In this document: positions 1-64,000 of the stretch, one piece after another
Position numbering within the stretch: position 1 is the stretch's first letter
Layout of the letters: each line of letters starts with the position of its first letter
From: Atriophallophorus winterbourni
Taxonomy: Eukaryota > Platyhelminthes > Trematoda > Plagiorchiida > Microphallidae
Reading direction: 5' to 3'
Assembly (NCBI GenBank): GCA_013407085.1
Contig: JACCGJ010001766.1
Coordinates: 1-64,000 of the forward strand
Length of the DNA: 64,000 bases
Program-made: the position numbers and the translations under genes
The notes under the pieces: model-generated
The model's input: the letters and a program-made list of their open reading frames with translations, nothing else
Database searches by the model: none
Told to the model about the DNA's origin: nothing

Positions 1-1721
1 TCAGAATCCGTCCTTCAGAGTTGGGGTGAATCGGTTATCATACCTATATGTAAAAAAGGTGTGTGAAGCTCATGCTCTAATAACCTTGGGATGAGTCTCA
101 CTCCAATCATTACGAGATTATTTGCGTCCAAACGTCTTCGGAGATTAACATCGCATAGGGAAGCACAGATCCGAGAGCAGCAAGCTGGCTTCCTGTCTGG
201 CAGAGGCTGTGTCGACCACATTTTTACTCTTCGACGGATCTTAGAACTGCGGCAACTTATTCGACAGCCAACAATAGCCATCTTTTTAGACTTCAAAAGG
301 AGCATTGATTCAGGCGATCGAAAATGTCCTGTTTAAGACTTGCTGCGCAAGGGTTCCGCCAAAAGTATGCACAAATTACTACGGCATTATGCTCATACAG
401 TCCGGGATTGCGTTAGGGTCCAACGAAGGTCTCAACCCAAATTCCAAAACCACAAGCGGAGTCGACAAGGTGCCCGATTTCTCCGTTTTTGTTCAATTTT
501 GTAATTGATGCAATTATGGAGTTATGCAAAGATGGTGCCCCAGATTTCGGAGTTCACATAATGCCAGACGTCAAGCTTCTTGACTTGGATTATGCTGATG
601 ATATAGTTCTGCTCTTCGACTCGTACACAGATGCACAGGCGATACTGAACAAGCTATCTAGTATTGTGCCGCATTTGGAATGCGTTTTGCACCCTCTAAG
701 TGCAGTGTTCTGCTGCAGGACATCGACATATCGAACAGCACTTTATTACTTGACAATCAGGCTCTTGAAATTGTAGATCGTTTTACGTATATCGGTAGTT
801 GTATCAATAATTCTGCATCGTTAGATGACGAGGTATCGGCACGCATTTCTAAAGCGACCGTAGCATCCGCAACCGAGGTCACCTCTGGCGTCAGAAAGGA
901 CTGTCTTGCTCTCAAGGGTAGAGTCTATAAAGCGGCAGTTCGGGCTGTGTTACTGTATGGGTGCGAAACCTGGACCCTACGTAAAGAACACATTCAGCGT
1001 CTCCAAGTATTTGACAACCGGTGTCTCCGCAGCATTCTAGGAGTTAGCTGTTACAATCGTATGCGCACCGATGCTCTCCGAAATAAGTTGTTTGGTAGTA
1101 ATGTCGATATCGAGAAGCAGATCAACTTGCATAGGTTACGCTGGTTGGGTCACGTTTTACGGATTGCCGGACACGACATCCAAAACAGAGTGTTGTTTAC
1201 GACGCCCATCCTGATTGGCGTAAATCTCGGGGTGGCCAAACCTCACATGGCATAGGCAGTTAAAAACCTTACTAGTAACTTTTCCAAAGTAGGCGCAGCG
1301 CGTCTTCCAGGCTGGTGTCCCCGCGATCATATATCGCAATGGTTAGTTACGCTTCAGGATATGTCCCGAAACCGTGTTCAATGGCGGTCTTGCACTAAGC
1401 ATCTTCTTGGAGTGTTTGCATAACCTTGTATGTTGTCAAGCGGAGTGACGAAAAAAGCTTGTTATGATGCATGACAGTGAAAGCCGCAAGGAAGCTGCCG
1501 TGCTGATGTTGCTCTACTCGTTCACGAAACTTGTTTGAATGCATGTTCCATTCGAGGTGTAGGCACCTCTTCCCAGTTTGTTTGTGCTTACTCTTCTATA
1601 GAAGCCGTAGCAATTTAAGTCCCACCTTCCCCATCTTTTAGGATTTTACTTTTTCATGGTTGTATGGCAGTTAAGCATTCGGTACGTGCTACCGGTGTAT
1701 TGCTGTCTTTGATGATGATGA
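1..1721 (+). pseudogene. RTE-like LINE, 3' part (reverse transcriptase to 3' end), decayed
   Basis: The window opens inside the reverse transcriptase of a non-LTR retrotransposon. Conserved blocks occur in order but in several frames: IREQQAGF near 170-190, IAIFLDFK near 275-295, LDYADDIVLL near 585-612 (the catalytic YADD box), then the C-terminal block with LLYGCETWTLR near 950-980 and LHRLRWLGHVLR near 1130-1160. Stops and frameshifts separate the ORFs at 91-336, 489-776 and 680-1255, so it cannot be active. The 3' UTR ends in a short GAT-repeat tail near 1708-1721. The same family occurs nearly intact on the minus strand at 32070-36098, which fixes the frame. The 5' half lies outside the window. 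The RTE assignment rests on the APE-type organisation seen in the other copy and on the microsatellite tail. Confidence 0.88.
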
Positions 1722-2295
1722 GATCAACCTGCATAGGTTACGCCGGTTGGGTCACGTTTTACGGATACCGGACCACCGACTTCCGGAAGGGATTTTTCGC
1801 GACGCCGTATCCAGATTGGCGTAAATCTCCTGGTGGCCAAACCGTCGCATGGCAAAGGTAGTTAAAAACCCATACTAGTAACCTTTTCAAAATGGGCGCA
1901 GCGCGTCTTCCAGGCTGGTGTCTCCGCGATGGCTAGTTACGCTTCAGAATATGTCCCGGAACCGTGTTCAATGGTGATCTTGCACTAAGCATCTTCTTTG
2001 AGTGTTTGATTAACCGTGTATGTTGTCAAGTGGAGTGACGAAAAAAGCATGTTATGATGCATGACAGTGAAAGCCGCAAGAAAGCTGCCATGCTGATGTC
2101 GCTCTACTCGTGCCCGAAACTTGTTTGAATACATGTTCCATTCGAGGTGTAGGCAACTCTTCCCAGTTTGTTTGTGCTTACTCTTCTATAGAATCCATTC
2201 ACATCTTTTAGGATTTTACTTTTTCATGGTTGTGTGGCAGTTAATCATTCGGTAAGTGCTACCGGTGTAATGCTGTCTGTGACGATGATGTGATT
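1722..2295 (+). repeat. RTE-like LINE, second 5'-truncated 3' fragment
   Basis: Starts abruptly at the sequence equivalent to about position 1119 of the preceding copy (INLHRLRWLGH coding block) and runs through the same 3' UTR to a GA/GAT-rich tail at about 2280-2295. It is therefore a separate, strongly 5'-truncated copy lying head-to-tail behind the first. The coding remnant (RLGHVLRIPDHRLP-like) is very short and broken. Confidence 0.8.
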
Positions 2296-2680
2296 TTGTG
2301 GGGTTTTTGTTTTTTATATATAAAATAATACCGGATAAAAAAGATGACACACTTCCGCCACTGACTCCGGGTTGCAGCCATATCTCGTAAGGTTTCCAGC
2401 TAACTATTAGGTGTAGCTTTTGGTCCCCACTCAGGCAAATGAATACGCACAACTGAGCCTAGCGCTACGGTGAGTTTCTTCATCTCAACGCACCAGGTCA
2501 TGGACTGGCCACCAGATCTTTTCTCCCAGCTTCTGCCAGGCTCTGCGAATAAGGCGCGGTACGGTAAACGGTGATTAGGCATTCTTAAAACATGTGTCAA
2601 CCATCGCAAACGAGCAAGCATCAGCGAAGATACTGTCAGGTTGTTTAGGCGACTGTTATATTGAAATGGCGAATCGCAAG
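2296..2680 (-). repeat. RTE-like LINE 3' fragment, different subfamily
   Basis: Minus-strand translation of 2400-2717 contains LARLRWLTHVLRMPNHRLPY followed by a GRSWEKRSGGQSMTWC-type block, the C-terminal region of RTE-like LINE proteins. Near-matching sequence lies at 38272-38620 in the same orientation, so this is a dispersed element. Beyond about 2640 the similarity breaks up; a scrap resembling the short repeat family A (AGATACTGTCAGGTTG) is at about 2634-2650. Confidence 0.7.
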
Positions 2681-2719
2681 GAGAGTAATATGTTGACATG
2701 AAAAAAAGGGTGAGCATTT

Positions 2720-3105
2720 GGTGGGCGGTAGATTACCGCCAGTAGAGCAGAGTCACTGTTTCTAAGATGCAAGTGGCGCCAAAGGGAATAGATGGTTTGC
2801 AGACGAATGTGAGATAGCGGTTCACAGCGGACTGGGGACTAACGCTACAAAAGAACTCCGCCACCCTTGCTTGGAGGATTTTTCTGAATGACACTACCCC
2901 CAAGAAACTTCATGATGATGTCTCAATGGGTCTGCGTACCATCTACGGAGTTCGCAGGTGGGAACTAGACTGGATCACGATCTGCAACGATCTCGCCTCC
3001 GATCGACGTGAGTGAGCTGGTGCGATCCGAGACATCAATGAAGCCGGCTAATCCACCCGTGGAGCCAGCCGCACAAAAGTAAAAGTAAAGTAAGTAAACC
3101 AGGAA
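2720..3105 (+). repeat. LINE 3' end with (AAAGT)n tail
   Basis: The region around 2930-3035 translates on the plus strand to a LINE C-terminus-like stretch (RRWELDWITICNDLASDRR, then WAGAIRDINEAG and a stop). It is followed by a 3' UTR ending AAAAGTAAAAGTAAAGTAAG near 3075-3098, a simple-repeat tail typical of non-LTR retrotransposons. The last ~55 bases resemble the ends of the short repeat at 50610-50640 (reverse strand), suggesting a LINE and a dependent SINE sharing the same tail. The 5' boundary is uncertain. Confidence 0.55.
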
Positions 3106-3470
3106 TAGAAATTTCGCAGTCTGTTACCGAAAATGATAACCATATCTCAGTCACAGCTATCACGTCCAAGTGTTGAGCAGCGTGTTCAAAACGAAGTTCA
3201 GAAAGCTTACTGAGCAGGCCTTGGCGTTCGCATGGAAACACTGCAGGCCTTCGCGCGAAAGGGCGGAGTCTGCACAGTTGATTTGGACGTTCATTACGCC
3301 GATCCTGAAAGGACCGGCTGCGATAAGTTTCTTGAGGCACAATCAACTTCATCAGCAGAACCACACTGAAGCTTGTCGATTCACTTTTTATCGAGGGTAG
3401 AACTGAAGCGGATCTCGAAAGGCCCAAACCGTTGAATCGGTACCAACTGTGTAACGCTTCGTTCACCGTG
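3106..3470 (-). pseudogene. CR1-like LINE endonuclease fragment
   Basis: Minus-strand reading gives LSKLSELRFEHAAQHLDVIA then VTEIWLSFSVTDCEISIPG, the N-terminal block of an apurinic-type endonuclease (pattern 'RNKLxEL...LDVIAVTETWL') seen in CR1-like LINEs elsewhere in this window (13.5 kb and 27.7 kb). Upstream codons are frameshifted. No other domain is present, so this is an isolated piece. Confidence 0.65.
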
Positions 3471-4313
3471 GATTCTGATTGAAAAGTTACTTGAGTATGC
3501 GGTGACCAGAACCCTTGTAGCTGGGCGAAACAGGTAATAGTTTCAAATCAATCATAACAGTGTCAATGATTTAACTTTGTTGTTGTATGAAACGCAGTCA
3601 TGAGTAAAGTTTTATTGGAATCAGGGTCATTTAGTTCTAAAACGCAATGAATAAAATAGCTTTTCTTGTTATTATCCTTCTTACAGTTAAATATTGTTTC
3701 CTTTTTGGCATGTTGCTAAACCTACAACACGTCCGGAAATATGCGAATGGGAGAAATGCTGTCAAGATTTCGAGAGCGTTAAATATTCCAATATAAATGT
3801 CACGGGACTATAGTCAGCTTAAAAGCATTTCTTTAGGTGGTGGATTCGGTACAATTTCGCAACAATATGAAAATTTAGAAAGTTACATTTAAGACGTCTC
3901 GATTGACGGTTGAAATTAAAATTAATTAAGACATGAAAATGTATACGAGGCTATATGGGGACGCAATGCCTCGCGATACAGATAGCGAATTTAAAGAAAT
4001 ATAGTTTAATTTTATGCAGAATACAAGAAATGCATTTTCAATTATAAGCACGTGCCAAACACGTAATAGAACAAGGCGTCATGAGCGTAAAAAACGAAAT
4101 CAAATTTAACGCGATTTTTGGTTACTACGCGCATTTCAATTCAGTTCAGCAGGTAGATAAATGGCTCATAAGCCATTCAAGCATTCAGAATTCCTGTAGA
4201 ACGAAAACTTTCAAGAGACGCAAAACACTGCATAATTTTTTTGTTATTTGGCATCCTCGGCTATGATACGTCAGGTGTAATCCAGAACGTCCTTCGGTAA
4301 ACTGCTTTTGTAG
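3471..4313. other. AT-rich spacer, nothing recognised
   Basis: No ORF with recognisable similarity, no structured repeat and no LINE or LTR motif seen on either strand. It ends at the CTGC target duplication of the solo LTR. Confidence 0.5.
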
Positions 4314-4317
4314 CTGC

Positions 4318-4725
4318 TGTAGTGATCTACTTTCCCTTGTACCTCAGCATTTTGTACATACAGCTTTTGGCCTTGTATGATTATTCCTTTTTCGGCCACG
4401 TACACTTCATTTGTATCAATGCATGTACAATATACTTTTTGGCGATTAATACAATTTGGAACACAGACTTTGTCTTCTTCCGCGATTGCGGAGTTTGCGT
4501 GGGTCGCCGCGTGCCGGAAATGTGATTAACGGATCCTCAAACATTTAAACGCTTTCTGCACCTTGGATTCCATCATCACTTGGACTTTTCCTGTGTGGAT
4601 TATTTTGCTATCGTTGGACTTCTCTGGATCTTTATTTGGACATTTGCTCCTTTGGTCTTTTAGTGAGTTCTTTCCATTTTTGCCATTTTGTGTGTAGTGC
4701 TAGACTTATATTTTGGTCCACTACA
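4318..4725 (+). repeat. Solo LTR of the CsRn1-like Ty3/Gypsy family
   Basis: 408 bp starting TGTAGTG and ending CACTACA, so the ends form a 7-bp perfect inverted repeat. It is closely similar, with scattered substitutions, to the two 405-bp LTRs of the neighbouring complete element. It is flanked by CTGC at 4314-4317 and 4726-4729, a 4-bp target duplication. No internal region remains, as expected after recombination between the two LTRs of an older insertion. Confidence 0.92.
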
Positions 4726-4791
4726 CTGCGACTAAAAACGGAACGGGTTTCCAAGCTGGTGAGATGTTAGCTAAAGGGAAATTTGTGCGTA

Positions 4792-5196
4792 TGTAGTGAT
4801 CTACTTTCCCTTGTACCTTAGCATTTTGTACATACACTTTTTGGCCTTGTATGATTGTTCATTTTTTGGCCATGTACACTTCATCTGTATCAATGCTTGT
4901 ACAATATACTTTTTGGCGGTCAATACAATTTCGAACTCGGACTCTGTCTTCTTCCGTGGTTGCGAAGTCTGTGTGCGCCACTCTGTGCTGGAACTGTGAT
5001 TAACGAAATCTCCAACATTTTAGCGCTTTCTGCACCTTGGATTCCATTTCCTGGATTTTCCTGTGTGGATTACTTCGCTATCGTTGGACGTTACGGATCT
5101 TTATTTGGACATTTGCTCTCTTGGTCTTTCAGTGAGTTCTTTCCATTTTTGCCATTTTGTGTGTAGTGCTAGACTATTTTTCCTTAGTCCACTACA
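4792..5196 (+). repeat. 5' LTR of the CsRn1-like element
   Basis: 405 bp, TGTAGTG...CACTACA. It differs from the 3' LTR at about five positions (T/C and A/G near 5070-5095, and a cluster of three near 5150). It should carry the element's promoter and polyadenylation signals; none is obvious by eye. Confidence 0.93.
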
Positions 5197-5200
5197 TAAT

Positions 5201-5218
5201 TGGTGAGCCCGCCTACTC
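5201..5218 (+). promoter_or_regulatory. Primer binding site (tRNA-Trp type proposed)
   Basis: TGGTGAGCCCGCC begins four bases after the LTR end. The first eleven bases match a tRNA-Trp 3'-end complement (TGGTGACCCCG) at ten positions; tRNA-Trp priming is known for CsRn1-type elements. The match weakens after that, so the tRNA identity is inferred. Confidence 0.6.
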
Positions 5219-5305
5219 CTGACACTGCATTTTTTTCATTTACGATAAATTCGTATTTGTAAATTTTTTGGCTTATATTTTGGAATACTCACTTAACACC
5301 CCACC

Positions 5306-8300
5306 ATGAGCGATTTTTCCATAAGTAAAGTTTCCACAATCCTACAATCACAACATATTCCATGCACATTACCGGCTTTAAACGTTTCTAATCTCCCTCT
5401 TTGGTTCGGCCAAATTGAAGCTATTTTTCGTATATATGGCATCACCGATGAATCTATTATGTATTCTCATGTGGTGACCCTGCTCCCTCTCGACGTAGCT
5501 GAACAAGTCAGTGATCTTATTTATGCTATGCCTGAGGTCAAGCCATACGAAAAGCTCAAATCCGCTCTAATAGACCGAATTGGTTTTTCTGAGCAAGAGA
5601 AGCTCGACGTCCTCTTTTCCAAAATGGCTCTTGGTGATAAAAAGCCATCTCAGCTTCTTCGCCAGATGAAAGAGCTACTTGGAGACAAAAGGATTGAGGA
5701 GAGCATTTTAACACAGTTGTGGTTTAAAAACCTCCCAGCTGACATTTGCCAAGTGCTTGCTGGTTTGATTACTTACGTATCATTAGACGAACTAGCACAA
5801 GCGGCTGACAAAATGCTCGAAGCAAAAGAAGCCGACCAAATTACGGTTGATTCCGCACACATCAATTCGCCCTGTCCATGTTCGGAATTAAAAGAACAAG
5901 TCGCTGAACTAACTCTTGCGGCGAACTCTCTTTTGTCAAAATCTACCAACCCACCTCGCTCAAAATCTAAATCTCGACCATCGAAAACCCCTGAGCGCGT
6001 ATGTTGGTACCACAAGAGATATGGGGATAAAGCCTCAAAATGCATCTCTCCGTGTTCAAAAACCGTCAAAATCAAGGGTCAATCAGTTACGGCGACTACT
6101 GTTCCCGGCCTACCAAACCCGAGTCGCCTATTCTATGTTACAGACAAATCGAGTGGTCTGCGTTTTCTAGTCGATACTGGCGCTGAAATTAGCGTCATAC
6201 CTCCAACATCCAGCACCTCCAAACCGTCGTCCTACACTCTTCAAGCGGCAAATGGCACTCGTATTAACACTTACGGCCAACGCCTGCTAACCCTCAACTT
6301 AGGACTAAGACGCAGTTTTCCATGGGTGTTTCTCATCGCGGAGGTAAATTGCCCAATAATCGGCATCGACTTTCTGTCTCACTTCGGTCTAACCGTCGAA
6401 GTAAAACAGCGAAGATTAGTAGATACGAAAACCTCTTTACAGGTCTCAGGTATCACTACTAAAGCCGTTTCCTCCGGCATCAAAGCTGTTACTCCAGAAG
6501 CTTCGACTTTTTGTGCTATACTGCATGAATTCCCATCCGTCATGCATCCCCCAAGACCGACAGACAAAGTGACACACTCCGTAAAACATCACATTGTCAC
6601 TAACGGACCACCAGTCTCCTTCAGACCGAGGCGACTTCACCCGTCGAAACTCAAAATCGCAAGAGCCGAATTCGAGCACATGCTAGAGCTTGGGATCATC
6701 CGTCCCTCTTCCAGCTCCTGGTCGTCACCACTTCATATGGTCCCCAAGAAGACCTCAGATGACTGGAGGCCATGCGGCGACTATCGTGCTCTCAACAATC
6801 GAACGGTCCCCGACAGATATCCGGTGCCACACATCCACGATTTCTCTTTGAATCTTTGTGCCACGACGATACTTACTAAGCTTGATCTCGTCCGTGCTTA
6901 TTATCACATCCCGGTAGCCGAGGAAGACATACCCAAAACGGCAGTCACGACTCCTTTCGGCTTATACGAATTCACTCGGATGCCCTTTGGCCTGAGAAAC
7001 GCTGCACAAACCTTCCAACGTTTCATCGACGAAGTCTTGCGAGGCTTGCCGTTCGCCTACGCATACATCGACGACGTCTTGATTGCCAGCAACTCTCCAG
7101 AAGAGCATGTCGAGCACATCCGTCTCGTTTTAGAGCGTTTCGTTAACTACGGGATAAAGATCAACCCAAGTAAATGCATTTTCGGCACAGATTCACTGGA
7201 CTTCCTCGGTCATCGCCTTACTCGATCTGGTATCACACCTCTTCCCGAGAAATGCCAGGCGATTTCCGACTTTCCTGTCCCCACAACGGTAACGCAGTTG
7301 CGCCGCTTTATCGGCATGATCAACTTTTACCGTCGCTTTATTCCAAACTGCGCAAAGATCATTGCACCGCTGACCGATTTGCTCGACTCCAAATCAAAAT
7401 CTCTTCAGCTTTCGCCTGAGGCACTTGAAGCTTTTGCCGCATCCAAAAAAGCTCTTTGCAGTGCCACAGAACTCTCATTCATTGATCCGGAACCGACCTT
7501 TCCTTTGTCATTGACGACCGATGCCTCCAATTCGGCTGTTGGAGCTGTTTTACAACAACACCACAAGAACACAGTCCGTCCACTGGCATTTTTCTCGCAA
7601 AAGCTTAATCCGGCACAAACTCGCTACAGCACATTTGGCCGTGAATTACTTGCGATATATTTGGCCATACGGCATTTCCGTCATTTACTGGAAGGTCGTG
7701 ACTTCATTATCTTTACGGATCACAAACCATTAACTTTTGCTCTGCAGTCTAAACTTGATCGTCATTCGCCACGCGAGATTCGCCACTTAGATTACATCTC
7801 TCAGTTCTCTACCGATATTCGTTACGTCAAAGGAGATGCTAACTTGGTCGCCGATGCTTTATCAAGACCTGACATTTCTGTTTTGTCTACAGACACACCA
7901 TTTGATCTCTCCCTTTTGACTAACCATCAAGCCGAGATTGATAAAACCGAACTCGCGAAGTGTCGATCCCTGGATTTGCAGCAAATTCAGTTACCAAACG
8001 CCGATGCCTCGTTGACGTGCGATATCTCGACAGGGAAACCTAGACCTTTTGTCCCTCTTTCTCTGCGACGTGCCATTTTCGATCATTTTCATTCGATGTC
8101 TCATCCTGGAAAGCGTGCCACCGTGAGGCTAATCGCAGATCGTTTTGTTTGGCCGTCCATGAATAAGGATATACGAAATTGGGTCCAGCATTGCATTCCT
8201 TGTCAAAAGAACAAGATATCTCGACATACCTTCACACCTTACGTTCCATTTAGGCATCCCAACTGTCGATTCTCTCATGTGCATCTTGATCTCGTCGGTC

Positions 8301-9223
8301 CTATGCCATCATCGAACGGATACTCATTCATCCTAACGGCGATTGATCGCTTTACTCGATGGCCGATTGCTGTTCCGATCAAAGACACATGTTCAGAGAC
8401 TGTAGCACGCGCCTTCGTCGAACATTGGATTGCCAATTTTGGCACACCATCTGTCATCACTACCGACCGTGGCGCTCAGTTTCAATCGACTTTGTTCCGA
8501 GATTTGACGCGACTCCTTGGCTGCCAGCACATCCGAACCACCGCCTACCACCCTAACTCGAACGGATTGGTTGAACGCTTCCATCGGCAGCTTAAAGCCT
8601 CTTTAGCTTGCCAGCCTGATCCTAATAAATGGACTGAGAATTTGCCACTTGTTCTTCTTGGAATACGTTCCGCTATCAAAGAAGACATGCAGTGCTCAGC
8701 CGCAGAGTTAGTTTTTGGTACCGCCTTGTGTCTTCCCGGTGAACTCGTTGTGCCCTGCCAGTCACTACCTCCGGCGTCAGATTACATTTCTCGCTTGCGC
8801 ACGTTCATGTCCAAGTTGGACTTTACGCCTCCTCGTCAGCGCATTATCCACCAACAGAAATCACCTCATCTTGATACGTGTGATTTTGTTTTTGTGCGAC
8901 GCGACTCTGTTTGTAAACCTCTTCAGTCATCCTATCACGGACCTCACAGAGTTATCGAGCGTAAACCCAAGTTCTTCGTTTTGGATATGAATGGTCGACG
9001 TGACACAGTTTCTATTGACCGCTTAAAACCCGCTTTTGTCGAGCTTAAGCCGCAATCTCCGCCAAGCATCACTACGCCTCACGCACAACTCCCTGATAAT
9101 CCTCATGTGCCAACCTCCACCCATGTTCATCCCAATTCCCCGGTCCCTCCTACCCCCGTTCAAACCCGAACCGGTAGACATGTGCACTGGCCCAAACGCC
9201 TTGCTGACTACGTGACCTTATGA
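5306..9223 (+). CDS. Gag-Pol polyprotein of the CsRn1-like retrotransposon
   Basis: One uninterrupted 1305-residue frame. Gag occupies about residues 1-250 and ends in a CHCC zinc finger, C233-x2-H-x9-C-x3-C250, not the usual CCHC knuckle. An aspartic protease follows with DTG at 290-292. Reverse transcriptase spans about 440-640 with catalytic YIDD at 587-590. RNase H follows with TDAS (D739) and the TDHKPL block. Integrase has an HHCC finger (H929/H933, C963, C966) and a DD35E triad at D995, D1054 and E1090. The C-terminus is proline-rich with no chromodomain seen. Gag and Pol share one frame with no frameshift signal, so they should be made as one precursor and cut by the protease. The ATG at 5306 is the first in frame after a 109-nt leader. 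No broken motif was seen. Confidence 0.96.
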
Positions 9224-9270
9224 ACATTTCGAGCGTATGTTACCCTTCATTCAAGCCTAACTAACGCTCT

Positions 9271-9283
9271 GGTGGGGGATTAT
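9271..9283 (+). promoter_or_regulatory. Polypurine tract of the CsRn1-like element
   Basis: GGTGGGGGATTAT directly precedes the 3' LTR, the position where plus-strand DNA synthesis is primed in LTR retrotransposons. Confidence 0.75.
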
Positions 9284-9688
9284 TGTAGTGATCTACTTTC
9301 CCTTGTACCTTAGCATTTTGTACATACACTTTTTGGCCTTGTATGATTGTTCATTTTTTGGCCATGTACACTTCATCTGTATCAATGCTTGTACAATATA
9401 CTTTTTGGCGGTCAATACAATTTCGAACTCGGACTCTGTCTTCTTCCGTGGTTGCGAAGTCTGTGTGCGCCACTCTGTGCTGGAACTGTGATTAACGAAA
9501 TCTCCAACATTTTAGCGCTTTCTGCACCTTGGATTCCATTTCCTGGATTTTCCTGTGTGGATCACTTCGCTATCGTTGGGCGTTACGGATCTTTATTTGG
9601 ACATTTGCTCTCTTGGTCTTTCAGTGAGTTCTTTCCATTTTAATCATTTTGTGTGTAGTGCTAGACTATTTTTCCTTAGTCCACTACA
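9284..9688 (+). repeat. 3' LTR of the CsRn1-like element
   Basis: 405 bp with the same TGTAGTG...CACTACA ends as the 5' LTR, followed by the target duplicate CGTA. Confidence 0.93.
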
Positions 9689-9692
9689 CGTA

Positions 9693-9957
9693 CATTTACA
9701 ACGTGATATTACATAATTGGGGATTTTTGTTTTCTTTTTTCGGGCAGTCTCTATTTTGTATTTTTCAAATAGTAGTAAAAAGCTTATATAATTGAAAAAG
9801 AAAAATGCATGCTAACTATATCGACAGACAATCTGTATTTTAGACAAAGGAGTCAGAAAAAGTGCATGCTACGAAGCATCAGAACGTGCCTACCGATTTG
9901 AAAATGATTAGATACTCAGCTCACTTATTTCATAATCGTAAAACTCTTACAGTAAAA
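9693..9957. other. AT-rich spacer, nothing recognised
   Basis: No coding or repeat signature seen between the CsRn1-like insertion and the next LINE fragment. Confidence 0.45.
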
Positions 9958-10815
9958 TCATTTGCAAACATGTAACAGATACATCAGTTCAGTTCTGTTT
10001 AGTTGCACAGGACGATATGTGGCAGAGTCGCCAATCGAGCGTCCAGAATACTTCCGGTGGTAAGCCAAAAGAGCGTCCACCACTTCGGATAGTAGGTTCA
10101 ATATTCTTCCGGTATGACTTTGGCTGGAATGCAACAGAAAAACTCCCTTACCCAACAGGTGAGGAGAGACATTAGTGCGTTCCAACGACAAATTGAAGAA
10201 CAACTATAAAATTAGGGATAAAAATTGGGAAACACAGAGCGCCAGATCGAGTCTAGTCTATCTTTGAAGCACGTTACTGATGTAGAACAAACTACCTCTT
10301 CGGAGAGACAGTTTCAATGATTCACTACTTTTTCGCTAAAGAAGTGCTTACGTGCATTAGACCTGACATGTTGCTTTGCCAGTTCCAGTGAATGGCCTCG
10401 AGTACCTACCACTGGCGCAAGAGCATACATATCAGCCGGATCAATAGAACTAAAGCCTCTAACGATTTCAAAGGTCTCGATAAGATCCCCACGTAGTCGC
10501 CTTCTTTTTAGCGAGAAGAGATCTAGACTCAACAGTCGTTGTTCATACGACTTCCCAGATTGCCCTTTAATCATACGAGTAGCTAGGCGCTGAACACCTT
10601 CAAGCGTGGCAATGTCCTTTTCCAAGTAAGGAGACCAAGCTTGAACGCAATGCTCGAGATGAGGTCTCACTATCGCTTTATACAATGGGATGAAAACCTC
10701 CGGGGACCTGCAGGATAAAACTGATTGGAGGCGAAAGAGCTGTTTCCTAGCGCGTTGTGCAGCAGCTGCACATTGATCAGCCCGTTTAAAGTCCGCTGAA
10801 AAGATAAGAATACAT
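9958..10815 (-). pseudogene. CR1-like LINE (family 1), 5'-truncated 3' end
   Basis: Minus-strand translation from about 10810 down to 10314 reads as the C-terminal region of a CR1-type LINE protein: FKRADQCAAAAQRARK, IPLYKAIVRPHLEHCVQAWS, LEGVQRLATRMIKGQSGKS, LLSLDLFSLKRRRLRGDLIE. It stops near 10314 and continues as a 3' UTR toward 9960, where CTGAA-like pentamers (AACTGAACTGA) mark the tail. A cleaner relative lies on the plus strand at 29438-30526 with the same tail. Only the last third of the protein survives. Confidence 0.8.
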
Positions 10816-10885
10816 TTCTCCTCACCAGTACGGTGAGAGGTCGGCTAAAGAAGAGTTGTGTATTAAACAAACCGAACTTTAGCAT

Positions 10886-13800
10886 TTACTTACTTACCAA
10901 ACAACGACAAAAATGGTGAACAACCTAATCTTGCATAAAAATTAAGGGGAGAATCCAGGAAAAAGCTTACCCCAGGTGCGGTCCAAACCCTGCTTAAAAC
11001 TTGCGACAGAACTGCAGGATATAAGTTCTTCTGGAAGCCGGTTCCAGAAATTTACCACCCTGAGGCAGGAAAAGTTTTTGATGGAGTCTAGTCTACATCG
11101 CTCCTTAGCAAGTTTGAGTAAATGGTCCCAGGTGCCCAGCTCAGAACCTAAGGCAAAGAAGTCGGTCATGATAACGCCACTTGACCCATTCAAGATCTTA
11201 AAGGTTTCAATTGAATCACCTCTCAAACGACGGCACGTAAGTGAAAAAAGATCTAGGGACTTTAGGCGTGCAGCGTGAGGTTTTCCTCGGTGACCATCAA
11301 TCATGCGAGTTGCGAGACGCTGTACGCTTTCGAGTTGAACTATATCCTTCTTGTAGTAAGGGCACCACGCCTGGACACAATATTCTAAATGCGGCCTAAC
11401 TAATGCCTTGTAAAGTGGCAGGAATACATCGGGTCTTCTGCTGGATAGCACGATTTCAGCCGAAAAGAACCTTGCGTGCACGTGAGCTGCAGCGGCGCAT
11501 TGGTCCTCCCATTTGAAGTCCGTCCTAACCAGTACACCTAAATCCTTAACACGCTGTGTGGCGTTACACTGAGAGAATTCCCGACACCTGAACTGAAATC
11601 TTATCAACCAGTGCTGACAAGAGTTGGCTCTTATTGAGGTCAAGTGGGAGGTCCCACTGGTGTGACCAGTTTATGACCCGTTCAAGGTCGTGCATCAAAG
11701 TATCTTCGTCCTTTGATCCGATGAATTTTACATCATCCGCAAAAATGAAGCATGGACACTTCAATGCAGAGGACAAGTCATCGATCAAAATCAGGAATAG
11801 ATGAGGATCAAGTACCGAACTCTGGAGTACACCACTGATCACGTCGGTTTCATTCGACAGCGTAGATCCTACCTTAAATCGGAATGTCCTACCTGTTAGG
11901 AAGGCCTTTATCCAAGCAAGTAGACTACCCCGAATGCCTTTTGCTGCTAGCCTAATCTCCAGAAGGCGGTGGTTTACGGAATCAAAAGCCTTACTGAAGT
12001 CTAGGTAGAGGGCTTCGACAGGCTTCCCTTCATCCATCCTTTTAGTGGCAGTATTAAGAAAACTGAGAAGGTTTGTCAGGCAGGATCTACCCTTAAGAAA
12101 TACATGCTGAGTTACACTCAGTAGAGAATGCCGACAAAGATGCTGACAGATTTTGTCACGCAGCAGTTTTTATATTACTTTCGAGACGATGCTAGTCAGG
12201 CTGACAGGTCTATAGTTCCCAACAGTTGAACTGCAACCACTCTTTATGTATTGGCACGATTATAGCTTCTTTCCGCTCACTAGGAACCACTCCCATGTTC
12301 AAGCCTGAATTGAAGAGCTTGCATAAGGGTTCTGTAAGCACTGAAGCAAGATTCTTTATCATAATCCAGTGGATACCGTCTGGTCCCTGAGCTTTGTTGA
12401 CGCGAACATGGATAAGTGCTCCATACACCTCGGATTCCATGAAGGACAAATCATCTAATGCAGGAGCGCCAGGTAGTAGATTAAACGAGCTAAACGGAGC
12501 AATTAAAGAATTATCACGTCTCTAAACGCCACTGAAGAACCTAGACAAGGCACTCGACTTAGACAGGTCGGTATCGGCTAATTTTCCGTCCTCTAGATTC
12601 AAATCTTTTGGGATTGGATTTAGCATCCCTAGCTAAGGATAACTCAAACTCATGTTTAAGCAAACGCTGTATTTTAACACAAGAGTTCCGAGCGGTTTTG
12701 TATCATACTCAAGAACCAGAAGTAAGAGATAGCTTATATTGCCGCCATAAACGATCTCGTTTACGGGTAGACCGACGAACTCGAGGAGTCCACCAGGGCG
12801 GCCTATGATGCTTTTTCACGACTTGCAGCGGAGCGTGCTTGTCTTGTAACTCCTTGAGATACTTACAAATTCTATCCCAGTTTTCACTTACATTAAAATC
12901 GTTTGGAACTGAAAGAAAGATTCTTGAAGTCTGTAGAAGAAAATCCCAGTCTACAAGCCTAAAATTTCGTCTAGGGCGAGCAGTAGGTTTGTGAAACCGC
13001 AGTACCGCTTCGAAGCTTATCATTACGTGATCGCTTTTGCCGAGCGGTGGTAGGTATTTTAAGAATCTAACGGCTTCGGGCTGGGACGACAATACTATGT
13101 CGAGAGTGGATGGAGTACACCCATCACGAAACCTCGTAGGATCACTCACATGCTGATGCAGCGCATGATCATGGAGCCATTCGAGAAACATTTCGGATTG
13201 CTTGGTGACTAAACCTACAGAGACGGCCCAATTTATGTCCGGGAGGTTGAAATCACCTAAGATGAGTACGCTGGGAGCTGATTGAAACAACCTGTCGAGC
13301 GTCTCAATCAGCTGTGTAATCTCCTGCTGGGCTGCACTGGGTGTGACGTAGACACAAGCAATTGCGAGGGCTGACTTGTAGCAAGTCAGGATACTCGTAA
13401 CAACTTGGACGTTTTCACTGGTTAGGGATATACCCGTTCCTGTATTGTGCGAGCCATACTCTAGGAGGAATGCAACGCCACCGCATCTCCTGACGCCAGG
13501 TCTATCGCATCTAATGACGAGATACTAGTCGCTGATTTTTGTTGGCACATCGTCAAGCGTGGACAGCCACGTCTCAGAAAGCGCTATAACCCGGGGGTGC
13601 AACTCAGCCACACGAAGAGAGAGGTCAACCCACTTATTCCTTATGCTACACACATTAGCGTACAGCACTGGGGTGCTGGTTTCGCGTGCTTCTGAAACTA
13701 GTCCTGTTTGGCCCTCGGTCGAAGCACCCGATAGAGGTGCACGTTTTTTGGCTTGCTACTTAAAGCAGGAGTATCCGGTTCAACAACCTCTTGCATGGAT

Positions 13801-13919
13801 GTTACGGATCGTTGACTAAAGATTGAGGCCGCCTCTATCGAAGAGCAACAACTAGAGAAATTTGCTTGGCTTCCATTTTCATTTTCGATACGCGCTCCAA
13901 CGTCGTCTAATCCGGACAA
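10886..13919 (-). pseudogene. CR1-like LINE (family 1), long decayed copy with endonuclease and reverse transcriptase
   Basis: Read from high to low coordinates: a linker with LYRVLRPRAKQD near 13700; an endonuclease with ALSETWLSTLDD near 13560, LILGDFNLPDINW near 13230 and GKSDHVMISFE near 13020; a linker with NFRLVDWDFLL near 12950; reverse transcriptase with ALYLDFSKAFDSVNHRL near 12000 and CFIFADDVKFIG near 11730; and the C-terminal block LYKALVRPHLEYCVQAWC near 11380. It ends with a stop at 10942. Several frameshifts and stops separate ORFs at 12709-13290, 12210-12449, 11564-12037 and 10942-11643, so it is inactive. FADD and the PHLEYCVQAW block are typical of the CR1/Jockey group. Confidence 0.87.
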
Positions 13920-13959
13920 CCAGACTCGTAGCGATGAGCTTTTCGATAAGATCTTAACG

Positions 13960-15637
13960 GATTCACTAGCGCTACGGTGAGTGAATGAGAGCCCTTATGA
14001 TCAGTAAACACGGTAAACTGCCTGCCCTCCAGAATGTGGCGGAAGTGTTTTATCTCAGGGTATATTGCTAGTAACTTTCGACCGAATGTGCTATATCTAG
14101 TCGCTGTTGGTTGGAGTCGCCTCGGAAAAACGACATCGGGAACCATGACCCGTCAACATACTGTTGAAGCACTGATTCTACTGCTTCGGCGGATGCGTCT
14201 GGGGATAACGAAATACGTGCATCTGGCTCATCGTGTTTGAGGGATGTTATATCAGCGATATGTTTTTTTTAAGCGACGTGAATGCTGATTTGGCTCCGTC
14301 CGTTACACATAACGTCTTAGTGTTACCACGGAGAAGATCGCTGAATGCCTAGGAGATGCGCGCGCACTGTGGAATAAAACGTCAGTAAACGTTCAGCAGC
14401 CCAAGGAACCGCCTAAGCTTTTAATTGAGGTAAGCTCTGGGAAGTTTAGGATTATTGACGTTTAGGTCCAGAATATGCGGAATGGGGTACCTATCGGGTA
14501 CCGTCGCCTTGTTCAGCCTACAGTAATCACCACAGGGGCGTAATCGATTGAGACCTTTTTCGGGGCTATATGCAACGGAGAAGACTAGGGGCTACTAGAT
14601 GGCCGTATGATGCCCAATTGCAGCAGGTGCTGGAAAACTTTTCGCGCGATCTGCAACTTTTTAGGCGGTAATCGCCTCGGTCTTCCGTGAACCGAAGGAC
14701 TACTGGTGGCGATGTGGTGTTCTACTGGTGTAGTAACCGCCGGAAGTGCAGTCGATGACGATTGGAATCATGTGGGATATTTCGCGAACAAATTGGCATA
14801 GCAGGGTTCTACTTCGCCAAAATGTAACACGGGAAATCATTGCCTCTCTGCTCGGGGGTACCAAGAGCTTTAAGATGCGTCGTCTCATCTATCAGCTGCG
14901 AGCGGCGAGGATCGACAAGAATGTCAAACGAGTGCAAGAAATCAACGCTTAGGATCGCAAATTGAACCGCAGCGATTGTATAAATCCAGCGGAATTCACG
15001 ACGTAAACCTAAATCAAGGTTCAAAAAGCGTTGCTCGTAGGTTGTTATAAGGGATCCGTTAGCTGCCTTTAAGTGTTGGCTCATCGGATTGGACGATGCA
15101 CAGGTGTCTACCGGCAGAACACTGATTTCGGCACGGGTGTCTACTAGAAAACGTTGTCCTGTGGACTTATCCTTGATAAAGAAGAGACGACTTAAACTCT
15201 CCGTGTCGAAGACAGTAGTCGTTGTTAAGTGCCGTACCGAGTTTTTCGTTGGCGATGTGCGATAAGCGCAAGGTTTGATGCAACGCCGCGCATCATCACT
15301 GTACTTCCATTGGATCCAGCAAACGGGTGACCGAGTGTGACTACTCGAGCGTTGGTGGGATGGGGTATGTGATCGTGACTTACTGTTGAGTGTGAGGTTT
15401 CGAACCTCATTGCGTAAATTTGCAACCTCAGACAGTAGATCCATATTGCTGATTTCCGCTGAATTACCTTGTGTGCGTGATCGACCTGCTGTTACCGTGG
15501 AAATATGGGCATCTGGATGGGGACGGTTGAATTCAGCGATGTTGTCCGCCAAGCTCAGATACCGGAGCGCGTTTTGCAACACGAAGGTTTCGTGTATCAC
15601 ATCGAACTCACCAATTTGTAGTAGACTGACCACTACA
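13960..15637 (-). pseudogene. Second Ty3/Gypsy element, decayed and internally deleted
   Basis: Minus-strand reading. 15633-14809 encodes the end of Gag with a finger in which the histidine is replaced (C-W-I-Q...C-I-K-P-C where the intact element has C-W-Y-H) and a protease with DTR instead of DTG. 14700-14450 carries an N-terminal RT block ([18 protein letters not shown]). The catalytic YIDD region is missing; sequence resumes with RRFLGLLNVYRRFIP near 14390-14350 and RNase H with RYSTFGRKLLAIY near 14090. Integrase is absent because the sequence breaks into the CR1-like LINE near 13940. A primer-site-like AATTGGTGAGTTCG lies just downstream of a TGTAGTGG...TACTACA remnant (15637-15617), apparently a collapsed LTR. 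Confidence 0.82.
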
Positions 15638-15801
15638 ATAATGTCCCCAAGAATGTTGGAGAAAAGGCACAGGAGATGGAAGATTTATCACGGTAGACAA
15701 AAGGTGCACGAAGGTACAATGAAAGCAATCACGGAACACGAATCAACGGGAAGTGTAATATCAAGGTTAATTGTTATGTACAGTAAAACAATGTTGTTAC
15801 A
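15626..15801 (-). repeat. Ty3/Gypsy 3' internal end / LTR-junction repeat, copy 1
   Basis: About 175 bp shared with 19832-20009. On the minus strand it runs from TGTAACAACATTG to GGGGACATTAT then TGTAGTGGTCAGTC. The G-rich stretch followed by TGTAGTG mimics the polypurine tract and LTR start of the intact element at 9271-9290. Either it is the 3' end of an internal region next to a shrunken LTR, or it is itself a short LTR (TGTA...TACA). The first reading is preferred. Confidence 0.5.
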
Positions 15802-16375
15802 GACTCAAAAATGGCCTACAGTTCAGCGAACCAGCATCGAGCATATATTGCATTATACTCGGGAAGTGATATTTGAACGAAGCCTGAAGTGTTTGCTATT
15901 GGATGTGCGATAGTGTCCATATAGATTAAAAATGCGAAAAGAATATGCTGCAAAATCAACATTATGGGGAGTATGCTATAGTGAAAAAATTCGGGTTCAC
16001 TAAATTGTGGTGGTTCGGACGTGAAAATTACGCTATATGTATATAACAATGAAGAAGTAAACACTCACAATAATTCTTCAATTTAATTGTAACGCGATTC
16101 TCCCCGGATCGGTCATTGACAGATTCCTGCCGAACGACAACTTATTATCACAGATTCAGCCGTGGCAGATACTAGAAATCTGAATCGTTTCTTTTAGAAA
16201 AAGCAAACGATATTCCCACAACTGGCAGTTCGAACTCCAAGCATGCAGCAAGGATATCAAAGCAACTCCGAGCAGCAGAAAAATTTTATTTGCAAAAACC
16301 GCGGACAAATTCGGAAAGTTTACAGTGTTTGAGACAAACAAACATTTGTACAGAAAATACCGTAGGGTCGTAAAC
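15802..16375. other. Unassigned spacer
   Basis: Short ORFs only, with no recognisable domain. The region lies between Ty3-derived and CR1-derived remnants and is probably decayed repeat. Confidence 0.4.
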
Positions 16376-17425
16376 AGTTCACACCCGTTGGACCTCCCAC
16401 CGAACCTCAAAAAGAACCAACTCTTGTCAGCAATACTTAATAAGAATTTTGCCGACGTTTCAGGTAATTCATGTAGCGTTAAAACCCCTACAGAGTGATA
16501 GGGATTCGGGGTTATTTGTTAAGGCATACCCCAAGTGGGCGGAAGATCGTACGGCTTCAACTTAGCGTGAATGCCTGGAACATTTTCGGCTAAAATAAAT
16601 ATCATCCAGCAAAACAAATAGTATCTCTAAAAACTATGAACCATTAGTTCGGACTCATCTAGAATACTCTGTTCGAGACTCATGTCCTCCTTACAAGGTG
16701 TACATAGTCCGATTTGATTGCGTACAGCGTCTTCCAACACGCAGCGTTCAGGGTCAGCGAGTGGAGCATTACTCAGCACGTCATTGACTTCTCTGTACCT
16801 CTTTTTCTCTATGCTCACTCGTTTGAGATGAGACCTAATTAAAACCTTGGAGATCACGAAGTGGTCGAGTGGTGTCGTAATAAACGACTTCTTCACCCTC
16901 AAGTCCCGATATTGATACATGCAATCATTCCATTAAACTTGCAAAGAGGTGATGTTGGCTATATTATAAAAAAACTTTTTCAGCCTTAGACTAGCAGTTT
17001 CGTTTCGCGTTTCAAGCATAGTCTTGAGCGCAAATGGGGTAATTTATTTCCAGAACACATCCATTTAACGCTATCGAAGATTAGGTTGATAACCTTTACT
17101 AACGTTATCCCGTAAAAGAAGTAAAAGATAGCGTTTATGTTTTCGATACACGAATGTTCAACAGCTTAAGTCTAACCTTGCTGGTCTAGTGAAACTGCTT
17201 TTTTCCTTTTCCAGCATCAGTTATGAAAAGTTACTCTTAAAGACAGTCAGGTTATCATCCTGTAGTCGAGATCATAGAAGATTTCAAACGGGTAAAATGG
17301 AAAGAAGCACGTTTTGGCAGTGGTGAGTGCTTCTCGACGGTTATCTACAACAAATTTCTAGACGCTGGATTGGCTCGTTGCCCACTTACAATCTAGTGCA
17401 AACTGTTTCTTTCTAACGTAACTGG
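16376..17425 (+). pseudogene. CR1-like LINE (family 1), 3' fragment, heavily decayed
   Basis: Plus-strand pieces match the C-terminal part of family 1: a relic of LPLDLNKSQLLSAL near 16385-16430 (NLKKNQLLSAIL), YEPLVRTHLEYSV near 16635-16670 and VRFDCVQRLPTRSVQGQR near 16710-16755. The 3' UTR (16960-17400) parallels that of the copy at 29438-30526, including ACGTTTTGGCAGTGGTGAGTG near 17310. Many stops and frameshifts. Confidence 0.7.
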
Positions 17426-17429
17426 CCTT

Positions 17430-17585
17430 TATCCAAAAGTGGCATACAACCACGATTTTTTAACCATTCTCCCACTGTTTCATGCGCATGTGGATCCCGA
17501 TTATACTGTCACTACCTCATGAGTACAAACAGCACGTAACCGGTTGTTGGGTATCTGTGATGGTAATGCTTTTACATGAGCTTTT
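17430..17585 (+). repeat. Hammerhead-ribozyme repeat, degenerate plus-strand copy
   Basis: Matches the unit seen at 51512-51981: GTGGCATACAA, TTAACCATTCTCCCACTG, then CACTAC, CTCATGA, GTAC, AAACA, GCAC, GTAACCGG near 17509-17544. Compared with a hammerhead core, the G of CUGA is C here and GAAA has become GTAA, so this copy should not cleave. Confidence 0.68.
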
Positions 17586-17869
17586 TTGAACTTCTCTTTA
17601 CAGATATTGATACTGATACTGATTCTTGTCGCGCCTTAACTGAATTTCACACATGTGCTTCTTCTGTAAGGGCCAGGTGCTAGAGGGTTTTTCCGTGTAG
17701 TCCGCACCACATTCTTTTCGTTGACATAATCTAGCCACTAATATGATCGCCATTCCGATTAACGGTTTTCATTCAACGGTGGTACGCACTACGTTCAAAA
17801 TTTTACATGCTTCATATGTCGTCCGTGAAATTAATTTGTTTTAATGACTATTCAAATATATTTTTGATT

Positions 17870-18115
17870 ATGTTTGCCAACAATTGCCTGAAAAATTCTT
17901 GTTGCAAAAAGTGTCGAATGGCATCGAGGGTAATACTTGCAAGAGATGGGCATATCTGAAGCGTTCAGTGATACATCCCGAGCACTATAAATTTTTTGTT
18001 ACTCACCGTTGGCTTCAATGGATATGTAGTGAGTGCCAGTGGGCAGCTGAAAAAGCATTTTCCGAGAGGTCGAAAGAATGCTCGTACTCAGCAATACAGC
18101 GAAGCTTCTAAGGTT
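17870..18115 (+). pseudogene. CR1-like LINE ORF1 fragment (PHD-like finger)
   Basis: The frame starting 17884 contains VIHPEHYKFFVTHRWLQW, then ICSECQWAAEKAF, the C-terminal half of a PHD-like zinc finger (final W-I-C-x2-C) found in ORF1 of CR1-type LINEs. The N-terminal cysteines are out of frame just upstream. The rest of the region probably resumes at 20010. Confidence 0.5.
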
Positions 18116-19830
18116 AGTAATTTTTAATTAGGTATGCGCAACTTTGGAATTCTCTTCCACTCCATTTTCGCATGTGCACATCTACAGGTAAATTTAAAAC
18201 ACTCGTAGATTCTCTTACTGCTCCATCGCTGTGCACAATTCTCAAAATAAACACTTCTATAGACAATATATTTTGTCACGGTATTCCTGATTATTAAACC
18301 AATTGTAAGTGTTCTGTACATTAGCACACGCAGAGAACAGTCCACAGTGTTCGAAATACATGGTATTATTAAGTGTCAAAAAAGTATCAAAACCTGGGAC
18401 GCGTATTATATGTACCTATACTTATTGTATCTCTTTAGGCTTATCTTACACCCCTTTTGGTTTAAAGATAGTTATCCTTATTGTTTTAATTCAGGTTTCT
18501 ATCGTAAACAAATTTATCTCTAAAAAATTTCGAAACATCTAAAAAAATTATTTTTATGATTATCTATTTATAACGCTGCTGTAGTGTCAGGTTACTTAGG
18601 GTCTATGCATGTCTCGTCAAAGGTTGGGACTTGCATCACATTTGTCAACATTGCCTTCCATGAAATTTTGCTTGATTTTGGACGCTATTTTGAGTGTCAT
18701 TTTTGATTGTCACAGAAAGTTTGGACGACATTTTGGTAAATCGATTCCTATTATTTTTATATCAGGTCGTCTTTTGTTTGAATGGAACTTAATTCTGGAG
18801 TATTTGACTCCATTGTTGCTGTGATGTTCTTATGCAATTGAGGTTTGTATAGTTGTTTTTGTTGTAACGTTGTTAATTACAGTACGGTAGAATATCCCAA
18901 TCGTTGTTTTGAATTCGTCGAAATAAGAAACTGGTGGACTACGCGTAACTCACGTCACAGACAATACAGAGGCTTATAAATGTCACATTTTTATCCAAAC
19001 TTGCAAAACATTAAAATCTCCTAGAAAATGAAAAAAGTAAAAAATGAAAACATTATGTTTTTAATTTACATTCTTATTTTTCAAATGATGAACTATTTTA
19101 CTTTGATGACCTCTCACCATTTTGGTGAAGAGAATATCTTTCATTATATTCCAGTGTCTTCGAATACCGAAACATCACTGAAACTGGCTCAAAATCTATC
19201 CGCCCGAGATTTGTTCCGTATGCGATTCACTCTCCTGCAGTTAACGAAAACACAGCTAGTTAAAAAAATTTGGTTCGATTCGTCGACCATTCTTTAAGAG
19301 TATTGGAGCACAGCGTACCCTTCTCCCATGCTATTAACCACACCCTCTCTCACCCCCCACAATTTTTTAGATTTTTTATCCTGATGAATGTATGTTCCCT
19401 TTTCAATCTTTTTAACTAATCTTTTCGTAAAAAAACGTGAATTGATGCATATATAATTTATTAATTAATTTTTTATGAGAACTTCATTCTGTTCTTCTTT
19501 TTTTCGCATCCTTGCCATTCGTAAATCCTGACAAAATTTAAATGGAACCTCATTGTTATTAGGCATTCCGAATTTTTCTTACTTACTGTATATTCGTTCC
19601 CATTATTGAACAGGAAAATGTTTAAAAATCCCGCTCATTTCGGTCATTTGCACTGTTAGACTTTATTTTGCTGCTCAAATTTTGATAAACTGATCAAGTA
19701 TTGCATGCATTGGATGTCCAAGAATATATAATAATATTATTATCATTTGCTGAAGTGGTGCGTGAAAATATCATTGAAATCCCGCGGTACAAACAATGAA
19801 ATCTAAGGAAATTACGGTGAGCAAATCAGC
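18116..19830. other. AT-rich region without recognised gene
   Basis: Several 60-90 codon ORFs, all in AT-rich sequence with no domain, conserved motif or splice pattern supporting a gene. It sits between two parts of a plus-strand CR1-like ORF1 and so is probably inserted material whose identity has decayed. Confidence 0.45.
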
Positions 19831-19831
19831 A

Positions 19832-20009
19832 TAGACTGACCACTACAATAATGTCCCCAAGAATGTTGGCGAAAAGGCGCGGGAGATGGAATGTTTATCG
19901 CGGTAGCCAAAAGGTGCACGAAGGTACAGAGAAGCAATCACGGAACACAAATCAACGAAAAGTGTGTATCATGGTCAATTATTAGGTACAGTAAAACAAT
20001 GTTGTTACA
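19832..20009 (-). repeat. Ty3/Gypsy 3' internal end / LTR-junction repeat, copy 2
   Basis: About 85-90% similar to 15626-15801 by eye and in the same orientation (TGTAACAACATTG start, GGGGACATTAT then TGTAGTGG). Beyond TGTAGTGGTCAGTCTA it continues into different sequence than copy 1, which is why copy 1 is read as having a collapsed LTR. Confidence 0.55.
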
Positions 20010-20935
20010 AATCTCCTAAACCCACAAAAACACTTAAATATAATGAAAAAGCTATTGCTCGGGATCAAGCGGTAAAGTCAGATGTCATTTCACAGACCCC
20101 GTCTTTTACGCATTTGAAGGCTCGTAAAGATAGGAACAAGGCACAGATTGGACGTAAAGCGGTATCCAGTAGAAAATTTGACTCAGTCAAATTTACTTGC
20201 TACTGTCGTTTCGAGCCTTGATAAGTTATCCAAGGATCGAAAGCAACTTAAATCGGTTCGTCAGGGAATATAAGATAAATCTCGTAACATCATATTGCTT
20301 AATCAGGATTAACCCTTTATACGCAAAGCCAAAACGCGTAAGTCACTCGACCAGTTCTTTGCATGTTACATTGCCTCGAATGAACCTAACAATGGGAAAC
20401 ACGTTGTTGTGCTCGACGACAAGATGAGATCCGAAAGGTTAAAGGAATCACATTCTGATGTAACTTATAACAATGCGCTGTTCTTCAGAAAAGGATGGTT
20501 CTTTATCAACTATAGAAATGTCGGATGGGACTGTGGATGGAAGCATCGGTCATCCTATTGACCATGAAATTGCACAACTCGTGATTAGCGACCTTCAAGG
20601 TACAGCAGAACTTCAGGCCGCGCAAGGCGATTTGTCCATCTTAAGCAGCACAACAAAAACCGTGCAGACTCCTCGGGTATTACGCCCGAGGATCAAGCAG
20701 GACTAAGTAAGAATATAACGCTAGACACAATTGCAAAACTGCTGTATGGCTATTCCTGTGGTATCCGAAATAAGTGGTCTGAACTCTCCATCCTAGCACC
20801 TGAGTTACGACCGCATGTAATAGCACTGACCAAACGTGGCTATTCGCACCTGATGATAATCCTAGTTATTCTGTGGTCAGATGTGATACACCATGTGCAC
20901 TCAACGGGGTAGTGATGCAATTTTTCTCAGGCTAG
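20010..20935 (+). pseudogene. CR1-like LINE (family 1), ORF1 end to endonuclease start
   Basis: 20473-20706 ends TPRVLRPRIKQD, equivalent to LYRVLRPRAKQD in the long copy at 13.7 kb. It is followed by GIRNKWSELSI and ELRPHVIALT near 20760-20830, the start of the CR1 endonuclease. Upstream, a stretch including DKMRSERLKESHSDV near 20420 is probably ORF1. Frames are broken and sequence ends near 20935, where the oppositely oriented family 2 tail begins. Confidence 0.65.
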
Positions 20936-20956
20936 ATCTTCTTCTTCTCCTCCTTC

Positions 20957-22643
20957 GTGAAAGACGAAGGGGGTCGAGCCATTGTCAGCCGCATCTCTGT
21001 ATATCAGCATCAGAGTCCAGGGGAACCTAAGTTGAAGATAACCAGACAAGTGTTGTCCAGCTTCGCCGTGAATACAGGCAATACCTTATCCACAAGTTGC
21101 TTGAATTCGTTTTCAAATCTTGCTGAAAAAACCTCTTCCGCAAGCGCATTCCACAAGTTAACAATTCTTGTTGAGAACGTGAATGCTTGTGGTAGGCGTA
21201 GTGTCCTTTGCCTTCAAAGCTTCATAGCATGGCCACGGGTCCTTGATTCCGTCACGAGAGGGAAAAACTCGCGCAGCTCGTCACCATAAGCTCCCAGTAA
21301 TATGCGTCGAGTCAGCAGCAGGTCGTAGCGCACACGCTGAATACTGAGCGACATGAGGTTGAGGCGTTGAACTCTCTTCACATAAGGAGTTGATTTCAAT
21401 CCTTGTACTCGTTCCGTCGCCCGCCTTTGCAATGTTTCCAACTGGTCACGTTCTCCCTTAGTTTGCAGATAGGTGGCTGGCAAACCATATTCCAAAACTG
21501 GTCTCACGTATGTGGAATAAAGAATGCGAAAAATTTATGGAGTAATCGCCGAAAACGACCGACTAATAGCCCACCATGCGCGGTTTGCAGCAGCAGCTCT
21601 TCTGTTCGTATCCTCCTTGGATTTAAGCGACCGAGTCACAATTGTACCCAGGTCACGTTCAGTATCAACCCATTTCAGTTGATGATCCTCGAGGGAGTAC
21701 GCACCTTCGGGCGTGCCTGGCCCCAAAAGCATTACAGCGCATTTCTGTCGGTTTACAGGAAGCTGCCATTTCACCGTCCAATCAAGCAATTTGTTCAATT
21801 CGTTCTGGAAAGCTTTATCATCAGCAGAAGAGCTTACTGTACCCCGAACTTCCAGATCATCCGCGAAAATTGAACAATTCATATTTAATGAGTCGGCGAG
21901 GTCATTAACATATACTTTAAAAGTAACGGGCCGAGAACAGATTCTTGCGGAACCCCGGAATTTGAACGTGTAATCTGCGATTTGACTGCGTTAACCTCGA
22001 CCCGTGTATAACGGTCAACAAGGAAGTCTTTAATCCAAGTTAGAATAGGTCCCTTTACACCACGAGCACGGAGCTTGAGAAATAGACGTTGAAATGGAAC
22101 ACGGTCAAAAGCCTTACTGAAGTCAATGAAGGCAGTGACTACCAGGTGACCCAGATCAAGTTCGACACACCAGTGCTCGCAAGCAGTGATGAGATTGAAT
22201 GCGCGTGATCGTCTTGGCATAAAACGACGCTGAGCAGATGTTAGCTGACTGGTTGTGAAAAGAAAATCTTCAATCTGTTTTTTCAGCAGTCGTTCCCTAG
22301 TCTTCACAACTACCGAAGAGAAGGTAACCGGGCGGTAGTTAGCCGGATCACTGGTTTCACCGCCCTTATACATTGGTTTGGCAATGCCGTACTTCCAATC
22401 TTAAGGTAACCTACCATACCTCAGGAATAAAATGAAGATTAGCGCCAGTGGTTTGTGTAGGATACTCGACAATACCTTTGAAAGCATTGGGTGTATATCG
22501 TCCTGGCCAGGTGCTGAGTGTACATCGAGTCGTTCTAGTAAATACTGCACCATCTCTAGCGAGATCGAGATATCCGGCATTTCGGCGCTGCTCTCATGAA
22601 GCAGAGGAATGGGAAACGTCTCCTCTGTGTGAAGCGAATTATA
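20957..22643 (-). pseudogene. Reverse transcriptase part of CR1-like LINE copy A
   Basis: 22373-21885 carries GETSDPANYRPVTFSSVVVK, FIDFSKAFDRVPFQRLFLKL and SGVPQESVLGPLL. 21882-21535 begins MNCSIFADDLEV, with FADD as the catalytic box. 21507-21214 gives the C-terminal region MRPVLEYGLPATYLQTKGE and LQRRATERVQGLKSTPYVKR. A frameshift lies between the palm blocks near 21885. 20957-21213 encodes the last part, including VNLWNALPEEV-like sequence seen more clearly at 30813-31007. Confidence 0.85.
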
Positions 22644-22650
22644 CTAAGCG

Positions 22651-25600
22651 AATATCAAAGGCTATAGAAAGTCCGCCGTGATTAACATCGAGCTAAAGAG
22701 GCTGAACGTCGAAGTGGCTGCCCTACAAGAGACGCGCTTACCAGGCACTGGTAAGGTAACAAAAAGTGATTGCATATTCTTTTTTAAAGGAAGATGTTCC
22801 GATGAGCCTCGAATGCATGGAGTTGGGTTTGCCGTGCGAAACGACATATTGAAAGCAACTGAACCGAGCAGCAGCGGGAGCGAACGGATTTGGACTTCGA
22901 ATCTGAGGTGCATTACTAGTACCATTACGTTGGTCAACGTTTATGCACCGACGCTCTCTGCGACGCCTGCTGAAAAAACTGCTTTTTATCATAACCTCAC
23001 AGCCGTCCTGGAAAACGTGCCACAGAAAAACTGTGTAGTGGTATTGGGTGATTTCAATGCCAGAGTTGGTGCAGATTACGGGTCTTGGCCAAACTGTCTC
23101 GGGAGGTTGGGTGTAGGTAAAACCAATGAAAATGGGCAAAACCTTTTAGAATTGGGCACACAGTTCAATTTTTGTGTCACTAACACTTTCTTTCAAACAA
23201 AACCACAGCATAAAGTCTCTGGGAAACATCATCGCTCTGAGCATTGGCATCAGCTTGATCTTTTCCTTGTTAGGCGAACTAATATAGAAAGCGTGCTTCT
23301 CACCAGATCATATCAAAGCGCAGACTGCGACACTGATCATTCATTGGTCTGTTCAAAACTGAAGCTACCCCACACGAGATTTGACCGCACCAAATTGTCT
23401 GCTAAGTCTAGGATAGACGTCACTCGCATGTGCGAACCTAATCTAACTGCGAGATTCGCAAAAGCCTTCACGGACGAGTTCAACAAGACAACCCCACTTG
23501 AATCTGCTTCAGAAAACTGGGAATTGATAAAAAGCTGCATATGCTGAGTCGTACTTTCCACGTTCGGTCCGAAGAAAGCTCGAACGAGCGACTGGTTCGA
23601 AGCAAACGCTTCTGAAATGACTGCTGTGCTGGACGAGAAACGCTCAACATTCTTGAGGTTCAAAGTTATGCCAACAGATGAAAACTTTCGTCTTCTAAGA
23701 GCAGCTAAAAAGAAGGTCCGAAAGACTGCAAGGCGATGCGCAAACGACTATTAGACTGAAGTTAGCCTCAATATCCAAAAAGCTGCGAATACCGGCAATT
23801 TTCACGGTATGTATGATGGAATCAAGAAAGACATCGGTCCAAACAAACTTCAAACGGCTCCTATTAAGTCTGTATCTGGTGACCCGATTGTGGACAAAAC
23901 TCAGCAGATAGAAAGATGTGCAGAGCAGTTCTCCTATTCCTATTCTAGGAACAGTTCGGTTCTACCGCATGCACTTGAAAATGTTGAACGATTGCCGACC
24001 ATAAAATATCTAGATACCCCTCCTACTCTTGATGAGCTCAATAAGGCAATCGACCGCTTAGCGAATGGGAAGACCCCTGGTGATGACGGAATTCCACCTG
24101 AGCTCATCAAATGCGGTAAAGAAGCATTACTACAGCCTCTTCACCATTCGCTTCTCCAGTGCTGGCAGGAGGGGGGTGTCCCACAAGAGATGCGAGACAC
24201 AAAGATCATCACGCTATTTAAGAATAAGGGTGACAGAGGCGACTGCAACAATTACAGAGAAATCTCCCTTCTGAATGTTGTAGGCAAATTGTTTGATAAA
24301 GTCTTACAGATCCGGCTGCAAGTTTTAGCTGATAGAATTTACTCCAAATCTCAATGTGGCTTACGCAAGGGAAGATCAACCGTTAACATGATCTTCTCCC
24401 TGAGACAACTTCAAGAAAATTGTCGGGAACAGCGTATGCCATTATAAGTTGTTTTTATTGATTTAACTAAGCCATTCGACTACGTCAGCAGGGATGGTCT
24501 TTTCAAAATGCTTGATCTGATATGCTGCGCTCCAAGGCTGCTCAGACTCGTTATTTCGTTACAATCAGGCATGAAAGGCTTAGTCCATTTTAACGGTTGC
24601 AGTTCAGAAGCACTTAAAATTCGCTAAAGCGTCAAACAAGGGTGTGTTCTTGCTTCCACACTGTTCGGCATTTTTTCTCTGCTTCTGAAGCACGCTTTTA
24701 GGACGAGAACAGAAAGCATTTGCATACGCACGCGAAGTGATGGTAAGCTTTTTAACCTGAACCGGTTGAGAGCACAAACCGAAGTACGGGATGCGATAAC
24801 CCGTGACCTGTTTTATGCCGACGATGCAGCCTTTATTGCTCACTCCCAAGAGAACCTACAGTCGCTAATGGACGGTTTTTCGTCGACATGCAAAGACTTT
24901 GGTCCAACAATCAGCATGAGCAAGACCAAAGTCCTTGGTCAAGAGACTGTATCGCCACCAATCATCACTGTTGGAAACTGTCAGCTTGAACCAGTACATC
25001 ATTTCACATATCTTGGTTCAACCATTGCGGATAACCTCTCGCTAGACACGGAGATTGCTAAGCGGATTGGCAGAGCAGCTGTCATTTTGTCCCGATGGAA
25101 CTCTCGTGTTTGTGGTAACCGCAAGCTGACTGTAAAAACAAAGATGATGGTATACAGCGCGTGCGTACTAAATGCTTTACTGTACGGCAGTGTAACCTGG
25201 ACCACCCACACAAGACACGAGCGGAAGCTGAATGCTTTCTATCTACGAAGCATCCGTCGTATCTTGAAAATATAGTGGATGAACAGAGTGACTAACGCTG
25301 AAGTGCTTTCAAAAGCTGGTCTACAGAGAATGTTCATTCTGTTACGTCAGCGCCACCTGTGGTGGCTTGGTCATGTCTATAGAATTGAAAATGGTCGTAT
25401 TCCGAAAGATTCACTCTACGGTGAGTTGCAATTAGGAAGTCAACCATTGGGCAGACCGCACTCGCGGTACAAAGATGTTTGCAGAAGAGATATGAAAGCT
25501 CTTGACGTTGACCCCGCGAGCTGAGAAGAACTTGCTCTTGACCGCTCACTTGGGAGGCATTGTGTAAAGCGTCATCTGCAAGCCGGGGAGGAGCAAATAT

Positions 25601-25810
25601 AGCTCTTAGCTGCTGAACGCAGATCACACCGCCGGCGTGCAACTGATGCAATACAACAGAGTTCTGACTATCGTTGCAAGCGCTGCATGAGAGAGATCGC
25701 TCCTCCCGAATCGGACTGTTTAGTCATTCAAAAAGCTGCAAAACATGGAATTCATGCGATGTGATGTACATCAATGGTCGACATCGACCGAAGGAGGCCA
25801 ACAACAACAA
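22651..25810 (+). mobile_element. RTE-like LINE inserted in CR1-like copy A
   Basis: 3160 bp flanked by CTAAGCG (22644-22650) and CTAAGCA (25811-25817), a 6-7 bp target duplication. 22678-23547 encodes the endonuclease: VAALQETRLPGTG, VVVLGDFNARVGADYGSW, HQLDLFLVRR and DCDTDHSLV. 23809-24447 starts the reverse transcriptase (LFKNKGDRGDCNNYREISLL, CGLRKGRSTVNMIFSLRQLQ). 24766-25275 has LFYADDAAFIAHS and the LLYGSVTWT block, and 25279-25524 the RHLWWLGHVYRIENGRIP block. In-frame stops at about 23545, 23752, 24445 and 25273 inactivate it. The 5' end is slightly truncated inside the endonuclease and the tail is (CAA)n at 25798-25810. Confidence 0.9.
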
Positions 25811-25817
25811 CTAAGCA

Positions 25818-26637
25818 GTAAGAAGAACTGCTTTATGTTTATCTTCATGTTCAGTTGAACCTCCCATAGATCTCAAGCAAGGTTCTCGTTGTGAAGCTTT
25901 CGTTCTACGTCTAATGTACGCAAACAAGCGTTTCGGCATCGAGTTGGCTTCGTTCACCAAACGAGTTTCATAGTTCTGCCTTTTTCTCTTTTGAGGTAGA
26001 AGAAAAAGAAGGAAGAAGAAAAATGGCACTTGTTGCGGATAACTTTGTAGGTTACATAATCATCGGTGCATCCGCTAGAACAAAACTCTTGCCATAACCG
26101 CTTTCTTACCTTCATGTATTTACGAATAACGTTTTCAAACCACGACGGTCCCTTAGCGGGGGATCTTTCATTCGTCCATAGGGCATGATTTTCAACCGAT
26201 CTGATATTTCACAATAAGTCCAACCAACAGGTATCAACATTCGTTGATAGAGAGAGTGACCAGTCCATGGAGTTTGCGGGCGTGATTAGACACTTCGTGT
26301 CTAATTTCCAGTAGTTTCCCAGGGTATGCGTACGTATTCTCGGTTGAAGACCCCGATTGCAAACGAACCATAAAGAACAGTGATAGCTGCAACCAATAGA
26401 GGTCTCGATCGTCAGATTCGTAACATCAGAGAATCAAGGTGTGACCAACAAATTCAATATCGAGGGAACCTGTCCGACGCATATGCTCGTAAGATTGTTT
26501 ACATTCTGCACCAAATTCAGCTCCAAAATCGTATCCAGGAATTCTTGCTGGAACGGTTCAACCCTCGAAACTATATCCGCCCAGTTTATATCAGGAGCAT
26601 TCAGATCTCCAAGAACGATACAGTCACCAGTGATACC
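25818..26637 (-). pseudogene. Endonuclease C-terminal half and linker of CR1-like LINE copy A
   Basis: Reading down from 26637: YGITGDCIVLGDLNAPDINW, a standard endonuclease GD(F/L)N block, then the linker. The linker includes RQNYETRLVNEANSMPKRLF and GGSTEHEDKHKAVLLTA (26029-25811), also present in copy B at 37084-37555. A run of purines at 25985-26020 has expanded relative to copy B. The frame is broken in several places. Confidence 0.8.
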
Positions 26638-26645
26638 ATACTTGT

Positions 26646-26835
26646 TGTATAGCTAGTGAACGAACTATCGATTATTCACCAATGTGGATCAATTGTGTCT
26701 TTTGCTCATTGTGGTATATTCACTCGCTCCCTGATTTTGTGATATTCTTTCATTCGGTCAATACACGAGTTCGATTACACTTGTGTTCTCTCCAACCCAC
26801 GACTGGGCCAATAGTTGCACATCATAGATATAACA
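26646..26835 (+). repeat. 5' LTR of the miniature element
   Basis: 190 bp, TGTATAG...ATAACA; about 23 bases longer than its partner because of an indel in the middle (around 26745-26785). Confidence 0.8.
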
Positions 26836-26877
26836 ATTGGCGACCGGGTGCGGAAAAATTCATTGACGTGTCAAAAA

Positions 26878-27201
26878 ATGTCAGTACCGCTGGACCTCCT
26901 ACAAGAATTATTCAATATTCAGCTGCAATTCATGGAAAAAGTCGCATTACATCTATTCAACAGTTCGGGCTCAGACGAATCATTTCGAAGTTCAGTGAAT
27001 AAATTCGAAGAAATCCAGTCGCATCCAGTTAATGGAGTCAAATTTGATTCATTGAAATTGGGAATGCACATAGAAGATGCTACTACAGAAGATAAACTCC
27101 AGTCCCAAAGTAATTATGAGTTTCAAACTAATTTTGAATCAAACCTGCAGTCTGACCCCGACAGTAAGTTACAAAAAGTCAGTGGAAATGTTCGAGTGTG
27201 A
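26878..27201 (+). CDS. Small gag-like ORF of the miniature LTR element (107 aa, hypothetical)
   Basis: ATG at 26878 lies 42 nt after the 5' LTR. The protein starts MSVPLDLLQELFNIQLQFME, a helix-prone opening reminiscent of Gag N-termini, and becomes acidic and polar toward its end at 27201 (TGA). There is no zinc finger, protease or RT. The upstream in-frame extension from 26815 would run back into the LTR and is not favoured. Whether it is translated is unknown; Gag relationship is an inference from position only. Confidence 0.45.
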   Translation: MSVPLDLLQELFNIQLQFMEKVALHLFNSSGSDESFRSSVNKFEEIQSHPVNGVKFDSLKLGMHIEDATTEDKLQSQSNYEFQTNFESNLQSDPDSKLQKVSGNVRV

Positions 27202-27229
27202 TGAAGCATAAGCCTGAATGAAGATTGAA

Positions 27230-27396
27230 TGTATAGCTAGTGAACGAACTATCGATCAATCACCAATGAGGATCGATTGTGATTTAAAATTGTGATTTTC
27301 GCACATTGTGTGATATTTACTCGCTCCTTGATTTTGTTGTGTTGTGTTCTCTCGAACCCACGACTGGGCCAATACTTGCACATCACAGATATAACA
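27230..27396 (+). repeat. 3' LTR of the miniature element
   Basis: 167 bp, followed immediately by the host duplicate ATACC. The preceding GAATGAAGATTGAA is a weak polypurine tract. Confidence 0.8.
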
Positions 27397-27401
27397 ATAC
27401 C

Positions 27402-27855
27402 GTTTGATTTGATCACATAACGCAGAAACGTAAGCGCCATGTGAGAGGTAAATGACCCCAAGTGATACAGCTCCAGAGCTAGACTTTACCTTACACCAGA
27501 TGCTTCCGGCATTTCCAGCATCATGTTGAAACCTTTCCAATACCTCCACAATCAGTTGCTCTTTAAAGTATACGGCAACGCCGGCAGATCTCGAAGCTAC
27601 TCTGTCACTTATGAAAAGCGTATAGTACGGTAGCGCGCACTCCATATAAGATACATCCATTGTTAACCACGATTCCATGACAGCAATTATATCTGGCTGT
27701 CGCTCACAGACAATTTCACTAACCTCGTCAAGTTTATTGCGTAAGCTACTCGCATTGAAAAGCAATACTCGAAATCTCTTCACAGAATGATTATTTGGCG
27801 TTCGATTGACAGCGGCTTCCAAAGAATGTGCGGCATCCTCCTCACTACCCAAAAA
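27402..27855 (-). pseudogene. Endonuclease N-terminal half of CR1-like LINE copy A
   Basis: Minus frame from 27852 reads FRVLLFNASSLRNKLDEVSE, PDIIAVMESWLTMD, SRSAGVAVYFKEQL and SLGVIYLSHGAYV, the standard order of a CR1-type apurinic endonuclease (asparagine, then catalytic glutamate in ESWL). It ends exactly at the miniature LTR insertion and resumes at 26637. Confidence 0.85.
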
Positions 27856-28931
27856 TCCACAATATGGAGATCTACCTCGCCAGCTTCTCTGCGTGCTCGC
27901 AATTGGGTGGCTGTTTTTATTTTGATTCTATTCTCAGGAGACAGGTCGCGTAGTATCTTGAATGGCTTACCCTTAAGACGATGAGCGCGTCGTATTACCA
28001 TCTGGACTTGCTCATCCGAAGCTAGAACAATTTTCAGCGTCCGCGGTTTATTATCCACCTTCTTCCGGCCAAGTCGGAATGTAGAAATGATGGTAACTCC
28101 TTCCTCTCCTTGATCAAACAGCTTTGAAAAAGTTGATTGTAGGAAAGTTCACTCTCGCTGTAAACGTATTTCAGCCATGTCCCCGGTTTGCTCACGAGCA
28201 TTCATCATAATAAGGCTTCTCTTCCGAGAATCCAAATGTGGCTTCTTTAAGACCGGAGATCTAGAAGCATTTTCAAAAGTAGGTACTTCTTTCACTAGAT
28301 TTAGCTGAGCCTCTATTTTACTCAATCGCTTTGACAAGATTTCATAGCCCGGATCACTAGGTAGGCCCTTCGACGTCACAGCTGCATAAGTTTTGTTCCT
28401 TCCTGACTGTTGAGCAAACGGTGTTGAAGGCGAGCAAACATCGAGTTCCTGCACGTTCAATGTATCATCGATACTAATACCATTTTGTAAACGGCTTGTA
28501 GTCAAGGAAGCGAATGGCACGCAAGCTTGCTTCACAGATAGGTGGTGTCTATCCTCAGCGGAGGTTGAGTCAAAATTTAAGTCTCCTCCATCGAGCTCTT
28601 AAGCGGCTTTAGTAGATGCAGTCACGATTTTCTTCTGACTACCTCCGTGCTTAACACTTGATGGTGGAAGGCATATCTTACATACCGTCCGAATAATATC
28701 GCATGATATAATCTGAAGCCACTAATACGTCTCTGGCTTCATTCCTCCGCACCGAATATGCATCCATGTGAAACATATTTCACATTGTACTGCTTTTGCA
28801 TTATCAGCAGCCTGTTTAGCGCATACAAGACAAGAGTCCCCCGAGCGAGCAGCATGGCACCTTTTTCCTTGCATCTTCGTTACAGTAGTTGTTGTATTAT
28901 CTACTTTTGCAGATTTTCCAGTCATAACCAT
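27856..28931 (-). pseudogene. ORF1 of CR1-like LINE copy A (PHD-like finger protein)
   Basis: 28931-28722 gives a Cys/His finger (CLVCAKQAADNAKAVQCEIC, FTWMHIRC) of PHD type, as known from CR1-like ORF1 proteins; the frame stops at 28722. 28535-28149 contains a helix (ILSKRLSKIEAQLNLVKE) and a basic stretch RKRSLIMMNAREQTGD. 28058-27780 contains PRTLKIVLASDEQVQMVIRR and GKPFKILRDLSPENR, an RNA-binding-like domain of ORF1. At least two in-frame stops or shifts (about 28720 and 28145) break the frame. The family role is RNA binding and particle formation. Confidence 0.8.
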
Positions 28932-28960
28932 GTTGAAATCCGGTGAAAATCAAATAAATA

Positions 28961-29224
28961 CAAAACCGAAGGATTTGTAAGAAGAAGTGGGAAGAAGAAG
29001 AAGGAGGAAAATTTATTCGTGAAAACGAATTTTCAGTTAACCAAGATAGTTTAAACACAGAATTTCAATACAAATAATAGGGACGTCAAACTTTGATGGC
29101 AAAATTTGAGATTGCCAGTCACATTCAAAATCAAAACAGCTCCGGTTTCGTCTGCAGGCATTAGGCTTCGTGATTGTGATGGAAGTTGGTGAAAAGTCAT
29201 GCTGCACGATTTTTAAACCCCCAT
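28961..29224. other. Spacer with a GAA-rich tract
   Basis: 28978-29013 is a GAAGAAG/GGAGG purine tract, possibly another LINE tail. The rest has no recognisable feature. Confidence 0.4.
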
Positions 29225-29350
29225 GTATGAGTTTTCTTTCGCATTTTTCTGACCGGCGCAGCAAATTCTCCATCCTTCAAAATAAAAATATTGCGCAGCA
29301 TTTAAAGCATGCAGGGCATCAAACGTCCTTCGTTTACATGTTCGCGACAT
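29225..29350 (+). pseudogene. Possible Penelope-like GIY-YIG endonuclease fragment
   Basis: Plus-strand translation reads SHFSDRRSKF, then NIAQHLKHAGHQTSF. The spacing of a basic stretch followed by S/N-IAQHL-x2-AGH resembles the downstream half of GIY-YIG nuclease domains in Penelope-like elements. It is short, with no GIY motif or RT seen nearby, so this is only a suggestion. Confidence 0.3.
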
Positions 29351-29437
29351 GTTAAAACGTTTCAAAAACAAAAGGTTCCGTGTTGACTGAACAAATAAAA
29401 ACGCATGAAAACATTAATTTTGAGCACGGCCGATTCA

Positions 29438-30526
29438 AAGGCCCCGCTCCCACTGAACCTAAATAAGAGCCAACTCTTGTCAACACTGGTTGATAAGATT
29501 TCGGTCCAGGTGGCGGGGAATTCCCTCAGTGTTAACGCCACACAGTGTGTTAAGGATTTGGGTGTACTGGTTAGGGCTGACTTCAAATGGGAGGACCAAT
29601 GTGCCGCTGCGGCTCAGCGTGCACGCAAGGTACTTTTTCGGCTGAAATCAGTGCTATCGAGCAGAAGACCCGATGTATTCCTGCCACTGTACAAGGCATT
29701 AGTTCGGCCGCATCTTGAATACTGTGTTCAGGCGTGGTGTCCTCACTACAAAAAGGACATCCTTCGACTTGAAAGCGTACAGCGCCTCGCAACTCGCATG
29801 ATTGAAGGTCAAGGGAAACCGTACGCTGTGCGCCTAATGTCTCTCGATCTTTTCTCCCTTAGGCGCCGTCGTTTAAGAGGTGACTTAATAGAAACCTTTA
29901 AGATCTTGAAGGGTTTGAGTGGCGTGCAAATGAACGACTTCTTTACCTTAAGCCCCGAGCTGGGCACCCGGGGCCACTCACTTAAAATTGAAACGATGTC
30001 GGCTAGGCTCCAGGAAACACTTTTTCAGCCTTAGGGTTGTTAACTTCTGGAACATTCTTCCAGAAGAACTTATATCCTGCAGTACCGTGTCTAGTTTTAA
30101 GCAGGGGTTGGACCGCAACTGGGGTAAGTTGTTTCCTGAATACTCTCCTTAATTGCTTTACAAGCTTAGGTTTTTCATCTTTTAGCGTTATCCCGTAAAT
30201 AAAGTGAGGGCTAGAGTTCTCTGTGTTTTTTAATTTTTATTATACACAATGCTACTTCAGCTAACCTCTCACCGTGCTGGTGAAGAGAAACTGCTTTTTC
30301 TTTTTCCAGCATCGGCTATAACGCGGTGCTTCCTAAGTTCAACCCGGATAATCTCTTGGCTTCGCGATCGGCGAAGATTTCAAACAGACAAAAAGAATAT
30401 ACGTTTTGGCAGTGGTGGGTGCTTCTCTGCAGCTTCCCACCGAAAGAAATTCTGGACGCTCGATTGGCTTGTTAGCCACATACTGTCCTGTGCAAACTGA
30501 ACTGAACTGAACTGAACTGAACTGAA
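29438..30526 (+). pseudogene. CR1-like LINE (family 1), 5'-truncated 3' copy with (CTGAA)n tail
   Basis: The best-preserved 3' end of family 1. 29405-30034 is open across LNKSQLLSTLVDKISVQVAG, VKDLGVLVRADFKWEDQ, LYKALVRPHLEYCVQAWC, VQRLATRMIEGQ and LDLFSLRRRRLRGDLIETF. Homology begins near 29438, just after PLPLNLNKSQ. A frameshift near 29990 breaks the last block (the WNxLPEELISCS region is still readable at 30045-30090). The 3' UTR runs to seven CTGAA pentamers at 30488-30526, the family's tail. Typical 5' truncation during target-primed reverse transcription. Confidence 0.88.
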
Positions 30527-30539
30527 CAAAATACCACGT

Positions 30540-30735
30540 TGACCTTGAATTCAAATTCCTGATTCGTATAGTGGGCGATTTTAACCGACCACATATACCT
30601 TGGTCAAACCAGTGCTGCTTATGTCATAAGATGTCTGAGGACTTCATCGAATAGACTAACATTCATGCCATGAGTCAACATGTGAATGAGCCCACAAGGT
30701 TTCGTCAGGCCTGCTTAACTTCGATCTTGGATCTC
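30540..30735 (+). pseudogene. CR1-like LINE endonuclease fragment
   Basis: Plus translation reads FLIRIVGDFNRPHIPW near 30556-30603 and MSQHVNEPTRFRQACLTSIL, then DLFFL near 30670-30745: the GDFNxPxIxW block and the 'EPTRFR...SILDL' block of the CR1 endonuclease. One stop (30653) interrupts it. Confidence 0.7.
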
Positions 30736-31005
30736 TTCTTCTTGATAAACGACAGGGCTCAAGCCCTTGTAAGCTGCATCTCTTCATATCAGCAACATAG
30801 TCCAGGAGAACCTCAGTTGAAGAAATCCTGTCTAGTGTTGTTCAGCTTCGCCGTGATTACAGGCAATACCTTATCCACAAGTTGCTTGAATTCGTTTTCA
30901 AATCTTGCTGAAATAACCTCTTCCGGAAGCGCATTCCACAAGTTAACAATTCTTGTTGATAGCGTAAATGCTTGCGTATCGGATATTGACGGAAGAAACT
31001 CACCC
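30736..31005 (-). pseudogene. CR1-like LINE (family 2), last ~270 bp
   Basis: Minus frame 31007-30813 reads AFTLSTRIVNLWNALPEEVI and SARFENEFKQLVDKVLPVI, the extreme C-terminus of the family 2 RT protein; the tail is CTTCTTCTT on the plus strand at 30736-30745. It matches copy A at 20940-21190. Copy B (31637 onward) lacks exactly this terminal part, so the two may once have been contiguous. Confidence 0.75.
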
Positions 31006-31636
31006 ATGTAGGGGTATGCCTAAAATGGCCCCATACTCAGCAAATCGTGGTTATCACTTGAAGTTATCACATCTGCACAGTAGATTGGACTGCCGCAGAT
31101 ACTCCTTTGCCGTCCGGATTCCTCGTGCTTGAAACGCACTACCCCTTTCGGTTATTTCTGCCCCATCCCTAATTATTTTTAATAAACGCCTTGACCTCCA
31201 TTTTTATCAGACGATACACAATTCTTGATTATGCTTTTTTACGCTTATATTCTTCGTGATACTGCACCATATCTTTCCTTCTTTCCACAGCGTTTCCCGT
31301 CCCAGCAAATATGGATCACATTTCCCTTCGACCACTTTGCTGAACTGCTGAAACTTCTTCAGACCCAATATCCCAGTATCGGAAGTCCAAGCGCACGCAG
31401 TCTTAGCTGACCCTGTTCCGAAATATGTGGTGGGTAGCGGTGTTCCGGGTTGACGCCCTACCTCTTCAAATGCCACAAAAATCCACTGATAATGCAGGCT
31501 AACGCGAATGTGGCCCGCTATAGGGTCTTGGAAACTCAAACATTTTACTATTCTTTTCTTTTCGACCCACCGCACAATCCACCCTGCGGTTTGTACAAGC
31601 TCCCCGCTTTTATACCGTAATAAACTATTGACTATT
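31006..31636. other. Unassigned 630-bp segment between two family 2 LINE pieces
   Basis: Contains a 144-codon minus-strand ORF (31207-31641) with no domain recognised, starting beside a TATAAAAGC sequence (31608-31617 on the minus strand). Its position suggests an insertion, or fill-in between LINE pieces, but no terminal repeats were seen. Not called as a gene. Confidence 0.4.
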
Positions 31637-32069
31637 GACACGGGTTCTTGATTCCGTCACGAGAGGGAAAAGCTCGCGCAGCTCGTCACCATAAGCTCCC
31701 AGTAATATGCGACGAGTTAGCAGCGGGTCGTAGCGCACACGCCGAATACCAAGCGACATGAGGTTGAGGCGTTGAACTCTCTCCACATAAGGAGTTGATT
31801 TCAATCCTTGTACTCGTTTCGTCGCCCGCCTTTGCAATTTTTCCAACTGGTCACGTTCTCCCTTAGTTTGCAGATAGGTGGCTGGCAAACCATATTCCAA
31901 AACTGGTCTCACGTATGTGGAATAAAGAATGCGAAAAATTTATGGAGTAATCGCCGAAAACGACCGACTAATAGCCCACCATGCGCGGTTTGCAGCAGCA
32001 GCTTTTCTGTTCGTATCCTCGGATTTAAGCGACCGAGTCACAATTGTACCCAGGTCACGTTCAGTATCA
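31637..32069 (-). pseudogene. RT C-terminal part of CR1-like copy B
   Basis: Minus frame 31912-31625 reads MRPVLEYGLPATYLQTKGER and LQRRATKRVQGLKSTPYVER, nearly identical to copy A. 31929-32070 continues the block (NRAWWAISRSF region) until the insertion point. Confidence 0.82.
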
Positions 32070-32402
32070 TCATCGTCATCATCATCATCAAAGACAGCAT
32101 TACACCGGTAGCACGTACCGAATGCTTAACTGCCATACAACCATGAAAAAGTAAAATCCTAAAAGATGGGGAAGGGTGGGACTTAAATTGCTACGGCTTC
32201 TATAGAAGAGTAAGCACAAACAAACTGGGAAGAGGTGCCTACACCTCGAATGGAACATGCATTCAAACAAGTTTCGTGAACGAGTAGAGCAACATCAGCA
32301 CGGCAGCTTCCTTGCGGCTTTCACTGTCATGCATCATAACAAGCTTTTCTCGTCACCCCACTTGACAACATACAAGGTTATGCAAACACTCCAAGAAGAT
32401 GC

Positions 32403-32905
32403 TTAGTGCAAGACCGCCATTGAACACGGTTTCGGGACATATCCTGAAGCGTAACTAACCATTGCGATATATGATCGCGGGGACACCAGCCTGGAAGACG
32501 CGCTGCGCCTACTTTGGAAAGGGTTACTAGTAAGAATTTTTAGCTGCCTATGCCATGTGACGGTTTGGCCACCCCGAGATTTACGCCAATCAGGATGTGG
32601 CGTCGCAAAAAGAATCTGTTTCGGAAGTCGGTGGTCCGGCATCCGTAAAACGTGACCCAGCCAGCGTAACCTATGCAGGTTGATCTGCTTCTCTATATCG
32701 ACATTACTACCCAACAACTTATGCGGAGAGCATCGGTTTGCCTGTATAGATTGTAACAGCTAACTCTAGAATGATGCGGAGACACTCGGTTGTCAAATAC
32801 TTGGGACGCTGAAGAATGAATGGTTGCGGTACGTAAGGTCCAGGTTTCGCACCAATATCAGGTAAAACAGACGAACTGTGCTTATAGAATCACCCTTGAG
32901 TAGCA
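32403..32905 (-). pseudogene. C-terminal part of the RTE-like LINE protein
   Basis: Minus frame 32717-32403 reads LGSNVDIEKQINLHRLRWLG, HVLRMPDHRLPKQILFATPH and PDWRKSRGGQTVTWHRQLK, equivalent to the block at 1100-1230. Upstream to 32905 the GCETWTLR region is recognisable but frameshifted. Confidence 0.82.
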
Positions 32906-32909
32906 GAGA

Positions 32910-33490
32910 CGTACTTCGCGGCTGGCTTGCGAAATACCATCACGTGGTGCCAGCTGGGTGGGTGCTCGGGTTCTCGAGCTCAGCGAAACAGTTTCGGCGG
33001 TGGGTGTTGAGGGTGTGTGGTGGGTTTCGCCGGGCAGCGTGCTCCATAAAAGCACAAAAATCACAATATGACATCCACCGGACGCGGCGGATGTGACTCG
33101 CCGCTCCAAAAGTCACTGCCCCTTGTTCTATCCAAGGACATGGTATGGTGCACAGGCAAAAACTGAAGTCACCAACCTATCAACGGGGTTATCGGGCTCC
33201 GAACTGAAAATTCCCAGAAAAGGGCGTATGAACCGCTTCGTCGGTCACCGGCTACCGATAGGTGCGAACCTCTCTCGCTCCACTGCCTTGTGAGTAAAGG
33301 CTCGGGGTGGGACCCTCTAAACGAAATCTCCCCTACTTCGGTGTAGGCAACGGTGGTAGTATCATGCCTACGTTCAAAACGACTGCGATGACAACGCTTT
33401 GTACCCCCCTTCTCGCTTTGTACATCTCATTGTTTATGTTGAACGGCACTATATCTGTATCAGATTGTGCAAATATAATAATATAATATA
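32910..33490 (+). mobile_element. Unclassified ~580-bp retroposon with (AAT)n tail inside the RTE-like LINE
   Basis: Comparison with the family copy at 885-925 shows about 580 extra bases between CTTGAGTAGCAGAGAC and AGTCCTTTCTGACG. The insert ends on the plus strand in ATTGTGCAAATATAATAATA, a simple tail. Its last ~150 bases recur in reverse orientation at 43157-43320, also ending in an (ATA)n run, so it is a dispersed element inserted by a LINE-type process. It has no long ORF. A loose B-box-like GGTTCTCGAGCTC lies near 32968. A SINE identity is plausible but unproven; no clear target duplication was found. Confidence 0.65.
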
Positions 33491-36320
33491 GTCCTTTCTG
33501 ACGCCAGAGGTGACCTAGGTTGCGGAATGCTACGGTCGCTTTAGAAATGCGTGCCGAGACCTCGTTATCTAACGATGCAGAATTATTGATACAACTACCG
33601 AAATACGTAAAACGATCCACAATTTCAAGAACCTGATTGTCAAGTAATAAAGTGCTGTTCGATATGTCGATGTCCTGCAGCAGAACACTGCACTTAGAGG
33701 GTGCAAAACGCATTCCAAATGCGGGCACAATACTAGATAGCTTGTTCAGTATCGCCTGTGCATCTGTGTACGAGTCGAAGAGCAGAACTATATCATCAGC
33801 ATAATCCAAGTCGAGAAGCTTGACGCCTGGCATTATGTGAACTCCGAAAGCTGGGGCACAATCGTTGCACAACTCCATAATTGCATCAATTACAAAATTA
33901 AACAAAAACGGAGGAATTGGGCATCCTTGTCGGACGCCACTTGTGGTGTGGAAGTTGGGTGAGACTTCGTTGTAAACCCCAACGCATCCGGATGTATGAG
34001 CATAAAGTGCACGTAGTATGTTGACATACTTTTGCGGAACGCCTTTGCACAGCAAGGTGTTAAACAGGACATTTCGATCGATTGAATCAAATGCTCCTTT
34101 GAAGTCTAAAAAGATGGCTATTGTCGGCTGTCGATAAGTGTGCCGCAGTTCTAAGATCCGTCGAAGAGTAAAAATGTGATCGACACAGCCTCTGCCAGGC
34201 CGGAAGCCAGCTTGCTGCTCTCGGATCTCTGATTCCCTATGCAATGTTAATCTTCGAAGACATATGGACGCTAATAATCTCGTAATGATGGAAGTGAGAC
34301 TTATCCCACGGTGATTAGAGCATGAGCTTCGCACACCTTTTTTAAATATAGATATGATAACTGATTCGCCCCAACTCGAAGGGACGGATTCTGACATCCA
34401 CACTTCACGGAGGAGATCTCCTAATGTGCTGATTAGGACTTGGCCACCTTCTTTGAACAAAACAGGCGGTATGTCATCGGGGCCAGCAGCTTTGAATCGT
34501 TTCATGGATTCGATACATGTTTTAATTTCTAAATCATTAGGGGGATCTACACCAACAGGCCAAGGATCACACTGCCTTAAGTGAGGGAATGATTCTGTTG
34601 CAGGCGACCAGCTGAATTGTTCTTCAAAATGTTCGGCCCAGCGCGACGGGCGGCGATTCTTATTAGTGATAAGAGTACCGTCTAATTCCGCTATAGTCTC
34701 ACTCACTCCTTGTTTCGTAGGCCCAGTCGATCGAATAAGTTGGAAGAGTTTTCGCACGTTACCCGCATTATTTGCTATTTCCATTTCTTCGACCTTATTT
34801 AGCCACCACCTTTCTCTGTCTAGTCTTAAGCTCCGTTTAAGTTCATTCCTCACGCGTCTACGCTCTGTGTTGTGTCCAGGACCATGAGGTATTTGGCGTC
34901 GCTGGTGAAGAATTTCTATAGAGCGCTGTGAAATCCAGTGGGACTTTTGGGTTGGTTGTGTAGTCTCACAGGCTGTTATTGCAGCGGCTCGCATAATCCC
35001 TGTTATTTTGTTCCACCTTTCTTTGGCAGTTGCACACTGAGCAACTGGGGGTGAGTTACTCAAGGTGGTTCTATAAATGTCTTGAACTGCAGGCAGAGAG
35101 AATTTTTCGACCACAATGCGTTTCATATTCGAAGGCTTCGTACCCGACAACTTTAACGAGAACCTACATCGCACAAGAGCATGATCTGAATCTGCGCAGG
35201 TATTCCAAAAAGAGCGACAGTCCTCAATGCAACCTCTCCAGAGAGCACTTATGGCGATATGGTCGATTTGGGCCGAAGGTTGGCTTCCATCCGGCGAGCG
35301 CCTTGTGGTAATTTGACATCTTTTATGGCCAAACGAGGTGCTGCTAATGAATAATCGAGATTGTGCACAGAATTGTGTAAACCGTTCACCATTATCTGTG
35401 CGTTGGCTTTCAAGACCAAACATGCCACCTAATTGTGATTCAGATGTATCTAAGCGACCTAGTCTGGCATTCATATCTCCTGCTAAGACAACAATATCGG
35501 AGCTTTTTGCACGTCGCAAAAGAGCATAAAGATCGTCGTAGAAGGCGTTCTTCTCGTCGTCGGAATTGGTGTTAGTCGGAGCGTAAGTTGCTACAATAAA
35601 CAAGCATCTCTGATTAGAAGATTTTGAGTTTGGTCTAATATTAGTGGCGAGTCTAACTGCGCACATCCTGCTATTGCGAGGAATCCAATCGATTAGACAG
35701 GATTCGGCACGTGAATTCAGCACTATACCAACACCCGCCTGTCCTGAAATGGCAGCTACAGAATCACCAGAGCAGCGCAAAAAGTAGCGAGTTGAAAGAT
35801 TTGGGGCAGTAAGTTCAGTAATTATAGACGGATCATATAAGCGCGTTTCCGATAAACAGCAAACATCAATAGATAGACTATCTAAGGTAAGAGCCAGTGC
35901 AGCTTGCTGGCCTATTTGTCTCAGAGTCCTGACATTCATGGCTCCGATGTGAGCAGAGGTCCGTGGTTTAAGAAAGTGATCTGTAGATTCGCGAACAGAA
36001 AATGTTCCAACATGTTCAGCGCGGTCTTTTCTAAAGCTGGGATTGACAGACGGAGAGTTGTTAAGAGTGGATGGGGGGAAGGGTCGGAAACAGTTTGAAG
36101 TATCAACCCATTTCAGTTGATGATCCCCGAGGAAGTACGCACCTTCGGGCGTGCTTGGCCCCAAAAGCATTACAGCGCATTTCTGTCGGTTTACAGGAAG
36201 CTGCCATTTTACCGTCCAATCAAGCAATTTGTTCAATTCGTTCTGGAAAACTTTATTATCAGCAGAAGAGCTTACTGTACCCCAAACTTTCAGATCATCC
36301 GTGAAAAGTAGACAATTCAT
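33333..36320 (-). CDS. Endonuclease/reverse transcriptase of the RTE-like LINE (chimeric open frame)
   Basis: 995 codons without a stop, but of three origins. The first ~75 residues (36320-36099) are RT of the interrupted CR1-like copy B. The middle (36098-33490) is the RTE-like protein: endonuclease with CCLSETRLYDP, VVLAGDMNARLG, AQIDHIAIS and DSDHALVR; then RT with GFRPGRGCVDHIFTLRRILE, IAIFLDFKGAFDSIDR, TSGVRQGCP and LDYADDIVLL (catalytic YADD at 33792-33803). The last ~45 residues come from the retroposon inserted at 33490, which cuts off the C-terminal domain lying at 32403-32717. Catalytic motifs look intact, but the protein lacks its end and cannot be assumed functional. A natural start would be within the element, for example the M of MNVRTLRQIGQQ near 35940. 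Confidence 0.85.
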   Translation of the reverse strand: MNCLLFTDDLKVWGTVSSSADNKVFQNELNKLLDWTVKWQLPVNRQKCAVMLLGPSTPEGAYFLGDHQLKWVDTSNCFRPFPPSTLNNSPSVNPSFRKDRAEHVGTFSVRESTDHFLKPRTSAHIGAMNVRTLRQIGQQAALALTLDSLSIDVCCLSETRLYDPSIITELTAPNLSTRYFLRCSGDSVAAISGQAGVGIVLNSRAESCLIDWIPRNSRMCAVRLATNIRPNSKSSNQRCLFIVATYAPTNTNSDDEKNAFYDDLYALLRRAKSSDIVVLAGDMNARLGRLDTSESQLGGMFGLESQRTDNGERFTQFCAQSRLFISSTSFGHKRCQITTRRSPDGSQPSAQIDHIAISALWRGCIEDCRSFWNTCADSDHALVRCRFSLKLSGTKPSNMKRIVVEKFSLPAVQDIYRTTLSNSPPVAQCATAKERWNKITGIMRAAAITACETTQPTQKSHWISQRSIEILHQRRQIPHGPGHNTERRRVRNELKRSLRLDRERWWLNKVEEMEIANNAGNVRKLFQLIRSTGPTKQGVSETIAELDGTLITNKNRRPSRWAEHFEEQFSWSPATESFPHLRQCDPWPVGVDPPNDLEIKTCIESMKRFKAAGPDDIPPVLFKEGGQVLISTLGDLLREVWMSESVPSSWGESVIISIFKKGVRSSCSNHRGISLTSIITRLLASICLRRLTLHRESEIREQQAGFRPGRGCVDHIFTLRRILELRHTYRQPTIAIFLDFKGAFDSIDRNVLFNTLLCKGVPQKYVNILRALYAHTSGCVGVYNEVSPNFHTTSGVRQGCPIPPFLFNFVIDAIMELCNDCAPAFGVHIMPGVKLLDLDYADDIVLLFDSYTDAQAILNKLSSIVPAFGMRFAPSKCSVLLQDIDISNSTLLLDNQVLEIVDRFTYFGSCINNSASLDNEVSARISKATVAFRNLGHLWRQKGLYYIIIFAQSDTDIVPFNINNEMYKARRGVQSVVIAVVLNVGMILPPLPTPK

Positions 36321-37555
36321 ATTTAATGAGTCGGGGAGGTCATTAACATATACTTTGAAAGTAACGGGCCGAGAACAGATTCTTGCGGAACCCCGGAATT
36401 TGAACGTGTAATCTGCGATTTGACTGCGTTAACCTCGACCCGTGTATAACGGTCAACAAGGAAGTCTTTAATCCAAGTTAGAATAGGCCCCTTTACACCA
36501 CGAGCACGGAGCTTGAGAAATAGACGTTGAAATGGAACACGGTCAAAAGCCTTACTGAAGTCAATGAAGGCAGTGACTACCAGGTGACCCAGACCAAGTT
36601 CAGCACACCAGTGCTCGCAAGCAGTGATGAGATTGGATGCGCGTGATCGTCTTGGCATAAAACGACGCTGAGCAGATGTTAGCTGACTGGTTGTAAAAAG
36701 AAAATCTTCAATCTGTTTTTTCAGCAGTCGTTCCTTAGTCTTCACAACTACCGAAGAGAGGGTAACCGGGCGGTAGTTAGCCGGATCACTGGTTTCACCG
36801 CCCTTATACATTGGTTTGGCAATGCCGTACTTCCAATCTTAAGGTAACCTACCATACCTCAGGAATAAAATGAAGATTAGCGCCGGTGGTTTGTGTAGGA
36901 TACTCGACAATACCTTTAAAAGCATTGGGTGTATATCGTCCTGGCCAGGTGCTGAGTGTACATCGAGTCGTTCTAGTAAATACTGCACCATCTCTGGCGA
37001 GATCGAGATATCCGGCATTTCGGCGCTGCTCTCATGAAGCAGAGGAATGGGAAATGTCTCCTCTGTGTAAAGCGAATTATACTAAGCGGTAAGAAGATTT
37101 GCTTTACGTTTATCTTCATGTTCAGTTGAACCTCCCATAGTTCTCAAGCAAGGTACTCTTCGAGAAGCTTTCATTTTACGTCCAACGTACGCAAACAAGC
37201 GTTTCGGCATCGAGTTGGCTTCGTCCACTAAGCGAGTTTCATAGTTCTGCCTTTTTCCTCTTTTGAGGTAGGTGCTCTTGTTGCGGATAACTTTGTAGGT
37301 TACATAGTCATCGGTGCATTCACAAGAACAAAACTTCCGCCATTACCGCTTTTTTACCTTCATGTATTTACGAATAACGTTATCAAACCACGGCGGTCAC
37401 TTAGCGGGGGGTCTTTCATTCATCCATGGGGCATGATTTTCAACCGATCTGATTTTTCCCAAAAAGTCCAACCAACAGGTATCAACATTCGTTGATAGAG
37501 GGGGTGACCAGTCCATCGAGTTTGCGGACGTGATTAGACTCTTTGTGTCTAATCT
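36099..37555 (-). pseudogene. RT N-terminal half and linker of CR1-like copy B
   Basis: Minus frame 36811-36323 reads GETSDPANYRPVTLSSVVVK, VVTAFIDFSKAFDRVPFQRL and SGVPQESVLGPLL; the FADD equivalent here is LLFTDDLKV (36312-36286). The linker at 37084-37555 contains the ETRLVDEANSMPKRLFAY-type block. Around 37075-37095 the sequence runs straight from RT into linker, showing the empty site of the RTE-like insertion in copy A. Confidence 0.83.
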
Positions 37556-37632
37556 CTTCAAGCGAAAAAATGGTTCGACACGTCGATTATCTCACTCAAC
37601 TAGGAAAAAGTGATAACATTATTATCTGTTTC

Positions 37633-37805
37633 TGTAGTGAGCTATATACTGAAACACTGGAATCTTACTACCATCTTTATTCTCTATTTCTCATTTCTGT
37701 CTAGGCCAGGGCAGCCTGACACATCTCACATATGCACATATCTCACATGCAGTCTCTGACTGTGCGGCACTTTGCCTGGATCAGGCTTGTGCTTTCACGC
37801 CATTG
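37633..37805 (+). repeat. Short interspersed repeat family A
   Basis: Consensus landmarks in order: TAGTGAGCT, TCTCACTGCC-like block, CATATCTGTCTAGGCCTGGG, CAACCTGACAGTATCTT, CAGTCTCTGACTGTGCGGCA, CTTTGCCTGGATCAGGCTTG, then TGCTTTCATAC and a CATA-repeat tail. No ORF and no convincing Pol III boxes. This copy lacks a clean tail. Confidence 0.75.
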
Positions 37806-37822
37806 CATTCATACCATGACAA

Positions 37823-38085
37823 ACCTCCCCTAAATCGAGGCGCAATTTCAATCGTATAGACTGGGATGTTGTCTTAGAGGAAGCTAAAATGATCTTGTCC
37901 CTTTATTCAGGTGATGATATAGCAACAAACTGGCAGCTTATACATCACTGTCTGGCTACCTTGCAAGATAGGTTTGTTCCGTTGGTGCTTTTCAAGCGAC
38001 GCAACAAGCCACAGTGGTGACACCTACGATGCGACGGTTGATTAAAGTGCGGGACAGTGCCTAGAAAACCAACAAAGCTTCTCAG
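37823..38085 (+). pseudogene. CR1-like LINE linker fragment (family 1 type)
   Basis: Plus translation reads RRNFNRIDWDVVLEEAKMIL and NWQLIHHCLATLQDRFVPLV, then LFKRRNKPQW and a stop. This matches in order the linker of the 13-kb copy (RRNFRLVDWDFLLQ, NWDRICKYLKELQDKHAPL, HRPPWW), which joins endonuclease and RT. Confidence 0.7.
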
Positions 38086-38097
38086 ACAACGTTCCCG

Positions 38098-38125
38098 GAC
38101 ATCATCATCATAATCATCATCATGA
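38098..38125 (+). repeat. (ATC)n microsatellite
   Basis: Short run of CATCAT/ATAATCATC repeats, probably a LINE tail remnant in plus orientation. Confidence 0.6.
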
Positions 38126-38271
38126 AGCACAAGTCTGGAGCCAGACAAAGTGCCAAACAATATGAAGCAGGAAAAGCAGATAAGCAAGCACGTGAAAAAA
38201 AGGAAAGCAGGCAAGCGGAATATGCAAGAGCAAATGCACAAAAAGCAGCTTGTTTTTGTGGTTTCACTGCA

Positions 38272-38620
38272 TACGATTTTGTGGTTTTTTGTTTTTTATA
38301 AAATAATACCGGATGAAAAAATTATGACACATAATAACATACACTGCCGCCACTGACGTCGGTTCGCAGCCATATCGCGTAGATTTCCAGCCAACTATTA
38401 GGTGGAGCTTTCGGATCTCACCCAGGCAAACGAATACGACCAACTGAACCTAGCGCTACTGTGAGTTTCTTCATCCCAACGCGCCACGTCATGGACTGGC
38501 CGCTCGATCGTTTCTCCCAGCTTCTGTCAGGCTCTGCAAATAAGGCGCTGTACGGTAAACGGTGAGTAGGCATTCTTAAAACATGTCCCAATCATCGCAA
38601 ACGAGCAAGCATAATCATTT
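38272..38620 (-). repeat. RTE-like LINE 3' fragment, same subfamily as 2296-2680
   Basis: Closely parallels 2296-2640 over the whole length, including AAAATAATACCGGAT near the tail side and GTACGGTAAACGGTGA near 38550. Minus-strand coding remnants resemble the LARLRW and PNHRLPYSALF blocks. Confidence 0.72.
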
Positions 38621-38639
38621 TTCTCAGTCCGAATCAGAA

Positions 38640-38862
38640 TCTAAAGGGGACGGCGCTATTCCTGTGAAAATCATCGGGGCATCAATCTCATTTCGGTAGC
38701 TCCTAAAATACTGGTTTGTTTCACCGTTTGAATACCAAAAAGGAAGAGCAAATCCGTGAGGAGCAAACTGGGTTTCGTGCCGGCCGCGGGTGTATAGATC
38801 ACATTGTTACACGGAAAGTTACTGGAGCAACACCACGCATTTTGTAGGCCAACTATCGTGGT
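38640..38862 (+). pseudogene. RTE-like LINE reverse transcriptase fragment
   Basis: Plus translation gives NHRGINLISVAPKILVC, then in another frame EEQIREEQTGFRAGRGCIDH, the palm-entry blocks of an RTE-type RT (compare REQQAGFRPGRGCVDH in the 33-36 kb copy). A frameshift near 38740 separates them. Confidence 0.7.
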
Positions 38863-38864
38863 AT

Positions 38865-39058
38865 TATGTATGTATGTATGAAAGCACAAGCCTGATCCAG
38901 GCAAAGTGCCGCACAGTCAGAGACTGCACGTGGGCTAAGATACTGTCAGGTTGCCCAGGCCCAGACAGATATGAGGGGGGAAATAGAGATGGCAGTGAGA
39001 CTCCAGCGTGTATTCGCATGCAGCTCACTACCGTTGGCCAATCAATTTAGCACGATGT
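38865..39058 (-). repeat. Repeat family A, minus copy (first of a tandem pair)
   Basis: Tail TATGTATGTATG at 38867-38880 then the reverse complement of the family landmarks (AAGCACAAGCCTGATCCAGG) and on to TAGCACGATGTT. Confidence 0.8.
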
Positions 39059-39305
39059 TGTATGATATATGAAAGCACAAGCCTGATCCAGGCAAAGTGC
39101 CACACAGTCAGAGACTGCACGTGGGTTAAGATACTGTCAGGTTGCCCAGGCCCAGACAGATATGAGGGGGGGAAATAGAAATGGCAGTGAGACAATAGCG
39201 TGTATTCGCATGCAGCTCATTACCGTTGGCCAATCAATTTAGCACGATGTTAACCGCACAGCACAAAAATGCTGCACGATTGCACATCCGTGCACATCGT
39301 GGTAT
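39059..39305 (-). repeat. Repeat family A, minus copy (second of a tandem pair, extended)
   Basis: Starts again with TATGATATATGAAAGCAC and is very similar to the preceding unit, then continues about 50 bp further (GCTGCACGATTGCACATCCG), which shows the fuller family length of roughly 245 bp. Confidence 0.8.
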
Positions 39306-40361
39306 TGCGTAACATCTTAGTGACATTAGATTCAATCGATCGCCAAAGTCTTTTGAACTGTGCTGAGACATGGAGTGCCCGAGATGTAGGTTTTGATCTT
39401 GAAGGCATCATATTGCCAAATATATAATCATTTTAAAATTTACCAATAAAGACGTTCGTTATCATCATAATATACATCATGGACAGTGCTACGGAGGTTT
39501 CAAGTACCGAGTGCTTGACTGCCATACAACTATTACACCTTAAAATCTCCAAAAAAGATTTCGAAAATTGAACCTAAATATCTACGAAACCTGAGAAAAT
39601 TGAACGCACTAGGATGAGGTGTTCGCACTTGAAATCAAACATCAAAGACGCTCAACTTTCCGCCACCGTAATTGATTAGTGATCACTATGGGATAAATCA
39701 ATTTAACTGTAGCCGAATTTCGGAATTGGTTTCGATCGTCATTCTACCGACCCTTCCGTCAATTAAAGCATAGAATTGGACGGCATCTATGGGTCGATGT
39801 GAAAACGTCCACTCCACAGTTTGATTTGGAATCACAGTTTTCATATTACTGGACGCACGGATACAGCGTAGCTCCTGCTATAAACGTAGATTATTTAAGA
39901 TGTTCAGCATTAGAGAAAAATATTAGTAGCTCAGGGTTCGTATGGTGTTCAAGTCGTGTTGGCCGAGTTTGCGTTATTGCTGCTAGACGTTTCGTCATTT
40001 ACAATGCTTAATCGCTTTGAATATATGCGGAATACGTTTATTAGTATAATGGTGAAATGCCTACAATCTACTATATGTTCTCAGTTCACAGTCAATGACT
40101 GACAACTGCATTTTTTCCATGATATAAAAATAAAATGGAAATTGAGGATATGAGTGCTAGACGCTTTCACACTTACACTTTATTTGTATTCGTTTTTCAA
40201 TTTATTCAACTGTGCTCATGAATTCAATGTTGAGTGTTGTCATGTGTTGGTCACATCCCCGCAGTTGTACTGCGCAATCGATTTCTGTCATCAGGTTTAT
40301 GGTGATTAGAATAGTTTCAATCTTTTTATTGCTATCAGAAATGTTTGTTTTTAATTATATC
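39306..40361. other. Spacer upstream of the arginyl-tRNA synthetase gene
   Basis: 39470-39650 weakly resembles the 3' UTR of the RTE-like LINE family (GCTTGACTGCCATACAAC, minus orientation, ATC-rich tail). The rest shows no recognisable coding or repeat signature; promoter elements could not be identified. Confidence 0.45.
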
Positions 40362-40450
40362 TAGGCCTGGGCAACCTGACATTATCTTCGCCCACGTGCA
40401 GTCTCTGACTGTGCGTCACTTTGCCTGGATCAGGCTTGTGCTTTCAAACC
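40362..40450 (+). repeat. Repeat family A, 3' part
   Basis: CTAGGCCTGGGCAACCTGAC through GGATCAGGCTTGTGCTTTCA, about 90 bp, ending 30 bp before the presumed 5' splice acceptor of the next gene. Confidence 0.75.
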
Positions 40451-40477
40451 AATTATGCAAAACCTCTTTTTTTACAG

Positions 40478-40514
40478 CTCGTACGTCCAACACCATATCA
40501 TGCCCCAACACAAG
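40478..40514 (+). other. RARS1: First recognised exon of the arginyl-tRNA synthetase gene, with start codon
   Basis: TTTTTTTACAG directly precedes 40478 and a GT donor follows 40514. The ATG at 40500 is in frame with the rest of the gene. The acceptor-like sequence in front could be a spliced-leader trans-splice site, since trematodes add leaders in this way, or a normal acceptor of a further 5' exon. The 5' UTR exon is not determined. Confidence 0.6.
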
Positions 40515-43500
40515 GTAGTTTTTAAAAATATAATGATTTGAATAGGTTGTCCAACTGGAAAAAATAGAACAAACCTTTGATGATCTGCTTTCGAAACCTG
40601 ATTTAAGTCGTATACGCCAACTGTTGGACCAGCAAGCTGGACTGAATTACCGACTTAGACACTTGAATTCTGTAAGTTATTTAATTTTATATTGCTTCAA
40701 GGTGATTTCCGATTTGATCACAGACTCGAAATCGTACTCATTGAGCTTTCAAGCAGCTGCAGAGGCGCTTTTTGATTATGCCATCAGAAACGCTTTTGAA
40801 GAATTGCCACCCCATCAGGTACAACTAAACGCATCAGCTAAAGACGTATTCGGAGATTTGCAATGTAACAGTGCCCTTCGATTGTCCAAGGTTTGGCCTT
40901 TTTGTTAATTATTTTGAAGGAACTACAATTGCTAAGCATTAACCGCACCCCTCAAGACATCGCCAAGACTATAATCAACGCGCTTCCGGCCAATGATATT
41001 ATTGATAAGGTACTTGAATTTCTTTTTTACTGGTAGACTGAAGTTGCAGGACCTGGATTCATCAATATTTGGATATCCAGATCGTTTGTCCAGGGCGAAT
41101 TGAGGAAAATTTTGACAAATGGTGTTAAACCCCCTAGGATAACAAACAAGGTGTCAGTTGTTGTCGATATGTCTTCCCCCAATATTGCGAAGGAAATGCA
41201 CGTGGGCCATCTCAGGTTTGTTTGTGTTTAGTTATATTTTAAACTTAATGTTGGGCTCGTTCGTCAGTATCTCTATGATGTGCCAACGGTAGTGAGCTGC
41301 ATGCGCAAATACGCTGGAGTCTCACTGACAGCTCTATTTCTGTTTCAATTTCTCATATCTGTCTAGACTAGGGCAAACTGACAGTATCTCAGTTCACTGC
41401 TGTTTTTGAATGTGCGACACTTTGCCTGGATCACGCTTGTGAGTTCATGCATCATGCACACATACATATCGCGATATTTAAGGACAGTCACAGTCACAAC
41501 AGGATGTGTGAAACCATTAACTAGGAGCCTTGCACACACATTAATGAACTGCAGGTAGGCTAGCATGTTGCCCATAATTATAGAGATATACACGAAGAAG
41601 AAATTGGCAGTGAGACACAGCAGGTCCGTGGATGCAGCTCAATCGTTTCAGCAAAGTGGCATGTTCACATATGTATATTGTTTTTCGACGAAAGTAATAA
41701 CTTCTGTCTAGGCTAGGGCAACCTGTCCCACGTGCAGTCAATTACTATACGGCACTTTGCCTGGATCAGGCTTGTGATTTCATACATACAGTTATTCTCG
41801 TAGAAATCTGTAAAATCTCTACAAATATTTGTGGCTGCTACATAAGCGGATCCGACATTCGACACAAATTCTGTTCGTTTTACAATATGAAAAAATGAAT
41901 GTAGCCCTTATGTTGATCTGACTTATCATTAACCTGTCAAAAATTAAATGACTGTCATAAATTCCCCACCAGGGCTAAAATACTCAACTTTATCTATATA
42001 AAAAGACTAATGACAACCATATTTTTATACTGCACACCCGAGCCGTGTGTAAATGCTCTACAGTTGCATGTTTTATTATTGGATTACGCAGCCCGGTTTT
42101 TCTCGTCATTCATGTGCCCTGATTTCGTCTATCTATTTCCGTTTCATCACAGATCCACCATCATCGGTGAAAGCATTTCTCGTTTACTATTATTCATGGG
42201 ACACCGCGTGCTGAAAGTAAATCACATTGGAGATTGGGGCACGCAGTTCGGGATGCTGATCGCGCATCTACAAGAATTGTTTCCCGATTTATCCGAAACG
42301 CCCGCTATCGGAGATTTGCAAGCATTTTACAAAACTGCCAAAACCAGGTTCGACAGTGAAGAAGACTTCAAAACGCGCGCTTACAACGCGGTAGTCCAAC
42401 TTCAATGCCACAATCCAGTTCACATCCGGGCTTGGGAACAAATCTGCGCAATATCGCGCCAAGGTCCCAGTTTTTTCCATTTTGTCTTATTTATTTACTA
42501 TCACTTATAATTATTGCGGCACACAGGCAACGATATGATATGGCATGAAAGCACAAGCCTGATCCAGGCAAAGTGCCGCATAGTCAGAGACTGCACGTGG
42601 GCTGAGATACTGTCAGGTTGCCCAGGCCTAGACAGATAGGAGGAAGACAAAGGAACAGGAAATGGTAGTGAGACTCCAACGTGTTTCAGCATACAGCTCA
42701 CTACCGGTGGCCAATCAATTTAGCACGATGTTAGCCGCGCAGTACAAAAATGCTGCACGATTGCAGATCCATGCACGGGCAACGATAGCACATCGGTGTG
42801 CTCAGAATGTGAATCTAACAGCGTTTGCAAGTGGTATATGAAGTTCGAAATGCGAGCTTGAAATCCCCCGCGGTTTTATGATTGTCATCAATCCGATGAA
42901 CGTATCCAGTTTTTTCGAGAATCGAGGTTGCAAGACGAGAATTTCATTAAAAGGTATGCCGAATATTTGCTGGCGCATGCTTTTCAAACTAGTTGCAATT
43001 CATTGTGCTGCACATGGGTATTTGATTGAGATACTTGGTTCCTCCAACCGACTACTGGTCTGCGCATGGGATTTCCATCGTCTCATTCTGAATTATAGTT
43101 TTTCAGTGCACTTTAGAATTTGTTATATTGTTCAAGGCTTTTTGAGTCTCTTTTCGGTATTATTATTATTATTATTATTATTATATTTGCACAATCTGAT
43201 ACAGATATAGTGCCGTTCAACATAAACAACGAGATGTACAAAGCGAGAAGGGGGTAAATAGCAATGCGTTGTCATCGGCATCGGTAGTCTAGGGTTAAAT
43301 ACCACCACTAGAATGTATTTTGCCATTTGTCTATTGTTTTGACATCAGCAAATAATAAAAAGAACCCTTTTGTATCATTTTCTCGATAGAATTCGAAAAG
43401 ATTTACGCGCGTTTGGACATCAAAGACCTCGTTGAACGCGGCGAGTCATTTTACCAGAGCAGAATGCACGAGCTAGTTCGAGAATTGGAGGCGGACAATT

Positions 43501-46500
43501 TACTCACACTCGACGAAGGCCGAAAATTGTTTTGGGCCCCCGGAAGCGAGATCCCCTTGACCATGGTCAAATCAGATGGGGGCTTTACTTACGACACCTC
43601 TGACATGGCAGCTTTGCTTCAGCGCCTTCATGAAGAACGAGCGGATTGGGTTCTTTATGTGGTCGATTGTGGACAGGTCAGTTTTGCACGTCTATTATTT
43701 CTTGAATTCAGTTTTTGTAAAATAAAATTCTATTACTTTGATCCCATGTATTCCTTACACCTATTTCAGCTTGATTATTTATTATGTCGTAAACATTAGC
43801 TCTTAACGTTGACCCTAGGAGGTCGGAAGCACTTCCTCTGGACCACTCACTTTGGAGGCATTGTGTAAAGCGTCATCTGCAAGCTGTGGACGATCAAATA
43901 CAGCTCTCGGCTGCTGATTGTAGATCACGCCGTCTGTATGCAACTAATGTTAATCGACCTAGTACTGCCTATCGCTGTAAGCGCTACGAGAGGGAGGGAT
44001 TTTTCCTCCTGAATCTAAATGCTTCGTCATTCGAGACGCCAGACAACATGAGGCTATCATGCGCTTGAAGTGTAAATCCATAGTCGAAATAGACCGAAAG
44101 AGACCAACAGCAAACATAGCTCCAATCAGGTGGCGTTCGCTGAGCGTACGTAATTGTTTTTAGACGTTTCGTCATCGAATTCAATAGCATCATTAGCGAA
44201 TCTTCTTTCTGAGTGACTTGTAATGTGTATGCTTGTGTTTTGTAAGCTCCATCTGGCAGTTCGCCATCGCTTCCGGGGGTTGGCCGAGTTCATAATCTGG
44301 ATTCTTTGCCATCGGTTTATCATTGGTACGTAGGTTGCAGCTAATGGGAGGTTCTGGTTACTTGAGATCGTTGTTATGTATCACGCTTGGTTGAATTCTC
44401 GCAAATGTCGGTTGTTTCCTTCAGCTAAACTCTTCGCGTCTTCCCAATCGAACGAGTACCTGAATTGATCAACATGTATTGATGTCAATTATTTCTGGTC
44501 ATATCTACATGCGGCGAACCAGTTTTCACGTCTCCTGCTCAGCTTAGGATCGGCTGGTCCGATATACTTCTTTTCCCAATCTCTATACACAATCTTTTAA
44601 ACCATATTTGATTTTCATTTTTGCTACTTTGTTTTTCGTGTGTTTGAAATGGTGGTGTAATTTTGACATGGGTTTTTGTGCGATTTCTATTCAAAGTGAT
44701 CGAAGGACCCGGTTTGTTATTTCTGATACATGTTGAACATATACAGAGTGCTTCTAAGTCTGTCTTCAACTCCGTATCTTTGTTGGGGTCGGTTGATTTT
44801 GTTGCGTATGATGAAGCTTGTTTGGTATTTATCTGGAAAACTTTGAACATATATTTATATTTTTACCTTCTAAGTTCCTTCGTGCTGTAGCTGCGTTTAA
44901 AGATTTGTTGGATGCTTGCTGTGGAAGTTCAAATCTTCATCCGAACAACATCCAATTGGGTGTCCTTGCAATCTATGCTTGTGGGGTAGTTTGTCATTAG
45001 CGATGCACATCTGTAATCAGGTAAATCTGCACACAATCACACAGACGTACTCCAGAGGATCGGCTAAATCTGCTATTAGTTTTCGCGTGTCTAGGAGAAA
45101 AATGTGGTCTGTCATTGTAAGAATTGCGAATATATTAAAGCCAAATTCACCTACCAGATGCGTGCTTGTGGTGGACACTCATTTGATGAAGGCGCATCAA
45201 TCTGAATCGCGTGTTTACCGTGCCAGGTAACCGCTTAGTCGAATGGGCTATTTATGACAGTTTACTACTCTGCTCAAACAGCAACGTAATTCATTGATGG
45301 CTATTTATTTTGTCACATTTGTCTAGGCCTGGGAAACCTGACAGTATCTTAACCCACGTGCAGTCTCTGACTGTGCGGATCAGGCTTGTGCTTTCATACC
45401 ATACCCGGAAAATAGCAGCAATAATCTAGCCTCACGTCACCCTCTTTGCCAAGCTTGTTTAGTCTTATGTGTATGTATGTATGTATGTATGTATGTATGT
45501 ATGTATGTATGTATGTATGTATGTATGTATGTATGTATGTATGTATGTATGTATGTACGTATGTATGTATGTATGTATGTATGTATGTATGTATGTATGT
45601 ATGTATGATTATCACAAACCTGGATCCAGGCTAAGTGCCACACAGTCGTAGACCGCAAGCGGGATGAAATGCTGTCAACTTACTCAGGCCTATAAGGTAA
45701 GAAAATATAATGAGGGTGAGATTCCAGCAAGTTTTCGCATGCAATTCGGTACCGGTGACTCATAAATTACGCGCACGCATCCCTATTCGGATAACCTAAC
45801 ATTATCTTCGTTAACATTTAGTTGATCAATCTGCTCCTTGCACTTTACCATGGGTAGAACACCATTTTGATTTTAAACTCATCTCACCTCTTAACTTTCC
45901 TGTATTCAGTGTAAAAATTTACAGCTGTACCCACTTTTCTTATTTGGGAATTTCAGGCCACTCATTTCAAAACAATCTTATCAGCAGCCGAAGTCGCCGG
46001 CTTTTACAAACCTGCAATTCATCGCGTCGAGCACATCGGTTTTGGAGTTGTTTTGGGCGAAGATCGGTACGTCCGTGTTTCGCACACCATTATTGTTTCG
46101 TGTTCCCGTTTGTGCACTCTAACTGGCTTTGCCTGTTTGTAGGAAAAAGTTCAAGACTCGATCTGGCGATACGGTTCGTTTGGTAGATTTGTTGGATGAA
46201 GGTCTGGAACGAGCCAAAAGTCGCCTTATTGAAAAGGGACGCGACAAGGTAGTTGCCAAAGTGTTTTTGCCTCTTTCGTTCCGATGCCTGCATTCGCACG
46301 CCGTTCATTGGCTCAATTCTCTCGTTCTTTTGTTGTAGGATTTGACCGCGGATGAATTTCGGGCCGCTCAAGAGGCGATCGCTTACGGGTGTATCAAATA
46401 CGCAGATCTTTCACACAACCGAACCAATGATTACATCTTTTCGTTTGACAAGGCAAGTGCGCACTGTTCTTTTTGTGCCCTATCCATGTTTTTTGGATTT

Positions 46501-49500
46501 TGTGCGATTATCTCCTCCTGGAGGATGAGTCGGATTCGAATAAGATTCTCTTGGATTTACCCTCCCAGCTAACGAGCTCCATCTGCTCGAAGCAACTGTT
46601 GTCAGGCGCGCAGCCACTTGTGCCCTCCGCCCCTTCTCCCGTGTGTAGAATCATTTCGCTGTGGTTCGGGGAGCACTCGGTGCAGGCCAGAAGCTGGACT
46701 TGGTTGTCAAATGCTTTTGAGAGATGGCGCGCCATCTAGGAGCGTTTTATCGACTGGTATCTTATATCCCCACTGTCACTCCGGCTGTGACAACCTTTGG
46801 AACTCTTATCCATGTAACGTCTTATTTGTGCTGTGTGCTGATATTGTATTGATGCGTAACGCGTGTCGCGCTTATGGTTTTATCGTGGCTGTTTTATTCA
46901 CGACGAAAAGATCAAGCTATAAAATATCAACTATTTCATCTGACCTGTTTAAACGCATACTGGGTCACAGTGGGTAATAGCGCTGCATCTAGTTGTTCAG
47001 GTAATGCTAGACTGTCGCTGTTATTTTAAAACTATTCTCAGTATGGATTCACAAGATAGTGTCAGCTTGCCCACGCTCAGCCAAGTATAAGAAAGGGAAA
47101 ACGGGAGTGAGATTGCATCATGTTCCGCATTCAGCTCACTACCGGTCGCAAATCAATTTAGCACGGTGTTCGCTGCACATCACCGAGGCAATTCACGATT
47201 GCCCATCCGTGCAGATATGGTGATGAAGTACACATGCAAGCACTGTGCCATCACGACCTCTTCGTTTGTCATTTAGAATGACAATACTCTGCGAAATTGA
47301 AGTTATGCAAGTTTGCATACCATCCCTTTGATACGATTATATAGGCTACTCGATTTCCATCCAACTTATCGTAAGGTTGACGATGTTACATTAAGGTACG
47401 AAATTTTCTACGCGATCGGTTAGAGCAGTTTTTTGGGTTATGCTTTACTTCTGACACAGAAACTGCGCCAGACTGCTCTAACGGATCTTGCGTACAAATT
47501 TCGTTCCATCGTGATTGTACGACTGGTCCAAAACATGTGTTTCAATCCACGTTTTCCAATATCTTGTTTTATTTTCTGTTATTACTTTCATCGAAAAACA
47601 ATATACATATGTGAACATGCCACTTTGCTGAAACGATTGAGCTGCATCCACGGACCTGCTGTGTCTCACTGCCAATTTCTTCTTCGTGTATATCTCTATA
47701 ATTATGGGCAACATGCTAGCCTACATGCAGTTCATTAATGTGTGTGCAAGGCTCCTAGTTAATGGTTTCACACATCCTGTTGTGACTGTGACAGTCCTTA
47801 AATATCGCGATATGTATGTGTGCATGATGCATGAACTCACAAGCCTGATCCAGGCAAAGTGTCGCAGAGTCAAAGACTGCAGTGAACTGAGATACTGTCA
47901 GTTTGCCCTAGTCTAGACAGATATGAGAAATTGAAACAGAAATAGAGCTGGCAGTGAGACTTTAGCGTATTTTCGCATGCAGCTCACTACCGATGTCAAA
48001 TCAATCTGGCACGGTGTTAGCTGCACAACACAAAAGTGCTGCACGATTGCACATCTGTGTGCTAAGATACTACACTCAAATCGCAGTACTATGCCACCCG
48101 CTGGGACCGAGCAAGAGTGGCATAGTAGCGAGAGTGGCATAGTAACGAGGTTTTGTAAAAACGGCTTTATTTTCTGAAGTCATTCATTTATTTGCTCAAT
48201 CGATCAGTCCAAAGCTCTCAGAAATCGTCGGCTGACGCATCTTCTTTCGTCGGATCTCGTTCATCTCGTTGTTTAGCCGATCACACGCTTGCATCAGTCT
48301 CGTCCAGGTTGAAGACTTCAGCTGCAGAGAACTGCCTGAGTAAGGGTCGAAGAACCTGCTGCTGCCAATCAATAAAAGATTGGGAATCCACCGCTCCAGC
48401 TTCGCCCTGCACTGTCTTGAAAGTGACGTCATTGCGCTTCTTGAAGCTGTCTAACCAACCATCGCTCGCCATGAAGTCTGGGATGTGCATCAGCTCGCCC
48501 AGTTCTATCGCCTTCTCCTTGACCAGATCGCCGCTGACAGGCAAATTCAGTCCTCTTGCTTGCTTCAGCCACATCAGCACTCCCTCCTCAAACTTTAGGT
48601 CGTGAGGCTGCGTCAGCTTCAAGCGCTTCCATGGAACTCCAGCTTTGATTGCAGCTTCAATTGTATCCTTCTTGCTGAGAATGCACTTCACGGTGGTTCT
48701 CTTAACTTCGACGCCCCATTTCTTGCTAATCTCCCTCGCCAACTTGGACTGATTCGGCTCCTTCTTCGCAGCATCGATGATCTCGAACTTCTCCTTCAGC
48801 GTAAAGTCGGTTCGCTTGCGTTTTTGAGCTGACATTATGGGCTGAATAGTTTGAAAAATAACGATGTCACTGTTGTGAGTGTCTGTTTGTACGCGCGCTT
48901 TCGTGGGTCTATCTTTTGATACTTAAAGCAAGAGTAGGAAAGAGGCTTGTTGTTGTGCGTGAGGTGATTGGCTTGTTGTAGCTGGCGTCAGGGCGAAACA
49001 TCGCGTGTTTGACCTTGAAACCGGCTGACTATACGCGTAAAATTCGCAAAAATGCGCTTTTAAATAGTCACAGAATAGTGGCATAGTAAATTTATTTTGT
49101 ATTGAATTTTGTCGGGACCGAGCGAAAGTGGCATAGTAGCGAGAGTGGCATAGTAACGAGGTGGCATAGTACCGAGATTTGAGTGTATCAGGTTGCCCAG
49201 GCCTATGCATGTTATCTGACGCAATCGTATTTCTCATATACCGTGACTAAATCAGCATGCTCCGGCTTATCAGGAGCGCCGTATGCTTAGTTCTTCGCAG
49301 TACTGTACTGGGATCCATAGACATGTTTTGTTCACTACATATCTCCGTTTGCTCAAGTGCATCTAGCACGTCTGCCTAATCTTGATGAATCATATTCAGC
49401 CGATCTGCTTAGGCCTTGGCAACCTGTCAATATCTTCGCACACATGCAGCTTTTGACTGTTTCCTGATTTGTCACTTTTTGTTCACATGACGTTTTATCT

Positions 49501-52497
49501 CCGCACCACATAGTGTTAGTTTTGGTGGGGGTGATATACCGTTCTAAATGATTCGTGTTTTAGTGTATACAAATCGAAATGGTAATACAAATTACTGGTG
49601 TGTCTCTTGGTAATTGGTTTCCTTATTCTCGTTCAGATGCTGGACGATAAAGGCAATACCGCAGTCTATCTTCTATACGCCTACACGCGAATAAGGTAAA
49701 TACTTTCTTTTGTTGCACCGTCGCGCTTATTTACACACTTCACGTATCGTCTAAAAACGTTGCCACCGATTTACCGTACAATCGAAGTTTGTAAAGTTTT
49801 TTGCCTGGATGGATAGACATCCTAATTCTAACTTGCAGGCGTCATAATGAAACGATCACGCAAAATTCCACTTGATTGAATACGTACACTCTGAAACTTT
49901 CTTTGCTCACACGTAACTGAAAATGATTCTTCCGTGGTTTTTGAGTTGATTGCCAGTTAATTTATTCTAGTATACTTTGTTCCACTTTCCATATAGTTGC
50001 TTTAGCCCTCTGGTTCTTTCCCATTTTATCCCCTCATTCTCCTAAAATATTGCATGAGTGTGCAATCGTACAGTACTTTTTGCCGTGAGTTGCCATCTGT
50101 AGTGAGCTTCAATCGGAAGTACACTGGAGTCTCACTAACATTTCTATTTTGTTTTCATATCTGTCTATATGACTGTGCGGTACTTCGCCTGGATTAGGCT
50201 TGCGATTTCATGCATACCGGTTTATTATCATACCAAAAATTATAATCGGAAAGCAATTAATTACAGACAGGGAAAACGATCATTGCACGAACATAAAATG
50301 CTGTAAGAACCAGGCTGACAATGACATTTTTTGCTACAAGACGAAAAACCGAACACCCGTCACACACCACTTGGAATGATGCCTTGCATACTATGGTTTG
50401 CAAACAACTCTTTTTGAGAAAGACTGCTTTACTTTAACGTTTTACCTGGAACATTTCCTCTTTCTGTTTTGCATTTTCATGGTAGATGTGACTAGAAAAC
50501 CGTAGCATGCTATTGCCATTCCGATTCTTACTGATTCTTTTCGCAACCGGTTTGTTATTACCAACTACTGAAATATATATTCTTCTAATGAAAATGAAAC
50601 TTTAATTAATCTAAGATTTACTTTACTTTACTTTTGTGCGAATATCTCCTCCTGGAGGATGAGTCGGCTTCAATGAATATTCTTGGGAATTTGGGTACAA
50701 AGCGGCGTCCGCAGCACCACTCGGCGTTTGTTCGAGTCAGCTTCTCTAGCCCTTGCACAACCAAGTGCTACCTGCGAGGCAGCAGAGAGGTGGTGTGCAC
50801 CAACTAACCGTCTACCAAACTCTGTTTCAGATTTTTCCGTAGGGTTTTCTCACGAAGCCTTTCCCGCGATCGGGTGTCCCACAAGACAGCGGAGGTTCAA
50901 AATCAGGGTTTTCCTTGCCTTAGATGAAATGCCCTCCCAGGCTAAGGAGCTCCATCTGCACTTGTATGTCACTGTTGAATAAGATTGGTACGACCAACCT
51001 GTTCGATCACGTGCCCAACCCTATGTATATGGGGTTAATCCCTCAATTGCATGCGTTTCCATCACACACGACCGCTTTTGTGATGTTTGCACTTATCAGG
51101 TAGAGACAGTACGATCAGAATCTGTGTGGAGTGAAACATTGGGATAAATCTCATCTACATGTTTTTAGGGCACCTGTGATTGACCAAGTTGGTCTTACCA
51201 ATCTTATTTTAACAGTGTCATGCAAGCGCCAATCTTGCTTGACATCTAGTTTCACTGTCGTTCTAATCGTGAACAATACTCACCTCGTGGGCCTCATCAA
51301 ACTGGATGTTTGATGGGCACGCTTCACCTCCTTTATAGATTTCCATTGCTTGTTTCTATCCAACCTTGTTCGTTTTCTCAACCCACATTTACGCGTTGAT
51401 TGCACTATCTAATACCTGGTACCGATGAGTTATTCGGAAATGTCAGTCTACCCATAACATTCTGATTTGTTCCTTCAAATTATCAAGGATGCAAAACTGT
51501 AACAGGTTTCCAAGTTGCGTTTGTATACCACTGTTGGGTAAGGTTGGTACGACTAACCTATTCAAGCACACGAGCCGTCACTCATGTAGACTGGGTTTGA
51601 ACCCATGATCATGAATAAAAATGCTCATATGCACGCATCTCCATCACACACACCCCACGACCAGTTTCGTGCTGTTTGCACTCATCAGGTAGGGACAGTA
51701 GGATAGAATGTCTGAAGTAGAGGAATGCAAATCAGCTTTTTCTTTCATGGTCATGGGTTCAAACCCAGTGTACGTGAGTGGGGGCTCGTGTGATTAAACA
51801 TGTTGGTCGTACCAATCTTACCCAACAGTGGCATACAAGCGCAACTTGTTTACCATTCTTCCACTGATTCAAACGCATGCGGATCCTGATCCTACTGTCC
51901 CTACCTGATAAGTGCAAACAGCACGAAACCGGTCGTGGTGTGTGTGTGTGTGTGATGGAGATGCATGCAAATGAGCATTTTTGTAACAGGTTTCCTTTTT
52001 TTGTTTTATATAGTTTCCACTCGTGATCGTACTAATTCTTTTATTTTTTCTTCTTTTCTATGTCAAGGTCAATAGCAAGAAATGCCGGGTACACAAGTGA
52101 ACAGTTGACGAAACTGGCACAACAAGGGGAACCACTTCTTCTGGAACACCCAACCGAATGGAATTTGGCCAAAGCGATATGTCGTCTTCCGGATGTTCTA
52201 CTTCGAATCCAAAATGACTTCCTGCTTCATCACTTGTGTGATTACCTCTACGACCTTAGTTGTACCTTCACAAGTTTCTACGATAGCTGCTATTGCGTTG
52301 AAAGAAACAAGGAGACGGGTAAATTTTCGCTTTTTTCCGACTTGCTTTTTCTTTTTTCAATCACACCATACTGTATTTTTCTTCTAGGTTCGGTCATTAA
52401 AGTTCATACAAGCCGTCTGTTGTTGTGTGAAGCGACGGCCAAGGTGATGAAATGCGGTTTCGAAATTCTAGGGCTGAGGACCTTGGAGAAAATTTAA
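40500..52497 (+). CDS. RARS1: Arginyl-tRNA synthetase, cytosolic (13 coding exons)
   Basis: Charges tRNA-Arg with arginine in the cytosol. Exons: 40500-40514, 40546-40671, 40702-40890, 40920-41009, 41037-41215, 42153-42463, 43390-43676, 45957-46066, 46143-46248, 46339-46452, 49637-49695, 52068-52318, 52388-52497. All phases join, giving 648 residues, close to the ~660 of animal enzymes. In order: a coiled N-terminus (LNYRLRHLN), the ArgRS N domain ([15 protein letters not shown]), the class I signature [17 protein letters not shown] with HVGH as the HIGH motif, [19 protein letters not shown], the catalytic stretch with [25 protein letters not shown] in place of a canonical KMSKS (normal for eukaryotic ArgRS), [13 protein letters not shown], and the anticodon-binding domain with FYDSCYCVE. 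The start ATG was chosen because it opens the first exon of the frame; a cassette upstream is possible. All introns are GT-AG except intron 10 (GC-AG). Confidence 0.95.
40546..41215 (+). CDS. RARS1: Arginyl-tRNA synthetase exons 2-5 with micro-introns
   Basis: Exons of 126, 189, 90 and 179 nt separated by introns of 30 (40672-40701), 29 (40891-40919) and 27 nt (41010-41036); intron 1 is 31 nt (40515-40545). All begin GT and end AG, and removal restores the ArgRS frame across [15 protein letters not shown] / ELQLLS and NDIIDK / [10 protein letters not shown]. Exon 5 carries [15 protein letters not shown]. Confidence 0.93.
41285..41701 (-). repeat. Inverted-repeat arm in ArgRS intron 5 (family A composite)
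   Basis: About 417 bp, including a family A head (TAGTGAGCTGCATGCG, CATATCTGTCTAGACTAGGG) and ~270 bp of other sequence (ATATCGCGATATTTAAGGAC, TTAATGAACTGCA, AATTATAGAGATATACACG). It is nearly identical to the reverse complement of 47578-48000. Confidence 0.85.
41702..41790 (+). repeat. Repeat family A, 3' part, ArgRS intron 5
   Basis: CTGTCTAGGCTAGGGCAACC through GGATCAGGCTTGTGATTTCA and a CATACATACAG tail. Confidence 0.75.
42153..42463 (+). CDS. RARS1: Arginyl-tRNA synthetase exon 6
   Basis: 311 nt coding [20 protein letters not shown] through [10 protein letters not shown], the Rossmann catalytic domain, with the conserved [11 protein letters not shown] and IGDLQAFYK blocks. Donor GTCCCA is weak in sequence but fits phase 1. 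Confidence 0.95.
42530..42790 (-). repeat. Repeat family A, minus copy, ArgRS intron 6
   Basis: Nearly full unit: ATGGCATGAAAGCACAAGCC, CTAGACAGATAGGAGG, TTAGCACGATGTTAGCC, GCTGCACGATTGCAGATCC. Confidence 0.8.
43157..43320 (-). repeat. 3' end of the ~580-bp retroposon family, ArgRS intron 6
   Basis: Starts on the plus strand with (TTA)n (43158-43185) then ATTTGCACAATCTGATACAG, reverse complement of the end of the insert at 32910-33490. About 150 bp remain; the rest is truncated. Confidence 0.75.
43390..43676 (+). CDS. RARS1: Arginyl-tRNA synthetase exon 7
   Basis: 287 nt coding [20 protein letters not shown] and [20 protein letters not shown] through YVVDCGQ, the substrate-binding part of the catalytic core. 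Confidence 0.95.
43797..44116 (+). pseudogene. RTE-like LINE 3' fragment, ArgRS intron 7
   Basis: Matches 25500-25805: GGAGGCATTGTGTAAAGCGT, CATCTGCAAGC, GCTCTCGGCTGCTGA, CGAAATAGACCGAAAGAGAC and a CAACAGCAAAC tail. It is a 5'-truncated insertion of the same family as 22651-25810, in the sense strand of the gene. Confidence 0.8.
44117..45315. other. Unassigned middle part of ArgRS intron 7
   Basis: Only short ORFs on both strands and no recognisable repeat landmarks. Ordinary intron sequence as far as can be seen. Confidence 0.45.
45316..45402 (+). repeat. Repeat family A, 3' part, ArgRS intron 7
   Basis: TTTGTCTAGGCCTGGGAAAC through GGATCAGGCTTGTGCTTTCA, with a small deletion after CTGTGCGG. 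Confidence 0.75.
45466..45607 (+). repeat. (GTAT)n microsatellite
   Basis: About 35 units of TATG with one TACG variant (near 45556). It abuts the tail side of the family A copy at 45608 and is probably that copy's tail, expanded. Open frames here in every reading are artefacts of the repeat. Confidence 0.95.
45608..45790 (-). repeat. Repeat family A, minus copy, diverged, ArgRS intron 7
   Basis: ACAAACCTGGATCCAGGC, AAGTGCCACACAGTCGTAGA, GAGGGTGAGATTCCAGC and GCATGCAATTCGGTACCGG keep the family order with many substitutions. Confidence 0.7.
45957..46452 (+). CDS. RARS1: Arginyl-tRNA synthetase exons 8-10
   Basis: 45957-46066 codes [17 protein letters not shown]...VLGEDR; 46143-46248 codes [20 protein letters not shown] and the following helix; 46339-46452 codes [20 protein letters not shown] and [18 protein letters not shown]. 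Introns between are 76 and 90 nt. The donor after exon 10 is AAG/GCAAGT, a GC-type donor. Confidence 0.94.
46500..46745 (-). repeat. Short repeat family B (TCCTCCTGGAGGATGAG), ArgRS intron 10
   Basis: Starts with GTGCGATTATCTCCTCCTGG and GGATGAGTCGG, and includes AGCTCCATCTGC. It shares both ends with 50610-50990 but differs in the middle. The 3' tail is missing here. The plus-strand sequence TCCTCCTGGAGGATGA is a near-palindrome. Confidence 0.6.
47040..47222 (-). repeat. Repeat family A, minus copy, diverged, ArgRS intron 10
   Basis: GATAGTGTCAGCTTGCCCAC, GGGAGTGAGATTGCATC, CAGCTCACTACCGGTCGC, TTAGCACGGTGTTCGC retain the family order; the tail half is absent. Confidence 0.68.
47578..48000 (+). 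repeat. Inverted-repeat arm in ArgRS intron 10 (family A composite)
   Basis: Reverse-complementary partner of 41285-41701 with only a handful of differences by eye over about 420 bp. It ends in family A sequence (GTCTAGACAGATATGAGAAA, GCATGCAGCTCACTACCG). Confidence 0.85.
48073..49185 (-). mobile_element. pogo/Tigger-like DNA transposon, internally deleted
   Basis: 1113 bp with 26-bp terminal inverted repeats starting CACTCAAATC and containing GTACTATGCCACC (two mismatches between ends), flanked by TA at 48071-48072 and 49186-49187, the Tc1/mariner-superfamily target duplication. It interrupts a family A repeat (AGATAC / TCAGGTTGCCCAGG). A 48-bp segment (48103-48150 and 49114-49161) is also repeated in direct orientation near both ends. 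Inside is a truncated transposase on the minus strand. Non-autonomous. Confidence 0.92.
48281..48835 (-). CDS. Truncated pogo/Tigger-like transposase: DNA-binding domains only (184 aa)
   Basis: Residues ~10-60 form a CENP-B N-type helix-turn-helix ([30 protein letters not shown]). Residues ~80-140 match the second CENP-B-type HTH ([36 protein letters not shown]). The frame then reaches the beginning of the DDE nuclease at [11 protein letters not shown], where NLDET carries the first catalytic aspartate, and stops. The remaining D and D/E are absent. In a second frame immediately after, 48282-48196 reads [14 protein letters not shown], like a transposase C-terminal tail, suggesting an internal deletion joined the N- and C-terminal coding parts out of frame. 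The residual protein could still bind DNA; no evidence of host use. Confidence 0.88.
   Translation of the reverse strand: MSAQKRKRTDFTLKEKFEIIDAAKKEPNQSKLAREISKKWGVEVKRTTVKCILSKKDTIEAAIKAGVPWKRLKLTQPHDLKFEEGVLMWLKQARGLNLPVSGDLVKEKAIELGELMHIPDFMASDGWLDSFKKRNDVTFKTVQGEAGAVDSQSFIDWQQQVLRPLLRQFSAAEVFNLDETDASV
49188..49636. other. ArgRS intron 10, 3' part
   Basis: Holds the end of the interrupted family A repeat (49188-49215) and another family A scrap at 49405-49470 (TAGGCCTTGGCAACCTGTCA). Otherwise nothing recognised. Confidence 0.5.
49637..49695 (+). CDS. RARS1: Arginyl-tRNA synthetase exon 11
   Basis: 59 nt coding [20 protein letters not shown], a block highly conserved in ArgRS (compare the family pattern MLD-x-GNTA-x-YLLYA-x-TRI). 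It lies between the two largest introns. Confidence 0.93.
50085..50220 (+). repeat. Repeat family A, deleted copy, ArgRS intron 11
   Basis: TAGTGAGCTTCAATCGG, GGAGTCTCACTAACATTTC, CATATCTGTCTATATGACTG, then GGATTAGGCTTGCGATTTCA. The block CTAGG...CAGTCTC is deleted; 53296-53445 has the same deletion, so these two form a subfamily. Confidence 0.72.
50610..50990 (-). repeat. Short repeat family B with (AAAGT)n tail, ArgRS intron 11
   Basis: On the minus strand it ends CGCACAAAAGTAAAGTAAAG (50614-50640 on plus). The unit contains TCATCCTCCAGGAGGAGATA and GCCTGGGAGGGC. The tail and the last ~55 bases resemble the LINE 3' end at 3040-3105, so it may be a SINE dependent on that LINE. No protein-coding content; a 99-codon ORF across it is not supported. 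Confidence 0.6.
50962..51290. repeat. Inverted dimer of the hammerhead-ribozyme repeat, degenerate
   Basis: A minus-strand unit (50962-51130) and a partial plus-strand unit (51165-51290) share landmarks with 51512-51981: GATTGGTACGACCAACCTG, TTCCATCACACACGACCG, and on the right GTTGGTCTTACCAATCTTAT, CAGTGTCATGCAAGCGCCAA. The central spacer (AGAATCTGTGTGGAGTGAAA) also corresponds. The hammerhead here is damaged: CUGAUAA for CUGAUGA, a mismatch in stem II, and AAAA for GAAA. Confidence 0.7.
51653..51694 (-). ncRNA. Hammerhead ribozyme, complete core
   Basis: Read on the minus strand from 51694: stem I strand CCCTAC; CTGATGA (51688-51682); stem II GTGC / GCAC closing loop AAACA; GAAA (51668-51665); CTGGTC, where A15.1-U16.1 and C-G make a very short stem III; predicted cleavage after GUC at 51659; then GTGGGG (51658-51653) pairing with CCCTAC through five Watson-Crick and one G-U pair. 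All core nucleotides (CUGAUGA, GAAA, GUC) match the hammerhead consensus. The near-palindromic stem III (ACTGGT; ACCGGT in the sister copy) resembles ribozymes thought to work as dimers. Cleavage is predicted, not shown. Confidence 0.85.
51897..51942 (+). ncRNA. Hammerhead ribozyme, plus copy with G8-to-A change
   Basis: CCCTAC (51899-51904), CTGATAA (51905-51911), stem II GTGC / GCAC with loop AAACA, GAAA (51925-51928), CCGGTC with cleavage expected after 51934, then GTGGTG. The sixth core base (G8, a catalytic residue in the family) is A, and stem I has one mismatch, so activity is doubtful. A (TG)n run follows at 51937-51952. Confidence 0.78.
52068..52497 (+). CDS. RARS1: Arginyl-tRNA synthetase exons 12-13 (anticodon-binding domain and stop)
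   Basis: 52068-52318 codes [40 protein letters not shown] and [15 protein letters not shown]; a 69-nt intron follows; 52388-52497 codes [20 protein letters not shown] to LRTLEKI and TAA at 52495-52497. The DALR-type anticodon-binding domain is complete. No canonical AATAAA was noticed nearby. Confidence 0.95.
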
Positions 52498-53295
52498 TAT
52501 TTGTTATCGGTTGTGTTTGAATATATATGCCGTGTTTGGACAATGGCTTCGTTTTTGCTTCCACTGTTACACACTCTTTCTTCCCATGCATTACTTATAA
52601 ATTTCAAGTAGTTTCGTCCGATGAAGTTTTTTAGTCTCATACTCGCTTAACGGGATCTTCGTGTTTGCATGGAGCGGATGTAACTCGCATTAAACATGAA
52701 GTGGAGTGTGCGATGACGTGTAATGTAGGATATATCCGGAACTAAGCTGTGCTGCAAAATCCGATAGTCTGCTTACTATATTGTCTTATTGTTCAGGTCT
52801 AGTTTTATTTAAAAAGTGGTCATGACTGTAAGACTGTATCTTATGTCATCTAGCGCATACGCTTCACCGTACATGCACAAATCCAAAACATTTACATTCC
52901 TGGCTAAGGGTTACACGATTGAATGTGTTTAACATTCCTAGATTCATGTCATGTGAGTATTTGAAAGGTCGGTTCAAGCTTCTAAGAAAATAGAGAATTG
53001 AACTTAAGGTGCTGTATATTGTCAGATCATTAATTTTGGATACTGTTGCCATGTCGATTGAATCACACAAAGCAGGTCGACCTATGGCTAACTGTTATTT
53101 TCCTAACTGGATAGCGGACTGACACTATTCAAACCACATGTATCGATCAATCTTTTCTCCCATCAGTTCTGGTTTTATACTCTGAAGTGTTATTGGTGGT
53201 CAGCCGTTCGGGTTAATGTTCTTTGTTACCTAATTTTAAAAAATCTCCCTATTTCGTTCCTACGGTTTCGTGTTTGATGTGCGGCTAACACCTTG
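52498..53295. other. Region downstream of the arginyl-tRNA synthetase gene
   Basis: Presumably begins with the 3' UTR. No clear AATAAA, no repeat and no ORF of note were seen. Confidence 0.45.
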
Positions 53296-53445
53296 CTAAA
53301 TTGATTAACCACCGGCAGTGAGCTGCATGTTGGAACACGCTAGAGTCTCACTAACATTTCTATTTCGTTTTCATATCTGTCTATGTGACTGTGCGGTACT
53401 TCGCTTGGATCATGCTCGTGCTTTCATACATGCATATATATATAT
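53296..53445 (+). repeat. Repeat family A, deleted subfamily copy
   Basis: CAGTGAGCTGCATGTTGG, AGAGTCTCACTAACATTTCT, CATATCTGTCTATGTGACTG and GCTTGGATCATGCTCGTGCT, then a CATGCATATATATATATATA tail. Confidence 0.75.
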
Positions 53446-54759
53446 ATATCGTAGGATATCTCAGTGACCGTTATATCCTTCTATTGGGTACTGCATGTAC
53501 TTTTCCTGTATCTGGAATAACTTGACCGGCTTGTACAAACTTTTCTAAATGTCCAGTTCCAAATATTCCCTCTAGTGTGCTCATGAGGGGTTCTGCTAGA
53601 GATTTTATTGTTTATTCTACCTCTAGGATTTTTGTAATGCCCCCCCGAAATTTAGCCCTCAAGTTGTGCGCACGTATTCTGTTTGTTGTTACTTCCGTCT
53701 CTGTTTATCATCAACATGCTTCATGCTCTAAATAATAGACATGGACTCATATTCGTTCATTCGAGCTTATAGTCGGAATGTATCTGTTTCGCTTCGCAGT
53801 TTGGATATGCTGTGTCGAGAGCATGGCCGGTTGTTCTTTCATGTAAATGTTACATTTCAGTTTGACAGCCTCGATAATTGAAGTCAATTCAATGCGACGA
53901 ATGCTTTGTTGTTGCTCGCGCATACCATGCTTACATTAATGTGCTTTCTACGATGACCGGATGCATTGGAGTTGGGTCGTTTGTTTTACGCGATAGGCCG
54001 TTGTGGCTCGCGCTGCCAGTGTTTATCTTTGATTTCACCAACACGGAGGTATAAATGGTACTAAGCTGTCGCTCGGTATGGCAGAGGGATTGGGGTGAAT
54101 CACGGTTCCCAAACCACAAACATTGTGTTACAACAAAGTTTATACCGTTGATGGACGATACCAGATGACAAATAATTATATTGTGGGAACCAGTCGCCCC
54201 AATAACAATGCAGTAACAATCTTGGCTAAACAGGAATATGTATTCAGAATGTTTTGTTGAAATACAGAGTATATGGCCCCTGTTCCGTAATGTTAATTCG
54301 TATGATGCGCGTTTCAAACTGTACACAATAGTTGCACTAGTAAGTAGGTTGTCTGTTTCAGCTTTCAAAGTAATTCTGATATTCTGAACAATTGTTGCCC
54401 GAACTTTGACCCTAGAAATAGCGTGATTACGCGGTTGTGCAACTAAACACATGTTGCTTTCCAACCACCGACGGAAAATTACGATTATTTTTCTAACGTT
54501 GTGTCGTGTCGTGTTAAATCAAACTGCACTCCGTGAGCTCTTTAATGCTAAATAGACGACGATATAAAACTCACAGATGCACCATTCCGAAAATTTCTAC
54601 GAAATAGTCGTTTATTGTTATGGCTATAAAAATGGTTGTTGTCTGTCTTTAACGGCACCCTGATTCACGTGGAGTACTTTATACCCATGCTAACCGGGGC
54701 GTTTCGCATATATTTCTGCTCACGCCTATGCTATTTCGACATGCATGAATGATCTAACA
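53446..54759. other. Gene-poor region
   Basis: Holds a 177-codon minus-strand ORF (53931-54464) with no domain, signal or splice support; treated as chance. No repeats recognised. Confidence 0.45.
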
Positions 54760-55060
54760 GGACTAAATGAAGGTGTTGTTAGCTGATGACGAACCATTAG
54801 TAAGGAAAACTACTCTATCCTGCGACAGGTTGGAAACCAGTCAAGATCTCGATCTCTGTTTATCGTCATCAGGTGGATACAATAAGATTAGGTTCAGTGA
54901 GCCTTTAAACAGTGGATAAATGGTAAACAAAGTTATACTTGAATGCCACTGTTACATAGGGTTCGTACAACGAACCACGATGTTCAATCACAGAATCACA
55001 GTGATTCGTGGTCGAGCACTCAAGGCGCTTATGGATGACGAGAAGCCGCTAGTTGTGTAA
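54760..55060 (-). repeat. Hammerhead-ribozyme repeat, degenerate minus copy
   Basis: On the minus strand: GTAACAGTGGCATTCAAG, TTTACCATTTATCCACTG, then near 54893-54855 CCAC, CTGATGA, CGAT, AAACAGAG, ATCG. The stem II bases have changed on both sides (CGAT/ATCG), preserving pairing, but GAAA is altered. The gene-side B box is not recognisable. Confidence 0.55.
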
Positions 55061-55299
55061 GTGCTGGGGATGTGAGCAACACAGAACGTTACACTATTTT
55101 AAAATTTTATTTCGGTTTCGAGTCAACAGCAAAACGTGACGCCCTGTACACATCACATTCAAGATTGAAATGCCACAGCTATACTTGATGTCTTGATTAC
55201 CAACCGCTTCTAATGAACGGCGTTTGAACTACAAGTTAGACGATATTCGAATCAAAAATTGACGCCAACTTATAAATCCATCAGAAATTTACATTGTAT

Positions 55300-55350
55300 G
55301 TGTGCGCGCGATTTAACAGGTTGGTCGTACCAGCCCTATCCAACAAAAAA
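55300..55350 (+). repeat. Hammerhead-repeat fragment
   Basis: Only AACAGGTTGGTCGTACCAGC and CCTATCCAACA of the unit remain. Confidence 0.5.
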
Positions 55351-58131
55351 TGTTCGTTTAAGGAGCATTTTAATCTATAACAACATCCCGTGACTTGTAA
55401 TGCTCATTAGTTTAACTTTAATTTTTTAAGCTGCTCTGTAAGATCTGCAATTACGATCTCTTTCTTAATCAACGATATTTTCAGACCCTTGCTAATTGTA
55501 TTCATTTTAATAAACGTAACATACTCAATGTTGAGGGCATGTTTAGCAGTCAAGTGTTCCGTCGAACCCACCAGAACATTAGATTTTGATCTGGTGGCTT
55601 AATGATGGCTTGTTTTCATTCTCGAGTTGCAGTCAATTCCAGATGACCATAAATTGGTTATCTATGCAAACAAATTGCAACCAGTCGCAGTATTTGACCA
55701 TCGTACAGACGATGTTGCATTCCGTGTCACATTGATGAGTTTTGTCCATATTTCCTGACTTATATCAACCACGTTTCTAATGGAGTTGGGTTTAAAGATG
55801 AGTGAGCTCAACGGAATCGCTACAGACACTTCTCAGTGAAAAATTATCGCCGAGAGAACAGACAAAACTTCTTGATTCATTCGGTTCATTCTCGAGATTT
55901 ATTCTTTTCATTAATGTGAGTCCAGAATTGTTCATTTGTACCAAGTCATGCTGTCGTTAGTATCCTGGTGCTCATCACCACTTAGAAAAATTCTAAACCA
56001 CGAAGCGTTAGATTTCTTGCTGGAGATTGCTACAAAACACTAGGTTTATCTACTTGTCATTATATATCATGAAACACATTGTATATGAAGTCTCGTCACT
56101 AAATAATTTCTCAAAAATTAATTCAATTCTCCCGCTTATTTTCAACATACAACAGTCAGTTATTTATAGGGGTGGTGTTCTATTAATTGTCGTACAGTTT
56201 GCGGTTCCGATAAGTTAAAATCCAATAGAAACTCGTCCATTTCTTTAACTAGGCAATCGTGCTAATTCTATTACAAATCAACCTTGGCTACGCCTAATCT
56301 CCATTTCAGACTATAAATTCTCGAACGCAAATCGATCCGTTTATTTAACGTGAGAAAACAAAACGATGATGATAAGTCACACACACAACCGTCTTAGCTC
56401 CCAACAGACATTTTGTGTTATTCTATTTGTGGCGCGCGAGAATAGGCGAGGCGAATAAAACAACATACATAACCGTTTCCCACGGTTTACTCTCTGCTTC
56501 CCCGTCCGAATTTACTCGCCTACCTTTGATCTCTGGGGATTTCAGCCTGACCGTAACCGATTCGTGTTTTGGGTGGTTAGAAATAATTGATGTGTTGTTC
56601 TGTTTGATCAAATTGACGTGAATTAAATACTTGATGTTGTTTTTGCAAAGATCATGCTGTGATTAGTGCAAACTGTTTGAAGTATCGACGTTGAATGTGT
56701 TGCTGCTTAATCCGCTTAAGATGGCGCAACCATTGAGATTATTTTTTCAGTTTGTTAGTTTACCTCGTCATATTTGAAAGTACATACACAAGCCAAACTG
56801 ATAGCTAACGATGTCACAATATTCATGTTATGAAACTACAGCATTATGCCAAATTAAACAAATCTAAATGTAAGATTTCATCCTAACGGAATCATGTTGG
56901 GTGCTCGTGAAAAGTAATAAGAATTCAGCTTGTCAGGAATCGCTAATAGGGCCATGGAATTAGATAAGAAAACCAAATAGAACTGAAAATATCAGTACAG
57001 ACGACGAGAGAGACTGAGCCCAGATGAAATCGTCGCAACCGGTAAAGGCTGTAAGTAACCTCATCTCATTCTTTGGATATGCAACAAATAAACTGAACTG
57101 TCCATATACTTTTGCTTGTTCAAGCGTTCGGGCAGAAATGTTACCGTTTACCACAAGAGGTATGTCGTATCATTTCTCCAGATGGAACGAATTCTAAAGA
57201 TGTTGGTCATTTCACGTATTGGAATGGATAGCAGTGCAAGGTGCGAATTTCACTTATTCTCTGGAGGTTAACTCACATTATATTTCTAAAATGGTGGAAC
57301 CGGGGGGCGCAAATGGTAGAAGCTAACTGAAACGCGGATGAACGTAGGGAACAACGGATGGATTAATGTAGTCAATCATTCGAATCTTGTATTACTTTAA
57401 ATCGATTCTTGAGCGTATTTCTCGCAAGTGTACACGTAAGGAAAGAGAGGGATCAAACTTGAACAACTTGACTGTTGTGTCCAGCTGTGTATACACGCAA
57501 TTCAATATGAAAATATTATGCGGAATTGTATCCCTTTTATCGACCAAAACTATCATCTTCCGCAGATTACATTAAATGAGAGCATCGAAACTATAATGAG
57601 TGAGCGAGCTGAATGCATTTTCTCAAAAATTAAGATTTATCGTAAAACGGACACAAAGTTGCAACACTATAAGTTGCACAATGTTCATTGGAACTTCGCC
57701 AAACGGATATGATTTCACAGATCATGTCCCACAGTCAACGGCGTGTACAGCCGTAGCGCGACAACTCGGCGAGAAGGCAACTATATATTAGCCTGATAAG
57801 CACGGCGTAGGACGTCGGAAACAATGCAATGATCAACAAAACGGCACCTAATGAAGCTGATGGAAATAAATAAAATGGTTCATTAATTTATCATTTTGGT
57901 GTTATGCTCACATTCATTCAGGCTAATTTTACGCACCTCACAGCCGAAATTGAACGCTAATTCTGTTGGTAGTTTCTATTCCTTCAAACAAATTTTGGGT
58001 ATGAATTATAGGACCTAACATCGTTCTATCCTTTCGCTAATTTTGACCTTTCTTTTTTGCGCAAAGTTCGTAGCACTCTTGATCACATGGACTACCCGGT
58101 CATTATACCTTTTTGCCGATTTTAACTCGGA
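55351..58131. other. Gene-poor AT-rich region up to the scaffold gap
   Basis: Numerous short ORFs under 70 codons, no domains, no exon-like open stretches with good splice sites, and no recognised repeat family. Confidence 0.45.
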
Positions 58132-59131
58132 NNNNNNNNNNNNNNNNNNNNNNNNNNNNNNNNNNNNNNNNNNNNNNNNNNNNNNNNNNNNNNNNNNNNN
58201 NNNNNNNNNNNNNNNNNNNNNNNNNNNNNNNNNNNNNNNNNNNNNNNNNNNNNNNNNNNNNNNNNNNNNNNNNNNNNNNNNNNNNNNNNNNNNNNNNNNN
58301 NNNNNNNNNNNNNNNNNNNNNNNNNNNNNNNNNNNNNNNNNNNNNNNNNNNNNNNNNNNNNNNNNNNNNNNNNNNNNNNNNNNNNNNNNNNNNNNNNNNN
58401 NNNNNNNNNNNNNNNNNNNNNNNNNNNNNNNNNNNNNNNNNNNNNNNNNNNNNNNNNNNNNNNNNNNNNNNNNNNNNNNNNNNNNNNNNNNNNNNNNNNN
58501 NNNNNNNNNNNNNNNNNNNNNNNNNNNNNNNNNNNNNNNNNNNNNNNNNNNNNNNNNNNNNNNNNNNNNNNNNNNNNNNNNNNNNNNNNNNNNNNNNNNN
58601 NNNNNNNNNNNNNNNNNNNNNNNNNNNNNNNNNNNNNNNNNNNNNNNNNNNNNNNNNNNNNNNNNNNNNNNNNNNNNNNNNNNNNNNNNNNNNNNNNNNN
58701 NNNNNNNNNNNNNNNNNNNNNNNNNNNNNNNNNNNNNNNNNNNNNNNNNNNNNNNNNNNNNNNNNNNNNNNNNNNNNNNNNNNNNNNNNNNNNNNNNNNN
58801 NNNNNNNNNNNNNNNNNNNNNNNNNNNNNNNNNNNNNNNNNNNNNNNNNNNNNNNNNNNNNNNNNNNNNNNNNNNNNNNNNNNNNNNNNNNNNNNNNNNN
58901 NNNNNNNNNNNNNNNNNNNNNNNNNNNNNNNNNNNNNNNNNNNNNNNNNNNNNNNNNNNNNNNNNNNNNNNNNNNNNNNNNNNNNNNNNNNNNNNNNNNN
59001 NNNNNNNNNNNNNNNNNNNNNNNNNNNNNNNNNNNNNNNNNNNNNNNNNNNNNNNNNNNNNNNNNNNNNNNNNNNNNNNNNNNNNNNNNNNNNNNNNNNN
59101 NNNNNNNNNNNNNNNNNNNNNNNNNNNNNNN
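58132..59131. other. Assembly gap of exactly 1000 N
   Basis: A run of 1000 undetermined bases, a round number that suggests a fixed-size scaffolding placeholder, so the true distance is unknown. The long X-filled frames across it are artefacts. Confidence 0.98.
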
Positions 59132-59200
59132 GAAAGTAAATGGTTTTTATTCACCTTATACCTACTAGTTAATTAGATTTTTGTTTTTCTTCAAAAATAG

Positions 59201-59347
59201 CCTTAGCCCCATTAGTTATGTACTTTTACGACCGTGTTCACTTGTATCAGATTGATGTGGATACACACTGTGAGAAAAATGGACCACTGACCCTGGTCAT
59301 TCCCACGAGACGTTACGCACTGAAGGCCTACTATAAGCTGTTCAGCG
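59201..59347 (+). CDS. Possible internal exon of an unidentified gene
   Basis: A pyrimidine-containing acceptor (TTTTTCTTCAAAAATAG) precedes 59201 and a strong donor (AGCG/GTAAGA) follows 59347; the 147 nt between are open in one frame, reading LAPLVMYFYDRVHLYQIDVD, THCEKNGPLTLVIPTRRYAL and KAYYKLFS. Both boundaries are phase 1-compatible, so the exon could be skipped without a frameshift. The amino-acid composition looks coding, but no family was recognised and no neighbouring exon was found; upstream partners may lie in the gap. Confidence 0.4.
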
Positions 59348-60070
59348 GTAAGATCAAATAAGTGGTGATGGGTTGACTACTACTTAATCATGTGACCTGT
59401 CCTGACTATCACCCTTGGTCTGACGAAGCTTCTGTGTCGGAAGTGAAACGTTACCCAAAAACTACTCTAACCGATTGCACTCAAATTTCCTTGCATTATG
59501 AATACACGATCGGTCCCAAACGTATTCCGATCGATTGCTGACGTACATTTCAATTTTAACAACCTTATGGTTATTGCTAAGCTTGATGCTGTTTTGACCA
59601 TTAAACACCTTGAATTACCTTGGATTTACTTCGGGATTCTCGGATTCACTTTACTGGAGATTTTGCTTGATTGTCTATTTCAATCAAAAGATGCTTTATT
59701 ACGACGAAACAAGTTCTACTTCTTTACGATGATTGCGAAAACGAGCAATCAATACGCCTAACAATGCAATCACGACCATAATCATCAAACGCGTTCAAAA
59801 TTAGAGGGTCAAATGACAGCTCTGACCTATCGATTTTAAATGAAACATTTGAGGGCAACCAACTCATCGCAGATGCCTGAGTGAGATTGGCGACCGTGGT
59901 CTGTCAAAAATCTCTTCCCGATTAATTTAAATGCATGGTCATTTGGCCGAGGATATCTTATCCAAACGACGTCTTGAATGCTGCAATTTACACCTTTGTC
60001 CTAATCGAAGGCTTCGAACTTTCAGAGTTGTTTTATTCTAACAAGAAAAACGCATACCAACTTATGCAAA
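59348..60070. other. Spacer
   Basis: An 87-codon ORF at 59498-59761 with a hydrophobic centre (YFGILGFTLLEILLDCLF) is the only notable open stretch; no supporting evidence for a gene. Confidence 0.4.
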
Positions 60071-60680
60071 TATGAAATTTTGGAGCACGCACATATCCGC
60101 ATCCGTAACAAATAAACCAATTTGTTTTTCATCTCAATTGTGATAAGTACCATCGGACAGCTACGCAGATGGCTTGAAAATTACCTCACCGAGCGCAAGG
60201 CGATTGTGCGAATCAACGGGGTACATTCACGGGTCATTGATGCCACTAGTGGTGTACCGGAATGTTCCGTCCTTGGGCCAGAACTTTTCCTCGTTCACAT
60301 CAAGGGCCTAGCACAGATGCTCTCATGCAAGTTGGTGATCTTTGCAGCCGATGATAAAATTTGAACGCGGAAAAGATCTACGGAGGACTGTGTACAGCTG
60401 CAAAGTGATTTAGACGCACTGCATGAATGGTTGTTAAGGAATTAGCTACCATTCAATTTTCAAAGATGCAAAGTGCTTCAAATTGGTAAGCCATTCCAGT
60501 ACCAATATTACTTTGGCGGACAATTTGGAACTGGGCTCAATCGGATAGGGAGCTTGAATTCTAGGTATGTGGCAACCTAAAGAACAGTGTGTATTGTAAG
60601 GTGGAGATATGAACTTTACCAGCATCCACATCCCCGCATCGATAACACATAAACCAATTTTTTTTCTTCTTAAATGTGAT
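60071..60680 (+). repeat. RT fragment bracketed by ~73-bp direct repeats
   Basis: 60071-60143 and 60608-60680 are imperfect direct repeats sharing TATGAA, CACAT, CCGCATC, AAATAAACCAATTT or ACATAAACCAATTT, and ATGTGAT-type ends. Between them lies a CR1-type RT remnant. The arrangement could be a local tandem duplication or LTR-like repeats. Confidence 0.5.
60145..60490 (+). pseudogene. CR1-like LINE reverse transcriptase fragment
   Basis: Plus translation reads LRRWLENYLTERKAIVRING, ATSGVPECSVLGPELFLVHI and KLVIFAADDKI, the RT palm blocks with a modified SGVPQGSVLGP and an extra residue in the FADD box. After a stop at 60362 it continues CVQLQSDLDALHEWLLRN and LPFNFQRCKVLQIG. Isolated and inactive. 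Confidence 0.8.
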
Positions 60681-61310
60681 CGAACATCACTATATCAGCG
60701 ATGTTTCATCCTTGGCGCCCCAGCAATCCCTGTCAAAAGAATGCAGTCCTTTATCAATTGAAATTTTTAATGTGTTCAAATAAAGCTTTCACATTTTTCT
60801 CTTCTATCCCATGCACGAGGTTCGATGGCAAACCTGCCAATCTACTAGTATTTATTGAAGTTTTTTCGCAAATATGACTCGTTTTCTGGGTGACATTTTC
60901 CTTCTCAAACAAAACTGCGTCACACCGATTGCATTAAAATGCCTTTACATTAAAGTTAAGCAATCAGCCCTAAATATATTCCAATCAACTGCTAACTCGT
61001 CTTCATTTCAAAACACAACTCAAGCCAAAAAATTAGTGTAACCATTTTTGATTAAGCCAAGCGTTTTAGTTTTAACGATTTAAAATAGTTGCACAATGAG
61101 CAACTTAATCGCCACGCTTTTGGCTTCTCTCATCTCCCAAACTGTAGCCGGGTTTCATTTATTTATCGCTATTAGCGACTTCAAATTTAAACCAATGAGA
61201 GGGTTCGGTTATTCACCAATCAGCGTTTAAATAATTCAGTGATTTTGGGCCGAGTGACCACATCGTTGCAACTCAACGTTGGCTAATTCATAATTGATTG
61301 TCCATAAGTG
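60681..61310. other. Upstream region of the protocadherin-like gene
   Basis: No ORF or repeat recognised. An in-frame TAA at 61305-61307 lies just before the start codon, and 61030-61300 probably contains 5' UTR and promoter; no TATA box could be assigned. Confidence 0.4.
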
Positions 61311-64000
61311 ATGGAATTGTTCACGTTCACAACCAACATATTACACTTCAGCATTTTCTCATCCGTATTCTGGATACGAATCACCTCTGTTGAGAGGACT
61401 CACATCCAATTGTCCATTAGTGTTGTAGAAGAACTTCCAAGGACAACAGAGGTCGCCGATTTAACTAATTTGATCGTTCCGAAATTAACAGAATTCTCGT
61501 CCGATACGTATGTAGTAATGGATTTTCTGGAACCAAACGCGTTATTTTACATCGATTCCAAGCGAACAAATAAAAATATTCTCCGAATTCAATCCAGACT
61601 CGATCGTGAAGCCGATTGCAAAATTGCTGGTCCATGTTGTCAACATTCATTGGGCAGACAAGATGGAAAGGAGACTAATTTAGCAAGATGTGCCTTTACA
61701 TTTCTACTAATTGCAAAAGTTAAATCTAATCACACGGTTTCATTAGAATTGTTGGTCCAGCTACAAGTGTATGTTCTAGATATCAACGATAATCCTCCAA
61801 GTTGGTCTACAGTAACATATCGCTTGATAGACACTCACAATTTTAACCGGACAAGCCACCTTAAATTAGGCATTCCATATTCTATCAGATCCATCCCTCA
61901 ACTGGATATAAGCTTACAAGAACACACCGCAGTTGGGAGTCGAATTGCTTTACCATTGGCTGCTGATCCGGATTCTCCACCTGAGAACGTCACGAGTAGT
62001 TATTTTATCCTCCAACAGACAATCGAAGATGCATTTTGGTTAGAATGGAAGACAAACGATGCCTTGTCCTCCGATATACCTAACATCGATCCGGGATTGT
62101 GGTTGATTGTGAACAGAGATTTCACTTACACGGGCGCATCAGAATATTATATTGTTGTCACGGCTAGTGACGGTGGCATTCCGGAACCACTTATTGGCTA
62201 TTTACTTGTCAACATTACAATTTTGGACATAAATGACCATCCCCCCAAATTTGTCAACGCAGTAGACGATATTTGGATTCCGGAACATATTGAATCCGGC
62301 TCCAGGATTTATAGACCTAAAGTAGACGAACCCGATGTATCTGATCGCAACGCGCTTCAATACGGGTTTTTACCTGCTACTTCATTAATTTCTCGAAAAC
62401 TTTTTGAACTGAACACGAGCAACGGCGACATTGTTGTTCGAGGTGACGTTGATTACGAAGAATCACCAATCCACCGGTTGTATTTGTCAGTTTCCGACGG
62501 TAAGTGGACTGACCAACTAGAATTGAGAGTGCTTATCATCAACGTCAATGATCATGTTCCCAGTATTCGGCTACATTCCCATTTGACTACCGGCCAATTT
62601 GACATCGATTCCAGCGAGTCGAGACTCTCGACGCTTAGTTCTAATCATTTAACCGTGGCAGTTGAAGAAAACGGACCACCAGATCAACTAATCGCAACGG
62701 TCACCGTAATTGATAAGGACTTTCGGGCGGACTATTTGGCGATCAGATATATGTCAGACATTCAAGTTCATTCAGATTTGTCAATTAGTCATGAAAATGA
62801 CCAACAGATGACTCGCGATCCGCCACAAAAACTACAATGTTCTATCAACGACAATCAGTTCAACATTGATCCCTTAATCACATACGATAATCATAGTTTC
62901 AATGGCATGATGCGATTCAAAGTTTACTTAGCGGGACACACGTTGGATCGCGAAAAGCAAGCGAAAGTGAGTTTGCGCGTGATTTGCCATGATTATCACG
63001 TGCATATTTTGGATACAACGAAGTTTTACATATCGAAATTCGGTTCACAGTTGAGTCATTCTTCGACCGCCGTTTTACACATCATTGTATCCGATTTAAA
63101 CGATTCTCCCCCAATGTATATTGGGCCGCACCATGTGAAGTTGTCGGAAGCAGCCTCAATCGATACTACTGTTTTACACCTCCATGCACTGGATGCGGAT
63201 GATCCCACTACGAATTATGGAATCTCTGGAATCAGATTTCGTATTATCCCTCCCTACACATACACGACGAGTTCTAGCAATATATCAACCGAAATCAATC
63301 AGCAAATCAGTCATGAAGATAAAAAAATTCTCTTACCACCTCAACCTTGGTTCTACCTGGATTCGGTTAGTGGAGTGCTAAAATCTTTAACACGTTTCGA
63401 TAGGGAGCTCGTCCATCTTGTTATACTTCACATTGAAATACGTGACGGTGGTGATACTGATTGTGTTCCATCCATAATAGCAAAGGTAGTGTGTAATCGT
63501 ATTAATGTAACGTTAACCGTTGAGATAGAGGACTACAACGATTGCACACCTTCGTTCCATCAACAAATTTATGAATTTAATATAAGTGAGAATGCGAATT
63601 CCCCATCGCGGATTGGTAAATTTAATGTATCCGATTGCGACTCTGATGTAAATAATCGTAAGCTACGCTTCTGGATTGGTGTAGATTCGAACTCCCTAGA
63701 AAACTCAGCGGAAAATATTTTCGACAAAAGTCTTCTTTCATGGTTTTCTATCGCCGATTCAGGAGAATTTTTTCTCAAAAATCCACAAGTTTTACCCACA
63801 AGCGGATTTGGATTGTCCAGTGTGCATCCGATAGATAGAGAGAGAACAAAGTTTATTTTATTGGAAGTATTTGCACGGGATTTAGGTTCGCCTTCGTTGA
63901 CCGGATCTGCCCAAGTGTTGCTCCGTGTTTTGGATGTAAACGACAATTCACCGGCGTGGATATTTCCGAAACCGCAAAACCGGCAAGTTAACGTCTCGGT
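61311..64000 (+). CDS. Protocadherin-like cadherin, N-terminal ectodomain (open at window end)
   Basis: Open for 896 codons to the last base. ATG 61311 follows an in-frame stop. A hydrophobic leader (ILHFSIFSSVFW) fits a signal peptide. Repeat EC1 has the protocadherin pattern SISVVEELPRTTEV and SRLDREADC. Calcium-site linkers mark the ends of successive EC repeats: DINDNPP (157), DINDHPP (306), NVNDHVP (411), DLNDSPP (595), DYNDCTP (741), DVNDNSP (875), giving six repeats and the start of a seventh. Acidic partners such as VDYEE, FDREL, IDRER and DADD are present, though EC3-EC5 are irregular (long loops, D-to-N or missing DRE). Expected role: calcium-dependent homophilic adhesion at the cell surface, type I membrane protein. 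The single large ectodomain exon is typical of protocadherins. Transmembrane and cytoplasmic parts lie beyond the window. Confidence 0.9.
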   Translation, partial: MELFTFTTNILHFSIFSSVFWIRITSVERTHIQLSISVVEELPRTTEVADLTNLIVPKLTEFSSDTYVVMDFLEPNALFYIDSKRTNKNILRIQSRLDREADCKIAGPCCQHSLGRQDGKETNLARCAFTFLLIAKVKSNHTVSLELLVQLQVYVLDINDNPPSWSTVTYRLIDTHNFNRTSHLKLGIPYSIRSIPQLDISLQEHTAVGSRIALPLAADPDSPPENVTSSYFILQQTIEDAFWLEWKTNDALSSDIPNIDPGLWLIVNRDFTYTGASEYYIVVTASDGGIPEPLIGYLLVNITILDINDHPPKFVNAVDDIWIPEHIESGSRIYRPKVDEPDVSDRNALQYGFLPATSLISRKLFELNTSNGDIVVRGDVDYEESPIHRLYLSVSDGKWTDQLELRVLIINVNDHVPSIRLHSHLTTGQFDIDSSESRLSTLSSNHLTVAVEENGPPDQLIATVTVIDKDFRADYLAIRYMSDIQVHSDLSISHENDQQMTRDPPQKLQCSINDNQFNIDPLITYDNHSFNGMMRFKVYLAGHTLDREKQAKVSLRVICHDYHVHILDTTKFYISKFGSQLSHSSTAVLHIIVSDLNDSPPMYIGPHHVKLSEAASIDTTVLHLHALDADDPTTNYGISGIRFRIIPPYTYTTSSSNISTEINQQISHEDKKILLPPQPWFYLDSVSGVLKSLTRFDRELVHLVILHIEIRDGGDTDCVPSIIAKVVCNRINVTLTVEIEDYNDCTPSFHQQIYEFNISENANSPSRIGKFNVSDCDSDVNNRKLRFWIGVDSNSLENSAENIFDKSLLSWFSIADSGEFFLKNPQVLPTSGFGLSSVHPIDRERTKFILLEVFARDLGSPSLTGSAQVLLRVLDVNDNSPAWIFPKPQNRQVNVS

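What the first reader, a model, noticed from the sequence alone, without database searches (positions are those of the whole stretch)
51498..51995. Inverted dimer of a hammerhead-ribozyme retroposon inserted as one unit
Two units of the same repeat in opposite orientation, each with a B-box-like GGTTCAAACCC and a hammerhead motif, lie between perfect 14-bp direct repeats TGTAACAGGTTTCC. The direct repeats flank the whole pair, so the inverted dimer appears to have inserted in one event. Hammerhead SINE-like repeats are known in schistosomes (Sm-alpha), usually as head-to-tail units; an inverted, self-complementary dimer as the mobile form is not something I know to be described. Its RNA would be a long hairpin with a ribozyme at each side.
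Basis: partly seen in the sequence, partly recalled or inferred. Interest (0 to 1): 0.92.

Follow-up and report, generated by a model that had tools for sequence, protein, structure and literature searches.

The report
Ribozyme retroposon inserting like Penelope elements
A short mobile repeat carrying a self-cutting RNA often sits in this genome as two facing halves, apparently because both cut DNA ends copy its RNA at once; the larger Penelope elements of the same genome show matching scars, which points to Penelope enzymes as its likely movers.

Summary
Window 51498-51995 is an inverted pair of a 236-bp hammerhead repeat between perfect 14-bp direct repeats, and it is best read as one insertion. 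The interpretation, that an inverted dimer is the mobile form, is not supported. Of 66 distinct loci read, 29 are head-to-head; of the 34 picked by unit similarity (window copy included), 13 are (11 strictly). In the 27 two-piece cases no two share an inversion junction, so the inversion seems to arise anew at each insertion.

The outer ends are not random. Sense pieces end about 44 nt past the hammerhead cut; most inverted pieces end at a hairpin about 150 nt past it. Penelope-like elements (PLEs) of the same genome show related anatomy: tandem units, head-to-head pairs (about 9 independent against 0 tail-to-tail among the hits examined), and copy ends mostly 43-50 or 73-81 nt past their own hammerhead cut. 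One PLE composite has the same asymmetry.

Best reading: a metazoan non-LTR retrozyme copied by a PLE enzyme that primes from both target strands. PLEs had been proposed as mobilisers; this is anatomical evidence, not proof. RNA, circularity and the enzyme were not tested.

The parts
51498..51511 (+). left copy of the 14-bp target site duplication TGTAACAGGTTTCC
   Evidence: exact match to 51982-51995 and nowhere else in the window; score reached by 0 of 4290 mismatched locus pairs
51512..51704 (-). inverted arm of the retrozyme, unit positions about u191 to u386 (u150 of the next unit); its outer end is at the hairpin start site
   Evidence: 92.3% to the 236-bp consensus unit, aligned 51511-51704
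51653..51694 (-). type I hammerhead ribozyme, core CUGAUGA...GAAA intact; predicted cut between 51659 and 51658
   Evidence: RF00163, 32.5 bits, E 6e-6, gathering score 34; cut place read
51705..51708 (.). inversion junction: 4 bases (agaa) that fit neither arm
51709..51981 (+). sense arm, unit positions about u11 to u278; 3' end 47 nt past its hammerhead cut, followed directly by the right target duplication
   Evidence: 92.5% to the consensus unit; distance read
51835..51849 (+). hairpin ACAAG-CGCAA-CTTGT (u137-151); inverted arms end in u144-163 in 17 of 27 two-piece composites
   Evidence: pair probabilities 0.92-0.96 in the consensus; end clustering
51899..51940 (+). second hammerhead, core reads CUGAUAA (G8 to A at 51910), probably inactive; cut position after 51934
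   Evidence: RF00163, 20.7 bits, E 0.05; positions read
51982..51995 (+). right copy of the target site duplication
50957..51240 (.). separate, more diverged head-to-head pair of the same repeat: 50957-51142 (-), 51168-51240 (+)
   Evidence: 84.9% and 82.9% to the consensus

Best explanation
The element is a metazoan non-LTR retrozyme: a 236-bp hammerhead repeat too short for its own enzymes. It is copied in trans by a Penelope-like element (PLE) protein. The protein nicks both target strands 8-15 bp apart. One nicked end starts reverse transcription about 44 nt past the hammerhead cut; the other starts at a hairpin about 150 nt past the cut, on the same or a tandem RNA. The two cDNAs are joined at their inner ends. 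This leaves an inverted 5' piece facing a sense 3' piece between target duplications. Shown here: the anatomy and its likeness to the genome's PLEs. Inferred: the PLE enzyme, two-strand priming, and the RNA form.
For: (1) Ends are fixed. Sense 3' ends fall in u33-56 in 28 of 33 one-piece single-direction loci and 20 of 27 sense arms; inverted-arm outer ends fall in u144-163 in 17 of 27. The 48 sense ends in u33-56 have median 44.5 nt past the cut, IQR 41-48.
(2) No two of 27 junctions agree within 2 nt. Target duplications of 8-15 bp are significant in 12 of 29 head-to-head and 15 of 34 single-direction loci. Arm identities correlate, rho 0.71.
(3) PLEs of the same genome: GIY-YIG protein abundant (150 scored of 6113 candidates). 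Neighbours within 4 kb, from 60 of the 150 rows: 16 head-to-head, 0 tail-to-tail, 13 same-strand with period 2509-2527. Eight of the 16 have one spacing (239-243 bp) and belong to one palindromic repeat family, so the independent count is about 9 to 0. A hammerhead core lies between two tandem frames (L093 473-506).
(4) PLE copy ends, 18 loci read: 9 at 43-50 nt past the cut, 6 at 73-81, 1 at 25, 1 runs through a tandem, 1 not alignable. L082: inverted arm to the distal site, sense arm to the proximal site, weak 11-bp direct repeat.
(5) Anolis PLE protein cleaves and extends both strands and starts RT at two adjacent internal sites, in an AC-rich stem loop, HHR cut 26 bp past the start codon (PMC11167929, parts 1-2 of 4). 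[quoted passage not shown]
Against: No match to the retrozyme unit was found in the PLE pieces L093/L094, and I see no clear likeness of the start regions by eye. The second start site is at about 150 nt in the retrozyme but 73-81 nt in the PLE. Ten of 27 inverted arms do not end in u144-163; three end at u94-100. In 5 of 12 composites with a significant duplication, the duplication overlaps the inverted arm by 3-8 nt, which would fit microhomology priming. In 39 of 66 loci no duplication passed the threshold. Loci were picked by similarity to the window copy and, for 32 of 66, by its junction, so frequencies are not genome-wide rates. In L033, L035, L037, L049 and L054 neither assigned end sits at the tail site, so which arm counts as sense is arbitrary; L054 is cut by the contig end. 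Half of the PLE head-to-head pairs are one repeated palindrome. PLE end data are 18 loci. A LINE with a fixed start site is not excluded. No tool named the organism, and RNA was not examined.
Confidence: 0.7

Rival explanations
1. Twin priming by a LINE (L1-type), with no PLE involved: the second target strand primes inside the RNA by short homology.
For: L1 makes 5' inversions in about 31% of insertions with the same head-to-head geometry (PMC2912911 passages). LINE reverse transcriptases lie in the window. In 5 of 12 composites with a significant duplication the duplication overlaps the inverted arm by 3-8 nt.
Against: The internal start is a fixed place (17 of 27 in u144-163), and 7 of the same 12 composites overlap by 2 nt or less. 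Trans-mobilised Alu shows 1 five-prime inversion in 5554 insertions, against 13 of 34 sampled here. The proximal end lies in the same distance range from the hammerhead cut as the PLE proximal end.
Confidence: 0.18
2. The inverted dimer is itself a mobile unit that propagates.
For: Head-to-head pairs are common and look like single events. A junction query finds loci aligned along its whole length at 75-82%. A palindromic PLE-bearing repeat in this genome has spread with one fixed junction spacing, so inverted forms can multiply here by some route.
Against: All 27 retrozyme junctions differ. The full-length alignments turn out to be different arm combinations. Single-direction copies are the largest class. 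The PLE palindrome continues beyond the PLE arms and is another kind of repeat.
Confidence: 0.04
3. Two independent insertions next to each other, or DNA-level inversion or assembly artefact.
For: A few loci have arms of clearly different identity (L005, L007, L056, L057, L069, L075).
Against: One significant duplication surrounds the pair in 12 of 29 head-to-head loci; arm identities correlate; tail-to-tail order occurs in 3 of 66 (L056, L057, L069), each with arms of unequal identity; the same inversion is present in both contigs of a duplicated locus (L004/L063, L023/L024, L027/L067, L033/L034, L051/L052).
Confidence: 0.05
4. Self-priming on an antisense RNA or fold-back of the first cDNA makes the inversion, as proposed for rotifer PLEs.
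For: Suggested for head-to-head PLEs with palindromic junctions (PMC3846280 discussion).
Against: Junctions here are not palindromic by eye, and in many composites the two arms cover complementary parts of one unit (about u10-152 inverted, u160-200 to u280 sense), as expected when both strands prime on one RNA.
Confidence: 0.1

Closest known systems
Metazoan non-LTR retrozymes (Cervera and de la Pena 2020, PMC7229834)
   Same: type I hammerhead, 236-bp tandem-capable unit, GC 48%, target duplications longer than 4 bp; platyhelminths named among the hosts
   Different: frequent head-to-head composites with fixed start sites are not described in the parts read (abstract, passages, sections 14 and 17; the word 'inverted' does not occur in its main text); circular RNA not tested here
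Penelope-like elements, e.g. rotifer Penelope (PMC3846280) and Anolis Poseidon (PMC11167929)
   Same: partial tandems, inverted copy at the 5' end, short duplications, hammerhead, 3' ends at fixed places past the hammerhead cut, one arm with tail and one without
   Different: no RT/GIY-YIG frame; unit 236 bp against about 2.52 kb; second start site further from the cut; helix III of 2 bp with a loop (my reading) instead of the minimal hammerhead
Schistosome Sm-alpha SINE-like repeats (Ferbeyre 1998, known here only as cited in PMC8490949 and recalled)
   Same: hammerhead-bearing short retroposon
   Different: sequence relation to Sm-alpha not tested; Pol III promoter not established here
5'-inverted human L1 by twin priming (PMC2912911, passages)
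   Same: inverted 5' part facing sense 3' part inside one target duplication
   Different: the start inside the RNA is largely fixed here; short trans-mobilised Alu almost never shows inversion

Membership tests
Metazoan non-LTR retrozyme | type I hammerhead in each unit | tested here: met
   RF00163 E 6e-6 at 51653-51694, below gathering score; CUGANGA...GAAA core found 76 times against 111 unit spans counted in 66 loci; no Rfam hit at gathering score in 20 loci
Metazoan non-LTR retrozyme | unit of about 150-450 bp occurring in tandem | tested here: met
   236-bp unit; arrays in L002, L003, L025, L060
Metazoan non-LTR retrozyme | GC below 50%, target duplications above 4 bp | tested here: met
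   GC 0.483; 8-15 bp where significant
Metazoan non-LTR retrozyme | expressed as small circular RNA | not testable with these tools
   no RNA data
Penelope-like element (as member) | RT plus GIY-YIG open frame | tested here: not met
   no open frame of 120 aa or more overlaps 51498-51995; it could only be a non-autonomous rider
PLE-type insertion (as mechanism) | head-to-head inverted copy at the 5' side inside one target duplication | tested here: met
   29 of 66 loci head-to-head, duplication significant in 12 of 29
PLE-type insertion (as mechanism) | reverse transcription starts at fixed internal sites past the hammerhead | tested here: met
   clustering of copy ends; that these ends are RT starts is inferred
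PLE-type insertion (as mechanism) | enzyme shown to act on this RNA | not testable with these tools
   needs biochemistry
tRNA-type SINE | Pol III A and B boxes at tRNA spacing | tested here: inconclusive
   B box: 2 mismatches to the strict form in the window arms, 3 in the consensus, but the window arms fit the loose recalled form; best A-like site (2 mismatches) lies downstream of it, and a 3-mismatch site lies 40 nt upstream; ARAGORN found no tRNA
Foldback or MITE DNA transposon | constant terminal inverted repeats at both ends of all copies | tested here: not met
   34 of 66 loci are single-direction with variable 5' ends

The most novel reading that the evidence does not exclude
Non-LTR retrozymes are to Penelope-like elements what SINEs are to LINEs. 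The hammerhead together with a start site about 44 nt past its cut is the recognition handle for the PLE protein, and a second hairpin start serves the other target strand, so that about a third of sampled insertions come out as head-to-head composites.
Probability: 0.53. Interest if true: 0.75.

Novelty: new variant of a known kind. Interest (0 to 1): 0.62.

Why it matters
Animal genomes carry hammerhead repeats whose mobilising enzyme is not established; PLEs were named a strong candidate on co-occurrence and shared features (PMC7229834 discussion). Here the insertion scars of both element types in one genome agree in end position, asymmetry and orientation bias. That makes the question directly testable with one purified PLE protein and one 280-nt RNA, and suggests a role for the hammerhead fold in PLE recognition.

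Tried and rejected
Inverted dimer as mobile form: rejected on junction diversity. An empty allele of the window insertion: the joined-flank query found only the filled locus, so no empty site is shown. A whole-window test for a 14-bp repeat at the same distance gave 504 of 63480 positions, presumably the tandem repeat near 58-59 kb, and is not used. Rfam at the gathering threshold gave nothing, nor did Rfam list the PLE hammerheads; the PLE hammerhead rests on a pattern match, whose script scored stem II as 0 because the stem I read starts one base later. A sample anchored on the 3' tail only and a DNA search with the PLE inter-ORF region did not complete. Folding put the u150 site at the 3' side of a hairpin; the PLE distal site also lies at a hairpin, but this is two cases only. 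Of the 80 loci L001-L080, L031 (the window locus again) was dropped and 13 duplicates were merged before counting; one of the 40 scored places (contig C247) was not fetched. L005 and L007, counted head-to-head, have three pieces with more diverged inverted parts; without them set A is 11 of 34, and they are not among the 27 two-piece loci.

Full report
WHAT IS THERE. Window 51498-51995 holds a 14-bp direct repeat at each end (TGTAACAGGTTTCC), an inverted arm 51512-51704, four unmatched bases, and a sense arm 51709-51981. Both arms belong to a repeat that is common in this 537-Mb genome (3790 first-look candidates, 40 scored). From 25 loci I made a consensus; cut-to-cut at the hammerhead it is 236 bp. 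The left hammerhead scores 32.5 bits against RF00163 (gathering score 34), the right one 20.7, with A in place of G8.

ONE EVENT, BUT NOT ONE MOBILE FORM. I compared 79 loci, the window's own (L001) included, and merged duplicates by shared flanks to 66. Of 34 chosen by unit similarity, 20 run in a single direction, 13 are head-to-head (the window's among them), and 1 is other. Of 32 chosen with the window junction (one of its 40 scored places was not fetched), 14 are single-direction, 16 head-to-head, and 2 other. Tested against 4290 mismatched locus pairs, a target duplication with p < 0.01 surrounds 12 of 29 head-to-head and 15 of 34 single-direction loci, and 0 of 3 others. Their lengths are 9-15 and 8-14 bp. 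In 27 two-piece head-to-head loci the identities of the two arms to the consensus correlate (rho 0.71, p 3e-5), as they should if both arms entered together. No two of these 27 share an inversion junction within 2 nt. So the inversion seems to be made at each insertion, and the pair is not a propagating form. Tail-to-tail order occurs in 3 of 66 (L056, L057, L069), with arms of unequal identity.

FIXED START SITES. Sense 3' ends fall in u33-56 (33-56 nt past the hammerhead cut) in 28 of 33 one-piece single-direction loci and in 20 of 27 sense arms. Inverted arms end at u144-163 in 17 of 27, with six at exactly u150. Three single-direction loci also end at u152-155. In many composites one unit is split: about u10-152 is inverted and u160-200 to u280 is sense. 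That is what is expected if both nicked target strands prime on one RNA, and the second cDNA stops where the first began. Inner ends of the inverted arms lie in u1-40 in 16 of 27, and 5' ends of single copies lie in u1-16 in 10 of 33. This is close after the hammerhead cut and would fit a cleaved template, but a Pol III start there is not excluded. The junction-selected loci bias the inner ends but not the outer ones. In 12 composites with a significant duplication, the duplication overlaps the inverted arm by 2 nt or less in 7 and by 3-8 nt in 5, so short homology may help in some. In the consensus fold the u150 site is the 3' side of the hairpin ACAAG-CGCAA-CUUGU.

THE PLES OF THE SAME GENOME. 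A GIY-YIG scan and a protein search with one piece of it (6113 candidates, 150 scored) show many Penelope-like elements, with stop-to-stop frames up to 858 aa. Among hits on contigs with more than one (60 of 150 rows), neighbours within 4 kb are head-to-head 16, tail-to-tail 0, and same-strand 13 with period 2509-2527 bp. Eight of the 16 (on C13518, C13450, C5432, C3257, C11839, C3643) have the same 239-243 bp spacing; in the five I compared, the palindrome runs on beyond the PLE arms at 97-100% identity. They are one spread repeat, so the independent count is about 9 to 0. The region between two tandem frames (L093) carries a hammerhead core at 473-506. I then read where PLE copies stop relative to that cut: of 18 loci, 9 stop at 43-50 nt, 6 at 73-81 nt, one at 25 nt, one runs on into a tandem copy, and one could not be aligned (for L098, L102 and L106 the distance was taken through reference coordinates). 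The retrozyme's 48 ends in u33-56 have median 44.5 and IQR 41-48. One PLE composite, L082, has an inverted arm from the cut to the distal site (up to 82 nt) and a sense arm ending at the proximal site (about 45 nt), within an 11-bp direct repeat with one mismatch, whose score lies between the 95% and 99% points of the null. This is the same asymmetry as in the window pair.

WHAT IS KNOWN. [quoted passage not shown]). A purified Anolis PLE protein cleaves and extends both target strands and starts reverse transcription at two adjacent internal sites, which explain the tail (PMC11167929, parts 1-2 of 4). Metazoan retrozymes with type I hammerheads are known, platyhelminths included, and PLEs are called a strong candidate for their mobilisation (PMC7229834, abstract, passages, sections 14 and 17; also PMC7761336 passages and section 8). 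In human data 5' inversion is 31% for L1 but 1 of 5554 for Alu (PMC2912911 passages), so a short non-autonomous element with about a third of sampled copies inverted is unusual. Searches for hammerhead with Clonorchis and Opisthorchis (0 papers), for hammerhead, retrozyme, inverted and target site duplication (12 listed) and for PLE-mobilised SINEs (15 of 170 listed) showed no paper that by title or abstract start describes head-to-head retrozymes. I read only the parts named, and the library misses most subscription journals.

VERDICT. Shown: the anatomy of the window pair, signs of its one-event origin, junction diversity, clustered ends, and the likeness to PLEs. Inferred: PLE protein as the enzyme, two-strand priming, and the RNA form. 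Not shown: circular RNA, activity of the ribozyme, and an empty allele (one search found only the filled site).

Noticed in passing
window 50957-51240: A second, more diverged head-to-head pair of the same repeat about 260 bp upstream; its sense arm also ends at u153.
   Followed up: partly
window 17429-17585, 54866-54992, 55310-55345: Diverged fragments of the same repeat.
   Followed up: no
window 58015-59176: All six reading frames stay open for 337-385 aa in a GC-poor stretch (0.29 for 56001-60000), probably a tandem repeat without stop words.
   Followed up: no
window 5297-9223: 1308-aa open frame with DUF7041, RVT_1, RNase H and integrase domains, an LTR retroelement.
   Followed up: no
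window 52036-52497: DALR anticodon-binding domain frame, arginyl-tRNA-synthetase-like, right beside the insertion; the insertion may lie in an intron.
   Followed up: partly
L033 and L034: Two contigs with the same left flank and inversion but different length of the sense arm, perhaps alleles differing in unit number.
   Followed up: no
L060 (G000:C12153): Long head-to-tail array of the repeat, at least six units.
   Followed up: no
L083 (G000:C11839), L110-L117, and C13518, C13450, C5432, C3257, C3643: A palindromic repeat with PLE endonuclease pieces facing each other at a constant 239-243 bp, spread to at least 8 places; in five compared, the palindrome extends beyond the PLE pieces. How it multiplies is open.
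   Followed up: partly
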